NCBI GenBank assembly: GCA_028718525.1
Contig: JAQULP010000012.1
Location: forward strand, 1-64,000
From: Sulfuricurvum sp.
GTDB lineage: Bacteria > Campylobacterota > Campylobacteria > Campylobacterales > Sulfurimonadaceae
DNA: 64,000 bases
Direction of reading: 5' to 3'
In this document: positions 1 to 64,000 of the stretch, one piece after another
How the letters are laid out: every line of letters starts with the position of its first letter
Numbering within the stretch: position 1 is the stretch's first letter
Translations under genes and position numbers: made by a program
Notes under the pieces: model-generated
Databases searched by the model: none
What the model saw: only the letters and a program-made list of their open reading frames with translations
What the model was told of the DNA's origin: nothing

Positions 1-2
1 GA

Positions 3-119
3 CCTAGAAAAATACTCGGATATAAAACACCGCATGAAGTGTTCTTTGCTAAAATTGCACAATGGATTGATGACTCGAAGCTACATTACAAAAATAACGT
101 TGTTGCACTTGAGGGTTGA
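3..119 (+). mobile_element. IS30-family transposase, C-terminal fragment cut by the window edge
   Basis: Reading the third frame from base 3 gives 38 residues and a stop. They contain PRKILGYKTPHEVFF, the conserved end of IS30-type DDE transposases (usually RPRK-LG-KTP-EVF), and finish VVALEG. The last bases, around TTGCACTTGAGGGTTGAA at 103-120, resemble the terminal inverted repeats that overlap the 3' end of IS30 transposase genes. The element therefore probably ends near base 120. The rest lies outside the window, so it is unknown whether the copy is intact. Family call is from the motif; the element end is inference. Confidence 0.75.
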
Positions 120-213
120 ATGGGCGGAATGAAAACATCTCTATATGCAAAAAGCAAATCGTAAATTCGTGAATACCAAGAAGTTTGTTTGAGCAAAAAT
201 AGGGGAGTTAAAG

Positions 214-288
214 TGGTGACCCCAAGGGGATTCGAACCCCTATGGCCAGAATGAAAATCTGGAATCCTAACCATTAGATGATGGGGCC
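214..288 (-). tRNA. tRNA-Glu (anticodon TTC)
   Basis: On the minus strand the sequence folds as a cloverleaf. The acceptor stem GGCCCCA pairs with TGGGGTC (one G-T pair). The anticodon loop is TTTTCAT with TTC at plus-strand 253-255, and the T arm is AGGGG-TTCGAAT-CCCCT. The CCA end is encoded (214-216). Length is 75 nt including CCA. It lies about 95 bp from the IS30 fragment and has no tRNA neighbour in the window. Confidence 0.95.
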
Positions 289-397
289 ACTTTAAAAAAG
301 AAAGAGTCAGATAAATCTGAGCCGAAATTATATGAAAACAAAACTGAAAAAAAGATAAAACTATAAAATTTTTCCCTCTAAAGGGAAGAGGGGGCTT

Positions 398-949
398 TTA
401 GTCGTTATAAAACGAACGTAAAGCACGGATGATAACTGCATTTTTAGAAATACTTTCAGCTTTTGCATTATCGTCAACCAATTCATACACATCCAATGGC
501 AAAGAAATTGAAAATGTTTTTGTTTCAATTTTTTTACGGCGTGAGACAAGACTGGTAATATTTTGAAGCATTTCAAGAATTTTTTTGGTATCAATCGGTT
601 TTTGGATGAAGCTGTTGACGCCGACTTCGATTGATTCGGAAATTTTTTGGATATCGTTACTTGCAGAAATGACGATAATGATTTGTGATGGATTGATGGC
701 GCGGATACGTCGGGCAAGCTCAATACCGTCAATTTCAGGCATGATAATATCAACGAAAACGATATCCGGATTAACTTTTTCATACATTCGAAGAGCTTCG
801 GCACCATTATAGGCGGAAGTAACGTCTGCAAAAAAGTTTTTAAACGTCGAACTTAAGAGATCATTGGCAACAACTTCGTCTTCTACAACCATAGCTGTCA
901 ATTTTTTTGTTTGTTCCGTAAGCTGGATCAAATCTACATTTGATGACAT
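398..949 (-). CDS. Response regulator: CheY-like receiver fused to a ribbon-helix-helix domain
   Basis: 183 aa. Residues about 15-132 form a receiver domain: the acidic pair D24/E25, phosphoacceptor D67 in FVDIIMP, the Ser/Thr switch position in VISAS, and K117 in QKP. Residues about 144-181 (FSISLPLDVYELVDDNAK and onwards) look like a CopG/Arc-type ribbon-helix-helix DNA-binding domain, not the usual winged helix, LuxR or AAA+ output. The start is supported by AAGGAG 6 nt upstream of ATG. No histidine kinase is adjacent, so its partner is unknown. A phosphorylation-controlled RHH regulator is the likely role; targets cannot be seen. Confidence 0.85.
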   Translation of the reverse strand: MSSNVDLIQLTEQTKKLTAMVVEDEVVANDLLSSTFKNFFADVTSAYNGAEALRMYEKVNPDIVFVDIIMPEIDGIELARRIRAINPSQIIIVISASNDIQKISESIEVGVNSFIQKPIDTKKILEMLQNITSLVSRRKKIETKTFSISLPLDVYELVDDNAKAESISKNAVIIRALRSFYND

Positions 950-1089
950 GGTAACTCCTTTGTGAATTTCATGATTTATATCGCTGTGGATAATTGTTGT
1001 TATTATAGATCATATTTTTTAGCATTACCTTAAAAAAACCATTTCAGGTTATTTTATTGTAAAAACTGTTTTTGTGATTTTTTTATCCA

Positions 1090-1296
1090 TCAATACGTTT
1101 TAAATTGTTCAAGCCATTCAATATTCGTTTCATTAGTCTTTTCTTGCTGGCGAAGCAGTGACTCTATAATACTGATTAAGGTATTTTCATCCAAAAATTG
1201 TAATAGCGAGGGATCGATATGTGTCGGTTTGATACCTTCGTATCGGTTTAAAAGATTTTCGATATCGGTGATAAGTTGTTCTTTACGTGATTTCAT
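1090..1296 (-). CDS. Small conserved-looking protein, function unknown
   Basis: 68 aa, acidic and leucine-rich, with two predicted helical stretches (ITDIENLLNRYEG and LISIIESLLRQQEK). No known domain is recognised. It lies between the response regulator and aspS on the minus strand. The ribosome-binding site before its ATG is weak. The regular amphipathic pattern and lack of a competing frame favour a real gene, but the call is only moderate. Confidence 0.5.
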   Translation of the reverse strand: MKSRKEQLITDIENLLNRYEGIKPTHIDPSLLQFLDENTLISIIESLLRQQEKTNETNIEWLEQFKTY

Positions 1297-1477
1297 TAGA
1301 AAATTCTAACGCAATATTACTAAAAAGTATTTTGATTAACATAATATATATTATATTTAAATAATCTTTTGCATTTGTTCTCTATTACTATGTATCTCTT
1401 CTTCCACGATAGATCTAATTTGAAACAATAAAGAGTCCATACGTCAACCCATTATCAAACCAAAAGTTTCAAACCGC

Positions 1478-1483
1478 TATAAT
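1478..1483 (+). promoter_or_regulatory. -10 box of the aspS promoter (TATAAT)
   Basis: TATAAT sits 30 bp before the TTG start chosen for aspS. Its last T is the first base of the upstream in-frame TTG at 1483, so that TTG cannot lie within the transcript. This decides the start codon. Confidence 0.75.
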
Positions 1484-1512
1484 TGCAAAAAATTAAGATC
1501 AAGGACTTTGAT

Positions 1513-3267
1513 TTGAGAAGTCATTTTTGTACCGATTTAAGTGAATTAAACGTTGGTGAGAACGTCGTTTTGTGTGGATGGGCAAATAGTTATAGAGATC
1601 ATGGCGGAATCGTATTTATCGACTTGCGCGATAAAAGCGGCCTGATTCAACTTGTATGTGACCCTGCGGATAACGCACATGCCCATAAAGTAGCCAGTGA
1701 CGTCCGTGATGAATTTGTCCTTATTGCGCATGGCCGTGTTCGTTCTCGTGGAGAAGGATTGGTTAATCCCCGTCTTAAGACAGGTGCTATTGAGGTAGTG
1801 GTTGAAGAACTTATTATCGAAAACCGCTCTGAGCCGGTCCCGTTCGGCATCGGTGACAATAGTGTCGGTGAAGAGATCCGTCTGAAGCATCGCTATCTTG
1901 ATTTACGCAATCCTTCTATGTATAACACTTTCATGCTCCGTTCAAAAGCTGCAATTGCAGCGCGAAATGTCCTTGACCGTCTTGGATTTTTAGAAGTGGA
2001 AACTCCGATTTTGACGAAATCAACTCCAGAGGGTGCACGTGACTATCTCGTACCGAGCCGTGTACATGAAGGTGAGTTCTACGCCCTCCCCCAATCGCCT
2101 CAATTGTTCAAACAGCTCCTAATGGTAGGCGGATTTGACCGTTATTTCCAAATCGCAAAATGTTTCCGTGATGAAGACTTGCGTGCCGACCGTCAGCCGG
2201 AATTCACCCAAATCGACGTCGAGATGAGTTTCTGTAACCAAGAAGACGTTATCCGTGTTGCCGAAGAGTTGATTACCGGTATGTTCGCCTCAGCGGGACA
2301 TGAAGTTCATACACCGTTCAACCGTATCAAATACAACGATGCGATGGAGTGGTACGGATCAGATAAGCCTGACCTTCGGTATGATCTAAAAATGATCGAT
2401 GTTATCGATATTTTCGCACGCTGCGACAATGAGATTTTCACCTCTATCGCCGCCAATCCGAAAATGAACCGTATTAAAGCGCTCCGTGTTCCGGGCGCCG
2501 ATTTGGTATTTTCTAAACGTGAGATGAAAAGTTTCGAAGATTATGTCCGTAAATTCGGGGCAAAAGGGCTCGGATATTTCCAAATGAAAGAAGACGGTCT
2601 CAAAGGGCCTCTAGAAAAATTCTTCTCTCCTGAAGATTTGCAGCTTCTAGTTGATCGTACCGGTATGGAAGTGGGCGACGTCGTCTTCTTCGGTGCAGGT
2701 GACAAGAAAACGGTATGGGATTATATGGGACGCTTCCGTATCTTTATCGCGGAACACGAAAAAATGAATCTAATCGACAAAGATCGCTTCGAATTTGTCT
2801 GGGTTGTCGATTTCCCGATGTTCGAAATTGAAGACGGCCGTGTCAAAGCCCTCCACCATCCGTTTACAATGCCGCGTGATCTGAATCACGAACATCTCGA
2901 AGATATCGAATCGATCGCTTATGATATCGTTCTCAACGGTACTGAACTCGGCGGCGGATCGATCCGTATTCATAAACAAGCACTGCAAGAACAAATCTTC
3001 ACCCTTCTTGGAATCGGTGAAGAAGAAGCGCAAGAAAAATTCGGCTTTCTGCTCGATGCACTCAAATTCGGTGCCCCTCCGCACGGCGGATTTGCAATCG
3101 GATTTGACCGTTTTATGATGCTCTTGTCTAAAAAAGAGAGTATCCGTGACGTTATCGCATTCCCTAAAACCCAAAAAGCGTCATGTATCATGACCCAAGC
3201 ACCGAGTCCTGTTGAATTGACACAATTGCGAGAGCTTCATATCCGTCTACGTGAAACGGCAAAGTAA
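1513..3267 (+). CDS. aspS: Aspartyl-tRNA synthetase
   Basis: 584 aa class II synthetase that charges tRNA-Asp, and often tRNA-Asn in Campylobacterota. It has the N-terminal OB anticodon-binding domain ([21 protein letters not shown]), motif 2 ([16 protein letters not shown]), the bacterial GAD insertion, and motif 3 ([11 protein letters not shown]). I start it at TTG 1513 (MRSHFCTDL, the family N-terminus), preceded by AAGGA with 7-nt spacing. The upstream in-frame TTG at 1483 overlaps the -10 box. The next gene begins 3 nt after the stop, so it is co-transcribed with the short adenylate kinase. Confidence 0.97.
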
Positions 3268-3270
3268 TCG

Positions 3271-3843
3271 ATGAAGAAACTTTTTTTAATCATCGGTGCA
3301 CCGGGTTCAGGTAAAACGACCGATGCGGAGATTATTGCAGGACGCAAGACCGAGACAATCGTCCACTACTCAACGGGTGATCTCCTGCGTGCCGAAGTTT
3401 CCAGCGGATCTGAGCGCGGAAAACGGATTGACAGCTTTATCAGCCGGGGAATGATCGTTCCGATTGAGATCGCGATTGACACGATCACCAGTGCTATCAA
3501 AGCCGCCCCCTCTGATGTTATCTTGTTTGACGGTTATCCCCGTTCATTTGAACAAATGAACGAACTTGATAAATTTTTGCAAAACGATCGTTCTATCGAG
3601 TTGGTCAGCGTCATCGAAGTTGTGGTAAGCGAAGAGGTAGCACGCGATCGTGTCCTCGGACGCTCTCGCGGAGCGGATGACAAAGTAGAAGTTTTTAACA
3701 ACCGTATGAAAGTCTATACCGATCCGTTAGCGGAGATTCAAAGCTTTTATGAAAGCAAAAACCTTCTCCATAAAATAAACGGCGAACGTTCGATTGACGC
3801 TATTGTCGATGAGATGGAACTGTTTATCGAGAGTCAAATATAG
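3271..3843 (+). CDS. Short-form adenylate kinase / nucleoside monophosphate kinase
   Basis: 190 aa. P-loop GAPGSGKTT at residues 8-16, an NMP-binding region (STGDLLRAE), the [10 protein letters not shown] motif, and a very short LID ([12 protein letters not shown]). The length and LID match the 190-aa adenylate kinases of Campylobacter and Helicobacter. It transfers phosphate between ATP and a nucleoside monophosphate, probably AMP. It follows aspS by 3 nt and is followed by a second, long-form adenylate kinase. With two enzymes present, substrate preference (AMP versus CMP/UMP) cannot be read from sequence. Confidence 0.85.
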
Positions 3844-3889
3844 GTCTCGTTGGGCTTCCTGCCGAAGGAAACTTAGCGTTAGCGCAGCT

Positions 3890-4587
<698 letters not shown>

Positions 4588-4608
4588 TCATCCCCCTTTT
4601 GGGGATCA

Positions 4609-4617
4609 TGCTATAAT
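4609..4617 (+). promoter_or_regulatory. Extended -10 promoter giving a leaderless transcript (TGCTATAAT)
   Basis: TGCTATAAT ends at 4617 and the ATG of the next gene starts at 4624, only 6 nt later. Transcription would start at or next to the A of ATG, and no Shine-Dalgarno sequence fits between. Just upstream, ATCCCCCTTTTGGGGAT (4590-4606) forms a hairpin that may end adk transcription. Confidence 0.6.
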
Positions 4618-4623
4618 CCCTGT

Positions 4624-5379
4624 ATGAAAACTCCACATTTTTATGCCGTAATCATCGGTTCTGAAATTCTCAATGGGCGTCGGGAAGACAAACATTTTAT
4701 TTATCTTCGAGATGCCCTCCTTCGTCGAGGTCATACCCTTTTCGCTTCATTCATTATCAAAGACGATCCTGTCCTGATCCGAAATATGTTTTACATGATT
4801 AAGAATGATCCCCATGCGGTAATGTTCAGTTTCGGAGGAATCGGTTCTACCCCTGATGACTTAACCCGTCAAATCGCATCGGATGTCTTTAGTGACGGTG
4901 AGTTGGTGCCGCATTTGCAATTTACACAGGACATAATTGACCGTTTCGGCGAAGAGGCCTATCCGCATCGTATCAATATGGCACATTTGCCGAAGAATTC
5001 CTTATTGCTTCCCAATATTATTAACAATATGTCTGGGTTTTATCTTGAAGATCGCTACTTTTTTATGCCGGGATTTCCCAATATGTCTCATCCCATGGTA
5101 GACAATGCCTTAGATCGTTTTTATCTTCATGCACCAACAATTTACCGACATACATTAACGGCACAAACTTCTGAAAATACCTTAATCACCATTATGGAGC
5201 AAATGGATAAACGGGTCGATTTTTCCTCCTTACCGATGATGAACGGTCCATCCCCTTCTGTAGAAATTTCGGTTGCATCTGAGAATGAAGCCCTCACTAG
5301 GGATAGTTTTCAACTTTTTATTGATAAATTGAATCTGGAATCAATCCCGTATGCCATTTTGGAGAGTGTAAAAAAATAA
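4624..5379 (+). CDS. CinA-like MoaB/MogA-fold (molybdopterin-binding) protein
   Basis: 251 aa. The N-terminal 160 residues match the MoCF_biosynth fold shared by MogA, MoaB and the CinA N-domain (VIIGSEILNGRREDKH, FSFGGIGSTPDDLT, LPKNSLLLPN, FFMPGFPNMSHPM). The C-terminal nicotinamide-nucleotide amidohydrolase domain of full CinA is absent. CinA-type N-domains act on ADP-ribose or related pyrophosphates in NAD salvage, whereas MogA relatives act in molybdopterin synthesis. Which applies here is not decided by sequence. The extended -10 box 6 nt before ATG suggests leaderless translation. Confidence 0.75.
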   Translation: MKTPHFYAVIIGSEILNGRREDKHFIYLRDALLRRGHTLFASFIIKDDPVLIRNMFYMIKNDPHAVMFSFGGIGSTPDDLTRQIASDVFSDGELVPHLQFTQDIIDRFGEEAYPHRINMAHLPKNSLLLPNIINNMSGFYLEDRYFFMPGFPNMSHPMVDNALDRFYLHAPTIYRHTLTAQTSENTLITIMEQMDKRVDFSSLPMMNGPSPSVEISVASENEALTRDSFQLFIDKLNLESIPYAILESVKK

Positions 5380-5432
5380 ATTTTTTTTCTTTGATGCCGA
5401 TTTTATTTTATATTAGAGGTAGGGAGAGTGCA

Positions 5433-5576
5433 ATGCAAATGGTCAACATTTTAATGGTTTTATTGGTATTCATCATTTGTATGTATATCGCGTATAGGAT
5501 TCTTTTTTTTAAAACTACCAAAAAAACGAATCAGAGGAAGAAACCCCATTTTACCTTTAAAATTGAGTCGGAATAG
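5433..5576 (+). CDS. Small single-pass membrane protein
   Basis: 47 aa. The start at ATG 5433 is preceded by GGGAG. One hydrophobic span (residues about 4-24) is followed by a basic tail rich in Lys and Arg, predicting an N-out/C-in topology with a cytoplasmic tail. The longest ORF begins at 5391 but lacks a ribosome-binding site. It lies 53 nt after the CinA-like gene and converges on htpX. Function unknown. Confidence 0.55.
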   Translation: MQMVNILMVLLVFIICMYIAYRILFFKTTKKTNQRKKPHFTFKIESE

Positions 5577-5582
5577 ATATCT

Positions 5583-6473
5583 CTAGCTGTAGTGACGGTC
5601 ATAGAGCTTATTGCGTTCTTTCATACTTGTTAGCTCTCTCTTTAGCATTTCTAACCGTTCAAGCCTCTGTTCAGTCGTTGGATGGGTGCGAAAAAGGGTA
5701 TTGAATGAAACTTTTTTTCCATCAAAAGGGCTGATAATAAACATATGCGCATTTTCCGGTGTCGCGCCCTGCACTTCCCCTCGTCCGTTATAATTTGAAA
5801 GCTTAATAAGGGCGTTTTGGAGCCATTCAGGGTGGCCGGTTAAACGGGCTGCCCCTTCGTCAGCCATAAATTCGCGTGATCGACTAATCGTCATTTGGAT
5901 AATACTGGCAGCAATAGGAAGTAATATAGCCATGGCAATCATGACAATCGGATTGATATTTCGATTATTACGTCCGAATATAGCTCCAAATTGCATCATA
6001 TTCGCGATAAAAGCGATCGCTCCGGCTATCGTTGCCGCAATCGTGGCAATTAGAATATCACGATGTGCAACATGCGAAAGTTCGTGAGCCATGACCCCCT
6101 CAATCTCTTCTTCATTCAAAAGTTCCATGAGGCCGGTGGTAATAGCAACGGCGGCATGTTCAGGATTTCGTCCGGTTGCAAAAGCGTTGGGAATATGGTC
6201 ATGGATAATGTAGACTTTCGGCATAGGCATATTGGAACGTTCTACCAATCGTGTTACAACACGATAAAGCAAGGGGGTTTCACGGGGATCTGCCTCTTGT
6301 GCATTATAGTGGTTTAAAATCATTGTATCTGAAAAATAGTAGGCATAAAAATTCATTCCGCCAGCCATAATCAAGGCTATTATCATTCCAGCGGTTCCAC
6401 CGAGATACCCTCCGATTAAGACCAGTAAAATACTTAATGAACTGAGTAATAAAAAGGTTTTAATCTGTTCCAT
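5583..6473 (-). CDS. htpX: Membrane-bound zinc metalloprotease HtpX
   Basis: 296 aa. Two N-terminal membrane spans (residues about 5-45), the M48 zinc motif HELSH at 130-134, a downstream membrane hairpin, and the third-ligand region [12 protein letters not shown]. HtpX degrades damaged or misassembled inner-membrane proteins. Length and motif order are normal. Its start overlaps the 3' end of the ankyrin gene by 14 nt, so the two are translationally coupled. Confidence 0.95.
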
Positions 6474-6948
6474 TTTTTGTTTCCTCTTCTAAAAGGGACA
6501 AAATAGATTTTTTTCGCATTTTACGCGCAAAATCAATAGCACTGAGGCCATAGGCATCACGAGCATTAAGATCCACACCCATTTCCAATAATTTTTTAAT
6601 AACATCAACACGTCCGTAGCAAACAGCCCCCATTAACGGAGTAAATCCACTTTTACGGCTCGCTTGGTTAATGTCAAAATTGTCGTTTATTAATTTTTCG
6701 ATCACTGAAAGATTATTATAGGTCACTGCTACATCAAATACACTGACCCCTTCATGATCAACATGATGGATATCGGCACCGTTTTCAAGCAATAAATCGA
6801 TTAACATCTCATCACAGTGATACCGGATAGCAAAACAGAGTACCGATTCTCCATTCTCTTCAACTTCATTCGGATTACCGCCGTTCTTGAGGTATTTTTT
6901 TACGCCAAGGTAGTCATTAGCTTTTAATAAAATTGTCCACTGTTCCAT
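6460..6948 (-). CDS. Ankyrin-repeat protein
   Basis: 162 aa with about four ankyrin repeats (for example [57 protein letters not shown]). No signal peptide, so a cytoplasmic protein-protein interaction role is likely. It is the first gene of a pair with htpX, suggesting it may act on or regulate that protease or its substrates (inference). Confidence 0.85.
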
Positions 6949-7053
6949 AATTTATCCATAAAATAATATGACGAAGTATAACACGCAACCTTCAACCCAT
7001 CCATAGGGTGTTATGGTAAAATTCCCTATTAATTTTACACCAAGTGAGACAAT

Positions 7054-8250
7054 ATGGAAATTTTAGAGACTGAAACTGCTTTTAAAGCCTGTGTTCAAGA
7101 GATTCAAAATAGTTCGGGATACAAAAATCCCCTTGCATTCGGTATCTGCCGTGTTGATTTTGGACAACTTAACAGTGATAAAATATTACAAGCAACTTTC
7201 CCGCATATCAACTGGAATGAAAACTTCGGAAGTGCTGCTATTTTTATCAAGAGCGCACAAGAACAGGGATTTGAAATTGATTTTACCTCGGATGAAGTTA
7301 TTATTCCGGTTAATTTAAAATTTTTAGAGGGGTGTTTAAACGCATTTACCCCATATTCCGACGAAGCATTCGGCGATGCGCATAAAAACATCCAAGTCGT
7401 TTCTGCTCTGTACAATCTTATCAAAGAGAGAGGGATGCGTGAAGGCGAATTCCGTCTTGTCATTTTATTTAATGATGTACCATGTGTAAGCGTTGAAGGG
7501 ACGTATTTAAAACTCTATGCCCTTTCGACTTCAAAAGTTGCACTTCGTTCCCTTAACTTGAACGGGGCCTTTGGAGCATTGCATAATGTTGCATGGTCAG
7601 ACGGCCAGCCGATTGAACTCGATTGGTTACGCGAAAATGAAATCGAACTCAAATTTGCCAATGAATATCCAAAAATTGATTTTGTTGATAAATTCCCACG
7701 TTATCTTCAACACATTATCCCTGCCAACAACACACGTGTATTGGATGATTCAAAAGTACGTTTCGGTGCACAGCTTCATGCCGGTACAACCATTATGCCG
7801 GGTGCAAGCTATGTAAACTTCAATGCCGGAACAACAGGTGTCAGCATGGTAGAAGGACGTATTTCAAGTTCGGCAGTTGTTGGTGACGGCTCGGATGTCG
7901 GCGGCGGTGCTTCAATACTAGGCGTCCTTAGCGGAACAGACGGGATCCCTGTAACCATCGGTAAGAATACCCTTTTAGGTGCAAATTCGGTTACAGGAAT
8001 CGCTTTGGGTGATGGCTGTATCGTAGATGCCGGTATTGCGGTATTAGCAGGAACTAAATTTGCTGTTACATCCGAAGAACTTGCTAAAATTCAGGAAGCG
8101 AATCCGTCAAAAACGCTCTCAGGTGAAAGTTTTAAAGGTAAAGATTTGGTTGGATTGAACGGTATTCACTACCGACAGGATTCAACTACAGGGCAGTTAC
8201 TTATTCGACGTTCAACCCGAGAAGTTAAACTTAACGCCGATTTACACTAA
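7054..8250 (+). CDS. dapD: Tetrahydrodipicolinate N-succinyltransferase (long form)
   Basis: 398 aa. It succinylates tetrahydrodipicolinate in the succinylase branch of lysine and diaminopimelate synthesis. A long N-terminal region is followed by a left-handed beta-helix (about residues 235-330: VRFGAQLHAGTTIMPGASYV, SSAVVGDGSDVGGGASILG). This is the campylobacterial/pseudomonad-type DapD, about 120 residues longer than E. coli DapD. A -10-like TAAAAT lies about 35 bp before the ATG. Confidence 0.93.
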   Translation: MEILETETAFKACVQEIQNSSGYKNPLAFGICRVDFGQLNSDKILQATFPHINWNENFGSAAIFIKSAQEQGFEIDFTSDEVIIPVNLKFLEGCLNAFTPYSDEAFGDAHKNIQVVSALYNLIKERGMREGEFRLVILFNDVPCVSVEGTYLKLYALSTSKVALRSLNLNGAFGALHNVAWSDGQPIELDWLRENEIELKFANEYPKIDFVDKFPRYLQHIIPANNTRVLDDSKVRFGAQLHAGTTIMPGASYVNFNAGTTGVSMVEGRISSSAVVGDGSDVGGGASILGVLSGTDGIPVTIGKNTLLGANSVTGIALGDGCIVDAGIAVLAGTKFAVTSEELAKIQEANPSKTLSGESFKGKDLVGLNGIHYRQDSTTGQLLIRRSTREVKLNADLH

Positions 8251-8262
8251 TCGCAATTTTCT

Positions 8263-8280
8263 ATCGCCGTTTAAGGCGAT
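8263..8280 (+). terminator. Hairpin after dapD
   Basis: ATCGCC-GTTTAA-GGCGAT forms a perfect 6-bp stem 12 nt after the dapD stop. There is no clear T-run after it on the plus strand, so it may be a weak terminator or processing site. The next gene has its own -10-like sequence (TACTAT, about 8296). Confidence 0.45.
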
Positions 8281-8319
8281 GGCATCTATACTCATACTAT
8301 CCCTATGAAGGAGCTTTCA

Positions 8320-8625
8320 ATGATAAGCTCAAATGTCTCTTCAATTCTGTCGAATCAAGTCTATATGAATAATAATGCAAATAATGTAGCTAATGTCAAC
8401 AGTGACGGATATATCCCCCGCACTACAACCATCAGCGAAACGCAAAACGGTGCGACCAAAGCAAATACCTCAATGGCCGATTCAAACGGAAGCTCAAAGT
8501 CTCAAACAGATCTTGCAAAAGAGTTGACAGACCAAGTGAGTATCGAAAAAATTGCGCAGGCTAACGTGCAATCCATTCGGACGCAGGACGAAATGCTTGG
8601 CTCGCTTTTGGATATTCGAAGCTAG
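8320..8625 (+). CDS. Short flagellar rod/hook-like protein (FlgB/FlgC/FlgG family ends only)
   Basis: 101 aa from ATG 8320, which has AAGGAG 6 nt upstream; the in-frame ATG 15 nt earlier contains that site and is unlikely. The N-terminus (LSNQVYMNNNANNVANVNSDGY) is the rod-family motif. The C-terminus (VSIEKIAQANVQSIRTQDEMLGSLLDI) resembles the C-terminal rod helix that also packs in the axial structure. Between them is only a Ser/Asn/Thr-rich linker of about 40 residues, far shorter than FlgC. It may be an axial accessory protein. It stands alone between dapD and a terminator. Confidence 0.7.
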   Translation: MISSNVSSILSNQVYMNNNANNVANVNSDGYIPRTTTISETQNGATKANTSMADSNGSSKSQTDLAKELTDQVSIEKIAQANVQSIRTQDEMLGSLLDIRS

Positions 8626-8645
8626 AACCGCTAAAGCGGTTTTTT
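8626..8645. terminator. Intrinsic terminator shared by convergent genes
   Basis: AACCGCT-AA-AGCGGTT followed by TTTT, directly after the rod-like gene. The stop codon of the convergent NlpC/P60 gene (8631-8633) lies inside the stem, so the hairpin probably serves both strands. Confidence 0.8.
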
Positions 8646-10085
8646 CGAACCGTTAGCATTTTTTATCCCTCCGCTTAAGAAGAGTGGAGATTTTGTGAAA
8701 ATATTCATACTTTCGATGCGTGAAAGCAGTTTCATAGACGGGTCATACTCTTCTAAATCAGAGCCCAGTTCCAACGTACTGATAATGGCTCTACCGACAA
8801 TGTGTCGGCCTGTTTTCCCTGATTTATTAAGAGTCCTGATTCCCCAGATATTATGCATTACCATGACATTGGACTCATACGTTCCGATATAGAGCAAAAC
8901 ATGCCCTTTGAGATAGATAATTGTTTCGAAGGGAATCCCCTTTTGTTTAATAACCGCTAATTTTTCATCATTCGAAAGCGTTGATAAGGGGAATATTTCC
9001 CCCTTTTTGGATTGTGAAGCAGAATTACGGGGGAGCCAAAATCCGAAAGGGGTATACATATCACGAATCATTGAGGAACAATCACGTTCTCCAAACATTC
9101 CGCCCCATCCGTAGGTATTATTCAACATTTGGGTTCCTATAAGGGTTAAATCACTTTTATTGAGTTTGCTTATCCCCAGCCGAGCCGATTTTTTGGGAAT
9201 CGATAATAGACTTACCATACCGCCGATATCGATCGTTTTTACATAATAACGTTCACCGTCTTCATGATCAAAAGGGAGAACCATCCCTACCCTAGAGTAA
9301 CTTCTAAATCGGCTGGATGAATCTAATAACGGAACATTGTCTTCAATGGGGAAGACTTTTTCTGATTTTTGTAAAAGTGTAGATATAGACCCCTCAATAA
9401 CGGTTACCCCCTCAGAAGGGACCCAACCGGAAGCATTATTGGTAAAAATATAGCTCCATGCACCGTCTTTGGAAGTATGGGAGAGAAATACCGGTTCATT
9501 AAAATTGACACTGCTGTTTTGGAGAAGATCAAACGGAAACCCTTCACCGGCCAGCGCCGGATTCTTATATAAGGGCTTATCGGTGGGAAAGGCTCTTAGA
9601 TTCATCCATTTTAGGGTAACCGCTTTTTGACTGATACTGCCGTACGATTCAAAATTGGATTGATATTTAATCTGATCGAACCATGAAGAGGGAACAGGGA
9701 TGAGATTACTACCGTATCCCTTTTTATAAACGCGCAAAGGCCATAAAACACTCTCAATACTTTGGGGTGGAGCTTTATAACACCAAGGTGAATAATAACG
9801 ACTAAAAAAACTGTTTTGTTCCTCTAAAAAGTTATCGTAATCTCTGGCATTCTGATCAATATATGGTGACATGGATTGATCAAATCGCTCTAATTCACTT
9901 ATTTTGGGGCCAAATTCAACCACTGGGGTATCACTTTCTTGAAGAAGCGACTCGTTTGATTCACTTTGATTTTGGTCTTTGACAGGACATATAGCGGTAT
10001 TGATTGATTTCGATATTTCGGGAGAATGCGAACTGCATCCGGAAAAAATCAATATAACACCACTTATCCAAAGCGCTATTTTCAT
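8631..10085 (-). CDS. SH3-domain NlpC/P60-family peptidase, lipoprotein
   Basis: 484 aa from ATG 10085, which has AGGAA 6 nt upstream. The protein begins with a lipoprotein signal (MKIALWISGVILIFSGC; lipobox FSGC). The longest ORF starts 54 codons earlier inside the S24 gene and is not supported. Bacterial SH3 domains occupy roughly residues 170-330. A C-terminal NlpC/P60 domain has Cys in GERDCSSMIRD, His in KGHVLLYIG and a later His in MHNIWGI. Related enzymes cut gamma-D-Glu-diaminopimelate bonds in peptidoglycan peptides. Role in cell-wall turnover is inferred. Confidence 0.8.
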   Translation of the reverse strand: MKIALWISGVILIFSGCSSHSPEISKSINTAICPVKDQNQSESNESLLQESDTPVVEFGPKISELERFDQSMSPYIDQNARDYDNFLEEQNSFFSRYYSPWCYKAPPQSIESVLWPLRVYKKGYGSNLIPVPSSWFDQIKYQSNFESYGSISQKAVTLKWMNLRAFPTDKPLYKNPALAGEGFPFDLLQNSSVNFNEPVFLSHTSKDGAWSYIFTNNASGWVPSEGVTVIEGSISTLLQKSEKVFPIEDNVPLLDSSSRFRSYSRVGMVLPFDHEDGERYYVKTIDIGGMVSLLSIPKKSARLGISKLNKSDLTLIGTQMLNNTYGWGGMFGERDCSSMIRDMYTPFGFWLPRNSASQSKKGEIFPLSTLSNDEKLAVIKQKGIPFETIIYLKGHVLLYIGTYESNVMVMHNIWGIRTLNKSGKTGRHIVGRAIISTLELGSDLEEYDPSMKLLSRIESMNIFTKSPLFLSGGIKNANGSKKPL

Positions 10086-10098
10086 ACTATTCCTACTA

Positions 10099-10758
10099 TT
10101 ATTCAACTCCACCGAAGCGCCCGACAACTCGACCGATAATTTCAACTTCATCTTTTCGGGCAACATACGTAGGATAATCTTTATTGTCTGAAATAATATC
10201 AAGTTTGCCATCAATCCGTACTTGTAGACGTTTAATAAACAAACCATGCTCTGTCCGTATGGTAAAGATACCTCCGCGACTCAAATCAGTTTTTGAACGA
10301 TTAACAAATACGATATCGTTATAGCTAAAGGAAGGTTCCATCGAATCTCCCGAAACATTAATGGCTTCTATATGGCGTAGCTCTTTTTCACCACCCAGTG
10401 ATACAACAAAATTTTCTTCTAACATTAACGGTTCATAAGAGAGTTCGTCATTTTCCGCCCCACCCCCTGCAGAGGCGCTTACCGATGAGAAGTAGCGCAC
10501 CATGTAAAAACGGTTAGTCGGTTCAATAAGACTTTCCGGAGATTGATTATACAAAAGCCAATTAATTGCGATGGAACGTTTTGCACAAAAATCGAGCAGT
10601 TCGGTAAAAGGAATTTTATTCCGTTTTTTCATCGTAGCAAAATTCATTTGTGTGATATCTAATAACTCAGCTACATCTTTATCAAATACTTTCTTATCGG
10701 GAAATTCGGATGAGACGATATCTTTAATCGTTTCAACAATATCACTGAACGTTTTCAT
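10099..10758 (-). CDS. LexA/CI-like S24 transcriptional repressor
   Basis: 219 aa. Residues about 1-70 form a CI-type helix-turn-helix domain. Residues about 120-215 are an S24 peptidase domain with Ser in VSGDSMEPSF and Lys in LFIKRLQ. Between them is SASAGGGAEN, with an Ala-Gly of the type cleaved in LexA/CI proteins, so RecA-stimulated self-cleavage is plausible. AGGAAGG precedes the ATG. It ends 13 nt before the NlpC/P60 lipoprotein and probably shares its transcript. It may be a phage-derived or domesticated regulator; Campylobacterota generally lack LexA. Confidence 0.85.
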   Translation of the reverse strand: MKTFSDIVETIKDIVSSEFPDKKVFDKDVAELLDITQMNFATMKKRNKIPFTELLDFCAKRSIAINWLLYNQSPESLIEPTNRFYMVRYFSSVSASAGGGAENDELSYEPLMLEENFVVSLGGEKELRHIEAINVSGDSMEPSFSYNDIVFVNRSKTDLSRGGIFTIRTEHGLFIKRLQVRIDGKLDIISDNKDYPTYVARKDEVEIIGRVVGRFGGVE

Positions 10759-10802
10759 TAGGCAGTCCTTCCTATTATGGATAATGTATTGTAGGAATTA
10801 TG

Positions 10803-10822
10803 ACATATAAAATCAACATATA
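10803..10822. promoter_or_regulatory. Direct repeats upstream of the S24 repressor
   Basis: ACATATA occurs at 10803-10809 and 10816-10822, 13 bp apart, just upstream of a TACAAT -10 candidate for the repressor gene. A paired site of this type is a plausible autoregulatory operator. Inference only. Confidence 0.35.
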
Positions 10823-10898
10823 TTGCAAAATGAAATATTTTACTTGATTGTTTTTGAATTACTCTACTATTTGTCAAATATGACTCAAGGAGTTTTCA

Positions 10899-10982
10899 AT
10901 GGCACATGTAATTCGTAAAGCAAATACTTGGATGGATTTATTTGAAATGAAGATGGAAAAATGGGCTGAGAAGCTATTTTAG
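10899..10982 (+). CDS. 27-residue microprotein
   Basis: MAHVIRKANTWMDLFEMKME and seven more residues ending KLF. It starts at ATG 10899 with a strong AAGGAG 7 nt upstream and ends in its own terminator hairpin. Amphipathic and Trp-containing, it has no signal peptide or clear membrane span. It is divergent from the S24 repressor and might be under its control (inference). No known family is recognised. Confidence 0.55.
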   Translation: MAHVIRKANTWMDLFEMKMEKWAEKLF

Positions 10983-10995
10983 CCCTTTTTATTTT
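10963..10995. terminator. Terminator overlapping the microprotein stop
   Basis: GGGCT (10963-10967) pairs with AGCCC (10981-10985), followed by TTTTTATTTTTTT. It ends the microprotein transcript. Because the convergent 41-aa gene also ends here, it may act on both strands. Confidence 0.65.
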
Positions 10996-11104
10996 TTTCA
11001 TCTTCTTCATATTTTTCTAAACGTGCAAGATGATAGCCTCGAAAAATATAGAGTAAAAAGAGGACAAAGAGAATGATGACAAGAGTATCTAATATTTGAA
11101 TCAT
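10979..11104 (-). CDS. 41-residue single-pass membrane protein
   Basis: A hydrophobic span (residues about 4-21, LDTLVIILFVLFLLYIF) is followed by a charged tail rich in Glu and Lys. Its ATG lies 1 nt after the trmL stop, so translation is probably coupled to trmL; no independent ribosome-binding site is clear. Its stop overlaps the convergent microprotein stop by 4 nt. Function unknown. Confidence 0.5.
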   Translation of the reverse strand: MIQILDTLVIILFVLFLLYIFRGYHLARLEKYEEDEKNKKG

Positions 11105-11105
11105 G

Positions 11106-11576
11106 TTACATCATCTTTCGGTAAGAAGTAAAATTTTGTTTGATAGCTTCATAAAGGATAATTCCGCTACTGATGGCAAGGTTTAAGCTGCGTCCCTCTT
11201 TCGTCATTGGAATGGTCATTGTTTGAGTAGGATAAGCATCTAGAATTTCTATGGGAATCCCTGACGTTTCACTTCCAAAAAAGAGAAAATCTCCTTCTTG
11301 AAATTCAATATCGAAATACGGACGATCCGTCTTGGTGGTTGCCATGAAAAAACGCTCTGTGCATGGGTTTGCTTTTAAGAATTCTTCAAAATTTTCCCAT
11401 ACATGCAGATCAAGTTTATGCCAATAGTCCAATCCTGCACGCCGTACCGCTTTTTCATCTATGTCAAATCCCAAAGGTTTGATTAGGTGCAGGGTTGAAC
11501 CGGTATTGACACAAAGCCTTCCAATAGTACCGGTATTATTTGGAATTTGCGGAGTGACTAAGACAATGTTAAACAT
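11106..11576 (-). CDS. trmL: tRNA (cytidine/uridine-34-2'-O)-methyltransferase
   Basis: 156 aa SPOUT-fold enzyme that methylates the wobble ribose of tRNA-Leu isoacceptors. Family motifs are visible: PQIPNNTGTIGRLC near the N-terminus, FFGSETSGIP, and MTKEGRSLNLAISSGIILYEA at the knot. Length is normal. It follows purU directly, with its start adjoining the purU stop, and precedes a 41-aa membrane protein. Confidence 0.93.
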   Translation of the reverse strand: MFNIVLVTPQIPNNTGTIGRLCVNTGSTLHLIKPLGFDIDEKAVRRAGLDYWHKLDLHVWENFEEFLKANPCTERFFMATTKTDRPYFDIEFQEGDFLFFGSETSGIPIEILDAYPTQTMTIPMTKEGRSLNLAISSGIILYEAIKQNFTSYRKMM

Positions 11577-12416
11577 TTAAAAAATAATCGTTTTGTTTGC
11601 ATGAACAAAAATACGATCCTCCAATGCAAGTTTTAACGCTTTGGACAAAACAATTTTTTCAACATCACGCCCCAAACGCTGCATCTCTTCCCACCCATAG
11701 GCATGGTTGACCGGGATAACATCCTGAGCGATAATGGGTCCTTCATCGAGATGATTATTGACAAAATGGGCCGTTGCCCCAATAATTTTTACACCGCGTT
11801 CATACGCTTGTTTATACGGATTGGCACCGATAAAGGCAGGGAGGAAGGAGTGATGGATATTGATAATTTTGTCTTCATAGGCTTCTACAAATTTCGGTGT
11901 TAAAATACGCATGTATTTTGCCAAAACTATATAATCGATTTCGCCTAACTCAGAAAGTTGATTTAATACCTGCTGTTCATGCTCATCACGATCATAACCT
12001 ACATGAGATACGGTATAAAACGGGATGTCAAACTTAGAAACTAGCGGTTCAAGAAGATCGTAATTAGAAACCACTCCAACAATGGTCGCATCAAGCTCTC
12101 CCGCTTCATAACGGATAAGAATATCCCCTAACGCATGAGATTCTTTGGTCGCCATTAAAACAATACGCTTTTGTCGCGGTGCGATAACGTCAAGTTCCGC
12201 ATCTTTAGGTAATACAGCCGCAAGTTCCTCCCGAAGGATGTCCGGTGCTATTTCACCGGCAACGACACTACGCATGAAAAATTTATTATGTATTTTATCA
12301 ACGAATTCATTATTAGAAATGATATTCAGATTGCGATTGAAAAATACACTGGACACCTTATATACAAGCCCTTTTTCATCATTACAATGGATTAAAATAC
12401 GATAGTGTTCATTCAT
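11577..12416 (-). CDS. purU: Formyltetrahydrofolate deformylase
   Basis: 279 aa. An N-terminal ACT domain (about residues 1-85) is followed by a formyltransferase-type catalytic domain with LHHSFLPAF-like HHSFLPAFIGANPYKQA, GATAHFV and DEGPIIAQD. It hydrolyses 10-formyl-THF to formate and THF, balancing one-carbon pools. It precedes trmL with no gap. Confidence 0.94.
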   Translation of the reverse strand: MNEHYRILIHCNDEKGLVYKVSSVFFNRNLNIISNNEFVDKIHNKFFMRSVVAGEIAPDILREELAAVLPKDAELDVIAPRQKRIVLMATKESHALGDILIRYEAGELDATIVGVVSNYDLLEPLVSKFDIPFYTVSHVGYDRDEHEQQVLNQLSELGEIDYIVLAKYMRILTPKFVEAYEDKIINIHHSFLPAFIGANPYKQAYERGVKIIGATAHFVNNHLDEGPIIAQDVIPVNHAYGWEEMQRLGRDVEKIVLSKALKLALEDRIFVHANKTIIF

Positions 12417-12447
12417 TATTTTTCCTCAGTTTGGCAAGTGTTTTGGA

Positions 12448-12795
12448 TTATTTGATGGTATCTAGTCGATTATCGATAGTCGCTAAAAGGTATTCAAGAA
12501 AATTCAGCGTCAAATCAACTTTAGCCTCGATTTGAACGTTATTAGGCGACTGGAATCCTTCAAAAAGGACCAGTAAACGTTCTCGGATTCCTTCAAGCAT
12601 CCTCGCTTCATCGTCACGCACGCTTGTCTTAAAAGGTACAGATGGCATCTCAATCGGCTGAGTTTTGGTAATAGTTTCTTCATGAACCGGATGGTTCTCT
12701 TCATGAATAATTTGACTTTTTTCGGTAGGCTGTGCAGTCGTGGCTAATTCTTCTATTTCGGCCAATGTGGATAAAATAACATCTTTTAGTTCCAT
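12448..12795 (-). CDS. Conserved campylobacterial protein, possibly CiaD-like
   Basis: 115 aa from ATG 12795 ([17 protein letters not shown]); a GTG 15 nt upstream is the alternative. It overlaps the preceding TPR gene by 10 nt, so the two are coupled. The N-terminal helix is followed by a low-complexity linker and a conserved-looking C-terminus (RLLVLFEGFQSPNN, LTLNFLEYLLATID). I recall similar C-termini in campylobacterial proteins grouped with Campylobacter invasion antigen D. That link is from memory and not checked. Confidence 0.6.
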   Translation of the reverse strand: MELKDVILSTLAEIEELATTAQPTEKSQIIHEENHPVHEETITKTQPIEMPSVPFKTSVRDDEARMLEGIRERLLVLFEGFQSPNNVQIEAKVDLTLNFLEYLLATIDNRLDTIK

Positions 12796-13034
12796 GCTTT
12801 TAACAACCACCTTTCAAATTGGATAAATTCAGCTTCTTCATCCATTTGGACAAAAAAAGACTTCATTTCATTATTTACCCCTAAAAACTTCTTGCGCATA
12901 CCTGAAAGGCGCCGAATCGCAATTTTGGCATCCGCGTTTGAAGGGTCTTTTTTTAGAATCTCTTTGTATATTTCAAGGGCATCTTCTTTAAGCCCTTGAA
13001 GTTCGTAAATATTTGCGAGAGTTAAAGTTTGCAT
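12786..13034 (-). CDS. Small TPR-repeat protein
   Basis: 82 aa with one clear tetratricopeptide repeat ([20 protein letters not shown] and the following helix) plus a C-terminal helical extension. It overlaps leuB upstream by 13 nt and the CiaD-like gene downstream by 10 nt, forming one overlapping unit leuD-leuB-TPR-CiaD-like. Probably a protein-interaction module; partner unknown. Confidence 0.7.
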
Positions 13035-14101
13035 TTGGCTGCAAAATTAGCGATAATGGAACCCATTTCGCTGGTAGAACAGATCTCTTTTGCATCGTAT
13101 CCTGCAATATCTTTAGTTCGATACCCTTCTGCCAACGCTTGTTTGATGCCGAAATCAATACGATCGGCCGCACGATTTTCACCTAATGCAAAACGGAGCA
13201 TCATTGATGCGCTTGCTATGGTTGCAATCGGATTTGCGATCCCCTGCCCTGCAATATCCGGAGCGGATCCGTGAATCGGTTCATAAACACCAATAGCAGC
13301 GCCAACCGATGCAGACGGTAATAAGCCGATCGAACCTGAGAGCATACTGGCCTCATCACTTAAAATGTCTCCAAATATATTTCCGGTCAAAATGACATCA
13401 AACTGTTTCGGATCACGGATCAACTGCATAGCGGCATTATCGACATACATATGGCTGAGTTCAACTTCCGGATACTCTTGAGCTACCTCTTCAACCACTT
13501 CACGCCATAATTGGCTAACATCCAAGACATTGGCTTTGTCAACAGAGCACACCTTTTTAGAACGTTCCATCGCAATTTTGAATGCAACATGGGCGATACG
13601 GATGACTTCATCACGGCTGTATACCATCGTATTCCAACCCTTATTCTCATCGCGTCCTTTCGGTTCGCCGAAATAAATGCCGCCAATCAATTCACGAACA
13701 ACCATTAAATCAACACCCTTTACGATCTCCGGTTTTAATGAGCTTGCATTAACGAGTTCATCATAAACATTTGCGGGACGGAGGTTGGCGAAGACACCAA
13801 GCTCTTTACGAAAACGGAGCAACCCGCTCTCCGGACGTTTCTCTCTTGGAAGCGTATCCCATTTTTGCCCACCGATCGCTCCGAATAAAACAGCATCACT
13901 GGCCAACGAGATATCGATCGTTTCTTGAGGAAGGGGATCTCCGGTGGCATCTACCGCACACCCTCCCATCAACGCTTCCTGATAGTTGAATTCAAGGTCC
14001 TCACACGCGGCTACGGCATCTAATACCTTTACGGCTTCATCAACGATTTCAGGGCCGATTCCATCCCCTTTAATAAGTGCTATATTATAACTTTTCATCA
14101 A
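13022..14101 (-). CDS. leuB: 3-isopropylmalate dehydrogenase
   Basis: 359 aa. It oxidatively decarboxylates 3-isopropylmalate in leucine synthesis. Motifs: [13 protein letters not shown], the substrate-binding [14 protein letters not shown], and [19 protein letters not shown] plus [18 protein letters not shown]. It begins directly after the leuD stop and overlaps the TPR gene. Confidence 0.96.
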
Positions 14102-14605
14102 TTATTTCTCCTGTACGGCAATTTCAGCGCTTGCGTAATTCATAAGGCCGCCTGCGGTAATAAGTTCTTGCATAAACGGTGGAATCGGAATAAATTTATA
14201 AACTTTTCCGGTTGTGACGTTGGTAATCGTACCTGCGTCCATATCAATACTGACACTCTCGCCCTCTTTGATTTCAAGGCTTTCAGGAAGTTCTAAAATA
14301 GGTAGCCCCATGTTAAATGCATTACGGTAAAAAATGCGGGCAAATGTTGGTGCGATAACGGCTGCAACACCGGCGGCTTTTAACGCGATAGGGGCATGTT
14401 CACGTGATGAACCGCATCCGAAGTTCTCATCGGCAACGATAATATCTCCCGGAGTCATTTTAGAGACAAATGTCGGATCCGCATCTTCCATGACATGTTT
14501 TGCCAGTTCTTTGGGATCAGAAGTATTAAGATAACGAGCAGCGATGATCAAATCGGTATCAATATCTTTACCGAAATTCCAAACTTTGCCTTCAATTTTT
14601 TGCAT
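14102..14605 (-). CDS. leuD: 3-isopropylmalate dehydratase small subunit
   Basis: 167 aa. It partners LeuC (not in the window) to isomerise 2- to 3-isopropylmalate. Motifs: GKDIDTDLIIAARYLN, ENFGCGSSREHAP and ARIFYRNAFNMGLPIL. The start at ATG 14605 has AGGAT 5 nt upstream and the family N-terminus; the 15-residue longer ORF is unlikely. A TATAAT -10 box lies at 14637-14642. Confidence 0.95.
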   Translation of the reverse strand: MQKIEGKVWNFGKDIDTDLIIAARYLNTSDPKELAKHVMEDADPTFVSKMTPGDIIVADENFGCGSSREHAPIALKAAGVAAVIAPTFARIFYRNAFNMGLPILELPESLEIKEGESVSIDMDAGTITNVTTGKVYKFIPIPPFMQELITAGGLMNYASAEIAVQEK

Positions 14606-14636
14606 CAAAAATCCTGTGGTACGTAAAATTAGGTGG

Positions 14637-14718
14637 ATTATAGCCAACAAGAGTTGAAAGAGATTTAAAATCTCATCCGGAAAACTCAGAAAAGAAAGGT
14701 AATATTATAAAATATTAC
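14637..14718 (-). promoter_or_regulatory. leuD promoter with two perfect palindromes upstream
   Basis: On the minus strand TATAAT lies at plus 14637-14642, about 32 bp before leuD. Upstream are GAGATTT-A-AAATCTC (14660-14674) and GTAATATT-ATAA-AATATTAC (14699-14718). The first sits near where a -35 would be and could be an operator for a leucine-pathway regulator. The second could end flgG transcription or be a second operator. No assay is possible here. Confidence 0.45.
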
Positions 14719-14827
14719 ATGATTGTATTTTAGTTTCAAAATAATGAGATCGATGAATATTGCACTTACCAAAAAGCTGTCAATGCTAAAAGCATCGGCA
14801 AACTTTGGAAATCAACAAAATCAATTA

Positions 14828-15616
14828 TTATCGTTTGATTCCATTAGTGGTCGCAAGCATTTCATCACTGGTTGTAATAACTTTTGAATTTGCATCGTAT
14901 GCACGCTGTCCGGTTATCAGGTCAGTTAATTCCACAACGAGCTGAACGTTTGAAAGTTCAACAAACCCTTGACGAATATTGCCGAGGCCGTTTTCACCGG
15001 GAGTCCCTTCTACAGCTTGCCCCGAACTGTCCGTTTCAACAAACAGGTTATCTCCCATGGCATGTAACCCTGCAGGATTAATAAAATTGGTAAGGGAAAT
15101 TTGCCCTATCTGGGTTGCTTGAGCCTGTCCAGCCTGAGTCACACTGACGATACCGTCGGTTCCGATACTGATATTAATCGCATCTTCGGGAACAACAACT
15201 TCCGGAACAAGCGTGTATCCATCGGAATTAACCAAAGTGCCGTTTTGGTCAACTTTAAATGAGCCGTTACGGCTGTAGACTTCCGTACCGTTTGGAAGTT
15301 GAAGTTTGAAAAATCCTTTTCCTGTAATGGCCATATCAAGGTTATTATCGGTTTGTTTAAGACTCCCCTCGGTAAAAATCTTGTTAATAGCCGTCGGACG
15401 TACCCCAAGTCCCACTTCAATACCTGTAGGAGATTTAGTCGTGTCACTGGTAGATGTCCCCGCATAAGTCATGACCTTATACATCAAATCGGCAAATTCG
15501 GCACGGGATTTTTTGTATCCCATTGTATTGACGTTGGCAATATTATTGGCGGTAGTATCAATTTGCGTTTGCATTGCCAGCATTCCGGTAGAGCTGGTAT
15601 AAAGTGATTGCATCAT
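14828..15616 (-). CDS. flgG: Flagellar distal rod protein FlgG
   Basis: 262 aa, the usual FlgG length. The N-terminal rod motif (TSSTGMLAMQTQIDTTANNIANVNTMGYKK) and C-terminal QGFVELSNVQLVVELTDLITGQRAY are both present. It polymerises into the distal rod outside the inner membrane after export by the flagellar type III apparatus. AGGAG lies 9 nt before the first of two adjacent ATGs. It follows flgF by 13 nt under the sigma-54 promoter. Confidence 0.95.
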   Translation of the reverse strand: MMQSLYTSSTGMLAMQTQIDTTANNIANVNTMGYKKSRAEFADLMYKVMTYAGTSTSDTTKSPTGIEVGLGVRPTAINKIFTEGSLKQTDNNLDMAITGKGFFKLQLPNGTEVYSRNGSFKVDQNGTLVNSDGYTLVPEVVVPEDAINISIGTDGIVSVTQAGQAQATQIGQISLTNFINPAGLHAMGDNLFVETDSSGQAVEGTPGENGLGNIRQGFVELSNVQLVVELTDLITGQRAYDANSKVITTSDEMLATTNGIKR

Positions 15617-15629
15617 GGTTTAATTCTCC

Positions 15630-16451
15630 TTAGTTTTTGCCGGCTATTTTTTGGATAGCTTCGGTGTTCATATCATTCATTTGGGCATCCATTGCTTTTT
15701 GATACATCCCGACTAAGCGATTCGCCTCTACCAAGGCTATCATCTCATTGACCGCATTGACATTGCTTTTTTCGACAAATCCCTGCATGACTCCTCCGCT
15801 TTCCGTTTGGGGAGTCAACGGATCGGCTTGATCCGGAATATAAAGGTTCCCCCCCTCTTTGAGTAAGGTACGAAGATTTTGCGGCTCTACGACTAAAAGT
15901 TTTTTATTGGCTACCATTTGTGTTGATCCGGGGACATTCGTCATAATCTGTCCATTTTTATCAATCGTCACAATACTATCCTGAGGATTGAGCGTAATAG
16001 CCGTTTTTGTTTGAAAATAATCACTTGAAAGGACTTCATACCCTTGCTTATTAACCAGCTTCCCTTCATCGTTCAATGTAAACGTACCGTCACGCGTCAA
16101 ACGAATTCCTTGCGGCGTATTAACTGCGAAAAACTGCCCCTCTTTGGAAAGGGCCAAATCAAATGTATTGTCCGTTCTTTGCATAGCGCCCAGCGAATGA
16201 TCGGTATAGGCATCCGTAATCATGGGGACACGGCTTAACGAACGGTTTAAATACTGTGCAGCCTCTTCCGTGTGATTTGCAATCGGAAGATCACTTTGCG
16301 CTTCTTTATAAAGACGGACGAAATCTCCGGTAATTAACTGGTCTTTTTTGTATCCCGCAGTATTGGCATTGGCAAGATTGGAAGCAATCGTATCTAGCCG
16401 ATTGAATTGCGCTACCATTCCGCCTGTTGCCGCATAATATCCAGTTTGCAT
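15630..16451 (-). CDS. flgF: Flagellar proximal rod protein FlgF (hook-basal body family)
   Basis: 273 aa from ATG 16451 (MQTGYYAATGGMVAQFNRLD). The upstream 13-residue extension would run into the promoter. Rod-family N-terminus (IASNLANANTAGYKK) and C-terminus (QGFVEKSNVNAVNEMIALVEANR) are present. It could be named flgG-like, but its position ahead of a full FlgG and its length fit FlgF. Confidence 0.88.
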   Translation of the reverse strand: MQTGYYAATGGMVAQFNRLDTIASNLANANTAGYKKDQLITGDFVRLYKEAQSDLPIANHTEEAAQYLNRSLSRVPMITDAYTDHSLGAMQRTDNTFDLALSKEGQFFAVNTPQGIRLTRDGTFTLNDEGKLVNKQGYEVLSSDYFQTKTAITLNPQDSIVTIDKNGQIMTNVPGSTQMVANKKLLVVEPQNLRTLLKEGGNLYIPDQADPLTPQTESGGVMQGFVEKSNVNAVNEMIALVEANRLVGMYQKAMDAQMNDMNTEAIQKIAGKN

Positions 16452-16485
16452 CCTGCACCCTTGTGGAGTAATAATTTTAAAAGAA

Positions 16486-16501
16486 AGCAACTACCGTTCC
16501 A
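16486..16501 (-). promoter_or_regulatory. Sigma-54 (RpoN) promoter of flgFG
   Basis: Minus-strand TGGAACGGTAGTTGCT matches the -24/-12 consensus TGGCACG-N4-TTGCW with one mismatch. It lies 35 bp before the flgF start. Rod and hook genes are RpoN-controlled in Campylobacter and Helicobacter, which supports the call. Confidence 0.75.
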
Positions 16502-16557
16502 TTATAGATAAAAACAATATTTATCCATGCTAATTACAGCTTTAAGAAATATTTCGG

Positions 16558-16563
16558 TATAAT
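16558..16563 (+). promoter_or_regulatory. -10 box of rpoD (TATAAT)
   Basis: CGGTATAATCC lies 36 bp before the rpoD ATG, with AAGGGAG between. It is back to back with the flgF sigma-54 promoter, so the 147-bp gap is a divergent control region. Confidence 0.65.
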
Positions 16564-16598
16564 CCACCTCTTTTTAACGTAAGGGAGTCTTCCTCAGC

Positions 16599-18461
16599 AT
16601 GAGTGTCAAAGATCTAAATAAACATCTCGAAACCCTATTTACCGAACATAAATCCAAAAATTGTCTCACTTATGAAACAATCGTCGATCCTTTTGATAAG
16701 CAACCGACCCTTGCTCAAGCAAAAACTATCCTGAAATTAGCACAGAAACATAAAATTTGTCTGTTTACTTCCTCTGAACACGCGAAGATGCTGAATCAGC
16801 AAGAGGCCGCCGCGAAACGTGCCGCTCAACTCAAATACATTGAAGAAGCCAGCGGAGATGAATTTGATATTTTAAAACAGCATGAATTGCTCGAATGGTC
16901 CCGATCCGACTCTCCGGTACGTATGTATTTACGTGAAATGGGTCAAATCCCCCTCCTTACCAAAGAAGAAGAGGTTGAAATTTCCAAACGGATGGAGATG
17001 GGAGAAGGGATTATTATCGATGCGATCTGTTCCGTCCCTTATTTGATCGATTTTATCCTTGATTACAAAGACCCGCTCATTAATCGTGAACGCCGAGTTA
17101 AGGAACTTTTTAAAAGTTTTGAAGAAGAAAATGAAGATGACAGTGACGATGATGTAGAAGATGAAGTGGATGATGAAGAATCAACGGAAAAAGCACCTTC
17201 TGCTAAAGATAAAAAACGGGTAGAGAAAGTCGTTACCAGCTTTAAAGCGTTGGAAAAAGCGAAAAAAGAGTGGGTAAAAGCGACTGAAAAAATGCTCGAA
17301 GAACGTGCCGTTGATGAGATGGATGCCGAATATGTATTATTCTTCCTCAATGTCAGCTTCAAGAAAAAAATGCTTAAAGAAGCGTTGCTTGATCTTGGGC
17401 CTACCTCTAAACTCATCAATGAGTTAGTACGATCAATGGAAACAGCCCTACGCAGTGATGAGGGTTTTGATCGTGAACTTAAACGTTTAGAGTATAAATT
17501 ACCGTTATTCAACGATCAACTCAAAAAAAATCACACTTTGATTTTAGGAAAAATCTGTGACCTTACCAAAGAAGAAATTGCAACTAAAGTTCCTGAAGCG
17601 ACAATGGTCAGCACCTATATGGAGATCAAAAAGTTAATCCAGACCAAAGAGGCTTCCAAGGGGGGCTTCAATATGGAACCGGATAAACTTGCCGATATTC
17701 TAGAACAGATCAAGCGCGGAAAAAACATCTCCGAGGTTTCTAAAACGCGAATGGCAAAATCGAATCTCCGACTTGTTGTCTCAATCGCTAAACGTTACAC
17801 TAACCGCGGACTTCCGTTCTTGGATTTGATCCAAGAGGGGAATATCGGTCTGATGAAGGCGGTAGATAAGTTTGAATACCAAAAAGGGTACAAGTTCTCG
17901 ACCTATGCAACATGGTGGATCCGCCAAGCCATAAGTCGTGCGATTGCGGATCAGGCACGCACTATCCGTATCCCGATTCATATGATCGAAACCATCAACC
18001 GTATCAACAAAATTATGCGTAAGCATCTTCAAGAACATGGAAAAGAGCCGGATGTTGAAACCATCGCGGAAGAAGTGGGATTGTCGGTAGAAAAGGTTAA
18101 AAACGTTATCAAAATCACCAAAGAGCCGATTTCACTCGAAGCCCCTATCGGAAATGAAGAAGACGGCCGATTCGGAGATTTCATTGAAGACAAGATGTCT
18201 ATTTCACCAAGTGATGCCATTTTGAAAGATGATTTAAAAGTTCAAATCGAAAGTGTTCTTGAACAGTTGAATGAACGTGAAAAAGCAGTTATCAAAATGC
18301 GATTCGGAATTATGGACGACGAGAGTGACCGTACGCTAGAAGAGATCGGTAAAGAGCTTAATGTTACTCGTGAGCGTGTTCGTCAGATCGAATCCAGTGC
18401 GATCAAAAAACTAAAACACCCAAAAGTGGGTCGTAAACTTAAAAATTATATCGAGGACTGA
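16599..18461 (+). CDS. rpoD: Primary RNA polymerase sigma factor (sigma-70)
   Basis: 620 aa. Region 1.2 ([22 protein letters not shown]), an acidic non-conserved insert with a Glu/Asp run at about residues 172-195, region 2 ([47 protein letters not shown]), region 3, and region 4 ([21 protein letters not shown]). It directs most housekeeping transcription. The stop TGA overlaps the next gene's ATG by one base. Confidence 0.98.
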
Positions 18462-19147
18462 TGACATTCGATCAGCAATGGATTGAATACGATTTTAATC
18501 CGTTTATCCTTTTTAATTCCGGTGGAAAAATCGTATCGCTCAATACCGAGGCGCAATATCTCTTAGGGGCAATTGAAGCGTCGGCTATCTATAAAATAGC
18601 AACCACTTATGCCAGTTCATCGTTTGGCTTCAAGACCACGTTTTTAGAACTTGAATTCGGACGATTCAAATTTTTCGGTATTACCGTCGGTTATGAAGAT
18701 GAGGAACAAATCGGCATACGCCTTTATCAACTCCCCTCTTTTCAGTTTACCAAACAAAAACCGGATGGACAGCTTGTTAATGTCTATACCCTCATTGATT
18801 TATGCATTAGTTCCAATTCTATCGGATCCTCCACTAAATATCCCAAGGAACTTGATCCGACCATACCTGAAATTCGTCTGCACACAGAGATGTTTATTAA
18901 ACTATTAAATAAAATTTACATTTCCATGGGGGGAAATGAAAAAATTCTCACCCGCCTTTTTTTCCGTGTAGGTGAACACATCAAATTTGAAGGAGAAAAG
19001 TATTCTCTTTTTTCTATCGAAATCTCATCAAATACTATTCTTCGAAAATTTCTCCCGGAAATAACCCATTTAGCGGAAGAAAATAACCTTTTTGTAGATA
19101 TAAAAGAGAATAAAATAACAATAAACGTCCCAATGATCGTTAAATAA
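18461..19147 (+). CDS. Protein with PAS-like N-terminus, function unknown
   Basis: 228 aa. The N-terminus (FNPFILFNSGGKIVSLNTEAQYLLG) resembles the first strands and helix of a PAS domain, but no output domain follows. The rest is alpha/beta with no recognised motif. It is translationally coupled to rpoD through TGATG, suggesting a job linked to sigma factor or cell-wide regulation (inference). A terminator follows. Confidence 0.6.
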   Translation: MTFDQQWIEYDFNPFILFNSGGKIVSLNTEAQYLLGAIEASAIYKIATTYASSSFGFKTTFLELEFGRFKFFGITVGYEDEEQIGIRLYQLPSFQFTKQKPDGQLVNVYTLIDLCISSNSIGSSTKYPKELDPTIPEIRLHTEMFIKLLNKIYISMGGNEKILTRLFFRVGEHIKFEGEKYSLFSIEISSNTILRKFLPEITHLAEENNLFVDIKENKITINVPMIVK

Positions 19148-19176
19148 AAATTTTAATAGCTTTGCTTCCTTCTTGG

Positions 19177-19207
19177 TTTTACTCTAAATTTTCACTTTAG
19201 GGTAAAA
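19177..19207. terminator. Terminator between rpoD operon and hemerythrin gene
   Basis: TTTTACTCTAAA (19177-19188) pairs with TTTAGGGTAAAA (19196-19207), a 12-bp stem with one G-T pair and a 7-nt loop. It lies between convergent genes and is flanked by A/T tracts on both strands, so it can work both ways. Confidence 0.7.
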
Positions 19208-19215
19208 CAATGATC

Positions 19216-19650
19216 TTAATCCAAATCCATACTATAATCGTCTACTAACTCTTTCTTTTTCATACTGTAGAGTTTTATTTTGATGTCTTCACTGACTATA
19301 TGCTCAATGAGCGCTTTTTTAATGATAAATTTCAATTTGGTTTGAATCATTGCTATGGTTGGGGAATTGGAAATTGAATGGTTAAAAAATTCTATAATAT
19401 CCTGATGAATTTTTCGATGCTGTTCTAACTCAGGAAACTGAATGCTTTCCATATAGGATTCTTCATCGCTAAAATGTTCACGCATATATTGACTTAATTC
19501 ACCTAAAATTTGACGCAGCTCCTCTTTGGACGATGATGCGGCATCCAACTTAGCGATACGCTCAACAATTTCAAACAGATGCCTATGCTGCTGATCAATA
19601 CTGTTTATCCCTAAACGATACTCTTCTCGCCATGCAAACGAATGTGGCAT
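19216..19650 (-). CDS. Bacteriohemerythrin
   Basis: 144 aa from ATG 19650 with AGGAA 7 nt upstream; the 17-residue longer ORF is unsupported. Di-iron ligands of the hemerythrin fold are visible: H in DQQHRHLFEI, HFSDEESYM, LEQHRKIHQDI and the late H and D in LIEHIVSEDI. It binds oxygen or acts as an oxygen or iron sensor/store. Such proteins are common in microaerobic Campylobacterota. Confidence 0.9.
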   Translation of the reverse strand: MPHSFAWREEYRLGINSIDQQHRHLFEIVERIAKLDAASSSKEELRQILGELSQYMREHFSDEESYMESIQFPELEQHRKIHQDIIEFFNHSISNSPTIAMIQTKLKFIIKKALIEHIVSEDIKIKLYSMKKKELVDDYSMDLD

Positions 19651-19753
19651 ATTCACACTTCCTATCCGAATTTTGAACTCTTTTAAAAGATGATAACACA
19701 CATTTCGATGATTCTAACACTATCCCGGAGAAAAAAATATCTACTTGTTGAAG

Positions 19754-20287
19754 TTAGCGATCCGTTGAAGTGCTAACAAACAGTTCTTTGGCTATAAAAT
19801 AGCCGATCGGTATACCTGCAGCAAGTCCAACCAAATAAGGCAATATTTCCAATGCCTGATTATTTTCAAGTGCAATAAATCCTAATACTAAAAAAGCATA
19901 GGGAACAAGACGATAAACAGATACCCAAGCCGAACCGTTTTTCGTCGTATTTTTAATCATTTCACCCTTTTGACGCGCTTTTTCTTCTTTAATCATTTGT
20001 TTGATATCGGCAATTTCATCTGAACGCTCCTCCTCATACAAATCATAGGGATCGTCCATCATATCGATAACATCTTTATTATCTTCAGGATCTACATCTT
20101 CGACACGTCTCATTATCATATTACGGTATGAATAAAGAGAACCGATTACAATTGTCATAGAGGTAAGCATGGCAACCGTAAAATTAGCATACATCGCACC
20201 CGAAAAAAAGAGTAAAAGCAGTGATGCGATGAGTGCCGTCGTCAGGATAAGAAACGGTTTTTTAATCTTCGTCATCGTCATTGTCAT
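19754..20287 (-). CDS. Membrane protein of the hemL cluster, function unknown
   Basis: About 177 aa. Two N-terminal spans (LILTTALIASLLLLFF and NFTVAMLTSMTIVIG), an acidic cytoplasmic middle (DPEDNKDVIDMMDDPYDLYEEE), and two C-terminal spans. It overlaps the AtpZ-like gene. Three closely spaced ATGs (20287, 20281, 20275) could start it; none has a good ribosome-binding site, so coupling to the upstream gene is likely. A similar hemL-membrane gene pair exists in Campylobacter. Confidence 0.6.
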   Translation of the reverse strand: MTMTMTKIKKPFLILTTALIASLLLLFFSGAMYANFTVAMLTSMTIVIGSLYSYRNMIMRRVEDVDPEDNKDVIDMMDDPYDLYEEERSDEIADIKQMIKEEKARQKGEMIKNTTKNGSAWVSVYRLVPYAFLVLGFIALENNQALEILPYLVGLAAGIPIGYFIAKELFVSTSTDR

Positions 20288-20561
20288 CTTTATCTGTTTT
20301 TCCCATATTGTAACGGGGATCTTTTGCCAATTTTTCAAACTCTTTGTACTGCTTGCTGTAAGCTTTATAAACATTCAACAAAGCTGCAAGTATACCAATC
20401 ACTACACCGATCCACAATAACCATCCGATACCGGTTATTTTTTTGAGACCTAAGCCAATAGCTACACCGATTAATACGGCTACAACCATGGAGATTCCGA
20501 GTGAAAGGGTTTCAGCCCCTTCAATAATCGGCTTTAAACGGGGTTTGCGTTCCTCTTCCAT
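20262..20561 (-). CDS. AtpZ/AtpI-like small membrane protein
   Basis: 99 aa with two membrane spans (LGISMVVAVLIGVAIGLGL and WLLWIGVVIGILAALLNVY), a pattern typical of the AtpZ/AtpI family tied to F0F1 ATP synthase assembly or Mg2+/Ca2+ handling. The acidic C-terminus ends in an Asp run that overlaps the next gene. Its ATG overlaps the hemL stop by one base. No ATP synthase genes are nearby. Confidence 0.65.
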   Translation of the reverse strand: MEEERKPRLKPIIEGAETLSLGISMVVAVLIGVAIGLGLKKITGIGWLLWIGVVIGILAALLNVYKAYSKQYKEFEKLAKDPRYNMGKTDKDDNDDDED

Positions 20562-21844
20562 TAGAGTTCTCCAAAGATTTTATCGGCTGCGGAAATCGTC
20601 TCTTCAATCATTGTATCCGTAATCGCAGTCGATATAAATCCGGTTTCAAATTGTGAACAGGCAAAATAAAATCCTGCATCCAGCATCGCAGAATGAAAAC
20701 GGGCGAAAACGGACGTATCACTTTTCAATGCATCGGCAAAATTATTTACCGGAACATCACAAAAGAAAAATCCGAACATGGACCCTCTCACATCCGTTTG
20801 TAATCCAATATTATGTTTAGCCGCTGCAGCCGCAAATCCGTTCATAAGACGTTTAGCACGCTCTTCGAGGACATTAAATACACGTGCATTGGTTTTAAGT
20901 TTGTTAATTGATGCCAATCCTGCCGCCATAGCAACCGGATTTCCACTCAGTGTTCCCGCTTGATAGACCCCTCCCTCAGGAGAAAGATGAGCCATTATGT
21001 CACGGCGTCCACCGAAAGCACCTACCGGCATTCCCCCACCGATAACCTTTCCAAGTGTTACCAAATCCGGTTTAGTCCCGGTAATACTCTCGGCACCGTG
21101 CAAACAGGCACGGAAACCGCTCATCACTTCGTCAAATATCAATAAAGTGCCATATTCATCACAAAGTAATCGTAACTCTGCCAGAAAATCTTTGGTAGCA
21201 GGCACCAGTCCCATATTCCCGGCAATCGGTTCGATGATTACACAGGCAATACCAGGGCTGTCTTGGAAACATTTTTTGACACTTTCGATATTGTTGTATT
21301 CAGCCAACAACGTGTGTTTGGTGAAATCGGCAGGTACACCCGGTGAACTCGGTGTTCCGAACGTTACGGCACCTGAACCCGCTTGAACGAGTAAAGCGTC
21401 ACTGTGTCCGTGGTAGCATCCGGTGAATTTGACGATGTCATCACGCCCGGTAAACCCTCTGGCAAGTCGTATCGCACTCATAACCGCTTCCGTACCGCTG
21501 CTGACAAAACGGATTTTTTCGATTGATTCATAAACAGATATAATTAATGCGGCTAAATCGCTTTCGGCTTCAGTAGGTGCACCAAAACTTAGGCCATGTT
21601 TTACTGCTTCAATGACGGCATTTTCAATGCTTTCATCACGATGACCGAAAATAAGAGGTCCCCAACTTTGAACATAATCTACATAGCGATTATTATCTAC
21701 GTCTATCAGATAGGCCCCATCTCCACTTTGTATAAACCGGGGAATCCCACCGACACTTTTAAACGCGCGTACGGGAGAATTAACACCGCCTGGGATGAGT
21801 TGTTGGGCTTTATCAAAAGCAATTTGAGAGTGTTCGATGCTCAT
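20561..21844 (-). CDS. hemL: Glutamate-1-semialdehyde 2,1-aminomutase
   Basis: 427 aa PLP enzyme making 5-aminolevulinate for heme by the C5 pathway. Motifs: [34 protein letters not shown], and the PLP lysine in [17 protein letters not shown]. Start at ATG 21844 has AGGA 7 nt upstream and the family N-terminus; the 59-residue longer ORF runs into tgt's upstream region and is a shadow. Divergent from tgt. Confidence 0.96.
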
Positions 21845-21946
21845 AGACTGTCCTGCATAAATGTTTTTGTTATTATAGAGTGTTCTAGCTTTGGAGTTGC
21901 CTATAATGCCAATGTACGGTAAAATTATGAAAAAACAAGGTTTTGA

Positions 21947-23839
<1,893 letters not shown>

Positions 23840-23852
<13 letters not shown>

Positions 23853-24781
23853 AGACGGTCGCGATTAGCGTCGGTGATCTCAATGGTGTAGGCTTTGAAA
23901 TCATTCTCAAGGCACATGAACGTATTAAACACCTTTGTAAACCTCTTTATTGTATAAACTATACAATGGCGCATCAAGCGGCGGCCCTGCTCCATACCCA
24001 AATTCCCAATGATTTTCATATGGTGAAGGTTTCAGGCGAGTTTACTATCGTTCCGGGCGAAATCTCGGCTCAAAGCGGACGTTATGCGTACGATTCATTC
24101 ATGACCGCAGCCAATCTTGCAAAAACGAAAAGTGTCGATGCCATCGTAACCTTGCCGATTCATAAAGAAGCATGGATGATGGCTGATATTCGCTATGTCG
24201 GACACACGGATGCATTACGAGATCTATTTCAAAGTGATGCCATCATGATGCTTGGGTGTGATAAACTCTATGTAGCTCTTTATACGGAACACATCCCTTT
24301 AAGAGAAGTGATTTCAGCCATTCAGCCGGATAAAATAACAGCATTTTTACTCAAATTGTTTAATGCTACACATCATGAACCGATTGCTGTACTTGGTGTT
24401 AATCCCCATGCAGGAGACCATGGGGTACTTGGAGATGAAGAACGTTTCATAGAATTAGCTATAAAATCGGCCAATAACACACTCGGTAGAGAAGTTTTTG
24501 TGGGCCCTATTGTCCCCGATATCGCATTCACTCCTCGATTTAGAGAAAATTATACTATGATTACAGCAATGTATCACGATCAGGGACTTGGACCATTGAA
24601 AGCACTCTATTTTGATGAAAGTATCAATGTCTCGTTAGGGCTCCCTATAATTCGGACTTCAGTTGATCACGGTACGGCATTTGATATAGCCTACCAGAAT
24701 AAAGCGTCAATACTAAGCTATATCAATGCTGTCAATGCAGCACTTATTTTTTCAACGATGGACAATTCACATGGCCAATAA
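23840..24781 (+). CDS. pdxA: 4-hydroxythreonine-4-phosphate dehydrogenase
   Basis: 313 aa. It oxidises 4-phosphohydroxy-L-threonine to feed PdxJ. Motifs: ISVGDLNGVGFEI, the metal-site GHTDALRD, LGVNPHAGDHG, MYHDQGLGPLKAL and GLPIIRTSVDHGTAFDIA. The overlap with pdxJ and the next gene argues for tight co-expression of the vitamin B6 pathway. Confidence 0.95.
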
Positions 24782-25847
24782 ACTCTCTTTAGGCATATCA
24801 AATAGCAGTATTTCCCATCGCAATTTTGACATTAATGCCTTTCGCCCTATTTTTATCAAAGCTGCATGGAAAGCCTATACCGAAATCGAGAGCAAACCCG
24901 TTACCCAATCACGCTTTCTTAAATTAATCGGTTCCTTATTTGATACTTTTTTTTCCGACAACACTAAAGAACTTGAAAAAAATGTGCATGATATCCGCAA
25001 ATTACTGGTTGATCAAATTAAAATTGAGCGTTTTTTATCCGATACCTTCTATATAGTGATGAATTACTACATTAAATCTTTTTACGGATCTGTCGGCGGG
25101 TGGGAAAAAATCGTCGCTTTTTCTACAGCCATTGAACGTTTTATTGCCTATTCTGCAAGCCATCTCGGCAATGAGTCTTTTTTTATTTTCGAAGATGCCC
25201 TTATCAATACGCTTGAAAATTTACGTCAACGTTCTGAAGCGATTATGGTGCTAAATACCTATTATGGGGTACCGGTTCAATATCCCGCACATATTATTCA
25301 TACCGATAGCAAAAGTGTCGTCATTAAAGTCCATCCTCTCCAGGAAAAAGCGGCTATTTTACAAAGTGGTATTTATATTCTTAAAAACGGTCAGCTAATC
25401 AACGACGTCTATGCCTCTGTCAGTCCAACATACATTAATGGTGAACGCTATCTGGAATTAAGCCGGTTTGATCAGCTTAAAACTTCATTGTACCACCGAC
25501 AGAGTATTCGTGTGCATCCTCATGAACCGTATACGTTGATTGTGACCCATCCCTCACTCACTATCCGTTCATTAACCTATGATATTTCAATTGGGGGAAT
25601 CGCTCTCACAAGCCTACAGCCCATTGAGTTACCTATCCCCAGTAATGTAAAGCTCCTCTTCCCTGCAGAAATTATGGGTTCCACACGTGATGTACACGGT
25701 CGGCTCGTTTATCAATCAACCTATGAAGGCGGATATAAATACCATTTTAAAATTACGCCGAGTCTTCACCAAGAGAAGAATCTTGAAAAATATATTGCAC
25801 GCCGTGAGCAGGAGATTATTAAACAGCTTCGGGAAGAAACCGTATAA
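24771..25847 (+). CDS. PilZ-domain protein (cyclic-di-GMP receptor candidate)
   Basis: 358 aa from ATG 24771, overlapping pdxA by 11 nt. The N-terminal 200 residues are helical and unassigned. The C-terminal ~120 residues are PilZ-like: RQSIRV (RxxxR half) and YDISIGGIAL (D/N-x-S-x-x-G half). Both ligand motifs are present, so c-di-GMP binding is likely. The window also encodes two GGDEF/EAL proteins. It is the fourth gene of the tgt-pdxJ-pdxA run, an unexpected place for a c-di-GMP receptor. Confidence 0.8.
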   Translation: MANKLSLGISNSSISHRNFDINAFRPIFIKAAWKAYTEIESKPVTQSRFLKLIGSLFDTFFSDNTKELEKNVHDIRKLLVDQIKIERFLSDTFYIVMNYYIKSFYGSVGGWEKIVAFSTAIERFIAYSASHLGNESFFIFEDALINTLENLRQRSEAIMVLNTYYGVPVQYPAHIIHTDSKSVVIKVHPLQEKAAILQSGIYILKNGQLINDVYASVSPTYINGERYLELSRFDQLKTSLYHRQSIRVHPHEPYTLIVTHPSLTIRSLTYDISIGGIALTSLQPIELPIPSNVKLLFPAEIMGSTRDVHGRLVYQSTYEGGYKYHFKITPSLHQEKNLEKYIARREQEIIKQLREETV

Positions 25848-25849
25848 GC

Positions 25850-27349
25850 ATGATGAATCCGAAAATCGTTTCCGATATTGTCACCATACTGGATCAGATT
25901 TTACCTAAGAATCTGTATGCACTCGATTTTACCATCGAACACTATTCGGCCTTGCTGAAACGACTTTCAGTCATTAATGATGAAGAACGCTTTAATGATA
26001 AAAAAGGAGCTATTATTAAAGCGCTCCATCTCTATTTCCAGCGTACGCATCAACACGTTGATATTCGTGTTACCTTTAAAAACTTTTCCATCACAAAACA
26101 TTTTTATAACTCTTCTCAGTCTGAAAAATACGATCGTCTGATCCATGATAACGCATTACTCTTACAAGATATTTTTACACGAAAAAATGATTTTTCGCCT
26201 TTACCTTACTTAATCTCAATTCCTGAAAATATCCGGACTCAGATTCTTGAGCCCTATACCAAATTTAATGATTCTATGTCGACAGCACGTAACATCACTC
26301 GAGATCAGATCAACACTTTATTCAATCTTGATCCAAGAGATATAACCATTTTTATACGGGGAAAAATATCTATCCGTTATTTTACTTCCCCTAAAAAAAT
26401 CCCTCCGGGAGCGGATAAACGCTTTGCCGGAGAGTCTGTTGAGCTTATGGAAACCCTGTATCAACACTATTTTCCTAAAGGAGCATGGGAAAATATCGAA
26501 CCGATTTTAAATGAGATCATCGTTGATAAACTTAATTTTTCAACTATTGACAATGCAACCTATATCAAAACCTTTATCCCTGTGTATCGAGCAATGATTG
26601 AGATACTTCTACTGGAAATTGTCGAAGAAAAAGATAAAGAAAAAATTGAAGGGTTGACGGGGTTTATTTTACGTCAATATTTTCATGACATATTACTTTT
26701 CACCGCCAAAAATCTTTTGCAATATATTGAAGACCGCGATAAAAATGCTGAGGTTTTTATCAAATATTATGTCGATGAAGTGATTATTGATAGTGCAGGC
26801 AATAAAGTTCAAAGGTTTCCTATTGTTGATAAACGGCAACAAAAATGGAATTTTAGCTCTATCCTTTCGGTAATGATGCAATACAAACAAACAAAATTAA
26901 GAATTGAAGCACAAAAAGAGGTAATTAATTCGGCTGATTTACGGGTTATTGAGTGTCAAAATGAACTTGATATTGAAAAAGAAGAAAAAAAGCAAAAACA
27001 AGAAAAATTGCTAGAAATTGAGAATATGATTAAAGAGTGTGATGTCAAAGCGATTGATACAACGAAAGAAAAGGTAAAATCAAAAAACACTCAAATAACC
27101 AATTCTCCTGAAATGAATGCATTAAACAGACAGTATATGGACCTTTTACAAAAACAAAAATCACTTCAAACACAACTTGAAATTGCCCGAAGCCGCATTA
27201 CGAACAAATCAAACGAATTAAACCGGCGAAAGAAAAAATATGATTACGAGCAGAAAATGCTTGAATCGATCATTAAACAAGTCGCCCCAATCGTTGAGAT
27301 GTATGAAATGATCGCGGAAGCGGTAGCTGCCGTCCTCTCAAAACGCTAA
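25850..27349 (+). CDS. Coiled-coil protein, function unknown
   Basis: 499 aa, starting 2 nt after the PilZ gene. An alpha-rich N-terminal ~340 residues without known motifs is followed by a long coiled coil (about residues 345-475, rich in E/K/Q: ECQNELDIEKEEKKQKQEKL). No signal peptide or membrane span. Coupling to the PilZ protein suggests it is the PilZ protein's partner, perhaps in motility, polarity or surface behaviour. That is inference. Confidence 0.7.
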   Translation: MMNPKIVSDIVTILDQILPKNLYALDFTIEHYSALLKRLSVINDEERFNDKKGAIIKALHLYFQRTHQHVDIRVTFKNFSITKHFYNSSQSEKYDRLIHDNALLLQDIFTRKNDFSPLPYLISIPENIRTQILEPYTKFNDSMSTARNITRDQINTLFNLDPRDITIFIRGKISIRYFTSPKKIPPGADKRFAGESVELMETLYQHYFPKGAWENIEPILNEIIVDKLNFSTIDNATYIKTFIPVYRAMIEILLLEIVEEKDKEKIEGLTGFILRQYFHDILLFTAKNLLQYIEDRDKNAEVFIKYYVDEVIIDSAGNKVQRFPIVDKRQQKWNFSSILSVMMQYKQTKLRIEAQKEVINSADLRVIECQNELDIEKEEKKQKQEKLLEIENMIKECDVKAIDTTKEKVKSKNTQITNSPEMNALNRQYMDLLQKQKSLQTQLEIARSRITNKSNELNRRKKKYDYEQKMLESIIKQVAPIVEMYEMIAEAVAAVLSKR

Positions 27350-27356
27350 TTGTTCT

Positions 27357-28502
27357 TCAGGAGAGGCGATCGCGATAATCTTCATATCCAAATTCCCGAA
27401 CCATTTCTAATTTCCCCTCTTTTCTCCAAATAGCCAAAGAGGGAAGTTTTATCCCATTAAAAGTGGTGTTTTTTACAAATGTATAGTGAATCTGGTCTTC
27501 AAAAATGATTTTATCGCCAATTTGAAGGGGAGCATCGAACGAGTAATCTCCCATTATATCTCCAGCTAAACAGGTATTACCTCCAAAACGGTAGGTATAC
27601 GCTTTTTCTCCCGCCTCTGCGGAATCTCTAACCATCGCACGATATGGCATAGCCAATGTGTCCGGCATATGCGCTTCTGCCGAAGTATCAAGAATAGCAA
27701 TATTCATCCCGTTATGAACGATATCTAAAACGGATGCGACTAATGGACCGGTCTGCCATCCGACTGCTTCCCCCGGTTCCAGATATACCGTTATATTATT
27801 ATGGCGGGATTTAAAGTCACGAATCACTTCAATGAGCCGATCAACATCATAATCAACACGGGTAATATGGTGCCCTCCACCGAAGTTTACGTATTTGAGA
27901 TTATCTATAAAAGAACCGAATTTAGTTTCGAATGCTTCTAAAACACCTTCTAATGCATCAACATTTTGTTCACAGAGGGCATGAAAATTTAATCCGTCAA
28001 GTTTTGAAACAATAGAGGTATCGAAATTCGCGAGTGTCGTACCCAAACGGCTATACAATCCGCACGGGTTATAAAGATCGACCGGAGATGAAGAGTATTC
28101 GGGATTAACACGCAATGAAACCGAAATATTCGGATTGATTTCCTTAACACGCTCATAATAGCGATTAAATTGGGCCGGTGAGTTAAAAACGATATCATCA
28201 CTTATTCGGGCTATTTCATCGATTTCTTCATCTTTGAATGCAGGGGAATAAGTATGCACCTCTTTATCCATTTTTTCGCGTGCCAACTTGGCCTCATGCA
28301 ATCCGCTGGCAGTACACCCGTGCAGATATTGTGAGACAAGGTCAAAAGTCGACCACATAGCGAAACCTTTGAGTGCTAAAATAATCTTTGCTCCCGATTC
28401 GCGTTGAACACGTTCCATGACCTGCAGATTTTTTTCTAACAAGGCCTCTTCACATATATAGCATGGCGTATGTTGGAGTTGAGAAAAATCGATAGTACTC
28501 AT
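27357..28502 (-). CDS. nspC: Carboxynorspermidine decarboxylase
   Basis: 381 aa PLP fold-III decarboxylase that makes spermidine or norspermidine from the carboxy form. The PLP lysine lies in ILALKGFAMWS (about K45). Other motifs: NFGGGHHITRVDYD, LEPGEAVGW, and the dimer-interface catalytic stretch GGNTCLAGD. In Campylobacterota it replaces the S-adenosylmethionine-based route. The carboxyspermidine dehydrogenase partner is not in the window. Confidence 0.95.
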   Translation of the reverse strand: MSTIDFSQLQHTPCYICEEALLEKNLQVMERVQRESGAKIILALKGFAMWSTFDLVSQYLHGCTASGLHEAKLAREKMDKEVHTYSPAFKDEEIDEIARISDDIVFNSPAQFNRYYERVKEINPNISVSLRVNPEYSSSPVDLYNPCGLYSRLGTTLANFDTSIVSKLDGLNFHALCEQNVDALEGVLEAFETKFGSFIDNLKYVNFGGGHHITRVDYDVDRLIEVIRDFKSRHNNITVYLEPGEAVGWQTGPLVASVLDIVHNGMNIAILDTSAEAHMPDTLAMPYRAMVRDSAEAGEKAYTYRFGGNTCLAGDIMGDYSFDAPLQIGDKIIFEDQIHYTFVKNTTFNGIKLPSLAIWRKEGKLEMVREFGYEDYRDRLS

Positions 28503-28549
28503 AAATTTTCCTAGAAAGAGGGTTTTAAAGATGAGATTGTAGCACAGAG

Positions 28550-29368
28550 TTAACGTCGAATATGCACTTCTCTCTGTGGAAACGGGATTGTAATCCGGGC
28601 ATCATTCAATGCTTTATAAATCCCCATGTTTATTTCATATTTGGTCTTAAAAAAATTTCGGGTTGGTACCCAATATCGGACACCGATTTCAACGGAACTC
28701 TCTCCAAAATTTTCTATCCCTACTATAGGTAAATTCTCTTTAGAGATTTTGTTGGATTCTTCGATAGCATTTTTGATCGTTTGAATCGCTGTTTCGGCAT
28801 CGTCATTATAAGAAATCCCGATGATCGATTCAACGACTCGGTATCGAAATGAGTTAATGAGTATCTCACCAATCATATTTTTGTTGGGTACGGTAATCAG
28901 TTCTTCATCTTCGGTACGTAATGTGGTATAAGCCAGTTTAATCTCTTCCACTTCTCCGTAGACATTATTAACGGAGATAGTATCTCCTATCTTGAATGGA
29001 CGGCTGATAACAAGTGACACTCCGGCAGCGAAATTAGCGACACTCCCTTGAATGGCTAATCCGGCAGTCAGGAAAATCGCTCCGACTGCAGCAATAAAAG
29101 GGGCAATCGAAATTCCTAATTTTCCGATGGCAACCACAAACATGGCACCGAAGATCAAGATACGTACGCCGTTGGCAACAAATCGGCTCAGTGTCCGATC
29201 GAAATCATGCTCTTCAAAAAATTTTAAAAGCTGAGTATAGACGTATTTTGAAACAAACCAGCCTATCAGAACAATGATAAGTGCACCAATAATCTGAAAA
29301 CTGTAATTCGCAATAAAATCTATCGCTTTGAAATAAAATTGATGAACATACGCTATCTGCTGTTCCAT
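28550..29368 (-). CDS. mscS: Small-conductance mechanosensitive channel, MscS family
   Basis: 272 aa. Three N-terminal spans; the pore helix is Ala/Gly-rich (FIAAVGAIFLTAGLAIQGS) and is followed by the beta domain (FKIGDTISVNNVYGEVEEI, TTLRTEDEELITVPN). It forms a heptameric inner-membrane channel that opens under hypo-osmotic tension. Size matches E. coli MscS (286 aa). Confidence 0.93.
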   Translation of the reverse strand: MEQQIAYVHQFYFKAIDFIANYSFQIIGALIIVLIGWFVSKYVYTQLLKFFEEHDFDRTLSRFVANGVRILIFGAMFVVAIGKLGISIAPFIAAVGAIFLTAGLAIQGSVANFAAGVSLVISRPFKIGDTISVNNVYGEVEEIKLAYTTLRTEDEELITVPNKNMIGEILINSFRYRVVESIIGISYNDDAETAIQTIKNAIEESNKISKENLPIVGIENFGESSVEIGVRYWVPTRNFFKTKYEINMGIYKALNDARITIPFPQREVHIRR

Positions 29369-29401
29369 ATACTTTCTCCGATATTATCCAAAAGGGTTAT
29401 G

Positions 29402-29671
29402 TTATTTTAGAGAACGCTCTTTCTGCATTCTTAGCAAGGTAATCAGTATAGCAATACCAACGATGATGGCACTGTACTGCGTCAAAACACCCCGAAAAAA
29501 ATATTCTAAGCCGAGATAAGCCAGCATAGCTAATATCGGACTCTCACCCATCACAACCGTAATGACAAAACCACCGGCAACCGCCCAAATCATATTCGGT
29601 TCAAAACTAAAAATACCGATGCCGGCTACGATACCGGCTATCACACCTAAAATAAAAAAATAGGACATCAT
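29402..29671 (-). CDS. Small membrane protein, function unknown
   Basis: 89 aa, with about three hydrophobic spans and a short basic tail. It lies 33 nt upstream of mscS on the same strand and may be co-transcribed. No family recognised. Confidence 0.6.
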   Translation of the reverse strand: MMSYFFILGVIAGIVAGIGIFSFEPNMIWAVAGGFVITVVMGESPILAMLAYLGLEYFFRGVLTQYSAIIVGIAILITLLRMQKERSLK

Positions 29672-29749
29672 TTACCTCCATTCTTCACAATAGTTACTGA
29701 ATATACTATATCGATTCTTTTGAAAATTCAGCTTAATAGACTAATAAAA

Positions 29750-32191
29750 TTAATTTATTATTACAGGAGACGGTTTAGAAAACAGATAGCCCTGAGAAAA
29801 ATCAATCCCCAACTCACATAATTTTCTGAAAATCAGATCATCTTCGACGAATTCGGCAATGGTGTGTATCCCTTTTTTATTGGCGAAAAAAAGTATACTT
29901 TCAACCGTAAAGAGATGATCAGTATCAATGTTGATTTGTTTGATCAGTGAACCGTCAATTTTGATATAGTCGACATCAAGCTTACTTAAATAGCTGAAAT
30001 TAGAATATCCTGTTCCAAAATCGTCAATGGCTATTTTGCAACCATAGTGCTTGACCGTTTTGATAAATTCGATAACCTCTTCAAAGCTTTCAATCCCCTC
30101 AGATTCCACAATCTCAAAAACCAATCGATGGGACAATGTCGAATGTTTCAATTTATTGTAAATATAGGTACGTGTCTCATTGGAAACAATGTCTGCTAAC
30201 GTCAGATTTAACGAAAGTTCAAAGGGGAGGGATTCAAACATTTGTAACGACTTTTCAATCATTATTTGGGTAAGTTTTTCATACAGTTTGGCTTTTTTAG
30301 CATGTTCCAGAAAACGGTACGGTGTTAATACCGTTCCATCACTCTCCATTAAACGGATCAAAGACTCATATTTGACTATTTTACCGGTACGGTTATCAAC
30401 AATGCCCTGGAAAAAAGGGACAATTCGATCTTCTTCTATCGCCAATTTAATTTTATTGATCATTAAAATATTATTATGTGCTTTTTCGCTAAGTGCTTTA
30501 TTTTCGTTATAAAAAACAACATTCAGCCGTTTTTCTTTGGCTTCCTTAAGTGCCATATGTGCCAAATTATAAACTTCTTCACTCTTGGCATACGCTATAC
30601 CTCCGGAAATGCTTACCGTTAAATCATAATCATCAACTCGATACGTATGGTTTTCAAGATCATTAATATGTTCCAGGACATGTTCTTTCATGTTTTGATC
30701 AAATTCATGATTACACAATATGGCAAATTCATCGCTGTTTATTCGGTACAGATAGTGATGATCAATCGTTTCTTGTAACCTTTCAGAAAAGGATGCGAGA
30801 AAACAATCGCCGATTTCATACCCGTAATAATCATTAATTACCGAAAAACGGTCTATATTGATTAAAATAAGCATGACCTCATCGGGACGTTTTTCCAAAT
30901 CGTTCATGAGAGCCGTACGGTTATAGAGTCCGGTTAAGGGGTCCTTCAACTGATTTTTAATCGTCGATTCTTTTTCAACCAATTCGCGAATACTTGCATC
31001 TAATTCATCTTGGGTCACATTAACCAGATGGGTTAACGACTTGAGCATAGAATGATGATTCTCTTGCGTTTCATTGGCAAAATTTTCTTGAAGTTTTGTC
31101 GACTCGCTTAACGAGAGCGTAGTGGTCGTGATATTTAAAAGTTGATTGCTGGATGGTGCGTGAAAAAATTCTCCATACGTAAAGAATCCGATTGTGGGCG
31201 CGATTTGGTCAATAAGACCTAATTCATAGTTCAGTTGCTCTTTTAAAAAAAGTTTCCGCACGGAACACGAATAGATATACGTCGCTTCCACCGGTAAGGA
31301 TTTGACTTGATTTTGAACTTCTATCGCCCGATGCAGTATCTCCTCCACGTTTCCAATGGCAAAACGCACTTTATCCCCATTGTTAAAATGGCCGGCATAA
31401 ACAAAGCCACCGTCTTCGCTTTGGCCAATAATAGAACGGGCTATGGGAATTCCATCCACTATTTTAATAAGCGGGAATTCTATAGCGCTTGCAGGCAAGA
31501 AAGCTACCGTTTCACTACCGAGATAATGGATGTAGAGATCACGAACCGGTCGGTTATCAATTTCAAAGATAATATTTTTTTCTGCATGGGTAACGGTCAT
31601 CTCTTTGCCCACAGACGTCCAGTTCAGTGAATAGCCATTATGAACTTGAAGGGTATCGCTTTCCAAAATAGCAATAACTACCCCTTCTTCATATATGTGA
31701 TTGTTTTCAAATATATACGTGCGTGTAAACGTTAAATCATCTCCCGCATTTCCGCCCGCTAAAACGATATCGTTTCGTATCGACGTAAATCCGTTCAGAA
31801 AAGACTCGGCATCACTTTTGAGCCCTTCGCTCAAAACGATGCAGGCTTTTGTATTCTCTGAGACGATATTTTTGGCTGCCTCAATACCGCTTTGAAAGTC
31901 TGAAGCAGCATAGTACTGAGTAGTGATTTTTGTTGAATCAAAAATTGAAAACGAGATAACGATTTCACCGGATGACATTTTTCCATTGGAAATTTCCCCT
32001 GCAGTTGTAGCACCAATCAATAAAGCATCGGGAAGTTTTAATGTCAGTAAATCAAGAATCGGTTGAATAGCTTCTCTCTCCATCACACCGCTAAAAAGTT
32101 GTATCAAAATATTTTTTGAGGCAGGAACCGAATTTGATATATAATCTTCTAATTCGTTCTGATTAGTGTATTTATGGTTCAACAACCGCAT
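29750..32191 (-). CDS. FIST-GGDEF-EAL signalling protein
   Basis: 813 aa from ATG 32191; a TTG 12 nt upstream is the alternative. FIST_N and FIST_C sensor domains occupy residues about 1-370 (IGATTAGEISNG, VLAGGNAGDD, PTIGFFTYGEF). The GGDEF domain at about 405-545 has NSDEF in place of GGDEF, so cyclase activity is probably lost. The EAL domain at about 570-805 keeps ESL, IDDFGTGYSNF, DYIKIDGS, AEFVE and QGY, so phosphodiesterase activity is likely. FIST domains are thought to sense small ligands such as amino acids. No membrane spans; cytoplasmic. Confidence 0.9.
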   Translation of the reverse strand: MRLLNHKYTNQNELEDYISNSVPASKNILIQLFSGVMEREAIQPILDLLTLKLPDALLIGATTAGEISNGKMSSGEIVISFSIFDSTKITTQYYAASDFQSGIEAAKNIVSENTKACIVLSEGLKSDAESFLNGFTSIRNDIVLAGGNAGDDLTFTRTYIFENNHIYEEGVVIAILESDTLQVHNGYSLNWTSVGKEMTVTHAEKNIIFEIDNRPVRDLYIHYLGSETVAFLPASAIEFPLIKIVDGIPIARSIIGQSEDGGFVYAGHFNNGDKVRFAIGNVEEILHRAIEVQNQVKSLPVEATYIYSCSVRKLFLKEQLNYELGLIDQIAPTIGFFTYGEFFHAPSSNQLLNITTTTLSLSESTKLQENFANETQENHHSMLKSLTHLVNVTQDELDASIRELVEKESTIKNQLKDPLTGLYNRTALMNDLEKRPDEVMLILINIDRFSVINDYYGYEIGDCFLASFSERLQETIDHHYLYRINSDEFAILCNHEFDQNMKEHVLEHINDLENHTYRVDDYDLTVSISGGIAYAKSEEVYNLAHMALKEAKEKRLNVVFYNENKALSEKAHNNILMINKIKLAIEEDRIVPFFQGIVDNRTGKIVKYESLIRLMESDGTVLTPYRFLEHAKKAKLYEKLTQIMIEKSLQMFESLPFELSLNLTLADIVSNETRTYIYNKLKHSTLSHRLVFEIVESEGIESFEEVIEFIKTVKHYGCKIAIDDFGTGYSNFSYLSKLDVDYIKIDGSLIKQINIDTDHLFTVESILFFANKKGIHTIAEFVEDDLIFRKLCELGIDFSQGYLFSKPSPVIIN

Positions 32192-32368
32192 AAATGGTTC
32201 CAATCTATATGTAGGATTGTAGTTATTTTATACGAATTAACTTAAAAAGCTGTACCTAATTGACAAGATTTCTCATCACTTCGATTTCTTCTTAACAATT
32301 TTGTATATTCATCTTTTTTTAACATTTAATTAGAAATAATTTATAACTATTACTTAAAAGGTAAGAAA

Positions 32369-34378
32369 TTGAACTATCGTATACGCTATTTATCATTAAT
32401 TGTTTCTACCTGTTTGTATAGCGCCGATGAATCAATCATAGCTTCCTTGAATGAAGATTTAATAAATGTTTCTAACGAGGCAACACAAATCAATCAAAAT
32501 ATTGATTATAAACCTTTTATTCTTACGGTATTTAACAGTCAAGATTTATCAAAACTCGGTGTCAAAACATTAGGAGAAGCTTTAGCGCTTGTTCCCGGGA
32601 CCGATATAACATCAGACACCGTCAATAACCGAACCGCTATTATCAGAGGTTCTAACCCACTTGCTTACGGACAAACGAAACTGCTGATTGATGGTGTTTT
32701 GTTAAATAATCAGACATTTGATTCTTACAATTCTTATCTCGACTTTCCGATAGAACTGATAAAGCGTATTGAAGTGGTACGTGGATCCGGGAGCTTTATT
32801 GAAGGTGTCAACGGCTATGCGGGCACGATTAACGTCATAAGCTATGCGCAAGATACTTCTTCAGACTCTACGGGGACACTCTTTGGATCGGTCGGAAATA
32901 ACCGAAGTCGTTCAATCGGTTTTTACACACACAATCAAATAAAGAATTGGAAATTCTCCAGTGACCTTTTTTATAATAATGATGATTTACATACACCGGT
33001 TATGGTTCAGGGGACTCCAAAATACGGGGTTTCTCCAATCGGTTATGCGAATCTCAGCAATGAACAGCTTGGAATCGGAGTACACCTCAGTAATAACAAT
33101 GTAATCATACAGGGGCGTATCAACGAATTTAAAACGGGAAGTGCCTTTGGAAATCTAGATGTTTTACCCAATGAAGAAGGTAAACAAAATCTCAATTCAT
33201 GGTTTTTACAGGGAATCTATAAACAAAAAGTATCAACGGATTTAGAATTGAAGTTTAAAACAAAAATTTCTGAAGACGGATGGAAAAGTAGTTCACGTGC
33301 AATCCAACCGATCCCGGGAGTTTGGGAAGAAGGGTATTGGGGATTTTTAAAATTAAAAAACCGCGTCTTAGACGGATCGTTAATGGCTGAATATACCGGA
33401 TTTAAAAATCACAATCTGAAAAGCGGCTATAGTATAAAATATGAAAGTGCCATCGATATGTCATCCATTACGACCGTTAAGACGGGTGGAACCGCATTGG
33501 TTGATTATACCGAGACCCTCCCATTTTTTAATGCGGCCAGTGCTAAACGCCATATCGATGAATTTTACATTACGGATAATTTTAATATTGATAGAGAATG
33601 GGCATTGGCTTTAAATGCCGGATGTGTCAAAAGTGAGCATATAACTTCTATCCATTATTTCAGAACTTCCTTGCTGTTTCAACCGTCCAATAAACATATT
33701 ATCAAAGTGATGGCCGGAAACAGTTATCGTCTTCCCTCGTGGCAAGAGATGTATGTGGCTAATAATCCGGCACGCATCGGAAATGAAAATCTCTCTCCTG
33801 AATTGGTTAAATCCATAGAAGTACAATATATTAATAAATTATCAAGCAGTCTGACAGCCGGATTCAATCTTTTTTATCTCAAAAATTATGATCAAATCGT
33901 TAGAAATGCATCCAATCAGTTTATTAATGCAGGCCGCAATGTTGTACAAGGCGGTGAAGCAGAATTACGAGGTAATTTCACCTCTGCAGACACGGTATTC
34001 CTATCTTACAGCTATATAAACGGAAAAGTTAAAGACAGTAGCGGTTATGAAAGTTCGCTCCCCTATACGGCTTCCCATCTCATTAAAGCATCGTATTCAT
34101 ACGATATAAGCGATACGCTGACACTTGGTGGTATTTGGAATTACGTAGGAAGCAAAAAAAGACATCTTAACGATACTCGCGATGAACTTGCTTCCTATAA
34201 CACCTTAGACCTATCTGTCGGAATTAATATGAATGAGACCAAGGGTTGGTATGTTCAAGGTTCAATCAAAAACATCGGTAATACAATCGTTCGCTACCCT
34301 TCTACTCCATTAACCTACACCGATGATTATCCGGTATACGATCGAAGCTATTGGATCCGTTCCGGATGGAAATTTTAA
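32369..34378 (+). CDS. TonB-dependent outer-membrane receptor
   Basis: 669 aa from a TTG start with AAGG about 8 nt upstream. A short N-terminal signal-like segment is followed by the plug domain (LGEALALVPGTDI, RTAIIRGSN, LLIDGVLLN, IERIEVVRG-like IKRIEVVRGSGS, GTINVIS). A beta-barrel with alternating aromatic strands ends in WIRSGWKF, the usual C-terminal aromatic. A clear TonB box is hard to place. It is the first gene of an overlapping operon with a YfiR-like protein and a GGDEF-EAL protein. The ligand may be a siderophore, metal or vitamin, but cannot be told. Confidence 0.88.
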   Translation: MNYRIRYLSLIVSTCLYSADESIIASLNEDLINVSNEATQINQNIDYKPFILTVFNSQDLSKLGVKTLGEALALVPGTDITSDTVNNRTAIIRGSNPLAYGQTKLLIDGVLLNNQTFDSYNSYLDFPIELIKRIEVVRGSGSFIEGVNGYAGTINVISYAQDTSSDSTGTLFGSVGNNRSRSIGFYTHNQIKNWKFSSDLFYNNDDLHTPVMVQGTPKYGVSPIGYANLSNEQLGIGVHLSNNNVIIQGRINEFKTGSAFGNLDVLPNEEGKQNLNSWFLQGIYKQKVSTDLELKFKTKISEDGWKSSSRAIQPIPGVWEEGYWGFLKLKNRVLDGSLMAEYTGFKNHNLKSGYSIKYESAIDMSSITTVKTGGTALVDYTETLPFFNAASAKRHIDEFYITDNFNIDREWALALNAGCVKSEHITSIHYFRTSLLFQPSNKHIIKVMAGNSYRLPSWQEMYVANNPARIGNENLSPELVKSIEVQYINKLSSSLTAGFNLFYLKNYDQIVRNASNQFINAGRNVVQGGEAELRGNFTSADTVFLSYSYINGKVKDSSGYESSLPYTASHLIKASYSYDISDTLTLGGIWNYVGSKKRHLNDTRDELASYNTLDLSVGINMNETKGWYVQGSIKNIGNTIVRYPSTPLTYTDDYPVYDRSYWIRSGWKF

Positions 34379-34899
34379 TGATACGTCTAGTACCTATCAT
34401 ATTAATTTTATTTTCACTCTTAAGAGGAGAAGATTCTACGTTGCTTAACGCCCATATCCGTATTATTCCGAAAATTATGGCTCTTTATCCGACGGCAAAA
34501 TATATACCCTCGGCAACATTAGCCATAGTCTATGAGGGAAATCGAAAAGTTTTTGCCCAGCAAATTGCGTCACAAATCAATTCTCTTTATAACGGTAAGA
34601 TTGGGGAGGTGTATTTTAAAGCCATTCCTCTGTCAACCAATGAAGTATTAAATTCGAAGTCAGTCACCTTTATCTATTTTGTACAGATGAGTTCAAAAAC
34701 CGTTGAAGAGATTACCGAATGGGGTACTGACAACGGCATCCCTACATTTTCATACGATATGTCTGACCTGAATCGCGGAGCACTCGGGAGTGTCAGTATT
34801 GAACGCAATACGATGATTTACCTTAATAAAAATGTCCTCAAGAATGGAAAATTCCATTTTAATGAAAGTTTGTATTCTATTGCAAGGTTAGTCGAATGA
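34378..34899 (+). CDS. YfiR-like (DUF4154-type) periplasmic protein
   Basis: 173 aa from ATG 34378, overlapping the receptor stop (TAATG). The signal peptide is MIRLVPIILILFSLLRG. The mature part follows the YfiR layout: an early helix (HIRIIPKIMALYP), a strand (TLAIVYEG), then VTFIYFVQMSSKTVEE and a C-terminal helix after FNESLYSIARL. YfiR represses the diguanylate cyclase YfiN in the periplasm. Here it sits between a TonB receptor and a membrane GGDEF-EAL protein, fitting that role. Family call is by pattern, moderate. Confidence 0.6.
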   Translation: MIRLVPIILILFSLLRGEDSTLLNAHIRIIPKIMALYPTAKYIPSATLAIVYEGNRKVFAQQIASQINSLYNGKIGEVYFKAIPLSTNEVLNSKSVTFIYFVQMSSKTVEEITEWGTDNGIPTFSYDMSDLNRGALGSVSIERNTMIYLNKNVLKNGKFHFNESLYSIARLVE

Positions 34900-36830
34900 T
34901 CAATACGAAATTTAAAAATGCCAAGTTGTCGACTAAAATCATAACGGCGCTTTTCATATCCGGAATCATCATATTTGGGGCGATTAGTTTCATAACCATT
35001 AATATTGTCCGAGATTTTACGCTAAAAGGGCAAAAAGAAAAAGCATCCCTCCTTATTAATACGGTGGAAACCCCCATATCCGTTGCCCTGTTCTTGGGAA
35101 CGAACGGACTCAAAGAGAAAGTTCTCCCTATCATCCGGTTGAAGGAAGTTTATGCTCTGAATATCACCGATAACGACGGTTCCGTAGTATTTGACTATCA
35201 TAAAGAGCATTCGCTTCAAACCGATACCTCCATTCAGGTATCTAAAGCTCTATACGAGCCCTCCTCTCGACAAAAAATCGGAACCATTACCCTGTCGTAT
35301 TCAGGAGAAGAATTCATGAATACTATGGAACAATTTTATCAACTCTATATCCTTCTCCTTCTGATAGCAGCCGTCATTTTATGGATTATTTTAGAATGGA
35401 TCAACCGTTTGCTTCTCCCTATCAAGCTTTTGGCGCAAAAAGTTCACAATTTCCGTCCCGGAGAAAAAATCATATTTGATATTCCCTACAAACAAAAAGA
35501 ATTCGGACAAATTATTCAAGCATTTAATTCAATGCAGGATAGAGTTTGGGCATACGCTGACAAATTTCAAACCGTCAATAAAAATCTCGAAAATAAAGTG
35601 GCTGAACAGACAAAAGAAGCACTCCGCCATCTCTATTACGACAGTATGACTACTTTGCCCAACAGGCTTAAACTGCAGGAAGATTTCTCCGATGCTCCAC
35701 GGCATACAATCGCAATTATTAACATCGATGATTTTAAGGAAATTAATGATTTTTTCGGGATAGAGGAAGGAGATACCCTTCTTATACAAATTGCCCATTG
35801 GCTTGAAGAGCTTAAACTGAACCCGTATCGAATCGGCGGTGACGAATTTGCTTTTAAAATTCCCGACGGACCTACCCAAGAAGATTTTCATCGTGAAGCT
35901 GAATTGATTTTGACGATGCTGAGTGAAAAAGTTTTTATAATCGGAGAAGAAACCGTACACGTACGAGGTACTATCGGAATCGCCATCGACAGTGATAAGC
36001 CGTTGATACATGCAGACGTTGCCTTAAACCGTGCTCGCCTTTTACATAAACCGTATTCCGTTTACAACCAATCCGAGGGGATAGAGCAACAATATCGTAA
36101 TAATATTGCTATGTCCTCCCATATACGGCAAGCCCTGTTGGAACATCGTATTGTTTGTCAATATCAGCCCATCCTTTCCTGTACAACCGGCAAAATAGAA
36201 AAATATGAAACTTTGGTTCGGATCAAGAATCCGGACGGTTCGCTGATTGGTCCGAATGATTTTTTATTCATTTCCCAAAAAACCAAACTTTACCATCATA
36301 TTACCCAGGAGGTTGTTTACCAGGCATGTCATCAATTTGCCGGCAGGCATGAACAGTTTTCCATCAATCTATCCGGAAGCGATATTATTGATCAAAAAAC
36401 GATTAATATCATTGAATCGACGCTCATGCAGACCGGCACGGCCAATAGAGTTATTTTTGAAATTTTAGAATCGGAAGGGATTGAAAATTTCGAAGTAGTT
36501 AATCTATTTATCAACAGGATGAAAGCTTTAGGTGCCAAAATTGCCATTGATGATTTCGGTACGGGATACTCGAATTTTGAGAATATATTACAATTGAATG
36601 TCGATTTTCTAAAAATTGATGGCTCCCTTATCAAGTCAATTCATGAAAATCCGCGCCATCGTATAGTGGTAGAAGCCATTGTCGACTTTGCCAAACGGAT
36701 CGGCGTTGAAACCGTTGCGGAATTTGTATCCTCCCAAGAGATCCTTGCAACCGTCTCATCACTGGGAATCACCTATTCACAAGGATTTTATACAGGAAAA
36801 CCGCAATTTTTTGAAAATGCATCGGTCTAA
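34896..36830 (+). CDS. Membrane GGDEF-EAL c-di-GMP enzyme with periplasmic sensor and HAMP
   Basis: 644 aa, overlapping the YfiR-like gene by 4 nt (ATGA). Span 1 is at about 16-35, a periplasmic region runs to about 150, span 2 is LYILLLLIAAVILWIIL, then a HAMP-like helix pair. The GGDEF domain (about 245-395) has an intact RIGGDEF. The EAL domain (about 400-640) has ETL, IDDFGTGYSNF, FLKIDGS and QGF. It resembles YfiN with an added EAL domain. Likely controlled through the periplasm by the YfiR-like protein. Confidence 0.9.
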   Translation: MINTKFKNAKLSTKIITALFISGIIIFGAISFITINIVRDFTLKGQKEKASLLINTVETPISVALFLGTNGLKEKVLPIIRLKEVYALNITDNDGSVVFDYHKEHSLQTDTSIQVSKALYEPSSRQKIGTITLSYSGEEFMNTMEQFYQLYILLLLIAAVILWIILEWINRLLLPIKLLAQKVHNFRPGEKIIFDIPYKQKEFGQIIQAFNSMQDRVWAYADKFQTVNKNLENKVAEQTKEALRHLYYDSMTTLPNRLKLQEDFSDAPRHTIAIINIDDFKEINDFFGIEEGDTLLIQIAHWLEELKLNPYRIGGDEFAFKIPDGPTQEDFHREAELILTMLSEKVFIIGEETVHVRGTIGIAIDSDKPLIHADVALNRARLLHKPYSVYNQSEGIEQQYRNNIAMSSHIRQALLEHRIVCQYQPILSCTTGKIEKYETLVRIKNPDGSLIGPNDFLFISQKTKLYHHITQEVVYQACHQFAGRHEQFSINLSGSDIIDQKTINIIESTLMQTGTANRVIFEILESEGIENFEVVNLFINRMKALGAKIAIDDFGTGYSNFENILQLNVDFLKIDGSLIKSIHENPRHRIVVEAIVDFAKRIGVETVAEFVSSQEILATVSSLGITYSQGFYTGKPQFFENASV

Positions 36831-36853
36831 TTTCTCCTCTATAAGGGTAGGAA

Positions 36854-36862
36854 TGGTATAAT
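36854..36862 (+). promoter_or_regulatory. Extended -10 box before aspartate aminotransferase (TGGTATAAT)
   Basis: TGGTATAATTGC lies 28 bp before the ATG, followed by AAGGC near the start codon. It also resembles the aspS promoter (TATAATTGCAAAA). Confidence 0.65.
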
Positions 36863-36890
36863 TGCAAAATTTTTTAAGTAAGGCTTTACC

Positions 36891-38057
36891 ATGTTAACCG
36901 ATCGCGTCAACATACTCTCCGAATCGATTACCATCGCTATCTCTACGTTAGCGCAAGAATTAAAAGCTCAAGGGAAAAACATTCTCAGTTTTTCTGCCGG
37001 CGAACCTGACTTTGACACACCTCAAGTGATCAAAGATGCTGCAATTAAAGCAATCAATGACGGTTTTACCAAATATACAGCCGTTGACGGGATTCCAGAT
37101 CTCAAAGCTGCTATTGCTTTGAAACTCAAACGGGACAACGGTCTTGAATACAAACCGAATCAAATCATCGCAAATAACGGGGCGAAACACTCTCTTTACA
37201 ACCTTTTTGCGTGTACTATTCAAGCCGGTGATGAAGTCATCATACCGGCACCTTACTGGGTAACGTATCCCGAACTGGTAATGTACTGCGGGGGAACGGT
37301 TGTTGAGATCATGACTGATGATGCCAGCAGCTTTAAAATTACCCCGGAGCAGCTGAAAGCAGCATTGACCCCTAAAACCAAAATGCTTATTTTGACGTCT
37401 CCATCAAATCCGACGGGCGCAGTTTACTCCCGTGAAGAGCTTATGGCACTCGGAAAAGTACTTGAGGGGACCAACGTACTTGTAGCAAGTGATGAAATGT
37501 ATGAAAAATTGATCTATGACGGCGAATTTACGTCGGCTGCAGCCGTCAGTGATGATATGTTTCAACGTACCATTACAATCAACGGACTGAGTAAATCGGT
37601 AGCGATGACCGGATGGCGTTTTGGGTACATGGCTGCCGCCAATACCGAAATCATCCAAGCAACCAAAAAACTTCAAAGTCAAAGTACCTCCAATATTAAC
37701 TCCATTACCCAAAAAGCGGCTATTGTCGGGCTTAACGGCGATGCTGATGCCGATATCGAAGCGATGCGTATTCAATTCAAAGCACGCCGGGATGAAGCGG
37801 TTAAATTATTTAACGAAATTGACGGTCTTTCTGTCCTCTCGCCGGCAGGTGCCTTTTATCTTTTTGTAAATATTAAAGAAATCAGTAACGATTCAATGCA
37901 ATTTTGTAAAGAGCTTTTGGAAGAACAGGGAATTGCAGTTGTACCGGGTGTAGGTTTCGGATCAGAGGGTTACTTCCGATTTAGTTTTGCAACCGACATT
38001 GAAAGCATCCGCGAAGGGATCAAACGTATTGCTTCTTTCGTTGAATCAAAAAAGTAA
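36891..38057 (+). CDS. aspC: Aspartate aminotransferase (class I)
   Basis: 388 aa PLP enzyme that interconverts aspartate and oxaloacetate with glutamate/2-oxoglutarate. Motifs: SFSAGEPDFDTP, KYTAVDGIPDLK, SPSNPTGAVYSREEL, the PLP lysine in INGLSKSVAMTGWRFGY, and FRFSFA near the end. It is the AT I-gamma type common in bacteria lacking the E. coli enzyme. Confidence 0.93.
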   Translation: MLTDRVNILSESITIAISTLAQELKAQGKNILSFSAGEPDFDTPQVIKDAAIKAINDGFTKYTAVDGIPDLKAAIALKLKRDNGLEYKPNQIIANNGAKHSLYNLFACTIQAGDEVIIPAPYWVTYPELVMYCGGTVVEIMTDDASSFKITPEQLKAALTPKTKMLILTSPSNPTGAVYSREELMALGKVLEGTNVLVASDEMYEKLIYDGEFTSAAAVSDDMFQRTITINGLSKSVAMTGWRFGYMAAANTEIIQATKKLQSQSTSNINSITQKAAIVGLNGDADADIEAMRIQFKARRDEAVKLFNEIDGLSVLSPAGAFYLFVNIKEISNDSMQFCKELLEEQGIAVVPGVGFGSEGYFRFSFATDIESIREGIKRIASFVESKK

Positions 38058-38066
38058 TAGTACGTA

Positions 38067-38090
38067 TTATCCCGCAACATAGCGGGATAA
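38067..38090. terminator. Perfect 9-bp hairpin between convergent genes
   Basis: TTATCCCGC (38067-38075) and GCGGGATAA (38082-38090) around an AACATA loop. It lies between the aspC stop and the convergent 72-aa gene, whose stop is at 38092. No long T-run follows, so it is a moderate terminator on both strands. Confidence 0.65.
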
Positions 38091-38091
38091 A

Positions 38092-38310
38092 TCAAATAGA
38101 TTTTAAAGCCTCTACTACCGCGTCAATATTTCCCATTGGGATATGTACTTTCCATTCAGGATTTTTGGCATCACCGGACAAAGAGATTCCGATACTTGCA
38201 ACACTATCGCTCCCTGCTCCATAGGGCTCATCTACCTTACTGATAGAGATAACCCCTTTTTTTGTTCCGTCTAACGGAATTTCTTTAATAATTGTTGCTC
38301 CAGAACTCAT
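38092..38310 (-). CDS. Small protein, function unknown
   Basis: 72 aa, alpha/beta, without signal peptide or cysteine. Its layout is several strands (GATIIKEIPL, VISISKVDEPYG, ASIGISLSG) followed by a C-terminal helix (NIDAVVEALKSI). No family recognised. Its own ribosome-binding site (AGGAGC) is present. Confidence 0.6.
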   Translation of the reverse strand: MSSGATIIKEIPLDGTKKGVISISKVDEPYGAGSDSVASIGISLSGDAKNPEWKVHIPMGNIDAVVEALKSI

Positions 38311-38385
38311 TATTGCTCCTATTGTTAACTAACTAGGAGAAGAGTTTAACCGATTTTGGCTAAAGCAACCTTAAAATGTTAAAGA

Positions 38386-38931
38386 TTAGTTTGAACTTTG
38401 AGCAGTAGCGTTTTTACCGTAGATAAAAGCATACATTCTACGGTAATAGCGTTCGTTTCTAGTCCGGTCAACAGCACTAAAATGGTGATATCGTCCGAGC
38501 GTTTCCCATGAATACCCGAAACTTTTTACCAATTTTGTCAAAATTGCATTCGCTTGCTCTCGAGCTGTCGACTCTTCGAAGTATTCGTGAAGCATAGGAT
38601 TGGGATGGTATTTATAATTGATTTGGTAAGGACCGAGGTCTAAATTGGTGATTCCACCCTCTATCAAGGCCTGAGCTTGAGCACTGCATCCTTCGCTTGA
38701 ACCGCATTTTATTAAATGCCCTTCAACATTGAATCCCGCTGCTTGAGCCCGTTCAGCTTCTTCAATGGCATTAATTCGTATCACATTTGGATTGCACATG
38801 CCCTGTTCTTTCAGGCATTCGCAATGTTTTATAGCATCCAATACAATATCAGGCATTCGAATATCATTGACTTCGCCTTCAGCAAAAAGCATGGTGCTAA
38901 CAAATACTAATCCCGCAAGTGATATCTTCAT
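38386..38931 (-). CDS. Exported lysozyme/lytic-transglycosylase-like protein
   Basis: 181 aa with a signal peptide (MKISLAGLVFVSTMLFAEGE). The conserved-looking segment LDLGPYQINYKYHP and the later GYSWETLGRYHHF match the second half of SLT/lysozyme-like folds (GLMQI and YN-G). The catalytic Glu is not in its usual ES context; EEAER near residue 58 is a candidate. Four cysteines (CECLKEQGMC, CGSSEGC) may form disulfides. Peptidoglycan cleavage is likely but not certain. Close to lpxD (16 nt). Confidence 0.6.
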   Translation of the reverse strand: MKISLAGLVFVSTMLFAEGEVNDIRMPDIVLDAIKHCECLKEQGMCNPNVIRINAIEEAERAQAAGFNVEGHLIKCGSSEGCSAQAQALIEGGITNLDLGPYQINYKYHPNPMLHEYFEESTAREQANAILTKLVKSFGYSWETLGRYHHFSAVDRTRNERYYRRMYAFIYGKNATAQSSN

Positions 38932-38947
38932 TAAATCCCTATATTCC

Positions 38948-39895
38948 TCAAGATTCTAATAGTTTAGCGAGTTTGGCTTGAAGTTTCAACCACAATTTGT
39001 GCTCCATCAGAGGGAATCCGCTGTAGGTTCCCCCTTTTTGGATACTTTTGGTAACACCCGCACGCGCAGCCAATGTCGTAAAAGGGGCAATACTCAAATG
39101 GCCAGCCGTGGCACTCTGTCCACCCATGACCACATTTCTCCCTAATGTCGTTGAGCCTGCCAAACCGACCTGACCGACAAGGATCGAGTATTCTCCAACA
39201 ATACAATTGTGCGCAATATGGACTAAATTATCAATTTTAACCCCATTTTTGATCTGTGTCGAACCGAATACTGCACAATCAACGGTACAGTTTGCCCCGA
39301 TTTCAACATCATCTCCGATGACGACATTGCCGTTCTGATACAGTTTTACGTGTTCGCCGGTTTTGGTATGTGCATATCCGAAGCCGTCACTACCGATGAC
39401 ACTGCCGGCATGCACCCCGACTCTGTCTCCGATAATCGTATCGCGGTAAACAGTTACATTGGGATACAACACAACATCATTGCCGATTCTAACATCACTT
39501 CCGATATAGACACCGCTCATGATTGTACAATTGGAACCGATTTTTGCACCGTTTTCAATATAAGCGGTCGGATAAACGGTACACCCCTCCCCGATCTCCG
39601 GAGGAGTTTCACTGCTTTTAATCGGTTTGGAAAAATATTTTGATAATAAGGCAATGCTCATATAAGGATCTTCTGATGGCAGGGCAACCACACCTTTCGG
39701 AAGAAGATCCCCTTTTTCCTTTGGAAGAATTACAGCAGAGGCCCGTGTTTCAAAAAGATCTTTTTCATATTTCGAATCCGATAGAAAGGAAATCTCCCCT
39801 TCTACCGCATCACGCAAGGTATTAATACCGATGATTTCCGTGAAAAAGTCACTATTATCCAAACCGAGTACGGCTGCAATTTCATTTAATTTCAT
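38948..39895 (-). CDS. lpxD: UDP-3-O-(3-hydroxyacyl)glucosamine N-acyltransferase
   Basis: 315 aa. It adds the second acyl chain in lipid A synthesis. The N-terminal uridine-binding domain (ISFLSDSKYEKDLFETRAS) is followed by a left-handed beta-helix with hexapeptide repeats (NGAKIGSNCTIMSGVYIGSD) and the catalytic region with KIDNLVHIAHNC. It lies just downstream of ilvH, a non-pathway neighbour. Confidence 0.95.
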   Translation of the reverse strand: MKLNEIAAVLGLDNSDFFTEIIGINTLRDAVEGEISFLSDSKYEKDLFETRASAVILPKEKGDLLPKGVVALPSEDPYMSIALLSKYFSKPIKSSETPPEIGEGCTVYPTAYIENGAKIGSNCTIMSGVYIGSDVRIGNDVVLYPNVTVYRDTIIGDRVGVHAGSVIGSDGFGYAHTKTGEHVKLYQNGNVVIGDDVEIGANCTVDCAVFGSTQIKNGVKIDNLVHIAHNCIVGEYSILVGQVGLAGSTTLGRNVVMGGQSATAGHLSIAPFTTLAARAGVTKSIQKGGTYSGFPLMEHKLWLKLQAKLAKLLES

Positions 39896-39901
39896 ACTTT
39901 T

Positions 39902-40372
39902 TTATCTTTCCAATGCGACGGAACCGCTACGTACAATCTCTTTGGGATGAAAACGTTTGATCGCTTCAAGAAAATGGTTGACTCTCATCGGCTCATCCGC
40001 CACCATCGCAATAAGGGTATCGCTTCCGACATTGACGATACGGCCGTTGTACGCATGCGACAGAGCTTCGATGTCGCCCAGAGATTCACTCATCGGAATT
40101 TTGACCATGGCCATCTCTTTTTCAACAAGATCGGCATGTTCATACACTTTCAATACAGGAATCAATTTATGAAGTTGTTTTGTGATCTGCTCAATCACAC
40201 GTACCGAACCGGATGTTACGATCGTAATACGGGAATATTTTGATTCCGGAATCGGTGCCACCGTCAAAGATTCAATGTTATAGCCACGCCCTGAAAATAA
40301 CCCAACAATACGTGACAATACACTGGCTTCATTCATTACAATAACCGAAATAACGCGACGTGCTTCTTCCAT
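39902..40372 (-). CDS. ilvH: Acetolactate synthase small (regulatory) subunit
   Basis: 156 aa. Two ACT domains; the first has RRVISVIVMNEASVLSRIVGLFSGRGYNIESL. It activates the catalytic subunit and gives valine feedback inhibition. Its ATG overlaps the ilvB stop by one base. Confidence 0.95.
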   Translation of the reverse strand: MEEARRVISVIVMNEASVLSRIVGLFSGRGYNIESLTVAPIPESKYSRITIVTSGSVRVIEQITKQLHKLIPVLKVYEHADLVEKEMAMVKIPMSESLGDIEALSHAYNGRIVNVGSDTLIAMVADEPMRVNHFLEAIKRFHPKEIVRSGSVALER

Positions 40373-42066
40373 TATTTCTCCTTGTACTCTAGCATCATAT
40401 TAAACAACGACCCGCCGGCAGGAACCATCGGAAGAACGTTTTCAAAACGGTTGACCGCAACATCAATGATGGCTACAACGTTTTTTTCAACCGCATCTTT
40501 GAGAGCGGCATCAAATTCCTCTTTGGTCGTTACACGGTATCCAATTCCTCCGAAAGCTTCAGCAAGTTTAACGAAATCCGGCTGCATGGATAGATCCGTT
40601 GACGAGTGCCGTTTATCGTAAAAGAGGGTTTGCCATTGACGAACCATACCCAAGAAATTGTTATTAAGGATGATATTGATAACCGGTAATTTATACTCAA
40701 CGGCTGTCATCAATTCCTGAATGTTCATCAAGATTGATCCGTCACCGGTAATATTGATACTTACCCGTTCCATATCGGCCCGTTTTACACCCATCGCGGC
40801 TGGAAATCCAAAGCCCATTGTCCCCAAACCGCCGGAGCTGATCCATTGGCGCGGTCGGCTAAACGGATAAAACTGTGCCGTCCACATCTGATGCTGTCCA
40901 ACATCCGTAGAAATATTGGCACTGTCCCCCAGAAGCTGACCGATTCGTTCGACCACCCATTGGGGCTTTATACGATCCCCCTCTTCTGTATACGCAAGAG
41001 GGTGAAGTTTGTTAAAATTGGCAATAGTATTATGCCAAGGTGTATAGCGGGACGGATCGATTTGTTCTTTGGCTAAAGGGATCATTTGTTCTAGAACATT
41101 TTTCACATCTCCGACGATCGGAAAATGGGCATTAACCAATTTGGAAATACTTGCCGGATCAATATCGACATGGATGATCTGGGCATTTTTAGCGAATTCG
41201 GAAAGTTTTCCGGTTACACGGTCATCAAAACGCGCTCCCAATCCGATGACAAGGTCCGTTTCGCTCATTGCCATATTAGCAGCATACGAACCGTGCATAC
41301 CGAGCATTGAAATCAATAACGGATCATCATGACGAAGAGTACCGCGCGCCATAAATGTTTCAACGGCAGGGATCTGGGTCAGTTTCGAAAATTCACGAAC
41401 CAATTCTGCTGCGTTTGCATTGATGATCCCTCCCCCGAGATAAAGGAGTGGACGTTTTGCACCGGCAATCGCTTCAATCGCTTTTTTAATTTGGCGTGTA
41501 TTCCCTTTTGTTGTCGGCTTATACGTTTCCAATTCAACTTCTTTGGAGTAATCGAATTTTGCAATCTGTGCGGTGACGTCTTTTGGAATATCGACATGGA
41601 CGGGACCCGGTCTGCCGGTACGTGCGATATAAAATGCCTCTTTTAAAATGCGGGGCAAATCCGCAGCATCCGTCACTAAGTAATTGTGTTTTGTACAGGG
41701 ACGGCTGATACCTACCGCATCAATCTCTTGAAATGCATCCGTACCGATCAATGACATGGGGACTTGACCGCTGATAACTACAAGCGGAATGGAATCCATA
41801 TAGGCATCTGCCAATCCGGTGACCCCATTCGTAAATCCAGGTCCTGAGGTAATCATGGCAACCCCGACTTTTCCGGTTGCTTTGGAATACCCCTCAGCCG
41901 CATGTACCGCTGCTTGTTCATGTCGAGTTAAAATATGTTGAAACGAACGTTGTTTGTATATTTCATCATAGACGTTCATGATCGCCCCACCGGGGTAGCC
42001 GAATACAACTTCGACTTCCTCGGCGATGAGTGCTTCAATAACCATCTGAGCACCGCTGATTTGCAT
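40372..42066 (-). CDS. ilvB: Acetolactate synthase large (catalytic) subunit
   Basis: 564 aa ThDP enzyme that makes acetolactate for valine and leucine, or acetohydroxybutyrate for isoleucine. Motifs: EVVFGYPGGAIMNVYD, the catalytic Glu in RHEQAAVHAAEGYS, FAD-binding GLGARFDDRVTG, and the ThDP motif GDGSILMNIQELMTA to NNN. Start at ATG 42066 with AAGGAG 6 nt upstream; the 14-residue longer ORF is not supported. Co-transcribed with ilvH, lpxD and perhaps the lysozyme-like gene. Confidence 0.96.
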   Translation of the reverse strand: MQISGAQMVIEALIAEEVEVVFGYPGGAIMNVYDEIYKQRSFQHILTRHEQAAVHAAEGYSKATGKVGVAMITSGPGFTNGVTGLADAYMDSIPLVVISGQVPMSLIGTDAFQEIDAVGISRPCTKHNYLVTDAADLPRILKEAFYIARTGRPGPVHVDIPKDVTAQIAKFDYSKEVELETYKPTTKGNTRQIKKAIEAIAGAKRPLLYLGGGIINANAAELVREFSKLTQIPAVETFMARGTLRHDDPLLISMLGMHGSYAANMAMSETDLVIGLGARFDDRVTGKLSEFAKNAQIIHVDIDPASISKLVNAHFPIVGDVKNVLEQMIPLAKEQIDPSRYTPWHNTIANFNKLHPLAYTEEGDRIKPQWVVERIGQLLGDSANISTDVGQHQMWTAQFYPFSRPRQWISSGGLGTMGFGFPAAMGVKRADMERVSINITGDGSILMNIQELMTAVEYKLPVINIILNNNFLGMVRQWQTLFYDKRHSSTDLSMQPDFVKLAEAFGGIGYRVTTKEEFDAALKDAVEKNVVAIIDVAVNRFENVLPMVPAGGSLFNMMLEYKEK

Positions 42067-42279
42067 GTCGTCTCCTTTATATATAGTAATCTTTAGTTTG
42101 TTTTTCATGCTATGAAGACAAAAATATTTGTGAATATAACTGAAAAAAATTAGGAAATTATAAAAGAAAATAGCTATAAATTACGTTAAAAGTTGCGAAA
42201 TCAGCGAAAATATTACCTTATAGACATATATATGGGTAAATGGGGATACATCCTTTATCGTTTTTTATTAAACCTCAAT

Positions 42280-42285
42280 TATAAT
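42280..42285 (+). promoter_or_regulatory. -10 box (TATAAT) of the 76-aa gene
   Basis: CAATTATAATATTG lies 23 bp before the ATG, with AAGGAAG next to the start. The 242-bp gap between ilvB and this gene (42067-42308) is AT-rich. I see no leader peptide, attenuator or T-box in it. Confidence 0.6.
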
Positions 42286-42308
42286 ATTGATAAAGGAAAG
42301 GAAGTTTT

Positions 42309-42539
42309 ATGGATTTAAAGCAACAACTTATTGATTTTGGATGCAGTAGCGAATTCGTTGAGATAGCATTAATGTACAGCGATTTTCATCTGCCGGAGCA
42401 AGAGATCGAAACCTTTATCGAATATGTTGAAGAGGTACACGCAAAAGTAGAAGCGGCCGAAGAGCTCAAAAAAATGGAGAAAGAGATTGTCGATGCTTCC
42501 TCTGTTTTTGAAGAATTTAACGACAATGAGGAGCTTTAA
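42309..42539 (+). CDS. Small acidic helical protein, function unknown
   Basis: 76 aa, highly acidic, with a predicted long helix (EYVEEVHAKVEAAEELKKMEKEIV). Good ribosome-binding site and promoter. Its stop overlaps the convergent M15-type peptidase stop by 4 nt. Likely a cytoplasmic adaptor; not recognised. Confidence 0.65.
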   Translation: MDLKQQLIDFGCSSEFVEIALMYSDFHLPEQEIETFIEYVEEVHAKVEAAEELKKMEKEIVDASSVFEEFNDNEEL

Positions 42540-43294
42540 GCGGTTTCCGTCCCCCCGGTCACTTTGATATGCCATGGTTCGTACCGCACTCCGTAGGGAT
42601 TGTTACTCGTATAGCGGATCGTGATGTATCCGCCGTCATACAATTTTTTAAATACATCTGTTTCTTGAAATTTTTCGGTGAAATTTGCAGACCCGTAACC
42701 GACTTTACCGATATCAAAGTCCCCAATACTGTGGAAGGTGAATCCCGGAGGAGCAATACAGGTAGAAGTAAGCCTTAAGTCTCCCCCCTCACAAACCATT
42801 TTTTTGAGAAATAGATGAAGCTGTTTAACCGGCAAACGGACTCCGGAAGTGAGAATTACTTCGTTACCAATCAATTTTTTGATCGTAGCGTATTTTTCGG
42901 TTGCAGCACCCCGGAGCAGTACGTGTCCCGATTTTTTGATATAGACCAGATCTTTTTCTTTGACGACGGTGGTCAAATGGGGCACGGTACGTTCACCGTA
43001 AAAACCGTAGCGGCGCGGATCACCGTAAAAAATAGTCTCAATATACCCAATTTCATTCGGAGTCAACGGTTTGCCGCATCGTGCAGCGATAGTCAGCATT
43101 TCATCAAAACTGATCGTATTGAACCGCACATATCCAACCCAATTTTGAACGCTGTTTAATTTGTCTAAAAGGCTCCGAATGATCGGCGATGTATAACGGG
43201 TTGAGACCGATGAAGGTAAAAATTCTTCGGTCGCCCCCATCATTACTGTCCCGGTAACCGCTGCGCTTAATGCTAAAAATGATCGTCTATTCAT
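42536..43294 (-). CDS. Tat-exported M15-like peptidase / DD-carboxypeptidase
   Basis: 252 aa. Twin-arginine signal MNRRSFLALSAAVTGTVMMG. In the C-terminal half PGFTFHSIGDFDIG and YEPWHIKV correspond to the zinc-binding H, D and EPWH motif of VanY/M15 peptidases (normally PG-S-H-x-x-G-x-x-x-D and EPWH). The first motif is one residue short of VanY spacing. Trimming of D-Ala-D-Ala stem peptides in the periplasm is the likely role. Confidence 0.7.
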   Translation of the reverse strand: MNRRSFLALSAAVTGTVMMGATEEFLPSSVSTRYTSPIIRSLLDKLNSVQNWVGYVRFNTISFDEMLTIAARCGKPLTPNEIGYIETIFYGDPRRYGFYGERTVPHLTTVVKEKDLVYIKKSGHVLLRGAATEKYATIKKLIGNEVILTSGVRLPVKQLHLFLKKMVCEGGDLRLTSTCIAPPGFTFHSIGDFDIGKVGYGSANFTEKFQETDVFKKLYDGGYITIRYTSNNPYGVRYEPWHIKVTGGTETA

Positions 43295-43499
43295 ACACTT
43301 TTCTTTGGCAATAAAAATTTATGGTATTTTTTTCTTACAATATTACACCATTTTTCAACATTTAATGTGAATAAAATCCCAAAAATAAGCAAAATTGCCA
43401 ATAAATTTTTCTCTTTGTTACTATATTTTTCACATTCTCTTTAGGAAGATTCAAATGTTTGTTGACTATAATATCCCCCAATTTACAAGAGGTTGATTT

Positions 43500-44006
43500 T
43501 TGAAAAAACGTTTGGCAGTAGCGTTCACCGGTCCATCTAATAGCGGAAAAACAACGTTGATTTTAAAAGTTGCACGAAAATTGATCCATGAACATCACTT
43601 GGAAGTCGCAATCATTAAAAATGATCCTAAGGACAAAGCACAATTCGATGTTCCGGGAAAAGACAGCTACAAATTTAGCGATACGGGTGCTGAAGTCATC
43701 GTAACTTCGCCTACACGTACTACATATTTTTCCAAGCGCCATAAAGAACTCGATGATCTGATAGGTTTATTCGGTGCGTTTGATGTTCTTTTGGTTGAGG
43801 GGCTTAAGAACCTCCCTCTTCCCCGTATCAGCATTTTCCGAGGTTCCATCGATACCGATTATTTCCCCTATATGAATGCTTTAGCCATAGATGAAACGGT
43901 TAATACAGGCCACTATACGATCCCCGACGGAATTGATCTTCTCGATCTCAATAATGCCGATCAAGTCATTGATTGGATTTTAACTCATGCAAAGGTAATA
44001 GAATGA
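43500..44006 (+). CDS. mobB: Molybdopterin-guanine dinucleotide biosynthesis protein MobB
   Basis: 168 aa from a TTG start, with AGAGG 7 nt upstream. P-loop GPSNSGKTT at residues 10-18, followed by [20 protein letters not shown] and [21 protein letters not shown] GTPase helper for MoCo guanylylation. It overlaps fbp by 4 nt. The gene before it (minus strand) is Tat-exported, as are many molybdoenzymes, but no molybdoenzyme is in the window. Confidence 0.88.
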
Positions 44007-44848
44007 ATGTTCTTTTAGAAGCAATACAAAAAAGTGCTATACGGATCAAAAACGCGATTGATGTTAAAGACATCGGGTATTCACAAGAACAAAACAGTTC
44101 CGGTGAAACACAGCTCCAACTGGATATCCAAAGCGATTTGATTATCGAAGAAGAATTGAGCCAAATAGCAAGTGTACATACTATTGCCAGCGAAGAGAAA
44201 GAACATCCGATGGTTCTCAATGAAAACGGACGTTATTTTATCGCTTTTGACCCATTAGACGGTTCGTCATTGGTTGATGTTAATCTGAGTGTCGGTTCGA
44301 TATTCGGTATTTATGACGGGGCCTTCACTCCGACTAAAATGGTAGGGTCATGCTACGTTGTATACGGGCCAAGGGTTGAACTGGTATTTGCGTATGAGAA
44401 TAAAGTCTCATTGTATCTACTCCAAGCAGGTGAATTTGAATACGTCAAAGAGATCCGTTTGAATGAAAAAGGGAAGATCAATGCACCGGGAGGGACACAA
44501 CAATTTTGGGCGCCGTATCATAAAGCGATGATTGATAGCTTTTTTGCTCGGGGATATCGTCTCCGCTATTCAGGGGGGATGGTTCCCGATCTTCATCAAA
44601 TTCTCCTCAAAGGGGGCGGTTTATTCAGTTATCCGGGGGCAACTGACAAACCTGAAGGGAAATTACGCATGTTATTTGAAGTATTCCCTTTTGCCTATAT
44701 TTTTGAAAAAGCCGGTGGAAAAGCAGTTGATGGCAACCAGCGTGTATTAGAAAAAGAACCGCGGCATGTTCATGATACCAGTCCATGTTTTTTTGGTTCA
44801 AGCGAAGAAATAAACGAAGTTTTGAGTATCTATGCCGGACAACAATGA
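44003..44848 (+). CDS. fbp: Fructose-1,6-bisphosphatase class I
   Basis: 281 aa from ATG 44003 (overlapping mobB ATGA). Motifs: IASEEKEHP, the metal site [40 protein letters not shown], and [21 protein letters not shown]. It hydrolyses FBP in gluconeogenesis and is used in CO2-fixing relatives. The longest ORF starts 30 nt earlier inside mobB and is unlikely. Confidence 0.95.
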
Positions 44849-45026
44849 TATTTACGAAGAGCGCTTAGATGAAGCGATACAGCTTTTGCAATCCTGTCAG
44901 GAAGATCATAAGGTAGAGAGTTGTTATGTGTGTGAACACTGTATCGGATGTGAAGTTCGTACCAAATATATACGAACAGTATATGAAAGTATGTCCAAAG
45001 GGGAAACCGGAGGATTTGATTTTTGA
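44832..45026 (+). CDS. Small cysteine-rich protein, function unknown
   Basis: 64 aa, overlapping fbp by 17 nt. It has a cysteine knot-like stretch [13 protein letters not shown] (four Cys in CxxC-x-x-CxxC order), suggesting a metal site, plus an earlier Cys in LLQSC. It is followed by metG. Function unknown, but the overlap and cysteine pattern make it a real gene. Confidence 0.65.
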
Positions 45027-45061
45027 TGAAACGAATGAATTTTTAAAGGGAAAAAATTAGC

Positions 45062-47008
45062 ATGAAAAATTACATTACAACTCCTATCTATTACGTCAAC
45101 GGAGAAGCCCATATCGGTCATGCGTATACTACATTTATTGCAGACTCTTTGGCACGCTATTCACGACTCATCGGGAATGAAACCTATTTTTTAACCGGTA
45201 CGGATGAACACGGTCAAAAAATTGAGGAGTCGGCGCAGAAACAAAATAAACCGACACAAATCTTCGCCGACGAAATCAGCGCCACTTTCCGAAATCTATG
45301 GAATGAATTTGATATTAGTTACGATCAGTTTATACGTACTACCGATGAAACGCATAAAACCGGGGTACAGGCTGCATTTGAAAAAATGTATGCCAAGGGG
45401 GATATTTATAAAGATTTTTATGAAGGGAATTACTGTGTAAGCTGTGAAACATTTTTCCCTGAGTCTCAATTGATGGATGGCGGCTGTTGTCCTGATTGCG
45501 GGCGTGCAACAACAATCGTTAAAGAAGAGAGCTATTTTTTCCGTCTTTCGAAATATGAAAAACCCCTATTGGACTATTACGAGGCCCATCCGGAATTTAT
45601 CCTACCGAAATCACGCCGTAATGAAGTGATCAGTTTTGTCCGCGGAGGACTTAATGACCTTTCGGTTACGCGGACCAGTTTCAGTTGGGGAGTCCATCTG
45701 CCGGCATCGTTAAATGAACCGAAACATGTTATGTACGTATGGCTGGATGCGTTGATGAATTACGTTACCGCATTGGGTTATGGAACGGATGAGGCCAACA
45801 TGGATTTCTGGCCGGCCAATGTACAATTAGTCGGAAAAGATATCCTCCGTTTTCATGCGATCTATTGGCCTGCATTTTTGATGAGTCTCGATTTACCTCT
45901 TCCAAAACACATTGCGGCACATGGGTGGTGGACCAGAGACGGAGAAAAAATGTCGAAATCTAAGGGGAATGTTGTAGATCCTCGCGAAGTATCTCAACAT
46001 TACGGAGCTGAAAATTTCCGTTATTTTATGATGCGCGAAGTTCCGTTCGGTCAAGACGGGGATTTCTCTCAACGTGCCCTGATAGACCGTATGAACTCAG
46101 ATTTATCCAACGATTTGGGTAATTTGCTGAACCGTATCATCGGGATGTCTGAAAAATACTCTAATTTACTGGTCGACAGTGCCGATGTTGAAAAATTTCA
46201 TGCAAAAGAGCTCAATGACGCCCATGCCGTTTTAGCCACGCTTGAGCCCTATTTCTATGAATTGCAATTGCACCGTTATCTTGAAGAGCTATGGAAAGTG
46301 TTCAGTATCGGCAATAAAGCCATTGAAGAGCATGCACCGTGGGTCAAAATCAAAGAAGGTCGCACGGATGAAGCCCTGGCCACGGTTGCTTTAGTGGCTA
46401 ATTTATTGGCAAAAGCATCGGTAATGCTCCATGCTATCATGCCTAAAACCACCGCGACGATTGCCGATGCACTCGGCTTTGAAATAACGACTGAAAGCTA
46501 TAATGATCTGATTATCCATAAAGGGTTGCTCAAACCATTTACTATCAAAAAAGTTCCGCCTCTTTTCCCGCGTGTCGAAGAACCTTTAATGCAGGAAGCC
46601 CCTAAAGCCATGAGTGAAGAGGCCCCTAAAGTCGAACTCAAACAAATGGATGATAAAAAAGTCTCTACAGTAGCGGAAGAAGGGGTGATCACCATTGATC
46701 AATTTTTCCAAACTTCCATTAAAATCGGAACCGTTTTAAATGCTCAAGAGGTGCCAAAAAGTTCAAAACTTTTAAAATTGCATGTTGATCTGGGTGAAGA
46801 AACACCGCGCCAAATTATTGCAGGGATTCGGGAATATTACAGCGCAGAATCTCTCATAGGAACGCAGGTATGTGTTGTCGCGAACCTCAAACCGGCCAAA
46901 TTGATGGGAATGCTCTCTGAGGGGATGGTTTTAGCCGCCAAAGATAGCGAAGGACTTTCTCTTATACGTCCTGAGAAACCTCGTTTAAGCGGAAGTTCCG
47001 TTGGATGA
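45062..47008 (+). CDS. metG: Methionyl-tRNA synthetase
   Basis: 648 aa class I synthetase. HIGH-type motif AHIGHAYT, zinc-binding cysteines (CVSCETFFPE and CCPDCGR), and KMSKS in GEKMSKSKGNV. The C-terminal ~110 residues (about 540-648) form a tRNA-binding EMAP/Trbp111-like domain (FQTSIKIGTVLNAQEV, LKPAKLMGMLSEGMVLA). Its 3' end overlaps the next gene by 4 nt. Confidence 0.97.
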   Translation: MKNYITTPIYYVNGEAHIGHAYTTFIADSLARYSRLIGNETYFLTGTDEHGQKIEESAQKQNKPTQIFADEISATFRNLWNEFDISYDQFIRTTDETHKTGVQAAFEKMYAKGDIYKDFYEGNYCVSCETFFPESQLMDGGCCPDCGRATTIVKEESYFFRLSKYEKPLLDYYEAHPEFILPKSRRNEVISFVRGGLNDLSVTRTSFSWGVHLPASLNEPKHVMYVWLDALMNYVTALGYGTDEANMDFWPANVQLVGKDILRFHAIYWPAFLMSLDLPLPKHIAAHGWWTRDGEKMSKSKGNVVDPREVSQHYGAENFRYFMMREVPFGQDGDFSQRALIDRMNSDLSNDLGNLLNRIIGMSEKYSNLLVDSADVEKFHAKELNDAHAVLATLEPYFYELQLHRYLEELWKVFSIGNKAIEEHAPWVKIKEGRTDEALATVALVANLLAKASVMLHAIMPKTTATIADALGFEITTESYNDLIIHKGLLKPFTIKKVPPLFPRVEEPLMQEAPKAMSEEAPKVELKQMDDKKVSTVAEEGVITIDQFFQTSIKIGTVLNAQEVPKSSKLLKLHVDLGEETPRQIIAGIREYYSAESLIGTQVCVVANLKPAKLMGMLSEGMVLAAKDSEGLSLIRPEKPRLSGSSVG

Positions 47009-48009
47009 GGCTGGAAAATATCCTCGCACTGACAAAAGGCTCTCTTTTAGGAGAACCCGCTGTAACCCTCTTTGAAAGCGTCGTATATGAGGCTTCCAAA
47101 GTAAAACGGGGATCACTGTTTATCGCTTACTCTCCTACAAATATTCTTGAAGCATTACAAAACGGTGCATATGCCGTAATGTTTGACAAACCTACCCAAA
47201 TCAGTGACAGCGAAGTAGCATGGATTAAAGTAGATAACCTTGATAATGCCCTTAAAAAACTGCTCCGTTTTTATCTTCTTGAAAAAGAATTGCAGGTATA
47301 CGCCTGTGATCCTATTACGTTGCATCTTTCGTCCATGATCTCTACTCCGCCCACTTTTTGCAACATCGAAGGGTCAATGCAGGAAATTTGGGAAAAACTT
47401 TGGCCATTGGAAAAAAAATCGGTTGTCCTTTTTTCCCCTGCCCTGACCGATGCCGATATCTTTATTGAATATTCTCAGCTGATACGGGCTCAAGAAAACA
47501 CCATTACCATCATCGAGCAAACGCTTTTTGAAACTTCATTTATTCATAATGACACCTTTTATGAGCGCCAGATGCTCTCCCCGTTTTTCATCCCTTATTT
47601 AGAGCATCTCCTCTTTTTTTACACTTTTTTACGCATTCCTTTTGTGATAAGAGGCTTTAGTAAAATGGGGCATTTTATCCCGGTATTTACCAATTCGAGA
47701 TTGGAAAGCAAAGAATTCGGCAGCAGTGACCGTGTCATTATTTTCGAACCTCTGCTCGAATTAATCGACGAGCAAATCGATTTCCTGGATGTACAGGCTT
47801 CATGGGCAAAAATCGTTTATCTTCTTCCGGAATCGATGCGTTCGTCCCTTACCATAGGGATCGATTCGATCTATTTTTACCGTTATCCCGAAGAGATACT
47901 GACCATATTACAATCGACAAAATTCCATTTTGCCCTCGTCGCCGGTGTCGACAAAAGTATTTTAAATCCATCACGATCGTCAATGAAACAACTTGAACTC
48001 GATTTTTAG
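47005..48009 (+). CDS. Mur-ligase-like N-terminal protein without a recognisable ligase core
   Basis: 334 aa. Residues about 10-80 (SVVYEASKVKRGSLFIAYSP, GAYAVMFDKP) resemble the UDP-MurNAc-binding first domain of MurE/MurF (normally VSIDSRKVKPGSLFVA). No ATP-binding GTNGKT motif follows. The remaining 250 residues are unassigned and contain a hydrophobic stretch near FIPYLEHLLFFYTFLRIPFV. It overlaps metG by 4 nt and precedes a TRAP-type protein. A regulator or peptidoglycan-precursor binder is possible. Function not known. Confidence 0.65.
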   Translation: MRLENILALTKGSLLGEPAVTLFESVVYEASKVKRGSLFIAYSPTNILEALQNGAYAVMFDKPTQISDSEVAWIKVDNLDNALKKLLRFYLLEKELQVYACDPITLHLSSMISTPPTFCNIEGSMQEIWEKLWPLEKKSVVLFSPALTDADIFIEYSQLIRAQENTITIIEQTLFETSFIHNDTFYERQMLSPFFIPYLEHLLFFYTFLRIPFVIRGFSKMGHFIPVFTNSRLESKEFGSSDRVIIFEPLLELIDEQIDFLDVQASWAKIVYLLPESMRSSLTIGIDSIYFYRYPEEILTILQSTKFHFALVAGVDKSILNPSRSSMKQLELDF

Positions 48010-48018
48010 GAGCGAACT

Positions 48019-49158
48019 ATGAATAGAAGGACGTTTATCACTACCGGAGCAACCGCTTCTGCCGCCTTATTGCTTAACGGATGTAATGAAAATAACCGAC
48101 AGGCCATCGATTATTCAAAGCACCCCTCACAAATTGCCAAATCTTCCGGCTCCGAATCCTCCACCAAACAAAAAAAAGTTACCCTCCGCCTTGCAACCAG
48201 TTGGCCCGCCGGATTTCCGATTATGGGAACCGGTGTGGAACATTTTGCCGAAAGGGTTAAAGCCGCCAGCGGGGGGACATTGATTATCAAAATTTATCCC
48301 AAAGAGACACTGGTACCGGCATTGGCCGTATTTGATGCGGCAAGCTCAGGTGAAATCGATGCGTTCCATTCCGGACCCTATTACTGGAAAGGGAAAAACA
48401 GCGCTTTTGCTTTATTCAGCGGTACCCCTTTTGGTCTAACCTCTGAGGAGATTAATTCGTGGATGCTATTTGGCGGCGGAATGGAGTTTTGGCGTGAGTT
48501 ATACGCAAAACACAATCTCTATCCTCTTCTAGGGGGCAATACCAATGTACAAATGGGCGGATGGTTTCGAAAACCCATCCGTTCCCTTGCCGACTTGAAA
48601 GGGTTGAAAATGCGCATTCCGGGCATTGGCGGTGAAGTCATGTCCCGTATGGGAGTCAATCCGGTTCTCTTAGCTGCCGGTGAAATTTATCCTGCGCTGG
48701 AGAGGGGGATGATCGATGCTACGGAATGGGTCGGACCTGCCTTGGATTTACAAATGGGATTTTATAAAGTAGCGAAATATTATTACTCCGGGTGGCATGA
48801 ACCGGGTTCCGTACTGGAATTGACCTTCAATAAGCAAATATGGGACTCACTAAGCCCTGAACATCAGGCAATCGTTCAAATCGCTTCGGAAGAGATGAAT
48901 TCCCGTATGTCACTTGAATTCCACGCTAAGAATCTGGATGCCCTGCAAGAGATCAAAAAGCTGGGAATTACTATCGATAGATTCCCGGACGATGTCAATA
49001 AAGCGGCTAAAGCGGCCCTTCAGAGCTATTTGGAATCCGAAAGTATTCAAAATCCCGATTTTAAACGAATCTTTTCCAGTATGGACCAATACATCAAAAA
49101 ATCACGTGAGTGGAGTAAAATCGGCCTGGGTGCCTATCTCAATACCCGAGAGGTCTGA
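48019..49158 (+). CDS. TRAP-type substrate-binding protein (DctP family), Tat signal and lipobox
   Basis: 379 aa. The N-terminus has both a twin-arginine motif (NRRTFIT) and a lipobox-like LLLNGC with Cys at 22. The mature protein is a DctP-fold binding protein: LRLATSWPAGFPIMG, GEIDAFHSGPYYWKG, GLKMRIPGIGGEVMSRMGVNPV, ALERGMIDATEWVGPALD. The conserved ligand Arg is in GLKMRIPG. TRAP membrane subunits (DctQM) are not adjacent. A free-standing receptor, or one that works with a distant transporter or sensor, is likely. Ligand probably an organic acid. Confidence 0.85.
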   Translation: MNRRTFITTGATASAALLLNGCNENNRQAIDYSKHPSQIAKSSGSESSTKQKKVTLRLATSWPAGFPIMGTGVEHFAERVKAASGGTLIIKIYPKETLVPALAVFDAASSGEIDAFHSGPYYWKGKNSAFALFSGTPFGLTSEEINSWMLFGGGMEFWRELYAKHNLYPLLGGNTNVQMGGWFRKPIRSLADLKGLKMRIPGIGGEVMSRMGVNPVLLAAGEIYPALERGMIDATEWVGPALDLQMGFYKVAKYYYSGWHEPGSVLELTFNKQIWDSLSPEHQAIVQIASEEMNSRMSLEFHAKNLDALQEIKKLGITIDRFPDDVNKAAKAALQSYLESESIQNPDFKRIFSSMDQYIKKSREWSKIGLGAYLNTREV

Positions 49159-49783
49159 TAGCTCTTAATTCCCTGCGCAACATCTTCTCCTCAGGGAGAT
49201 ATCTCCGTACCAGATCATGAAACTCTTTTGAATGGTTCATATGCCGTAAATGGGCTAATTCATGAACAATAATATAATCAATCTGTTCGTAAGCAAGTTG
49301 CATCATCAAGGTATTAAAGGTAACAATGGCCGAGCTGTCACAGCTTCCCCATCGGCTGCGCATTCTCTTAAATCGTAACTCTTTGGGATGCAGGTTCATC
49401 TTTCGTGCGTAATACGCTACACGCGAAGGTAAGGTAAGAAGTGCTTCTTCTTTATAAAATTGATGATAATATTTTTCAATATTAGCAGGAGTTTTCCCTT
49501 TTTCCACCTTTTTTGCCAAAGACGGCAAATGTTCAAGGGGATAGTTTTCACCGCGGAAGCGAATGGTTTTACCGAGTTCATGACGATCATCATGGCTATC
49601 ATGAAGCAACTTCAGTTTTTCACGTATCCAACCCTCTCTAAGCTTTAATATCCGCCGAACCGAAGATTCAGTCTTTAACGGGGTACGGACATTAATAATC
49701 CCTCCGGATGTAATACGGATATAGGTATTGCGGTTTTTCGGCCTATATTCGATCATTACGGGTGAGGTATGCGCGTCAAACAT
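49139..49783 (-). CDS. YgjP-like metallopeptidase-fold protein (M48/SprT type)
   Basis: 214 aa. Zinc motif HELAHLRHMNHSKEFH (HExxH and a third His). The upstream RWGSC(D)S motif in MRSRWGSCDSSAIVTFN is typical of the YgjP/DUF45 family. Its 3' end overlaps the TRAP gene by 20 nt and its start overlaps queC by 8 nt. The exact substrate is unknown; members have been reported as UTP pyrophosphatase or peptidase-like. Confidence 0.85.
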   Translation of the reverse strand: MFDAHTSPVMIEYRPKNRNTYIRITSGGIINVRTPLKTESSVRRILKLREGWIREKLKLLHDSHDDRHELGKTIRFRGENYPLEHLPSLAKKVEKGKTPANIEKYYHQFYKEEALLTLPSRVAYYARKMNLHPKELRFKRMRSRWGSCDSSAIVTFNTLMMQLAYEQIDYIIVHELAHLRHMNHSKEFHDLVRRYLPEEKMLRRELRAIRPLGY

Positions 49784-50438
49784 AATCTATAGGATCGGTA
49801 ACTCCGGCATGTTCAAAGCCGCGCAGACGCAGACGGCAGCTATCACAGACACCACAGGCCTTGGATTCGCTTTGATAACAGCTCCAGGTCAGATGAAGCG
49901 GTACGTTTAAAGCCAACGCTTCTTGGACTATTTGTGATTTTTTGAGGTGTACCAAAGGCATTTCTATCGTGAGGAGCGTACTCTCTTTTGTCCCCAGATT
50001 AGCGGCCTTGGTAAAAGAATCGATAAAAGACTCCCGGCAATCGGGGTATCCGCTGCTGTCCTCTTCTACAACGCCGATAGCAATAGCAGAGCACCCCTCT
50101 TTTTCGGCGATAGCGGTTGCAATGCTTAAAAATATTCCGTTTCGAAACGGCACGTAAGTGACTGGAACACCGGGTTCAATCCCCTCCGTAGGGACATCGA
50201 TCGTATGATCGGTCAATGCCGATGCTCCGATGGTTTTAAAAAAATCCAAATCGATCTCATATTTTTCTTTAACCCCGATATCGTTACATATATTACGATA
50301 CGCTTCCAACTCTTTGGATACGGTTCTTTGGCCGTAATTAAAATGGAGGGCAATTATTTCATATCCGCGTGAACGCATAATATAGGCGACTAATGTGGAA
50401 TCCATGCCACCGCTCATAATACAGAGTGCTTTTTTCAT
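49776..50438 (-). CDS. queC: 7-cyano-7-deazaguanine synthase
   Basis: 220 aa. PP-loop SGGMDSTLVAY (residues about 9-19), ATP-dependent conversion of carboxy-deazaguanine to preQ0, and the zinc site with CYQSESKACGVCDSC. It feeds Tgt, which is also in this window. Its promoter is an extended -10 (TGCTACAAT) facing ybeY, now separated from ybeY by the integrated element. Confidence 0.96.
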   Translation of the reverse strand: MKKALCIMSGGMDSTLVAYIMRSRGYEIIALHFNYGQRTVSKELEAYRNICNDIGVKEKYEIDLDFFKTIGASALTDHTIDVPTEGIEPGVPVTYVPFRNGIFLSIATAIAEKEGCSAIAIGVVEEDSSGYPDCRESFIDSFTKAANLGTKESTLLTIEMPLVHLKKSQIVQEALALNVPLHLTWSCYQSESKACGVCDSCRLRLRGFEHAGVTDPIDYV

Positions 50439-50459
50439 GACTGCTTTACCTTTCGTGTG

Positions 50460-50489
50460 ATTGTAGCAACATGACGCTTATGCTACAAT
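50460..50489. promoter_or_regulatory. Divergent extended -10 boxes, also the integration target
   Basis: ATTGTAGCA (50460-50468) and TGCTACAAT (50481-50489) are a perfect 9-bp inverted repeat with 12 nt between. Each arm is an extended -10 (TGnTACAAT). The minus-strand one drives queC: a start point about 7 nt on leaves a 15-nt leader with AAAGGT. The plus-strand one is the original ybeY promoter, now copied at 58164-58172. Confidence 0.6.
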
Positions 50490-50494
50490 GTCAC
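50476..50494 (+). repeat. Left attachment-site core (attL)
   Basis: The 19-bp GCTTATGCTACAATGTCAC is identical to 58159-58177. Flanking bases differ on both sides, so the repeat is exactly 19 bp. It overlaps the plus-strand arm of the divergent promoter. Confidence 0.85.
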
Positions 50495-50500
50495 TCACTC

Positions 50501-50570
50501 CCCTATTTTGCGTACTTTCAGGGACTATATTTGATAGGGTTGCCAAAAGGTTGCCATAATTAGATGGCAA
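50501..50570. repeat. Left arm: GGTTGCCA repeats and CCCTATTTTG
   Basis: GGTTGCCA occurs at 50538-50545 and 50549-50556, with the reverse form TGGCAA at 50565-50570 inside the integrase stop region. CCCTATTTTG is at 50501-50510. The same motifs recur near the right end, the GGTTGCCA motif in opposite orientation. They are good candidates for integrase arm-binding sites. Confidence 0.6.
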
Positions 50571-51633
50571 TGTTGTTAACTTTTGTAGCATCTACCCTAA
50601 GTTTTCCAGTGTAATGATTGCGATTAACACGATCATCTACGTGCCCCATTATGTCTAAAATCCAGTCGGTAGGATAACCGTATTCTTTCAAAATTGTATT
50701 GAATGAACGTCTTAAATCATGGATGGTTCCATGTCTTAAATTGTTATCGGACAACAGTTTTTTAAATCTAAAATTCATGGTTGGCGAACCGTAATAGTTG
50801 TTCCCCGATTGATTGATAAAAACGAACTCTTTTAGACCGCTATACATTCTTTGTTTTAGCAATGCTTCTTTGCACTGTTTAAACATCGGAACGAATCTAA
50901 TCTTTCGTGACTTCGTTTCATCCTCAACGCCTCTTACAATTCGTGTATCAACACGTATTACCTCTTTTTCAAAGTCAATATCATCCCATTTCAGACCGAC
51001 AAGCTCCGATCCTCTCATACCCGTAAAAAAAGCTATTTGAATATAGTTTTTCAATTGCCCTTTTGCAGATTCAAGAATTTTCTTTATCTCATCTTCTGTA
51101 TAGTACACACGCTCTTTTACCGAATGTTTTTTCGGCAGTTTTACCAGTGTTACGGGGTTTTTCCTGATGATATCGTCATTCGTAGCCGTTTGCAGTACGA
51201 TATTTAAATACGCACGATAGGTGGAAACCGTTTGAGGCGAAAGCCCGCTTTCCCGTTGCCACTTCATAACGTGGGTCGTTTTAATATCAGTTAATAAAAA
51301 CTCTCCAAACTTCTTTGAATCGCCCATCTTGAAATCACAAATAAGCTTAAACGTCTTTTTAATACGCTCATGCACGTATTGCCTTCTATTCTCACTTGTA
51401 AGATCAAGAACCATCACCCCATACTCTCGTAATGTAAGATCGCTGTACTCTTCTTTTTTGGGTTGGTATTTTTCTTCAAATAACTCACGGTATTCGGAAT
51501 CGAAGTTCTTTTCATACCATTTTAAAAGCCGTTTATCCGCTTTTTTTCCAGTAGAAATTCGCTTACGAGTACCGAACATATCGCTGTCTAACGTAACAAT
51601 GCCGTGTTGATTTGCGTAAACTCGACGTATCAT
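50560..51633 (-). CDS. Tyrosine recombinase (site-specific integrase)
   Basis: 357 aa. N-terminal arm-binding-type domain (GIVTLDSDMFGTRKRISTGK), SAM-like core-binding domain (about 75-170), and a catalytic domain with R in FFTGMRGSELVGLKWDD, K in ETKSRKIRFVP, HDLRR (HxxR), H in DIMGHVDD and the nucleophile Tyr in NRNHYTGK. It integrates and excises the element at the queC/ybeY site. AAGGAG precedes the ATG. The full active-site set is present, so it should be functional. Confidence 0.95.
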   Translation of the reverse strand: MIRRVYANQHGIVTLDSDMFGTRKRISTGKKADKRLLKWYEKNFDSEYRELFEEKYQPKKEEYSDLTLREYGVMVLDLTSENRRQYVHERIKKTFKLICDFKMGDSKKFGEFLLTDIKTTHVMKWQRESGLSPQTVSTYRAYLNIVLQTATNDDIIRKNPVTLVKLPKKHSVKERVYYTEDEIKKILESAKGQLKNYIQIAFFTGMRGSELVGLKWDDIDFEKEVIRVDTRIVRGVEDETKSRKIRFVPMFKQCKEALLKQRMYSGLKEFVFINQSGNNYYGSPTMNFRFKKLLSDNNLRHGTIHDLRRSFNTILKEYGYPTDWILDIMGHVDDRVNRNHYTGKLRVDATKVNNIAI

Positions 51634-51650
51634 TGATTTCTCCTTGATAT

Positions 51651-51663
51651 GTCGGTCACTGAC
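51651..51663. promoter_or_regulatory. 13-bp repeat in the integrase leader, matched inverted at the right end
   Basis: GTCGGTCACTGAC lies between a -10-like TAAAAT (plus 51671-51676) and the integrase ribosome-binding site. Its exact reverse complement GTCAGTGACCGAC is at 58086-58098 near the right end. The core GTCA-S-TGAC is palindromic. It could bind the excisionase-like protein or another element regulator. Confidence 0.5.
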
Positions 51664-51679
51664 GAAAGGTATTTTACAT

Positions 51680-51922
51680 TCAAGATGCTTTTATTTTGAC
51701 TATCGGTAGCGATTTGATATTGATGTACCATAGTTTTCCCCGTTTCACGAAGTCCTCAGGATTGATATTGTTGTAACACCATTTCCGTAATCCGTCGAGT
51801 GTCTTGTATCCGCACTCTGTGGCAAATTCCCGTGTGATCGGATACCACTGCGGTAAGGATCGATGAATGGTTAAAATCGTGTCGAGCTTTTCGTTAAGCT
51901 CTTGGAATTTTTCTTCAAGCAT
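51680..51922 (-). CDS. Small DNA-binding protein, excisionase-like
   Basis: 80 aa. An N-terminal helix (KFQELNEKLDTILTI) is followed by a MerR/Xis-like winged helix pattern (WYPITREFATECGY, LDGLRKWCYNNI, FVKRGKLWYINIKSL). The size, position next to the integrase and fold pattern suggest the recombination directionality factor. Overlap or close spacing with rep (9 nt) puts both in one transcript. Confidence 0.6.
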   Translation of the reverse strand: MLEEKFQELNEKLDTILTIHRSLPQWYPITREFATECGYKTLDGLRKWCYNNINPEDFVKRGKLWYINIKSLPIVKIKAS

Positions 51923-51931
51923 TCCATCTCC

Positions 51932-53245
51932 CTAAAACATATCGGGGATAAGCTTGCGCCGTTGCATCTCATTCGTGAGTGCAATGTATCGGTATGAGAG
52001 ATCATCATACAAGGGTGAATCCATATCCAACCCGTCCATCTCAATCGAGAGCCGATGATCCAGATTCCATAATCCCTCATCACTGTATTGTTTGAGTTCC
52101 TCTTCAAAGGTTGGTTGTTTTTGCTCTTCTTTATGATCCTCATGCAGTTTTTTACTATTCACTCTTAGATCAAATTCCGCTTTGGCACGTTGTAGCACAT
52201 CAAGAAAGAAAAGCAAGGTTGGATCATTACCATGCACCAGTAATCGAGTAATGACTTTTTTCATTGTCTTCTCTGCATCTTGCAGTGAGTATCGAAAGCT
52301 GATCTTTTCGATCTTCTCCAACGGCGTATCAATCTGCATAAACTCCGTAATATCGTAATGATATTTAATGTGATTCCATATCGGTGAGATGGTTGCCCGC
52401 TTTCGGTTAGAGGAGTTAAGCGCTTTTTCGCTGATACTCTCTGGATCAATCAGCTTGATTTGGTCACAAGCGTTTTTAAACAGCACTCTTGCACGTTTAA
52501 GAGCATCGTCTATGGTATCGATCCCGTATTGTTTTAGATACTCTCGGTGCATCTCAAATTCGACGTTAAAGATCGGTTTCTCCAAATCCATCCCGTGAAT
52601 CCCGAAATGGTTGTACATGATTTCCCGTTTGATCGGTATTGCACCTTGAAGCTCTTTATGCTTGTTGTAAATACGGAGCAAAAAAGGTTTCTTACCCACA
52701 TAGTACGTTTCAAGTTCATACGCATTGGAACGCTCACCAATCGCAGCGGAATGATTTTGCTTTTTGGACAAAATCATTTCTTTTCTAAGATAGCTGAAAT
52801 CGTGTTGGATAAACATATTCAGATCGATTCGGGTGATCGGGAATACATTCATGGTGTATCCGCCTAAGTATTTCGTGTTTACGTACTCTATAAGCGATTT
52901 TAAGCCCAGTGTATAGATTCCTGCACTATTAAGCTGAATCCGTATGTTGTGAATATTCATCGCTTTCTCAGGGTCTTTAAATCCTGATCGGAAGAAGTCG
53001 TGATTGAACCAGTGAAATCCATCTCGTCCCATACCGCTGTAAACGACATCGATCCCGTTAATGTTTACTATGATGTCATTATCAGCATATTGATAGTTAA
53101 GAGATTTAAAATAGGCTTTCTTATCTTCGATCTGATCGATAATGTTTTGATACAGCCGATCATAAAAAGCACCGCTTTGTGCAAAGTAATACAATGCGTC
53201 AACGCCACAGGCATAAGGCAATTTTCCGGCATTAGAATATGGCAT
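51932..53245 (-). CDS. Rolling-circle replication initiator (Rep_trans-type)
   Basis: 437 aa. It matches the replication-initiation-factor family of filamentous phages and small plasmids: TRIDLNMFIQHDFSYL, then a repeated-strand region with YVGKKPFLLRIYNKHKEL, and YFEMHREYLKQYGI-like FEMHREYLKQYGID. Such proteins nick one strand at the origin and start rolling-circle synthesis. AAAGGA lies upstream of the ATG, and a palindrome (53260-53272) lies upstream of that. The C-terminal third is helical and charged. A strong structural block lies between it and the next gene, fitting an origin. Confidence 0.75.
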   Translation of the reverse strand: MPYSNAGKLPYACGVDALYYFAQSGAFYDRLYQNIIDQIEDKKAYFKSLNYQYADNDIIVNINGIDVVYSGMGRDGFHWFNHDFFRSGFKDPEKAMNIHNIRIQLNSAGIYTLGLKSLIEYVNTKYLGGYTMNVFPITRIDLNMFIQHDFSYLRKEMILSKKQNHSAAIGERSNAYELETYYVGKKPFLLRIYNKHKELQGAIPIKREIMYNHFGIHGMDLEKPIFNVEFEMHREYLKQYGIDTIDDALKRARVLFKNACDQIKLIDPESISEKALNSSNRKRATISPIWNHIKYHYDITEFMQIDTPLEKIEKISFRYSLQDAEKTMKKVITRLLVHGNDPTLLFFLDVLQRAKAEFDLRVNSKKLHEDHKEEQKQPTFEEELKQYSDEGLWNLDHRLSIEMDGLDMDSPLYDDLSYRYIALTNEMQRRKLIPDMF

Positions 53246-53259
53246 AGGGTTTTCCTTTC

Positions 53260-53522
53260 GACGTTTAACGTCAGTTTTTTATTTATAAATCGTTATTGGT
53301 AGAATGTGATTTGACTTATGTCAGGGGGTGTTACTAGAACCCCCTGAACTCTTAGTGCTTCGTTCGGATAGCCCGCTAAACGGGCACCCAATCCGACTCA
53401 AAGCACTTTTGTTATTGCTGTGTGTTACATCAACGGCTTTAGCTTCCTCTTCGCGATGCGTAAGGCCGCAGCGCTCATCGTGTCGCACAACCGTTGTCAA
53501 TCGCAATGGCTGAACCATTGCG
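53260..53522. other. Hairpin-packed non-coding block, candidate replication origin
   Basis: Four or more inverted repeats in 263 bp. GACGTT-T-AACGTC (53260-53272). TCAGGGGG/CCCCCTGA (53321-53347, 11-nt loop). A three-tier structure 53354-53407 with AGTGCTT/AAGCACT, TCGGAT/ATCCGA and GCCCG/CGGGC. CAACGG/CCGTTG (53431-53496) enclosing CGCGATG/CATCGTG with one G-T pair. CGCAATGG/CCATTGCG (53502-53522, CTGAA loop). The block separates rep from the 84-aa gene and is more GC-rich than the genes beside it. A double- or single-strand origin is the best guess; a structured RNA is the alternative. Confidence 0.55.
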
Positions 53523-53531
53523 CTTTCTTTG

Positions 53532-53786
53532 TTAGATTCCGAAGAATGTACATTGTCCGAAGTAGGAAACGTCCACTTCGATTTGTTTGCCTTCCATACC
53601 CGCATATTTCGAGGCTTTTTCAGTAGGGATCGTTAGATCAACAAGTTCACTTTTAGAACCGTTCTTGACCGTCTTTTCGATCAATACTTGGATGCGTTGT
53701 TTGACAACGGGGATTGAGGTTTCTTTATCGACATAGGTCGTTTCATAACCACCGATATATTTGCCTATCATTTTTAAAGAAGACAT
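53532..53786 (-). CDS. 84-residue protein, possibly ssDNA-binding
   Basis: 84 aa, strand-rich (KYIGGYETTYV, QRIQVLIEKTV, KQIEVDVSYFGQCTFFGI), no signal peptide. Size, beta-rich pattern and position before a Rep gene are like single-stranded DNA-binding proteins of filamentous phages. I do not see a decisive motif, so this is only a suggestion. AAGGA lies 7 nt before the ATG; two palindromes lie upstream. Confidence 0.5.
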   Translation of the reverse strand: MSSLKMIGKYIGGYETTYVDKETSIPVVKQRIQVLIEKTVKNGSKSELVDLTIPTEKASKYAGMEGKQIEVDVSYFGQCTFFGI

Positions 53787-53811
53787 GATTAATCCTTTGG
53801 GACTGAATTAA

Positions 53812-53846
53812 CCAAAGCGCTTTGGAGATTTTGTATGTAACGTTAC
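53812..53846. promoter_or_regulatory. Two palindromes upstream of the 84-aa gene
   Basis: CCAAAGC-GCTTTGG (53812-53825) is a perfect 14-bp palindrome and GTAACGTTAC (53837-53846) a perfect 10-bp palindrome. A TACAAT -10 candidate lies just further upstream on the minus strand. They look like operator sites for control of the 84-aa/rep/xis/int transcript. Confidence 0.5.
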
Positions 53847-53890
53847 GATAGAAATTGTATGAAAAAATCTGACTTGAATTTTCGGAAGAA

Positions 53891-54934
53891 TTACACTATT
53901 TCTTGTAAAAGTTCCGAAGGGGTAGAAAGTGTATGGAGGCGTAATGGATTGTTGAATGTTTCGTCAATGATAAACATGGGAAATTTTTTAGTATCGACTA
54001 TCTGATGCTCAATTATTTTATTACGATATCTAGCTCTTTGAGAGAGGCAAATTGATTGGGTTTTTGTACTAAAGCCAAAGATAATATTCTCACCAATAAC
54101 CTCTTTGACATAAAGGTTCTTTAATAGCTCACTACTTTCGTATTTTTTTGCAACACCAAATATATCAAATACAATACCTTTTGTAGTACTCAAAGCTAAC
54201 TCAGAATCGATCCGCATTTTAAAGCGTAAATAGTAATAAAGCACTGCCAATAAACTATTGGCACAATCTTCTTTGTCTACCCTACCAGACATAAACATTT
54301 TCAAAGTACGTTTCAATGTTTTAGATTCTGATGAACCATTTTTGAATAATTTAAAATTATCGACACCGAATAAAGCTATTATGCTCAAATAATGCTTTGT
54401 GAGTTTTTCATTCAAATACATATTTTTGTGGAGAATAGCTTTTACTAATTCGGCACCTTGAGAAGTAGTCTCAGAATCAAAAGCATATTTGATTGACTTT
54501 CTGTATCTTGATCGATGTGTCTGAGTATGCCTTGTATATAAGCCTATTGTACCTTTCTGGAATTTCTTGTCTTTTGATAACCGCAAAGCTTCCAAAGTTT
54601 CTCTGATGAAACCCAATACTTTGTAAGTGTGATAGAGGAAGTTTTGACCTTGAAAATTCATTACAACATCATGCCGACATACTGATTCTAAAGCACTTTT
54701 TAACCCTCTTGACTTATCAACTTTGATCTCAGAAAATGAATTAAATAAGTCGAATGTGTTGCCTAGATAAATAAGATCTGGTTTGACATACTTATATATT
54801 TTAATTTCGTCGTTTAGCTTGTATAGCTGAATTTCAGACAATAAAGATTTTTGCAAGTCAAATATGTAATTCGTTTGGTCGTTTGAATACCAATGCGAAT
54901 ATTTATTTTTATGTACTTGTTTTGGTTTTGACAT
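53891..54934 (-). CDS. Unrecognised 347-aa partner of the HD-ATPase protein
   Basis: 347 aa, no signal peptide or membrane span, AT-rich. The N-terminus is polar (HKNKYSHWYSNDQTNYIF), followed by mostly helical segments (LYHTYKVLGFIRETLEALRL, YLSIIALFGVDNFKLF, CANSLLAVLYYYLRFKM) and a strand-rich end (NIIFGFSTKTQSICLSQR). No known catalytic motif. It begins 2 nt after the stop of the HD-ATPase gene, so the two must be made together. It is a candidate effector or specificity factor. No family is recognised. Confidence 0.75.
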   Translation of the reverse strand: MSKPKQVHKNKYSHWYSNDQTNYIFDLQKSLLSEIQLYKLNDEIKIYKYVKPDLIYLGNTFDLFNSFSEIKVDKSRGLKSALESVCRHDVVMNFQGQNFLYHTYKVLGFIRETLEALRLSKDKKFQKGTIGLYTRHTQTHRSRYRKSIKYAFDSETTSQGAELVKAILHKNMYLNEKLTKHYLSIIALFGVDNFKLFKNGSSESKTLKRTLKMFMSGRVDKEDCANSLLAVLYYYLRFKMRIDSELALSTTKGIVFDIFGVAKKYESSELLKNLYVKEVIGENIIFGFSTKTQSICLSQRARYRNKIIEHQIVDTKKFPMFIIDETFNNPLRLHTLSTPSELLQEIV

Positions 54935-54936
54935 GG

Positions 54937-57810
54937 CTATATATTCTCTTCTTCAACAAAATACCAACTAGGAAAGTCTTCTATAGTTAATTGATATTGT
55001 TTTGAGTCTTCAGACAAAATTTCCTTCATTTCAATTAGCCGATTGAGTACATATTGCTGTAAAGCAGTATTCAATGTTTCTATATATCTTTTAGTTAAAC
55101 ACTTTTGAAATTTTAATGCGTATATCTCTCCATTTCCGATCAATCCGAAATAATGATTCTCTTGAATATTCCAAACAAATTCATTCAGTCTGCCACCTTG
55201 TAATAAAACGACTATAAAACTGTTATACAGAGCATTTTTAAAAGACTTTACAGCTGCTAATTCTTCATATTTTTCTAGCAAAGAACCCAACCGATGTTTT
55301 TTATTATAGGCTATCAAATTAAAACCATTATATTGATTATTCGAAATTAAACAAAAATACTTATCCACATGATCGTCTATGGTTGTCCATGTATAAGATA
55401 ATGAATATAAAAATGGACTTATTGAATCAACATTTTGAACAGTCAAAGAATTGTACGTCAACCCGCTGACATCACTTGCAGAGCAAAGAATATTTGAAAT
55501 TACATATGGTTCTATACATTGATAGAAATAATGTATGCTTACTTGTTCACTTATAAGTATGAAGTCATAACCAACTGATAACAAATAAGCAAATAACTCA
55601 TTCCTGATTTTTCCATTTTCATTAAGCATATATCCCAATGGTACTATTGCAATTTTCGTTGTTGATTTATTTTTAAACCCCTGAGCAATTTCGTATATAT
55701 TTTTTCTGGAAAAAGTTATCTCTGTTGGTAAAACTTGAGCATATAAAAACAATGGAATACTCATTAAAAAATCGAGTTCTATCTCAAGAAAGTGGTTATT
55801 TCGTGCTCGCCCGTCACTCGCATAAAAAGAAAAGAATTGAATAAAAGGTTCTTTATCCAATTGTGCTTCATACTGTCTAAAGATATTTATTATCTTTTGC
55901 ATAATTATTTTTTTAATTAGCAACAAATTTGGATCATTTGACTCTATTTTACTTCGTGAAGCTTTTAATTGAATTTTATGAGAATCAGGAATATTGATAT
56001 TAAATCTTACATTGCTCAACCAAGTAGGTGCAAGATTGATATTACTTCCTTGACCATTGATAACAAAACATTGTTGTGCAATTTTATTGGTTGAAAAAAG
56101 TTGATGTTCCCCCGCTCCTATAAACATCATATATCCCTCAATAATATCACTATCCTCAAATTCAAAAAACAAAGATCTCTGAGCAATTGAATGATCATCA
56201 GGCAATCTAATTTTTTTATTATTCAGTATTTCTGTATCAAAGTCATCGACACTGACACTAATTGGAATAGGTTGATAAGACATCACATCCTTTATAATTG
56301 TCACCAAATCGTTTTGCTCTATTTTTTTTGCATACTCATCATGAAATCTCAATTTAATCAATGTTCCTATTTTTTTTCTAAGCGGCTCTTTTTCCTCGAT
56401 AAACTTGTTTTTAAAATGTAATGTAAAATGTATTGGATCGCAATTCTCTTTTAGAGAATCAATTTCAATGTATTCAGAGACCATAAAGCAGGAAATTATG
56501 CCTATTCCAAAATTACTAATAGGACTAAATTGCATAGCATCACGTGCAAAAAATCTACTTTTATAAAAACTTCTGCCAATTGAAATCACGAAGTTTTTAA
56601 AAACATCATCATTGATCCCAATTCCATTGTCTTCAATTAAAAAAACTTTTTCCACACTGTCATATCTGATTTGTATTGCTGGTGAATAAAACTCTTGTTC
56701 TCTACTTAAAAGCTCATTACGATATCGACAAGCATCATAAGAATTTTGGAGTAATTCCCGAAGAAACATATCTGTTGAATCATACAAATTGGTTCCCATT
56801 AAAATTTGGAGTATTTTCTCATAATCTAAGTGGAGAACGAGATCGTTATATTTATATCCAATAGGTGTGATATTAAATTTCAATTCTTCTTTAAGTAAAA
56901 GAAAATATGGCGATACGCCATTTTCCTCTAAAAGCCGCATACTTTCTTTACGTTCATGCTCAATCCAGCCTAGGAACTCCTGTACTCTTCTGTGGGTCAG
57001 AATATCGTAACAGGTAGCTTGATATTCGATTTTATGACTCGTGATCTCGTATCCGTCTATGGAAAGATGTTTTTTCCATTCAGATAAGCTGGTTTCATCT
57101 TTTATGCCAATATGCTTAAATAAAAAATATGGCGTACGATTTATATCAAAATCCATGATATCCCCAAGACGCAACAAAATAGCAATAAATTGTATATTTA
57201 CACGATATTTTGAAATCAACTTGTCTTGTGGATACAAATCTTTATGACGCAAATAATCTACAGGTTTTTCATGACTTCTTATAACCGTTTTTATGAATTG
57301 AGTGATATCTTTTTCTCTGAATGTAAAATCAATTTTATAAGTACTAAAAGAACTATTAAAAATATCTATATAAGATAAACTGCGTTCAACATGCGTACGT
57401 CTTATATATTCAGTTAAAATGGTTTCATCATCTGTCTCTTCTCCATATTCCATAGTAATACGAAAAAACTCATCTTCAGATTTTAATTTTTCTGCTTCCT
57501 CACGATTTACTACCATACCAATATCATGCAATATTACGGAGTAAATTAAAATTTGTAATTCCACGATATTCAGACGAACTTCAGAAGGTATTATTTTTGC
57601 AATAATGTCAAGTATATTTAAACAATGCTCAATATTGTGTGATGTATATTCAGGCATGAAAGAGGAGATGCGATTTAAAAGTTGACTTGCAACATTAATC
57701 AAGTGATTCTCAATATTGTTACTTATCGGAAAATTAGTGAGGCCAAATTCTTCTTTCTCGTATTTTTTTAATTGTTGGAATAAAGAATTGTTTTGTAATC
57801 TTAAAAGCAT
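54937..57810 (-). CDS. HD-domain / Hsp90-like ATPase fusion, candidate defence protein
   Basis: 957 aa from ATG 57810. The longest ORF starts 15 codons earlier at 57855 without a ribosome-binding site, so 57810 is preferred, although its own site is weak. Residues about 50-230 are an HD phosphohydrolase-like domain: H58/H62 in SHNIEHC, HD at 95-96, H140 in RTHVERS, H180 in RSHEKP and D217 in RLGDIMD. Residues about 330-600 are a GHKL/Hsp90-type ATPase: N-box ELLQNSYDA (352-360), G1 EDNGIGIN (393-400), G2 NFGIGI (433-438). The C-terminal 350 residues are unassigned. HD plus Hsp90-like ATPase proteins are known from bacterial conflict systems. Confidence 0.85.
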   Translation of the reverse strand: MLLRLQNNSLFQQLKKYEKEEFGLTNFPISNNIENHLINVASQLLNRISSFMPEYTSHNIEHCLNILDIIAKIIPSEVRLNIVELQILIYSVILHDIGMVVNREEAEKLKSEDEFFRITMEYGEETDDETILTEYIRRTHVERSLSYIDIFNSSFSTYKIDFTFREKDITQFIKTVIRSHEKPVDYLRHKDLYPQDKLISKYRVNIQFIAILLRLGDIMDFDINRTPYFLFKHIGIKDETSLSEWKKHLSIDGYEITSHKIEYQATCYDILTHRRVQEFLGWIEHERKESMRLLEENGVSPYFLLLKEELKFNITPIGYKYNDLVLHLDYEKILQILMGTNLYDSTDMFLRELLQNSYDACRYRNELLSREQEFYSPAIQIRYDSVEKVFLIEDNGIGINDDVFKNFVISIGRSFYKSRFFARDAMQFSPISNFGIGIISCFMVSEYIEIDSLKENCDPIHFTLHFKNKFIEEKEPLRKKIGTLIKLRFHDEYAKKIEQNDLVTIIKDVMSYQPIPISVSVDDFDTEILNNKKIRLPDDHSIAQRSLFFEFEDSDIIEGYMMFIGAGEHQLFSTNKIAQQCFVINGQGSNINLAPTWLSNVRFNINIPDSHKIQLKASRSKIESNDPNLLLIKKIIMQKIINIFRQYEAQLDKEPFIQFFSFYASDGRARNNHFLEIELDFLMSIPLFLYAQVLPTEITFSRKNIYEIAQGFKNKSTTKIAIVPLGYMLNENGKIRNELFAYLLSVGYDFILISEQVSIHYFYQCIEPYVISNILCSASDVSGLTYNSLTVQNVDSISPFLYSLSYTWTTIDDHVDKYFCLISNNQYNGFNLIAYNKKHRLGSLLEKYEELAAVKSFKNALYNSFIVVLLQGGRLNEFVWNIQENHYFGLIGNGEIYALKFQKCLTKRYIETLNTALQQYVLNRLIEMKEILSEDSKQYQLTIEDFPSWYFVEEENI

Positions 57811-58038
57811 TTTTTTGCATCTCACATTAAAGTATATTTTATTTAATATTAACATTTTTATTTAAAAAAATTAACATGAAACAAAAATTTTGAGATATGT
57901 CATTTTTAAAAAAATGTTAAAACAAAATACTTTACACAATAAAGCATAGCTCTTCTGTAACAGAACCTATTAAAATACCGTATTTTAGGGAACAAAATGC
58001 ACGCGGCTTAGGTTGTGTATTTTTATTTATATTATTCG

Positions 58039-58139
58039 TGGCAACCTTCGTGGCAACCGTTGCCATATTTGTACGTTTTCGGTTTGTCAGTGACCGACTT
58101 TTTGCCTATTTTAGGCTATTTGAAAGCCCTATTTTGGGC
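58039..58139. repeat. Right arm: TGGCAACC repeats, 13-bp repeat and CCCTATTTTG
   Basis: TGGCAACC at 58039-58046 and 58051-58058, followed by the inverted GTTGCCA (58059-58065): a mirror of the left arm. GTCAGTGACCGAC is at 58086-58098. GCCTATTTTAGGC (58104-58116) and GCCCTATTTTGGGC (58126-58139) are small hairpins; the second holds the CCCTATTTTG also found at the left end. The 368-bp gap 57811-58178 holds these and an AT-rich promoter region for the cargo, but no gene. Confidence 0.6.
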
Positions 58140-58158
58140 ACTTTTATAAAATTTCAGA

Positions 58159-58177
58159 GCTTATGCTACAATGTCAC
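58159..58177 (+). repeat. Right attachment-site core (attR)
   Basis: GCTTATGCTACAATGTCAC, identical to 50476-50494. It contains TGCTACAAT at 58164-58172, an extended -10 ending 6 nt before the ybeY ATG, so the insertion leaves ybeY with its promoter core. The ybeY transcript would be leaderless. Confidence 0.85.
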
Positions 58178-58178
58178 C

Positions 58179-58601
58179 ATGATAGAACTAGATAACCGAA
58201 CCGAAAAAAATTATAATTTTGACTTTCTCGAACGAATCGCACAAGAGCTGACCCATCAAGAAGTCGAATTAATCCTCACCGATAACGATGAAATTGCGCA
58301 GATTAATCGTGAATTTCGTAATATCGACAAACCGACCGATGTACTCAGTTTTCCGAGTGATCCGTTCCCCGGCGCGCCGCTTGGCAGTATCGTCATCAGT
58401 GTGGATAAGGTAGAGAGTGTAGCTACCGAATTAGGACACAGCCAAAACGATGAAATCGCCCTCCTCTTTATCCATGGTATGCTACACCTTATGGGATACG
58501 ACCATGAAACGGATCAGGGAGAGATGCGGGATAAAGAATCCGAACTGATCCAACAATTTTCCCTTCCGAAAAGTCTGATCGTTCGTACACTCGAAGAGTA
58601 A
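58179..58601 (+). CDS. ybeY: Endoribonuclease YbeY (16S rRNA 3'-end maturation, quality control)
   Basis: 140 aa from ATG 58179 (MIELDNRTEKN). The zinc motif HGMLHLMGYDH (H-x3-H-x5-H) and RNIDKPTDVLSFP are present. A longer ORF starts at 58038 inside the element's right arm and is an artefact of the insertion. There is no Shine-Dalgarno sequence; the extended -10 box 6 nt upstream implies leaderless translation. The native partner across the gap is queC. Confidence 0.93.
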   Translation: MIELDNRTEKNYNFDFLERIAQELTHQEVELILTDNDEIAQINREFRNIDKPTDVLSFPSDPFPGAPLGSIVISVDKVESVATELGHSQNDEIALLFIHGMLHLMGYDHETDQGEMRDKESELIQQFSLPKSLIVRTLEE

Positions 58602-58615
58602 TCCCTTTTGAACGG

Positions 58616-60403
58616 TTAGCGTTTAATATATCCCAAATCATCAAGTTTATTATAAATAGAGGAGACCATTCCTCCCGTCGCTTCCCCTCCGTGTCCGCCA
58701 TGTTCCACCAATACGGTAACGATAAATTGTGGATTGTCCGCCGGGCCGTATGTCGTGAACCATGCGTGTGAACGGCTAAAATAGTCCATTGAATGTTCGT
58801 TCTGCCGTTGTTTGGTCCCTTGAGCAATACCGGTTGTTTGTGCCGTCCCCGTTTTTCCGGCTATCGGAAACCGGGTGGCTAAAAATCCGCGTGCCGTCCC
58901 TCCCGGATCATTACAGACTCCGCGCATAGCCCGCTGTATTATGGGGAGCTTCTGTTTTTCAATCGGAGTCAATACATCCAAAGAGACAGGCGTATAAGGG
59001 TCATCACCGATCATTTTTGCAATATGGGGGATGGGAAGCCTTCCTGTTGCCATGAGAGCGGTATATTGTGCCATCTGCATCGGAGTAACCAAGAAATCTC
59101 CTTGTCCGATCGATGTGTTAAGCGTCTCCCCCTGATACCAGGGCTTGTGATATTTTTCCCGTTTCCATGCGCGGCTCGGAACCGTTCCGATAAATTCATT
59201 CGGTAAATCGATCCCCGTTTTTTTACCCAGTCCCATTCGGATAAGCCCCTTGCTGATCCGTTCAATACCGACTTGAATTGAACCTTTATAAAAATAGTCA
59301 TCACAACTTTGGGTAATGGCTTTTGAAACATCACTCGTTCCATGCCCCGTCGTTTTCCAACAGCGGAACGAACGGTTCCCGAGTTTCATGGTTCCGCTGC
59401 AGTGCACCGCACTTTTTTCATTTAAGATGTCAGATGTGACATAAATCAGCCCCATTCCCGTTTTTACCGTAGATCCGGGAGGGTAAAGCCCGTTAATGAT
59501 CTTGTTTGTAAACGGTGCATCCACGCTGTTCATTAGGCGATTCCATTCCGTAGAGCTAATACCGGAGACAAAGGTATTGAGATCGTATTCCGGATAACTT
59601 CCGGCAGCATATACGGCTCCGTGTATATCCATAACGACTATAGCCCCAACCCTTTTTTCAAAAGCCTGTGTGATAAAATTCTGGAGCCGCATATCGATAT
59701 TCAGCATCAAATTATGATTTTCCTGCGTTGCGGTTCGTCCTATCTCCTCAATCTCGACATTATGCGCATTGACCTTGATACGACGTTCTCCGGCTACCCC
59801 TTGTAAATAGCGGTTATAGTATTTCTCAATGCCGTTTTTTCCGACATGACCTAAAAGCTGCAAGGAAGGGTCTTCGTCGATCTCTTTTTGGTTTGCTTTG
59901 GCTACATAACCGATGAGATGGGAAGCAACGGCACCGTAGGGATACAGCCGTTTAGGCGAAGGTGAAATTTTGATTGTATCCCGTAGGTTCATTAATGAGT
60001 ACAGGGGGATAATGGTTTCATGGGGAATGAAATCGACCACATCAATAAACGCATGATTGTAGTATGAATCCTGAGACTTATACAGTTTAACCATTTTTTT
60101 AGCATCTAACGTCGGTATCATGCTCAAAAGATAGCTGATTTCGGCATCCAAAAGGGTCGTATCTTTCCCTTTCGTCAGATGGGGAGCCAAAGCAATTTTA
60201 AATCCCAATTCATTAATCGCGATCGGTTCCGAAGTGCGATCTAAAATTTCTCCACGCACCGGAGCCGATAATTCGGTTTTGATACTATTATTTTCAGATA
60301 GGTTTTCATAATAGTCATTGGACTGGACGGAGAGATGGAATACCCGGACCAATAATCCAATCCATACGATGATAAAAAAAGCCAATAGGATTCTAATTTT
60401 CAT
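58616..60403 (-). CDS. mrdA: Penicillin-binding protein 2 (elongasome transpeptidase)
   Basis: 595 aa. One N-terminal span (ILLAFFIIVWIGLLVRVF), a pedestal/dimerisation domain, and a transpeptidase domain with the active Ser in PPGSTVKTG (SxxK), the SxD motif in TQSCDDYFY, and KTG in IAGKTGTAQTTG. It crosslinks side-wall peptidoglycan with RodA. Its start overlaps the small membrane gene by 4 nt. Confidence 0.95.
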   Translation of the reverse strand: MKIRILLAFFIIVWIGLLVRVFHLSVQSNDYYENLSENNSIKTELSAPVRGEILDRTSEPIAINELGFKIALAPHLTKGKDTTLLDAEISYLLSMIPTLDAKKMVKLYKSQDSYYNHAFIDVVDFIPHETIIPLYSLMNLRDTIKISPSPKRLYPYGAVASHLIGYVAKANQKEIDEDPSLQLLGHVGKNGIEKYYNRYLQGVAGERRIKVNAHNVEIEEIGRTATQENHNLMLNIDMRLQNFITQAFEKRVGAIVVMDIHGAVYAAGSYPEYDLNTFVSGISSTEWNRLMNSVDAPFTNKIINGLYPPGSTVKTGMGLIYVTSDILNEKSAVHCSGTMKLGNRSFRCWKTTGHGTSDVSKAITQSCDDYFYKGSIQVGIERISKGLIRMGLGKKTGIDLPNEFIGTVPSRAWKREKYHKPWYQGETLNTSIGQGDFLVTPMQMAQYTALMATGRLPIPHIAKMIGDDPYTPVSLDVLTPIEKQKLPIIQRAMRGVCNDPGGTARGFLATRFPIAGKTGTAQTTGIAQGTKQRQNEHSMDYFSRSHAWFTTYGPADNPQFIVTVLVEHGGHGGEATGGMVSSIYNKLDDLGYIKR

Positions 60404-60855
60404 ACAATCACCGATATGATTAAAAATTCAATAATCATATACAACCCCATATGCCAGTCAACCGATGGGGGCGGAAGCAATAAAACACCGTTGGCGATCC
60501 AGATAAAAAGCCAATACCCGGGGTACGCCAACGCGACGAAAATGGCTCCCATACAAATACGGCACTGAATCAGTTGTTCAAGTTTTGGCAAAAGGTATTT
60601 AGAGAGCACTGTAAAAAAAACAATTGTACTTCCGAACCAAAACCCTTTTTCCGCTTCAAAGATCACAAGCATGAAGACCACCAGCAGCAGGCCGAACAGA
60701 TCATGTTTGCCGAGAGCGTCGTAATAGGCAAAAAACAAGATAGCAAGTAACGGAGGGAATAGCAGGTAAATACTGCTTAAACTGATATAGATAACAAATA
60801 AACCGACTAAAGCAAGTTGGCTTATAATGTTTTGATAAGGGAAACTTCGTTGCAT
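60400..60855 (-). CDS. Small polytopic membrane protein, MreD-like position
   Basis: 151 aa with about five hydrophobic spans. It overlaps mrdA downstream and the GNAT gene upstream by 34 nt. The position ahead of mrdA is that of MreD in rod-shape operons, and the size is close to MreD (about 160 aa). No sequence motif confirms it. Confidence 0.55.
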   Translation of the reverse strand: MQRSFPYQNIISQLALVGLFVIYISLSSIYLLFPPLLAILFFAYYDALGKHDLFGLLLVVFMLVIFEAEKGFWFGSTIVFFTVLSKYLLPKLEQLIQCRICMGAIFVALAYPGYWLFIWIANGVLLLPPPSVDWHMGLYMIIEFLIISVIV

Positions 60856-61283
60856 ACGGGAAAGTGTTTACATTTAATACAATCGGCCCAAATTTTATGT
60901 TCAGGAATCGACTCTTTAGGTATCTCTACAAAACCCAAACGTTCAAAAAAGCGTTGTTGATACGTCAAAGCTAGAACTTCTTTCAAACCGAGCTTACGCC
61001 CCTCTTCACACGCTTTTTCAATTAACATGCTACCGATATTTTTACCCCGGTATTTTTCATCGATAATCATTGAACGCAGTTCCGCCAAGGTTTGCGAATG
61101 GATATGAAGCGCGACAAAACCGACAAGTTTTTCATCGTGACTTGCAATAAAATAGGAGCGGATATTCGTTGCGATTTCATCATTGCTGCGAGGCAATATA
61201 ACCCCCGATTCAATCTCAGGCGCAACCAATAGCTGCATTGCCGGGATGTCACGCAGTGTTGGTTTGGTATAAATGATATTCAT
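60822..61283 (-). CDS. GNAT N-acetyltransferase, ArgA/N-acetylglutamate-synthase-like
   Basis: 153 aa. GNAT acetyl-CoA site DEKYRGKNIGSMLIEKACEE and the later QRFFERLGFVEI. A C-terminal CIKCKHFPVC gives three Cys that may bind metal. In Campylobacterota a stand-alone GNAT of this size makes N-acetylglutamate for arginine synthesis, and this one fits. Overlaps engB by 4 nt and the membrane gene by 34 nt. Confidence 0.75.
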   Translation of the reverse strand: MNIIYTKPTLRDIPAMQLLVAPEIESGVILPRSNDEIATNIRSYFIASHDEKLVGFVALHIHSQTLAELRSMIIDEKYRGKNIGSMLIEKACEEGRKLGLKEVLALTYQQRFFERLGFVEIPKESIPEHKIWADCIKCKHFPVCNEVSLIKTL

Positions 61284-61891
61284 TCCGTATCACTTTTAAG
61301 CAAGCGGTATAGATGTCCGACAATCGCATCAACCCCTTTTCGTTTTGAGTTAGAGACCATTAATGCATCCGGAAATCTTTTTTTGAGTTCAGAGAGCTCT
61401 TTTTGGTTCAATTTATCTATTTTTGTAAAAATCGTCACAATAAACTGATCCGGTGTACATATCTCATGCAAATAGGTATCAACCGAACGATCAATTTCCA
61501 AATCGGGATGACGGCAATCGATAAGATGGACGAAAATACGGATCTGCTTCCGATCGGATATAAACCCCGTGAGGTTGCTTTCCCAATCGGTTTTCAGTGA
61601 TTTTGCCACTTTGGCGTATCCGAATCCTGGTAAATCGACAAATTTCGCCCCAAGGCGTTCATCCGTATCCCTGTCGGCAAAAATAACGTCAAAATAGTTA
61701 ATCAAACGTGTCTTACCGGGTGTAGCCGAAACCTTGGCCAACGATTTACGCTTGGTAAGGGTGTTTAGCAAAGAGCTTTTCCCGGTATTGGAGCGTGCCA
61801 TAAAGGCAACTTCATTTTGGTAATCGTTTTCGGGGGCCAACCGTATATTCGGGGCCGATGTCACGAAGAAGGAATCAATAATTTCAATCAT
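61280..61891 (-). CDS. engB: Ribosome biogenesis GTPase EngB/YsxC
   Basis: 203 aa. G1 ARSNTGKSSLLN (first Gly replaced by Ala), G3 DLPGFGYAKV, G4 TKIDKL and G5 SNSKRKG. It acts in 50S subunit assembly. It overlaps lptA by 4 nt and the GNAT gene by 4 nt. Confidence 0.95.
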   Translation of the reverse strand: MIEIIDSFFVTSAPNIRLAPENDYQNEVAFMARSNTGKSSLLNTLTKRKSLAKVSATPGKTRLINYFDVIFADRDTDERLGAKFVDLPGFGYAKVAKSLKTDWESNLTGFISDRKQIRIFVHLIDCRHPDLEIDRSVDTYLHEICTPDQFIVTIFTKIDKLNQKELSELKKRFPDALMVSNSKRKGVDAIVGHLYRLLKSDTE

Positions 61892-62382
61892 TTTTTGGGA
61901 CTTTTGGATTTAGAATTTTTATCCTGAAGGGTAAAGGTCATGACGACCGGTTCATCTTCGGTACTTTCAGCCGTCGCGTAGCCTTGCGTCATATTCATCA
62001 CGATGACATCTCCTTTGATTCGGCGATAATCATCCAATCGGAGCAAATCCACTTTTTTGTAAAAATGGTACTCACTCTCTTTGGGGAGATAGATCACGGT
62101 TTGTGCTTTGCCTTTGTACTTTTCTTTTTGTTCCGTAACAATATAAAAAGATACGTCCCCTTCCGCTAAATATTTGATCGGTGTTTTATCCTTATCCATA
62201 TAGATCGTCACTTTGGAAGCATTGAGTTCGTCTGATCCCTTAGTTACTTTGACAGAGCCTGAAAAAACAGAAATCCCGCTTTGCTGGTCAGTTTTAAAGC
62301 TGTCTGCAATGACTTTGAGCTCTTCCGCATGCATCTGAGAGCTCAAAAGTAAAAAAGGGACCAAGAACAAGATTCGTATCAT
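61888..62382 (-). CDS. lptA: Lipopolysaccharide periplasmic bridge protein LptA
   Basis: 164 aa. The signal peptide is MIRILFLVPFLLLSSQMHA. The OstA/LptA beta-jellyroll follows: FSGSVKVTKGSDELNASKVTIYMD and YLAEGDVSFYI. It carries LPS between LptC and LptD. It follows lptC by 11 nt and overlaps engB. Confidence 0.88.
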   Translation of the reverse strand: MIRILFLVPFLLLSSQMHAEELKVIADSFKTDQQSGISVFSGSVKVTKGSDELNASKVTIYMDKDKTPIKYLAEGDVSFYIVTEQKEKYKGKAQTVIYLPKESEYHFYKKVDLLRLDDYRRIKGDVIVMNMTQGYATAESTEDEPVVMTFTLQDKNSKSKSPKK

Positions 62383-62393
62383 AGTGATTTATC

Positions 62394-62903
62394 CTAATTT
62401 AAATCATACTGACCGCTCACGCGATCAGCCGATATTGTATTATTTTCGGTATTCAATACCATCTTTTCACCATTAACATGATTTCGATTTTGACGAATCG
62501 TAAAAGTACCGTTAATATGGATGAGAGATGCTTTCGTATTGTATTCGGCTTTGTCGGTATGAAACTCCAAACCGTCTTCTCGAACGTAATAGACATTCCC
62601 GTCCATTACGATTTTATTTTTTTTATAGTTGATAGTATCTGCCTGGACCGATTGTAATAATGATTTCGTATTATCGCTAAATTTTGCTGATTTTACCGCA
62701 TAATGGGTATCAAACATTTTCCCTTCTCTCCCTTCCAAGACATACTCTATCCCTTGATGCGAGATTTCATAAAGGGAAAAATCAGAAAGTTCAATCAAAG
62801 GGATCTCACCGTTTTCCGGGTAATTTACAGATTTAGGGGTGAAGTAGCCGTACATCCCCATCAAAATCGCTAAAACTGCCATGAAAAAAAGGTTAATTGA
62901 CAT
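62394..62903 (-). CDS. lptC: LPS export inner-membrane-anchored protein LptC
   Basis: 169 aa. One N-terminal anchor (LFFMAVLAILMGMYGYF) and a LptC beta-jellyroll (YVLEGREGKMFDTHYAVKSAKFS, YVREDGLEFHTDKAEYNTKASLI). It passes LPS from the LptBFG transporter to LptA. Starts right at the kdsC stop. Confidence 0.85.
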   Translation of the reverse strand: MSINLFFMAVLAILMGMYGYFTPKSVNYPENGEIPLIELSDFSLYEISHQGIEYVLEGREGKMFDTHYAVKSAKFSDNTKSLLQSVQADTINYKKNKIVMDGNVYYVREDGLEFHTDKAEYNTKASLIHINGTFTIRQNRNHVNGEKMVLNTENNTISADRVSGQYDLN

Positions 62904-63395
62904 TTATATCCACTGAGACAAAAATTTTTCTTCTTCACCGTTGCGGCGGATCACTTTTTCAATCATCTCCCGGACACAGGCATCACCGCCTCGACGTTCC
63001 AATATTTCCGCAAACGTTTTTAAATATTCCGATCCGTCTTGCGGCGTATAGGCTTGTCCTGCCCACTGTAAAAGACGGTAATCATTTAAATCATCACCGA
63101 TCACAGCTACTTCATGGGCTTCAATTCCCAATTCCGAACACATTTGTATGGCAACGGAACGTTTGTCTTTGACCCCTTGATACAGATAAGCGATATCCAG
63201 TTCTTTGGCTCTATGGGCGACAATGGCAGAATCACGTCCGGTGATAATGGCAGCCTTATGCCCCATTTTCACCCATGCTTTAATCGCAAACCCATCTTTG
63301 ACATTGAAATTTTTCAGCTCCAACCCATCCGCCGTATAAATGATTTTTCCATCACTCATACACCCGTCGACGTCTAAAATCAGTAAACGAATCAC
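62904..63395 (-). CDS. kdsC: 3-deoxy-D-manno-octulosonate 8-phosphate phosphatase
   Basis: 163 aa HAD enzyme without a cap: LDVDGCMSDG (DxD), ITGRDS, and GDDLNDYRLL. It produces KDO for LPS core synthesis. It overlaps hisB by 4 nt and adjoins lptC, so LPS synthesis and export genes form one unit. Confidence 0.95.
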   Translation of the reverse strand: MIRLLILDVDGCMSDGKIIYTADGLELKNFNVKDGFAIKAWVKMGHKAAIITGRDSAIVAHRAKELDIAYLYQGVKDKRSVAIQMCSELGIEAHEVAVIGDDLNDYRLLQWAGQAYTPQDGSEYLKTFAEILERRGGDACVREMIEKVIRRNGEEEKFLSQWI

Positions 63396-63964
63396 AAAAC
63401 GCCTTTGGTACTCGGAATACCGGCACGATCATTTTTCATCAAAGCGCGACGAAGCGCTACGGCAAGTGATTTGAATGCCGCCTCGATGATATGGTGTTTG
63501 TTTTTACCGCGAACCATAACGATATGGGCCGTTATCCCCGCATTAAAGACTATCGCACGGAAAAACTCTTCGGCCAGTTCCGTATCAAAAGTACCGATTT
63601 TACCCGAGACGGGTACATCGTAGACCAAAAAAGGGCGATTGCTTAAATCCAGGTCGCAGCTTACGGCCGCTTCATCCATAACAATCACCGCACTTCCGAA
63701 ACGCTCCACTTTTTCAATCGGATAGATTGCATCCCGTAAAGCTTGTCCTAAAACGATCCCGATATCTTCAACACTATGGTGATCGTCAATATGGATATCC
63801 CCATCACACGTCAGTGTTAAATCCATCTGTGCATGTTTGGCAAAGCTCTCCAGCATATGATCCAGAAACCCTACTTTCGTCGTGATTGAACTTTTTCCCT
63901 CTCCCATGATCGTCAGAGATAAATCGATATCGGTCTCTTTGGTTTGACGTTTTTTATGGATCAT
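63392..63964 (-). CDS. hisB: Imidazoleglycerol-phosphate dehydratase
   Basis: 190 aa, single-function form (no phosphatase domain). The di-manganese ligand motifs are HIDDHHSVEDIG and HIVMVRGKNKHHIIEAAFKSL, with GFLDHMLESFAKH near the N-terminus. It dehydrates imidazoleglycerol phosphate in histidine synthesis. AGGGG lies 6 nt before the ATG. Confidence 0.96.
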   Translation of the reverse strand: MIHKKRQTKETDIDLSLTIMGEGKSSITTKVGFLDHMLESFAKHAQMDLTLTCDGDIHIDDHHSVEDIGIVLGQALRDAIYPIEKVERFGSAVIVMDEAAVSCDLDLSNRPFLVYDVPVSGKIGTFDTELAEEFFRAIVFNAGITAHIVMVRGKNKHHIIEAAFKSLAVALRRALMKNDRAGIPSTKGVL

Positions 63965-63973
63965 CCTATTCCC

Positions 63974-64000
63974 CTATGATAAATGAGCCTTCAAAATAGC
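63974..64000 (-). CDS. Possible C-terminal tail of the next upstream gene (partial)
   Basis: On the minus strand an open frame enters the window, reads AILKAHLS and stops with TAG 9 nt before the hisB start. Only eight residues are visible. Tight spacing suggests it is the gene before hisB in the operon; in relatives this is often rlpA, but nothing here proves that. Confidence 0.35.
   Translation of the reverse strand, partial: AILKAHLS

Follow-up and report, generated by a model that had tools for sequence, protein, structure and literature searches.

An HD-CE and Hsp90-type ATPase fusion carried by a Campylobacterota integrative element as a probable single-gene immunity protein

The window analysed here, the first 64,000 nucleotides of the Sulfuricurvum sp. 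contig JAQULP010000012.1, carries on its minus strand (54937-57810) an open reading frame of 957 aa without internal stop, here called P0001, in which an HD domain is followed by an Hsp90-like ATPase. What does such a protein do on a small mobile element? The original prediction, which gave the gene without its strand, proposed a defence component, and the gene it described is real. An in-frame ATG upstream, at 57855, offers an alternative start and a product of 972 aa. No description of an HD-CE-Hsp90 fusion, and no co-mention of "HD-CE" with hsp90, was found in the accessible portions of the literature, and papers using "HD-CE" by itself had titles on subjects other than this domain; in the available text of eLife papers from the same field, no passage on Hsp90 was found, nor one on HD-CE where that term was searched.

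Two active sites in one polypeptide

Residues 52-286 of P0001 (56953..57657, minus strand; domain coordinates are computed from residue numbers) match the Pfam HD-CE family PF24391 (6.8e-50; 170.6 bits, cut-off 27). With the general HD model PF01966 the score is 14, below the cut-off of 22. Among solved sequences, the nearest to the HD profile are the predicted HD hydrolase 2pq7 (7.9e-4) and PDE9A (0.011), both weak matches. The full metal-binding set that had been predicted, H58, H62, H95, D96, H140, H180 and D217, is found at exactly those positions and contains the H...HD...D motif of the HD phosphohydrolase superfamily.

The second domain, at approximately residues 329-521 (56248..56826, minus strand), matches the N domains of Hsp90, TRAP1 and HtpG in phmmer (best 3.5e-14), and HATPase_c_3 (PF13589) reaches 25.2 bits at a cut-off of 25. 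The N box (E352/N356/D359), the G1 box (D394-G396-G398) and the G2 box (G435-G437) are all present, as predicted, and the invariant E352 corresponds to the catalytic glutamate of the Hsp90 N-terminal ATP-binding domain. Across the alignment of P0001 with 80 homologues, 15 active-site residues of the HD and ATPase domains are identical in every row that bears a letter there (79-81 of 81). Since these residues are invariant, their chance occurrence can be discounted, and residue conservation shows the predicted HD metal site and the Hsp90-type ATP site to be intact.

How far the Hsp90 likeness extends depends on the profile. With the wider alignment the match to Hsp90 (E 2e-28) stops at the N domain, and with a profile of close homologues hhalign carries it over residues 336-648 (E 1.1e-25). 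The added region, at about residues 522-648 (55867..56247, minus strand), is not significant when compared alone with the Hsp90 middle domain (P 0.017). Within it lies R619 (codon 55954..55956, minus strand), a candidate Hsp90-type catalytic arginine aligned with the LNVSRE loop of HtpG; it is invariant in 5 close homologues, and R stands in 41 of the 81 rows of the wider alignment. It is possible, on these alignments, that the likeness reaches the middle domain and the R619 loop. The original prediction had left about 350 C-terminal residues unassigned. As the Hsp90 profile match continues to about 648, that part is not wholly unassigned, and the description holds beyond this point, where the match ends and no Hsp90 C-terminal domain is recognised. 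In the alignment of homologues (A1), the sequence of L023 begins late; part of the L041 DNA is masked and shows as X in the close-homologue alignment.

The integrative element and its cargo slot

P0001 lies within an element of 7.7 kb (50476..58177, both repeat copies included) bounded by a perfect 19-bp direct repeat, GCTTATGCTACAATGTCAC. One plus-strand copy is on the integrase/queC side (50476..50494), and the other on the ybeY side (58159..58177), directly before the ybeY ATG at 58179. An empty ybeY/queC site was found in 14 of 29 other loci of the genus examined, with a gap between the two genes of about 49-194 bp. The perfect repeat and the empty sites in relatives confirm the small integrated element that had been proposed, and together with a site-specific integrase they are the marks of an integrative mobile element. 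In other genomes, the ybeY site holds related elements or remnants with different cargo.

All further genes of the element are on the minus strand. A tyrosine recombinase of 357 aa (50560..51633; PF00589 7.7e-26, phrog_1 5.4e-57) is followed by an 80-aa protein (51680..51922) with a similar ORF in L228 and no Pfam match, which could be excisionase-like, by its position only. Next come a Rep-like protein of 437 aa (51932..53245; family alignment A2) and, beside it as elsewhere in the family, a conserved 84-aa protein ending in FFGI (53532..53786), which has an HMM match in 25 of 38 element loci and may be SSB-like, judged only by position and analogy. The 347-aa slot-1 protein P0002 (53891..54934) is separated by 2 bp from P0001 and is co-directional with it. 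No structural (capsid) genes were recognised among the element ORFs by the ORF list, Pfam and phrog matches, and no relaxase family appeared among the Pfam matches of the element genes.

The Rep appears to be distantly linked to the gene II proteins of filamentous phages, by transitive homology only: hhalign connects it to the Rep of L148 (96.1%), which in turn matches the gene II endonuclease of Thermus phage Zuza8 (6e-5). Its match to phrog_453 (replication initiation) is weak (0.043), and Rep profiles compared directly with the Thermus phage gene II protein gave at most 4.4 bits. The profile of the SSB-like small protein did not match Thermus phage gpV convincingly. No Rep match was found in plasmid and phage collections at E<=1e-5; in viral contigs 66 stretches fitted the Rep alignment pattern, none of them confirmed by tblastn. 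Profiles of Rep and the 347-aa protein found chance-level matches only in the PDB, and for distant Reps and slot-1 proteins Pfam gave no match above cut-off.

The element belongs to a family in Campylobacterota with the layout integrase, Rep, small protein, ~350-aa protein and cargo, of which no description was found in a literature search covering mostly titles and abstract openings. At E<=1e-90, the Rep family has 38 strong places in 29 of 394 genomes of the phylum; the integrase adjoins Rep in 37 of these 38 loci, and repeats of at least 16 bp bound 28 of the 37. In 20 of the 28 repeat-bounded elements the integrase-side repeat lies at a tRNA gene. For L159 and L172 a second, GCACA-type repeat class was set aside and the tRNA-type repeat used as border; secondary repeats of the GCACA kind are present in several elements.

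Comparison of the slot across the 28 bounded elements gave 14 defence-type cargos, 2 HD-CE-Hsp90 cargos and 12 that are neither, "defence-type" being our reading of family names. The defence-type cargos include retron-type reverse transcriptases (RTs), Thoeris, GmrSD, HaeII restriction-modification, NB-ARC and others; 13 of the 28 elements have such Pfam matches above curated cut-off, and the fourteenth, in L172, is an RT 51% identical to that of L151. Cargo ORFs, 79 in number, matched 212 PADLOC families against 4 for 79 flanking ORFs, at a threshold (1e-8) that lets in generic matches, such as a viperin assignment for a radical-SAM gene in the survey of homologue neighbours. The second HD-CE-Hsp90 cargo, in L024, is a divergent protein between repeats in the same slot, related to P0001 by BLAST and sharing its active-site residues. 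Defence is not the slot's only use: in 12 of the 28 elements no defence gene was recognised, and some elements have cargo of other kinds, such as a GGDEF protein in L178 and, by eye, a sensor/regulator pair in L035 and genes resembling LysE and cupins in L179. Repeat borders, empty site and slot comparison thus support P0001 as mobile-element cargo, and its association with defence is stronger than could be seen from the sequence alone.

The original prediction had made P0002 a partner of P0001, and this is not supported. By single-linkage BLAST clustering, its family comprises 12 of 32 slot-1 proteins and is found with eight further cargo types (two named by eye), including KAP, SLFN helicase, NB-ARC-TPR, Thoeris, RT and AAA_21, as well as two cargo-less elements. 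The slot-1 protein of L024 is from another family, and tblastn with P0002 found no match at L012 and L013, two full-length Campylobacterota homologues of P0001, with 1.5 kb of flank. Because its family goes with many different cargos, P0002 is considered element backbone, and it was rejected as a specific partner.

Homologues of P0001 and explanations of its function

Homologues of P0001 are patchy: at E<=1e-30 they occur in 8 of 397 genomes. A search of genome contigs with the P0001 sequence alone gave no relative, and a search with alignment A1 gave 310, the 80 best being retained; 10 of the 30 plasmid records listed, among 259, match P0001 from the HD part onward. In PADLOC-DB 2.0.0, neither P0001 nor P0002 matched any family at E<=1. 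Around the homologues, 112 proteins at 30 loci (29 outside Campylobacterota) matched 217 PADLOC families, a survey to which the flanking-ORF control is not phylum-matched; among the 25 families listed are Old, AriA, GajA and PtuA. Many homologues are, by eye, lone genes among ordinary genes (e.g. L042, L043 and L044). A survey of homologue neighbours had been suggested as a check on the defence proposal, and its outcome is divided: PADLOC-type neighbours and the defence-rich slot support it, and the many lone homologues do not. The pattern named as speaking against the idea, homologues that are mostly lone genes unlinked to mobile elements or defence, was not found as a whole, though many lone genes are among them.

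Because P0001 sits in a cargo slot that holds anti-virus gene types in about half of the related elements, we consider it probably a single-gene accessory immunity protein, carried by an element whose slot often serves anti-phage or anti-element systems. Its likely function is that of an ATP-gated HD effector, encoded by one gene and directed at phages or rival elements, with association as the basis for the defence role. The Hsp90-like N and middle parts would together make a dimer clamp driven by ATP; its closure, involving E352 and R619, would join or uncover two HD domains. The HD domain would then hydrolyse a phosphodiester or nucleotide, which may be a cyclic nucleotide, a dNTP or nucleic acid, and the invader or the infected cell would be stopped. 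The variable C-terminal part, after about residue 650, may recognise the trigger.

An unlikely alternative is that P0001 serves the element instead of host defence, by excluding competing elements or phages or by controlling copy number or excision. Its orientation with the backbone, 2 bp from the first backbone gene, would suit such a role, as would the use of the ybeY site elsewhere by relatives with different cargo. However, elements of the same backbone occur without P0001, and full-length homologues occur without an adjoining backbone (L019, L020 and L040, by eye), so P0001 is not needed for backbone function; a role in superinfection exclusion is compatible with these observations. Still less probable is a specialised chaperone or stress protein, an HtpG paralogue with an HD adaptor and no defence role. 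The clear Hsp90 N-domain homology, the M-domain-like extension and the many lone chromosomal homologues would fit it, but P0001 reaches only 91.4 bits on the NCBIfam HtpG equivalog (cut-off 371), its HD metal site is invariant and the slot is defence-rich. A housekeeping chaperone was rejected on that score and the patchy distribution. A two-gene defence system of P0001 and P0002, suggested by their adjoining genes, is highly improbable given the independence of the P0002 family from cargo described above.

Within the preferred reading, that of a single-gene immunity protein, a broader proposal can be offered tentatively. These elements may be a Campylobacterota class with gene II-like replication, trading immune-type systems through a slot where such systems make up half or more of the bounded cases; one such cargo would represent a novel type of immunity protein, with an N-terminal HD hydrolase effector under the direct control of an Hsp90-type ATP clamp in the same polypeptide. 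The elements are possibly inovirus satellites, as their replication module would be of filamentous-phage type and without coat genes.

Comparison with known systems

P0001 is a clear member of the Pfam HD-CE proteins. It resembles Hsp90, HtpG and TRAP1 in its N domain, with N, G1 and G2 boxes and catalytic Glu, and possibly in an M-domain-like Arg loop, but differs from them in the HD domain fused in front and in lacking a recognised Hsp90 C-terminal domain. If the proposed function is true, Hsp90-type clamps in bacteria and archaea would serve as switches built into immune effectors as well as being chaperones.

Among defence proteins, the Shedu member VcSduA has a GHKL ATPase domain, and its ATPase and nuclease variants each lost anti-phage activity, according to the accessible part of the report (PMC12137116). 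Like P0001, it fuses a GHKL ATPase to a metal-dependent effector, but this effector is a C-terminal PD-(D/E)xK nuclease rather than an HD domain (PMC12137116). CloA of Clover, which is probably a dGTPase and has a nucleotidyltransferase as its accessory protein, is likewise an HD-domain enzyme acting as anti-phage effector; unlike in P0001, no Hsp90 domain is described for it in the available text (PMC12265719).

P4-like satellites and other small elements have hotspots of variable anti-phage genes, as far as the accessible portions of these studies describe them (PMC9122126, PMC8791490). The Campylobacterota elements resemble P4-like satellites in being small and having slots for variable anti-phage genes (PMC9122126, PMC8791490), and differ in their Rep, with its apparent distant gene II link and no match in phage, plasmid and viral collections. 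Through its cargo slot the family can serve as a discovery tool for defence systems: since defence-type genes occupy the slot in 14 of 28 bounded elements, genes there that match no family (e.g. in L158, L165 and L170) are candidates for new systems.

Domain architecture and active sites of P0001

The gene of P0001, the 957-aa HD-CE and Hsp90-type ATPase protein, lies on the minus strand at 54937-57810 and is free of internal stops; starting at an alternative upstream ATG (57855), it would encode 972 aa. The original prediction of a protein with HD and GHKL ATP-binding sets was right, as every residue it listed was found where it had been placed, and the database matches agree: Pfam gives HD-CE (PF24391, 6.8e-50) and HATPase_c_3 (25.2 bits against a cut-off of 25), while phmmer against solved structures gives Hsp90-type N domains, with TRAP1 at the top (3.5e-14). 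None of the PADLOC families matched P0001. In an 81-row alignment of P0001 and 80 homologues from genome contigs, the HD residues H58, H62, H95, D96, H140, H180 and D217 and the ATPase residues E352, N356, D359, D394, G396, G398, G435 and G437 are invariant wherever a row has a letter (79-81 of 81). The invariance of these 15 residues indicates strong selection on the HD and ATPase active sites, and both are predicted from this conservation to be intact.

When P0001 was combined with four close homologues in one profile, residues 336-648 aligned with Campylobacterota HtpG (probability 99.7, E 1.1e-25). This alignment extends beyond the N domain and places the P0001 loop LKASRSKI opposite HtpG LNVSREIL, the loop in which Hsp90 has its catalytic arginine. 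R619 is invariant across the five close homologues, and position 619 is R in 41 of the 81 rows of the wider alignment. The C-terminal alignment to HtpG taken alone was not significant (P 0.017), and with a wider 24-sequence profile the HtpG match ends at the N domain. A part resembling the Hsp90 middle domain is likely to follow the N domain in P0001, and the ~300 residues beyond it are without assignment. Residues 530-957 were matched by close homologues only: among the best 80 of 310 genome-contig stretches, the loci L039 and L040 align nearly throughout, L041 partly and L042 weakly, and a further locus, L020, likewise aligns.

The element, its insertion site and the 347-aa neighbour

The small integrated element claimed around this gene was borne out by a perfect 19-bp repeat bounding 50476-58177. 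Its genes, all in one direction, encode P0001, P0002 (347 aa), an 84-aa protein, a 437-aa Rep, an 80-aa protein and a tyrosine recombinase, and in the window the element holds queC and ybeY apart. Among 30 ybeY loci of the genus, window included, queC is on the fetched stretch in 14, ~49-194 bp from ybeY, and the same 14 carry an att-like sequence (1-6 mismatches) immediately before ybeY; in the remaining 15 queC falls outside the fetched stretch. The repeat copy at 58159-58177 directly precedes the ybeY ATG (58179) and contains TATGCTACAAT, which by eye resembles an extended -10 promoter element; both here and in L199-L227, the att site has the look of an extended -10 region belonging to the ybeY promoter.

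This site looks like a hotspot for integration: other genes, whose names are provisional, are inserted in L228, L229 and L231. L228, taken from the same place as L200, has a related element between queC and ybeY; its repeat is 18 bp long, and its two large genes look by eye like a type III R-M pair. The queC-ybeY interval holds an ATPase gene in L229 and a sensor/regulator pair in L231, both without integrase or Rep genes. In L200, L202, L214 and L215, sequence adjoining the repeat is by eye similar to the end of the window's element.

The proposal that the 347-aa protein is a partner of P0001 was not supported, since its family stands beside many cargos and had no match near the homologues of L012/L019 and L013/L020. 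When 32 slot-1 proteins, the backbone proteins equivalent to P0002, were clustered by single-linkage BLAST, 12 fell in the P0002 family. Their neighbours are KAP, Schlafen helicases, AAA_21/patatin, NB-ARC-TPR, Thoeris, two RTs and P0001, together with a sensor pair and a P-loop gene (both by eye) and two empty slots. At the full-length P0001 homologues of L012/L019 and L013/L020, tblastn found no match to P0002 within 1.5 kb, and inspection of the wider stretches by eye showed no P0002-like gene. By gene neighbourhood, the P0002 family goes with the backbone rather than with the HD-Hsp90 gene.

Related elements in Campylobacterota and their cargo

A search with five aligned Reps matched, at E<=1e-6, 35 of the 394 phylum genomes, and its strong matches (E<=1e-90) number 38 places in 29 genomes, the window's own included; at 1e-20, 15 of 41 genus genomes matched. 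There were no Rep matches in the plasmid and phage collections, and no relatives were confirmed in viral contigs. An integrase of the same family adjoins Rep in 37 of the 38 loci and the small protein in 25. Direct repeats of at least 16 bp delimit 28 of the 37 integrase-Rep loci, giving elements of 4.3-11.0 kb, the weakest cases being repeats of 16-18 bp; with one base shuffle per locus as control, the longest repeat was 14 bp among the loci listed. In 20 of the 28, the repeat on the integrase side overlaps with a tRNA gene; in L175 the repeat is next to such a gene, not inside it.

At least one cargo protein scored above the curated Pfam cut-off of a defence-type family (our reading of the Pfam families) in 13 of the 28 bounded elements: KAP NTPase (L036), RT (L151, L153), Schlafen-type helicases (L154), AAA_21 with Mrr nuclease (L155), GmrSD_N (L156, and with HEPN L163 and L167), AAA_21 (L157, and with patatin L159), HaeII R-M with Vsr (L160), NB-ARC-TPR (L169) and Thoeris ThsA with TIR (L175). 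Both RTs are retron-type by PADLOC, that of L153 also by NCBIfam models at scores below their cut-offs. A fourteenth element, L172, carries an RT 51% identical to that of L151. The retron-like RT recurs with a ~305-aa partner in L151, L172, L238 and L239; the partners in L151 and L172 had no Pfam match. HD-CE-Hsp90 cargo is found in two of the 28, the window's and the 8.3-kb L024 element at tRNA-Leu, whose 991-aa protein has only ~30% identity to P0001 over 37-488 (BLAST).

The other 12 are without recognised defence cargo. SduA_C in L166 and HEPN in L176 fell under the cut-off, cargo of L158, L165 and L170 had no match above one, L178 carries a GGDEF protein, and L037 and L162 have the slot-1 protein and nothing further; for L035, L171, L177 and L179 the judgement was made by eye, together with a scan of a single L035 protein. 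By eye, two cargos (L035:12349-16147; L231:9675-12416) pair a 560-aa sensor-like protein with a short receiver-like one; the sensor-like protein of L035 had no Pfam match. Single-protein Pfam scans covered 40 of the 79 cargo ORFs. By PADLOC at E<=1e-8, the 79 cargo ORFs, which include P0001 and slot-1 proteins missed by the slot-1 profile, matched 212 families (not proteins, and inflated by redundant RT models), against four for 79 flanking ORFs sampled from 274 beyond the repeats.

The Rep profile also matched five of six other Campylobacterota prophage-like loci at 1e-9 to 1e-12; the sixth, L193, was matched only in the five-Rep search of the phylum. These loci, L191-L196, have an IS110-like transposase and several an M15-peptidase-like ORF (both by eye); they may be related to filamentous phages and could be helpers. 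By hhalign the Rep profile matched the Rep of L148 at 96.1%, and the latter matched the gene II endonuclease of the filamentous Thermus phage Zuza8 at 6e-5 over one third of its length; the direct match of element Rep to the Zuza8 protein is very weak (<=4.4 bits). Through this chain, a filamentous-phage mode of replication is possible for the element, in which no coat gene was recognised.

P0001 homologues and a proposed defence role

Of 397 phylum genomes, 8 have P0001-like proteins (E<=1e-30). The search of genome contigs gave 310 stretches encoding relatives; among the best 80, which were kept, are stretches from Bacteroidota, Bacillota, Endomicrobia and methane-cycling archaea, and a Hymenobacter homologue shows 40% identity along almost the entire length. 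Since homologues occur in the methane-cycling archaea L044, L046 and L047, the fusion crosses domains. Plasmid records gave 259 matches, of which 30 were listed; in 10 of these the match starts in the HD part, and in 20, many of them annotated htpG, it covers the ATPase part only. Phage records gave 24, and among the 20 listed one spans HD and ATPase: MT837299.1 (5116-6579; 4e-18), a 7.2-kb 'Bacteriophage sp.' record from human faeces.

The predicted company of defence genes was found in part: 112 neighbouring proteins from 30 loci matched 217 PADLOC families, with Old, AriA, GajA, PtuA, AbiLi and HEC-01 among the 25 listed, but many homologues, among the loci listed and by eye, are solitary amid ordinary genes. 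The sample covers 112 of 193 eligible proteins and 30 of 52 loci, one from Campylobacterota (L039), and the result is softer because the control was not phylum-matched and some matches are generic. A 46%-identical homologue (L019:8379-12297) lies within a surface-polysaccharide gene region, followed by a gene that by eye resembles a DUF1016 PD-(D/E)xK nuclease. On an Aliarcobacter butzleri plasmid (L002:9001-12403) the homologue is annotated as two separate genes, with a Shedu-annotated gene nearby and a predicted chloramphenicol-resistance gene ~9 kb off.

The defence reading of P0001 is supported by association, and a single-gene defence effector is the best explanation of its position and company in the cargo slot. 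The Hsp90-type clamp would close, driven by ATP, and closure would control the N-terminal HD hydrolase, a coupling that we infer. In the parts of the sources consulted, VcSduA joins a GHKL ATPase to a nuclease effector (PMC12137116) and the Clover system has an HD dNTPase (PMC12265719); as there described, VcSduA is a precedent for an ATPase-effector fusion and Clover for an HD effector.
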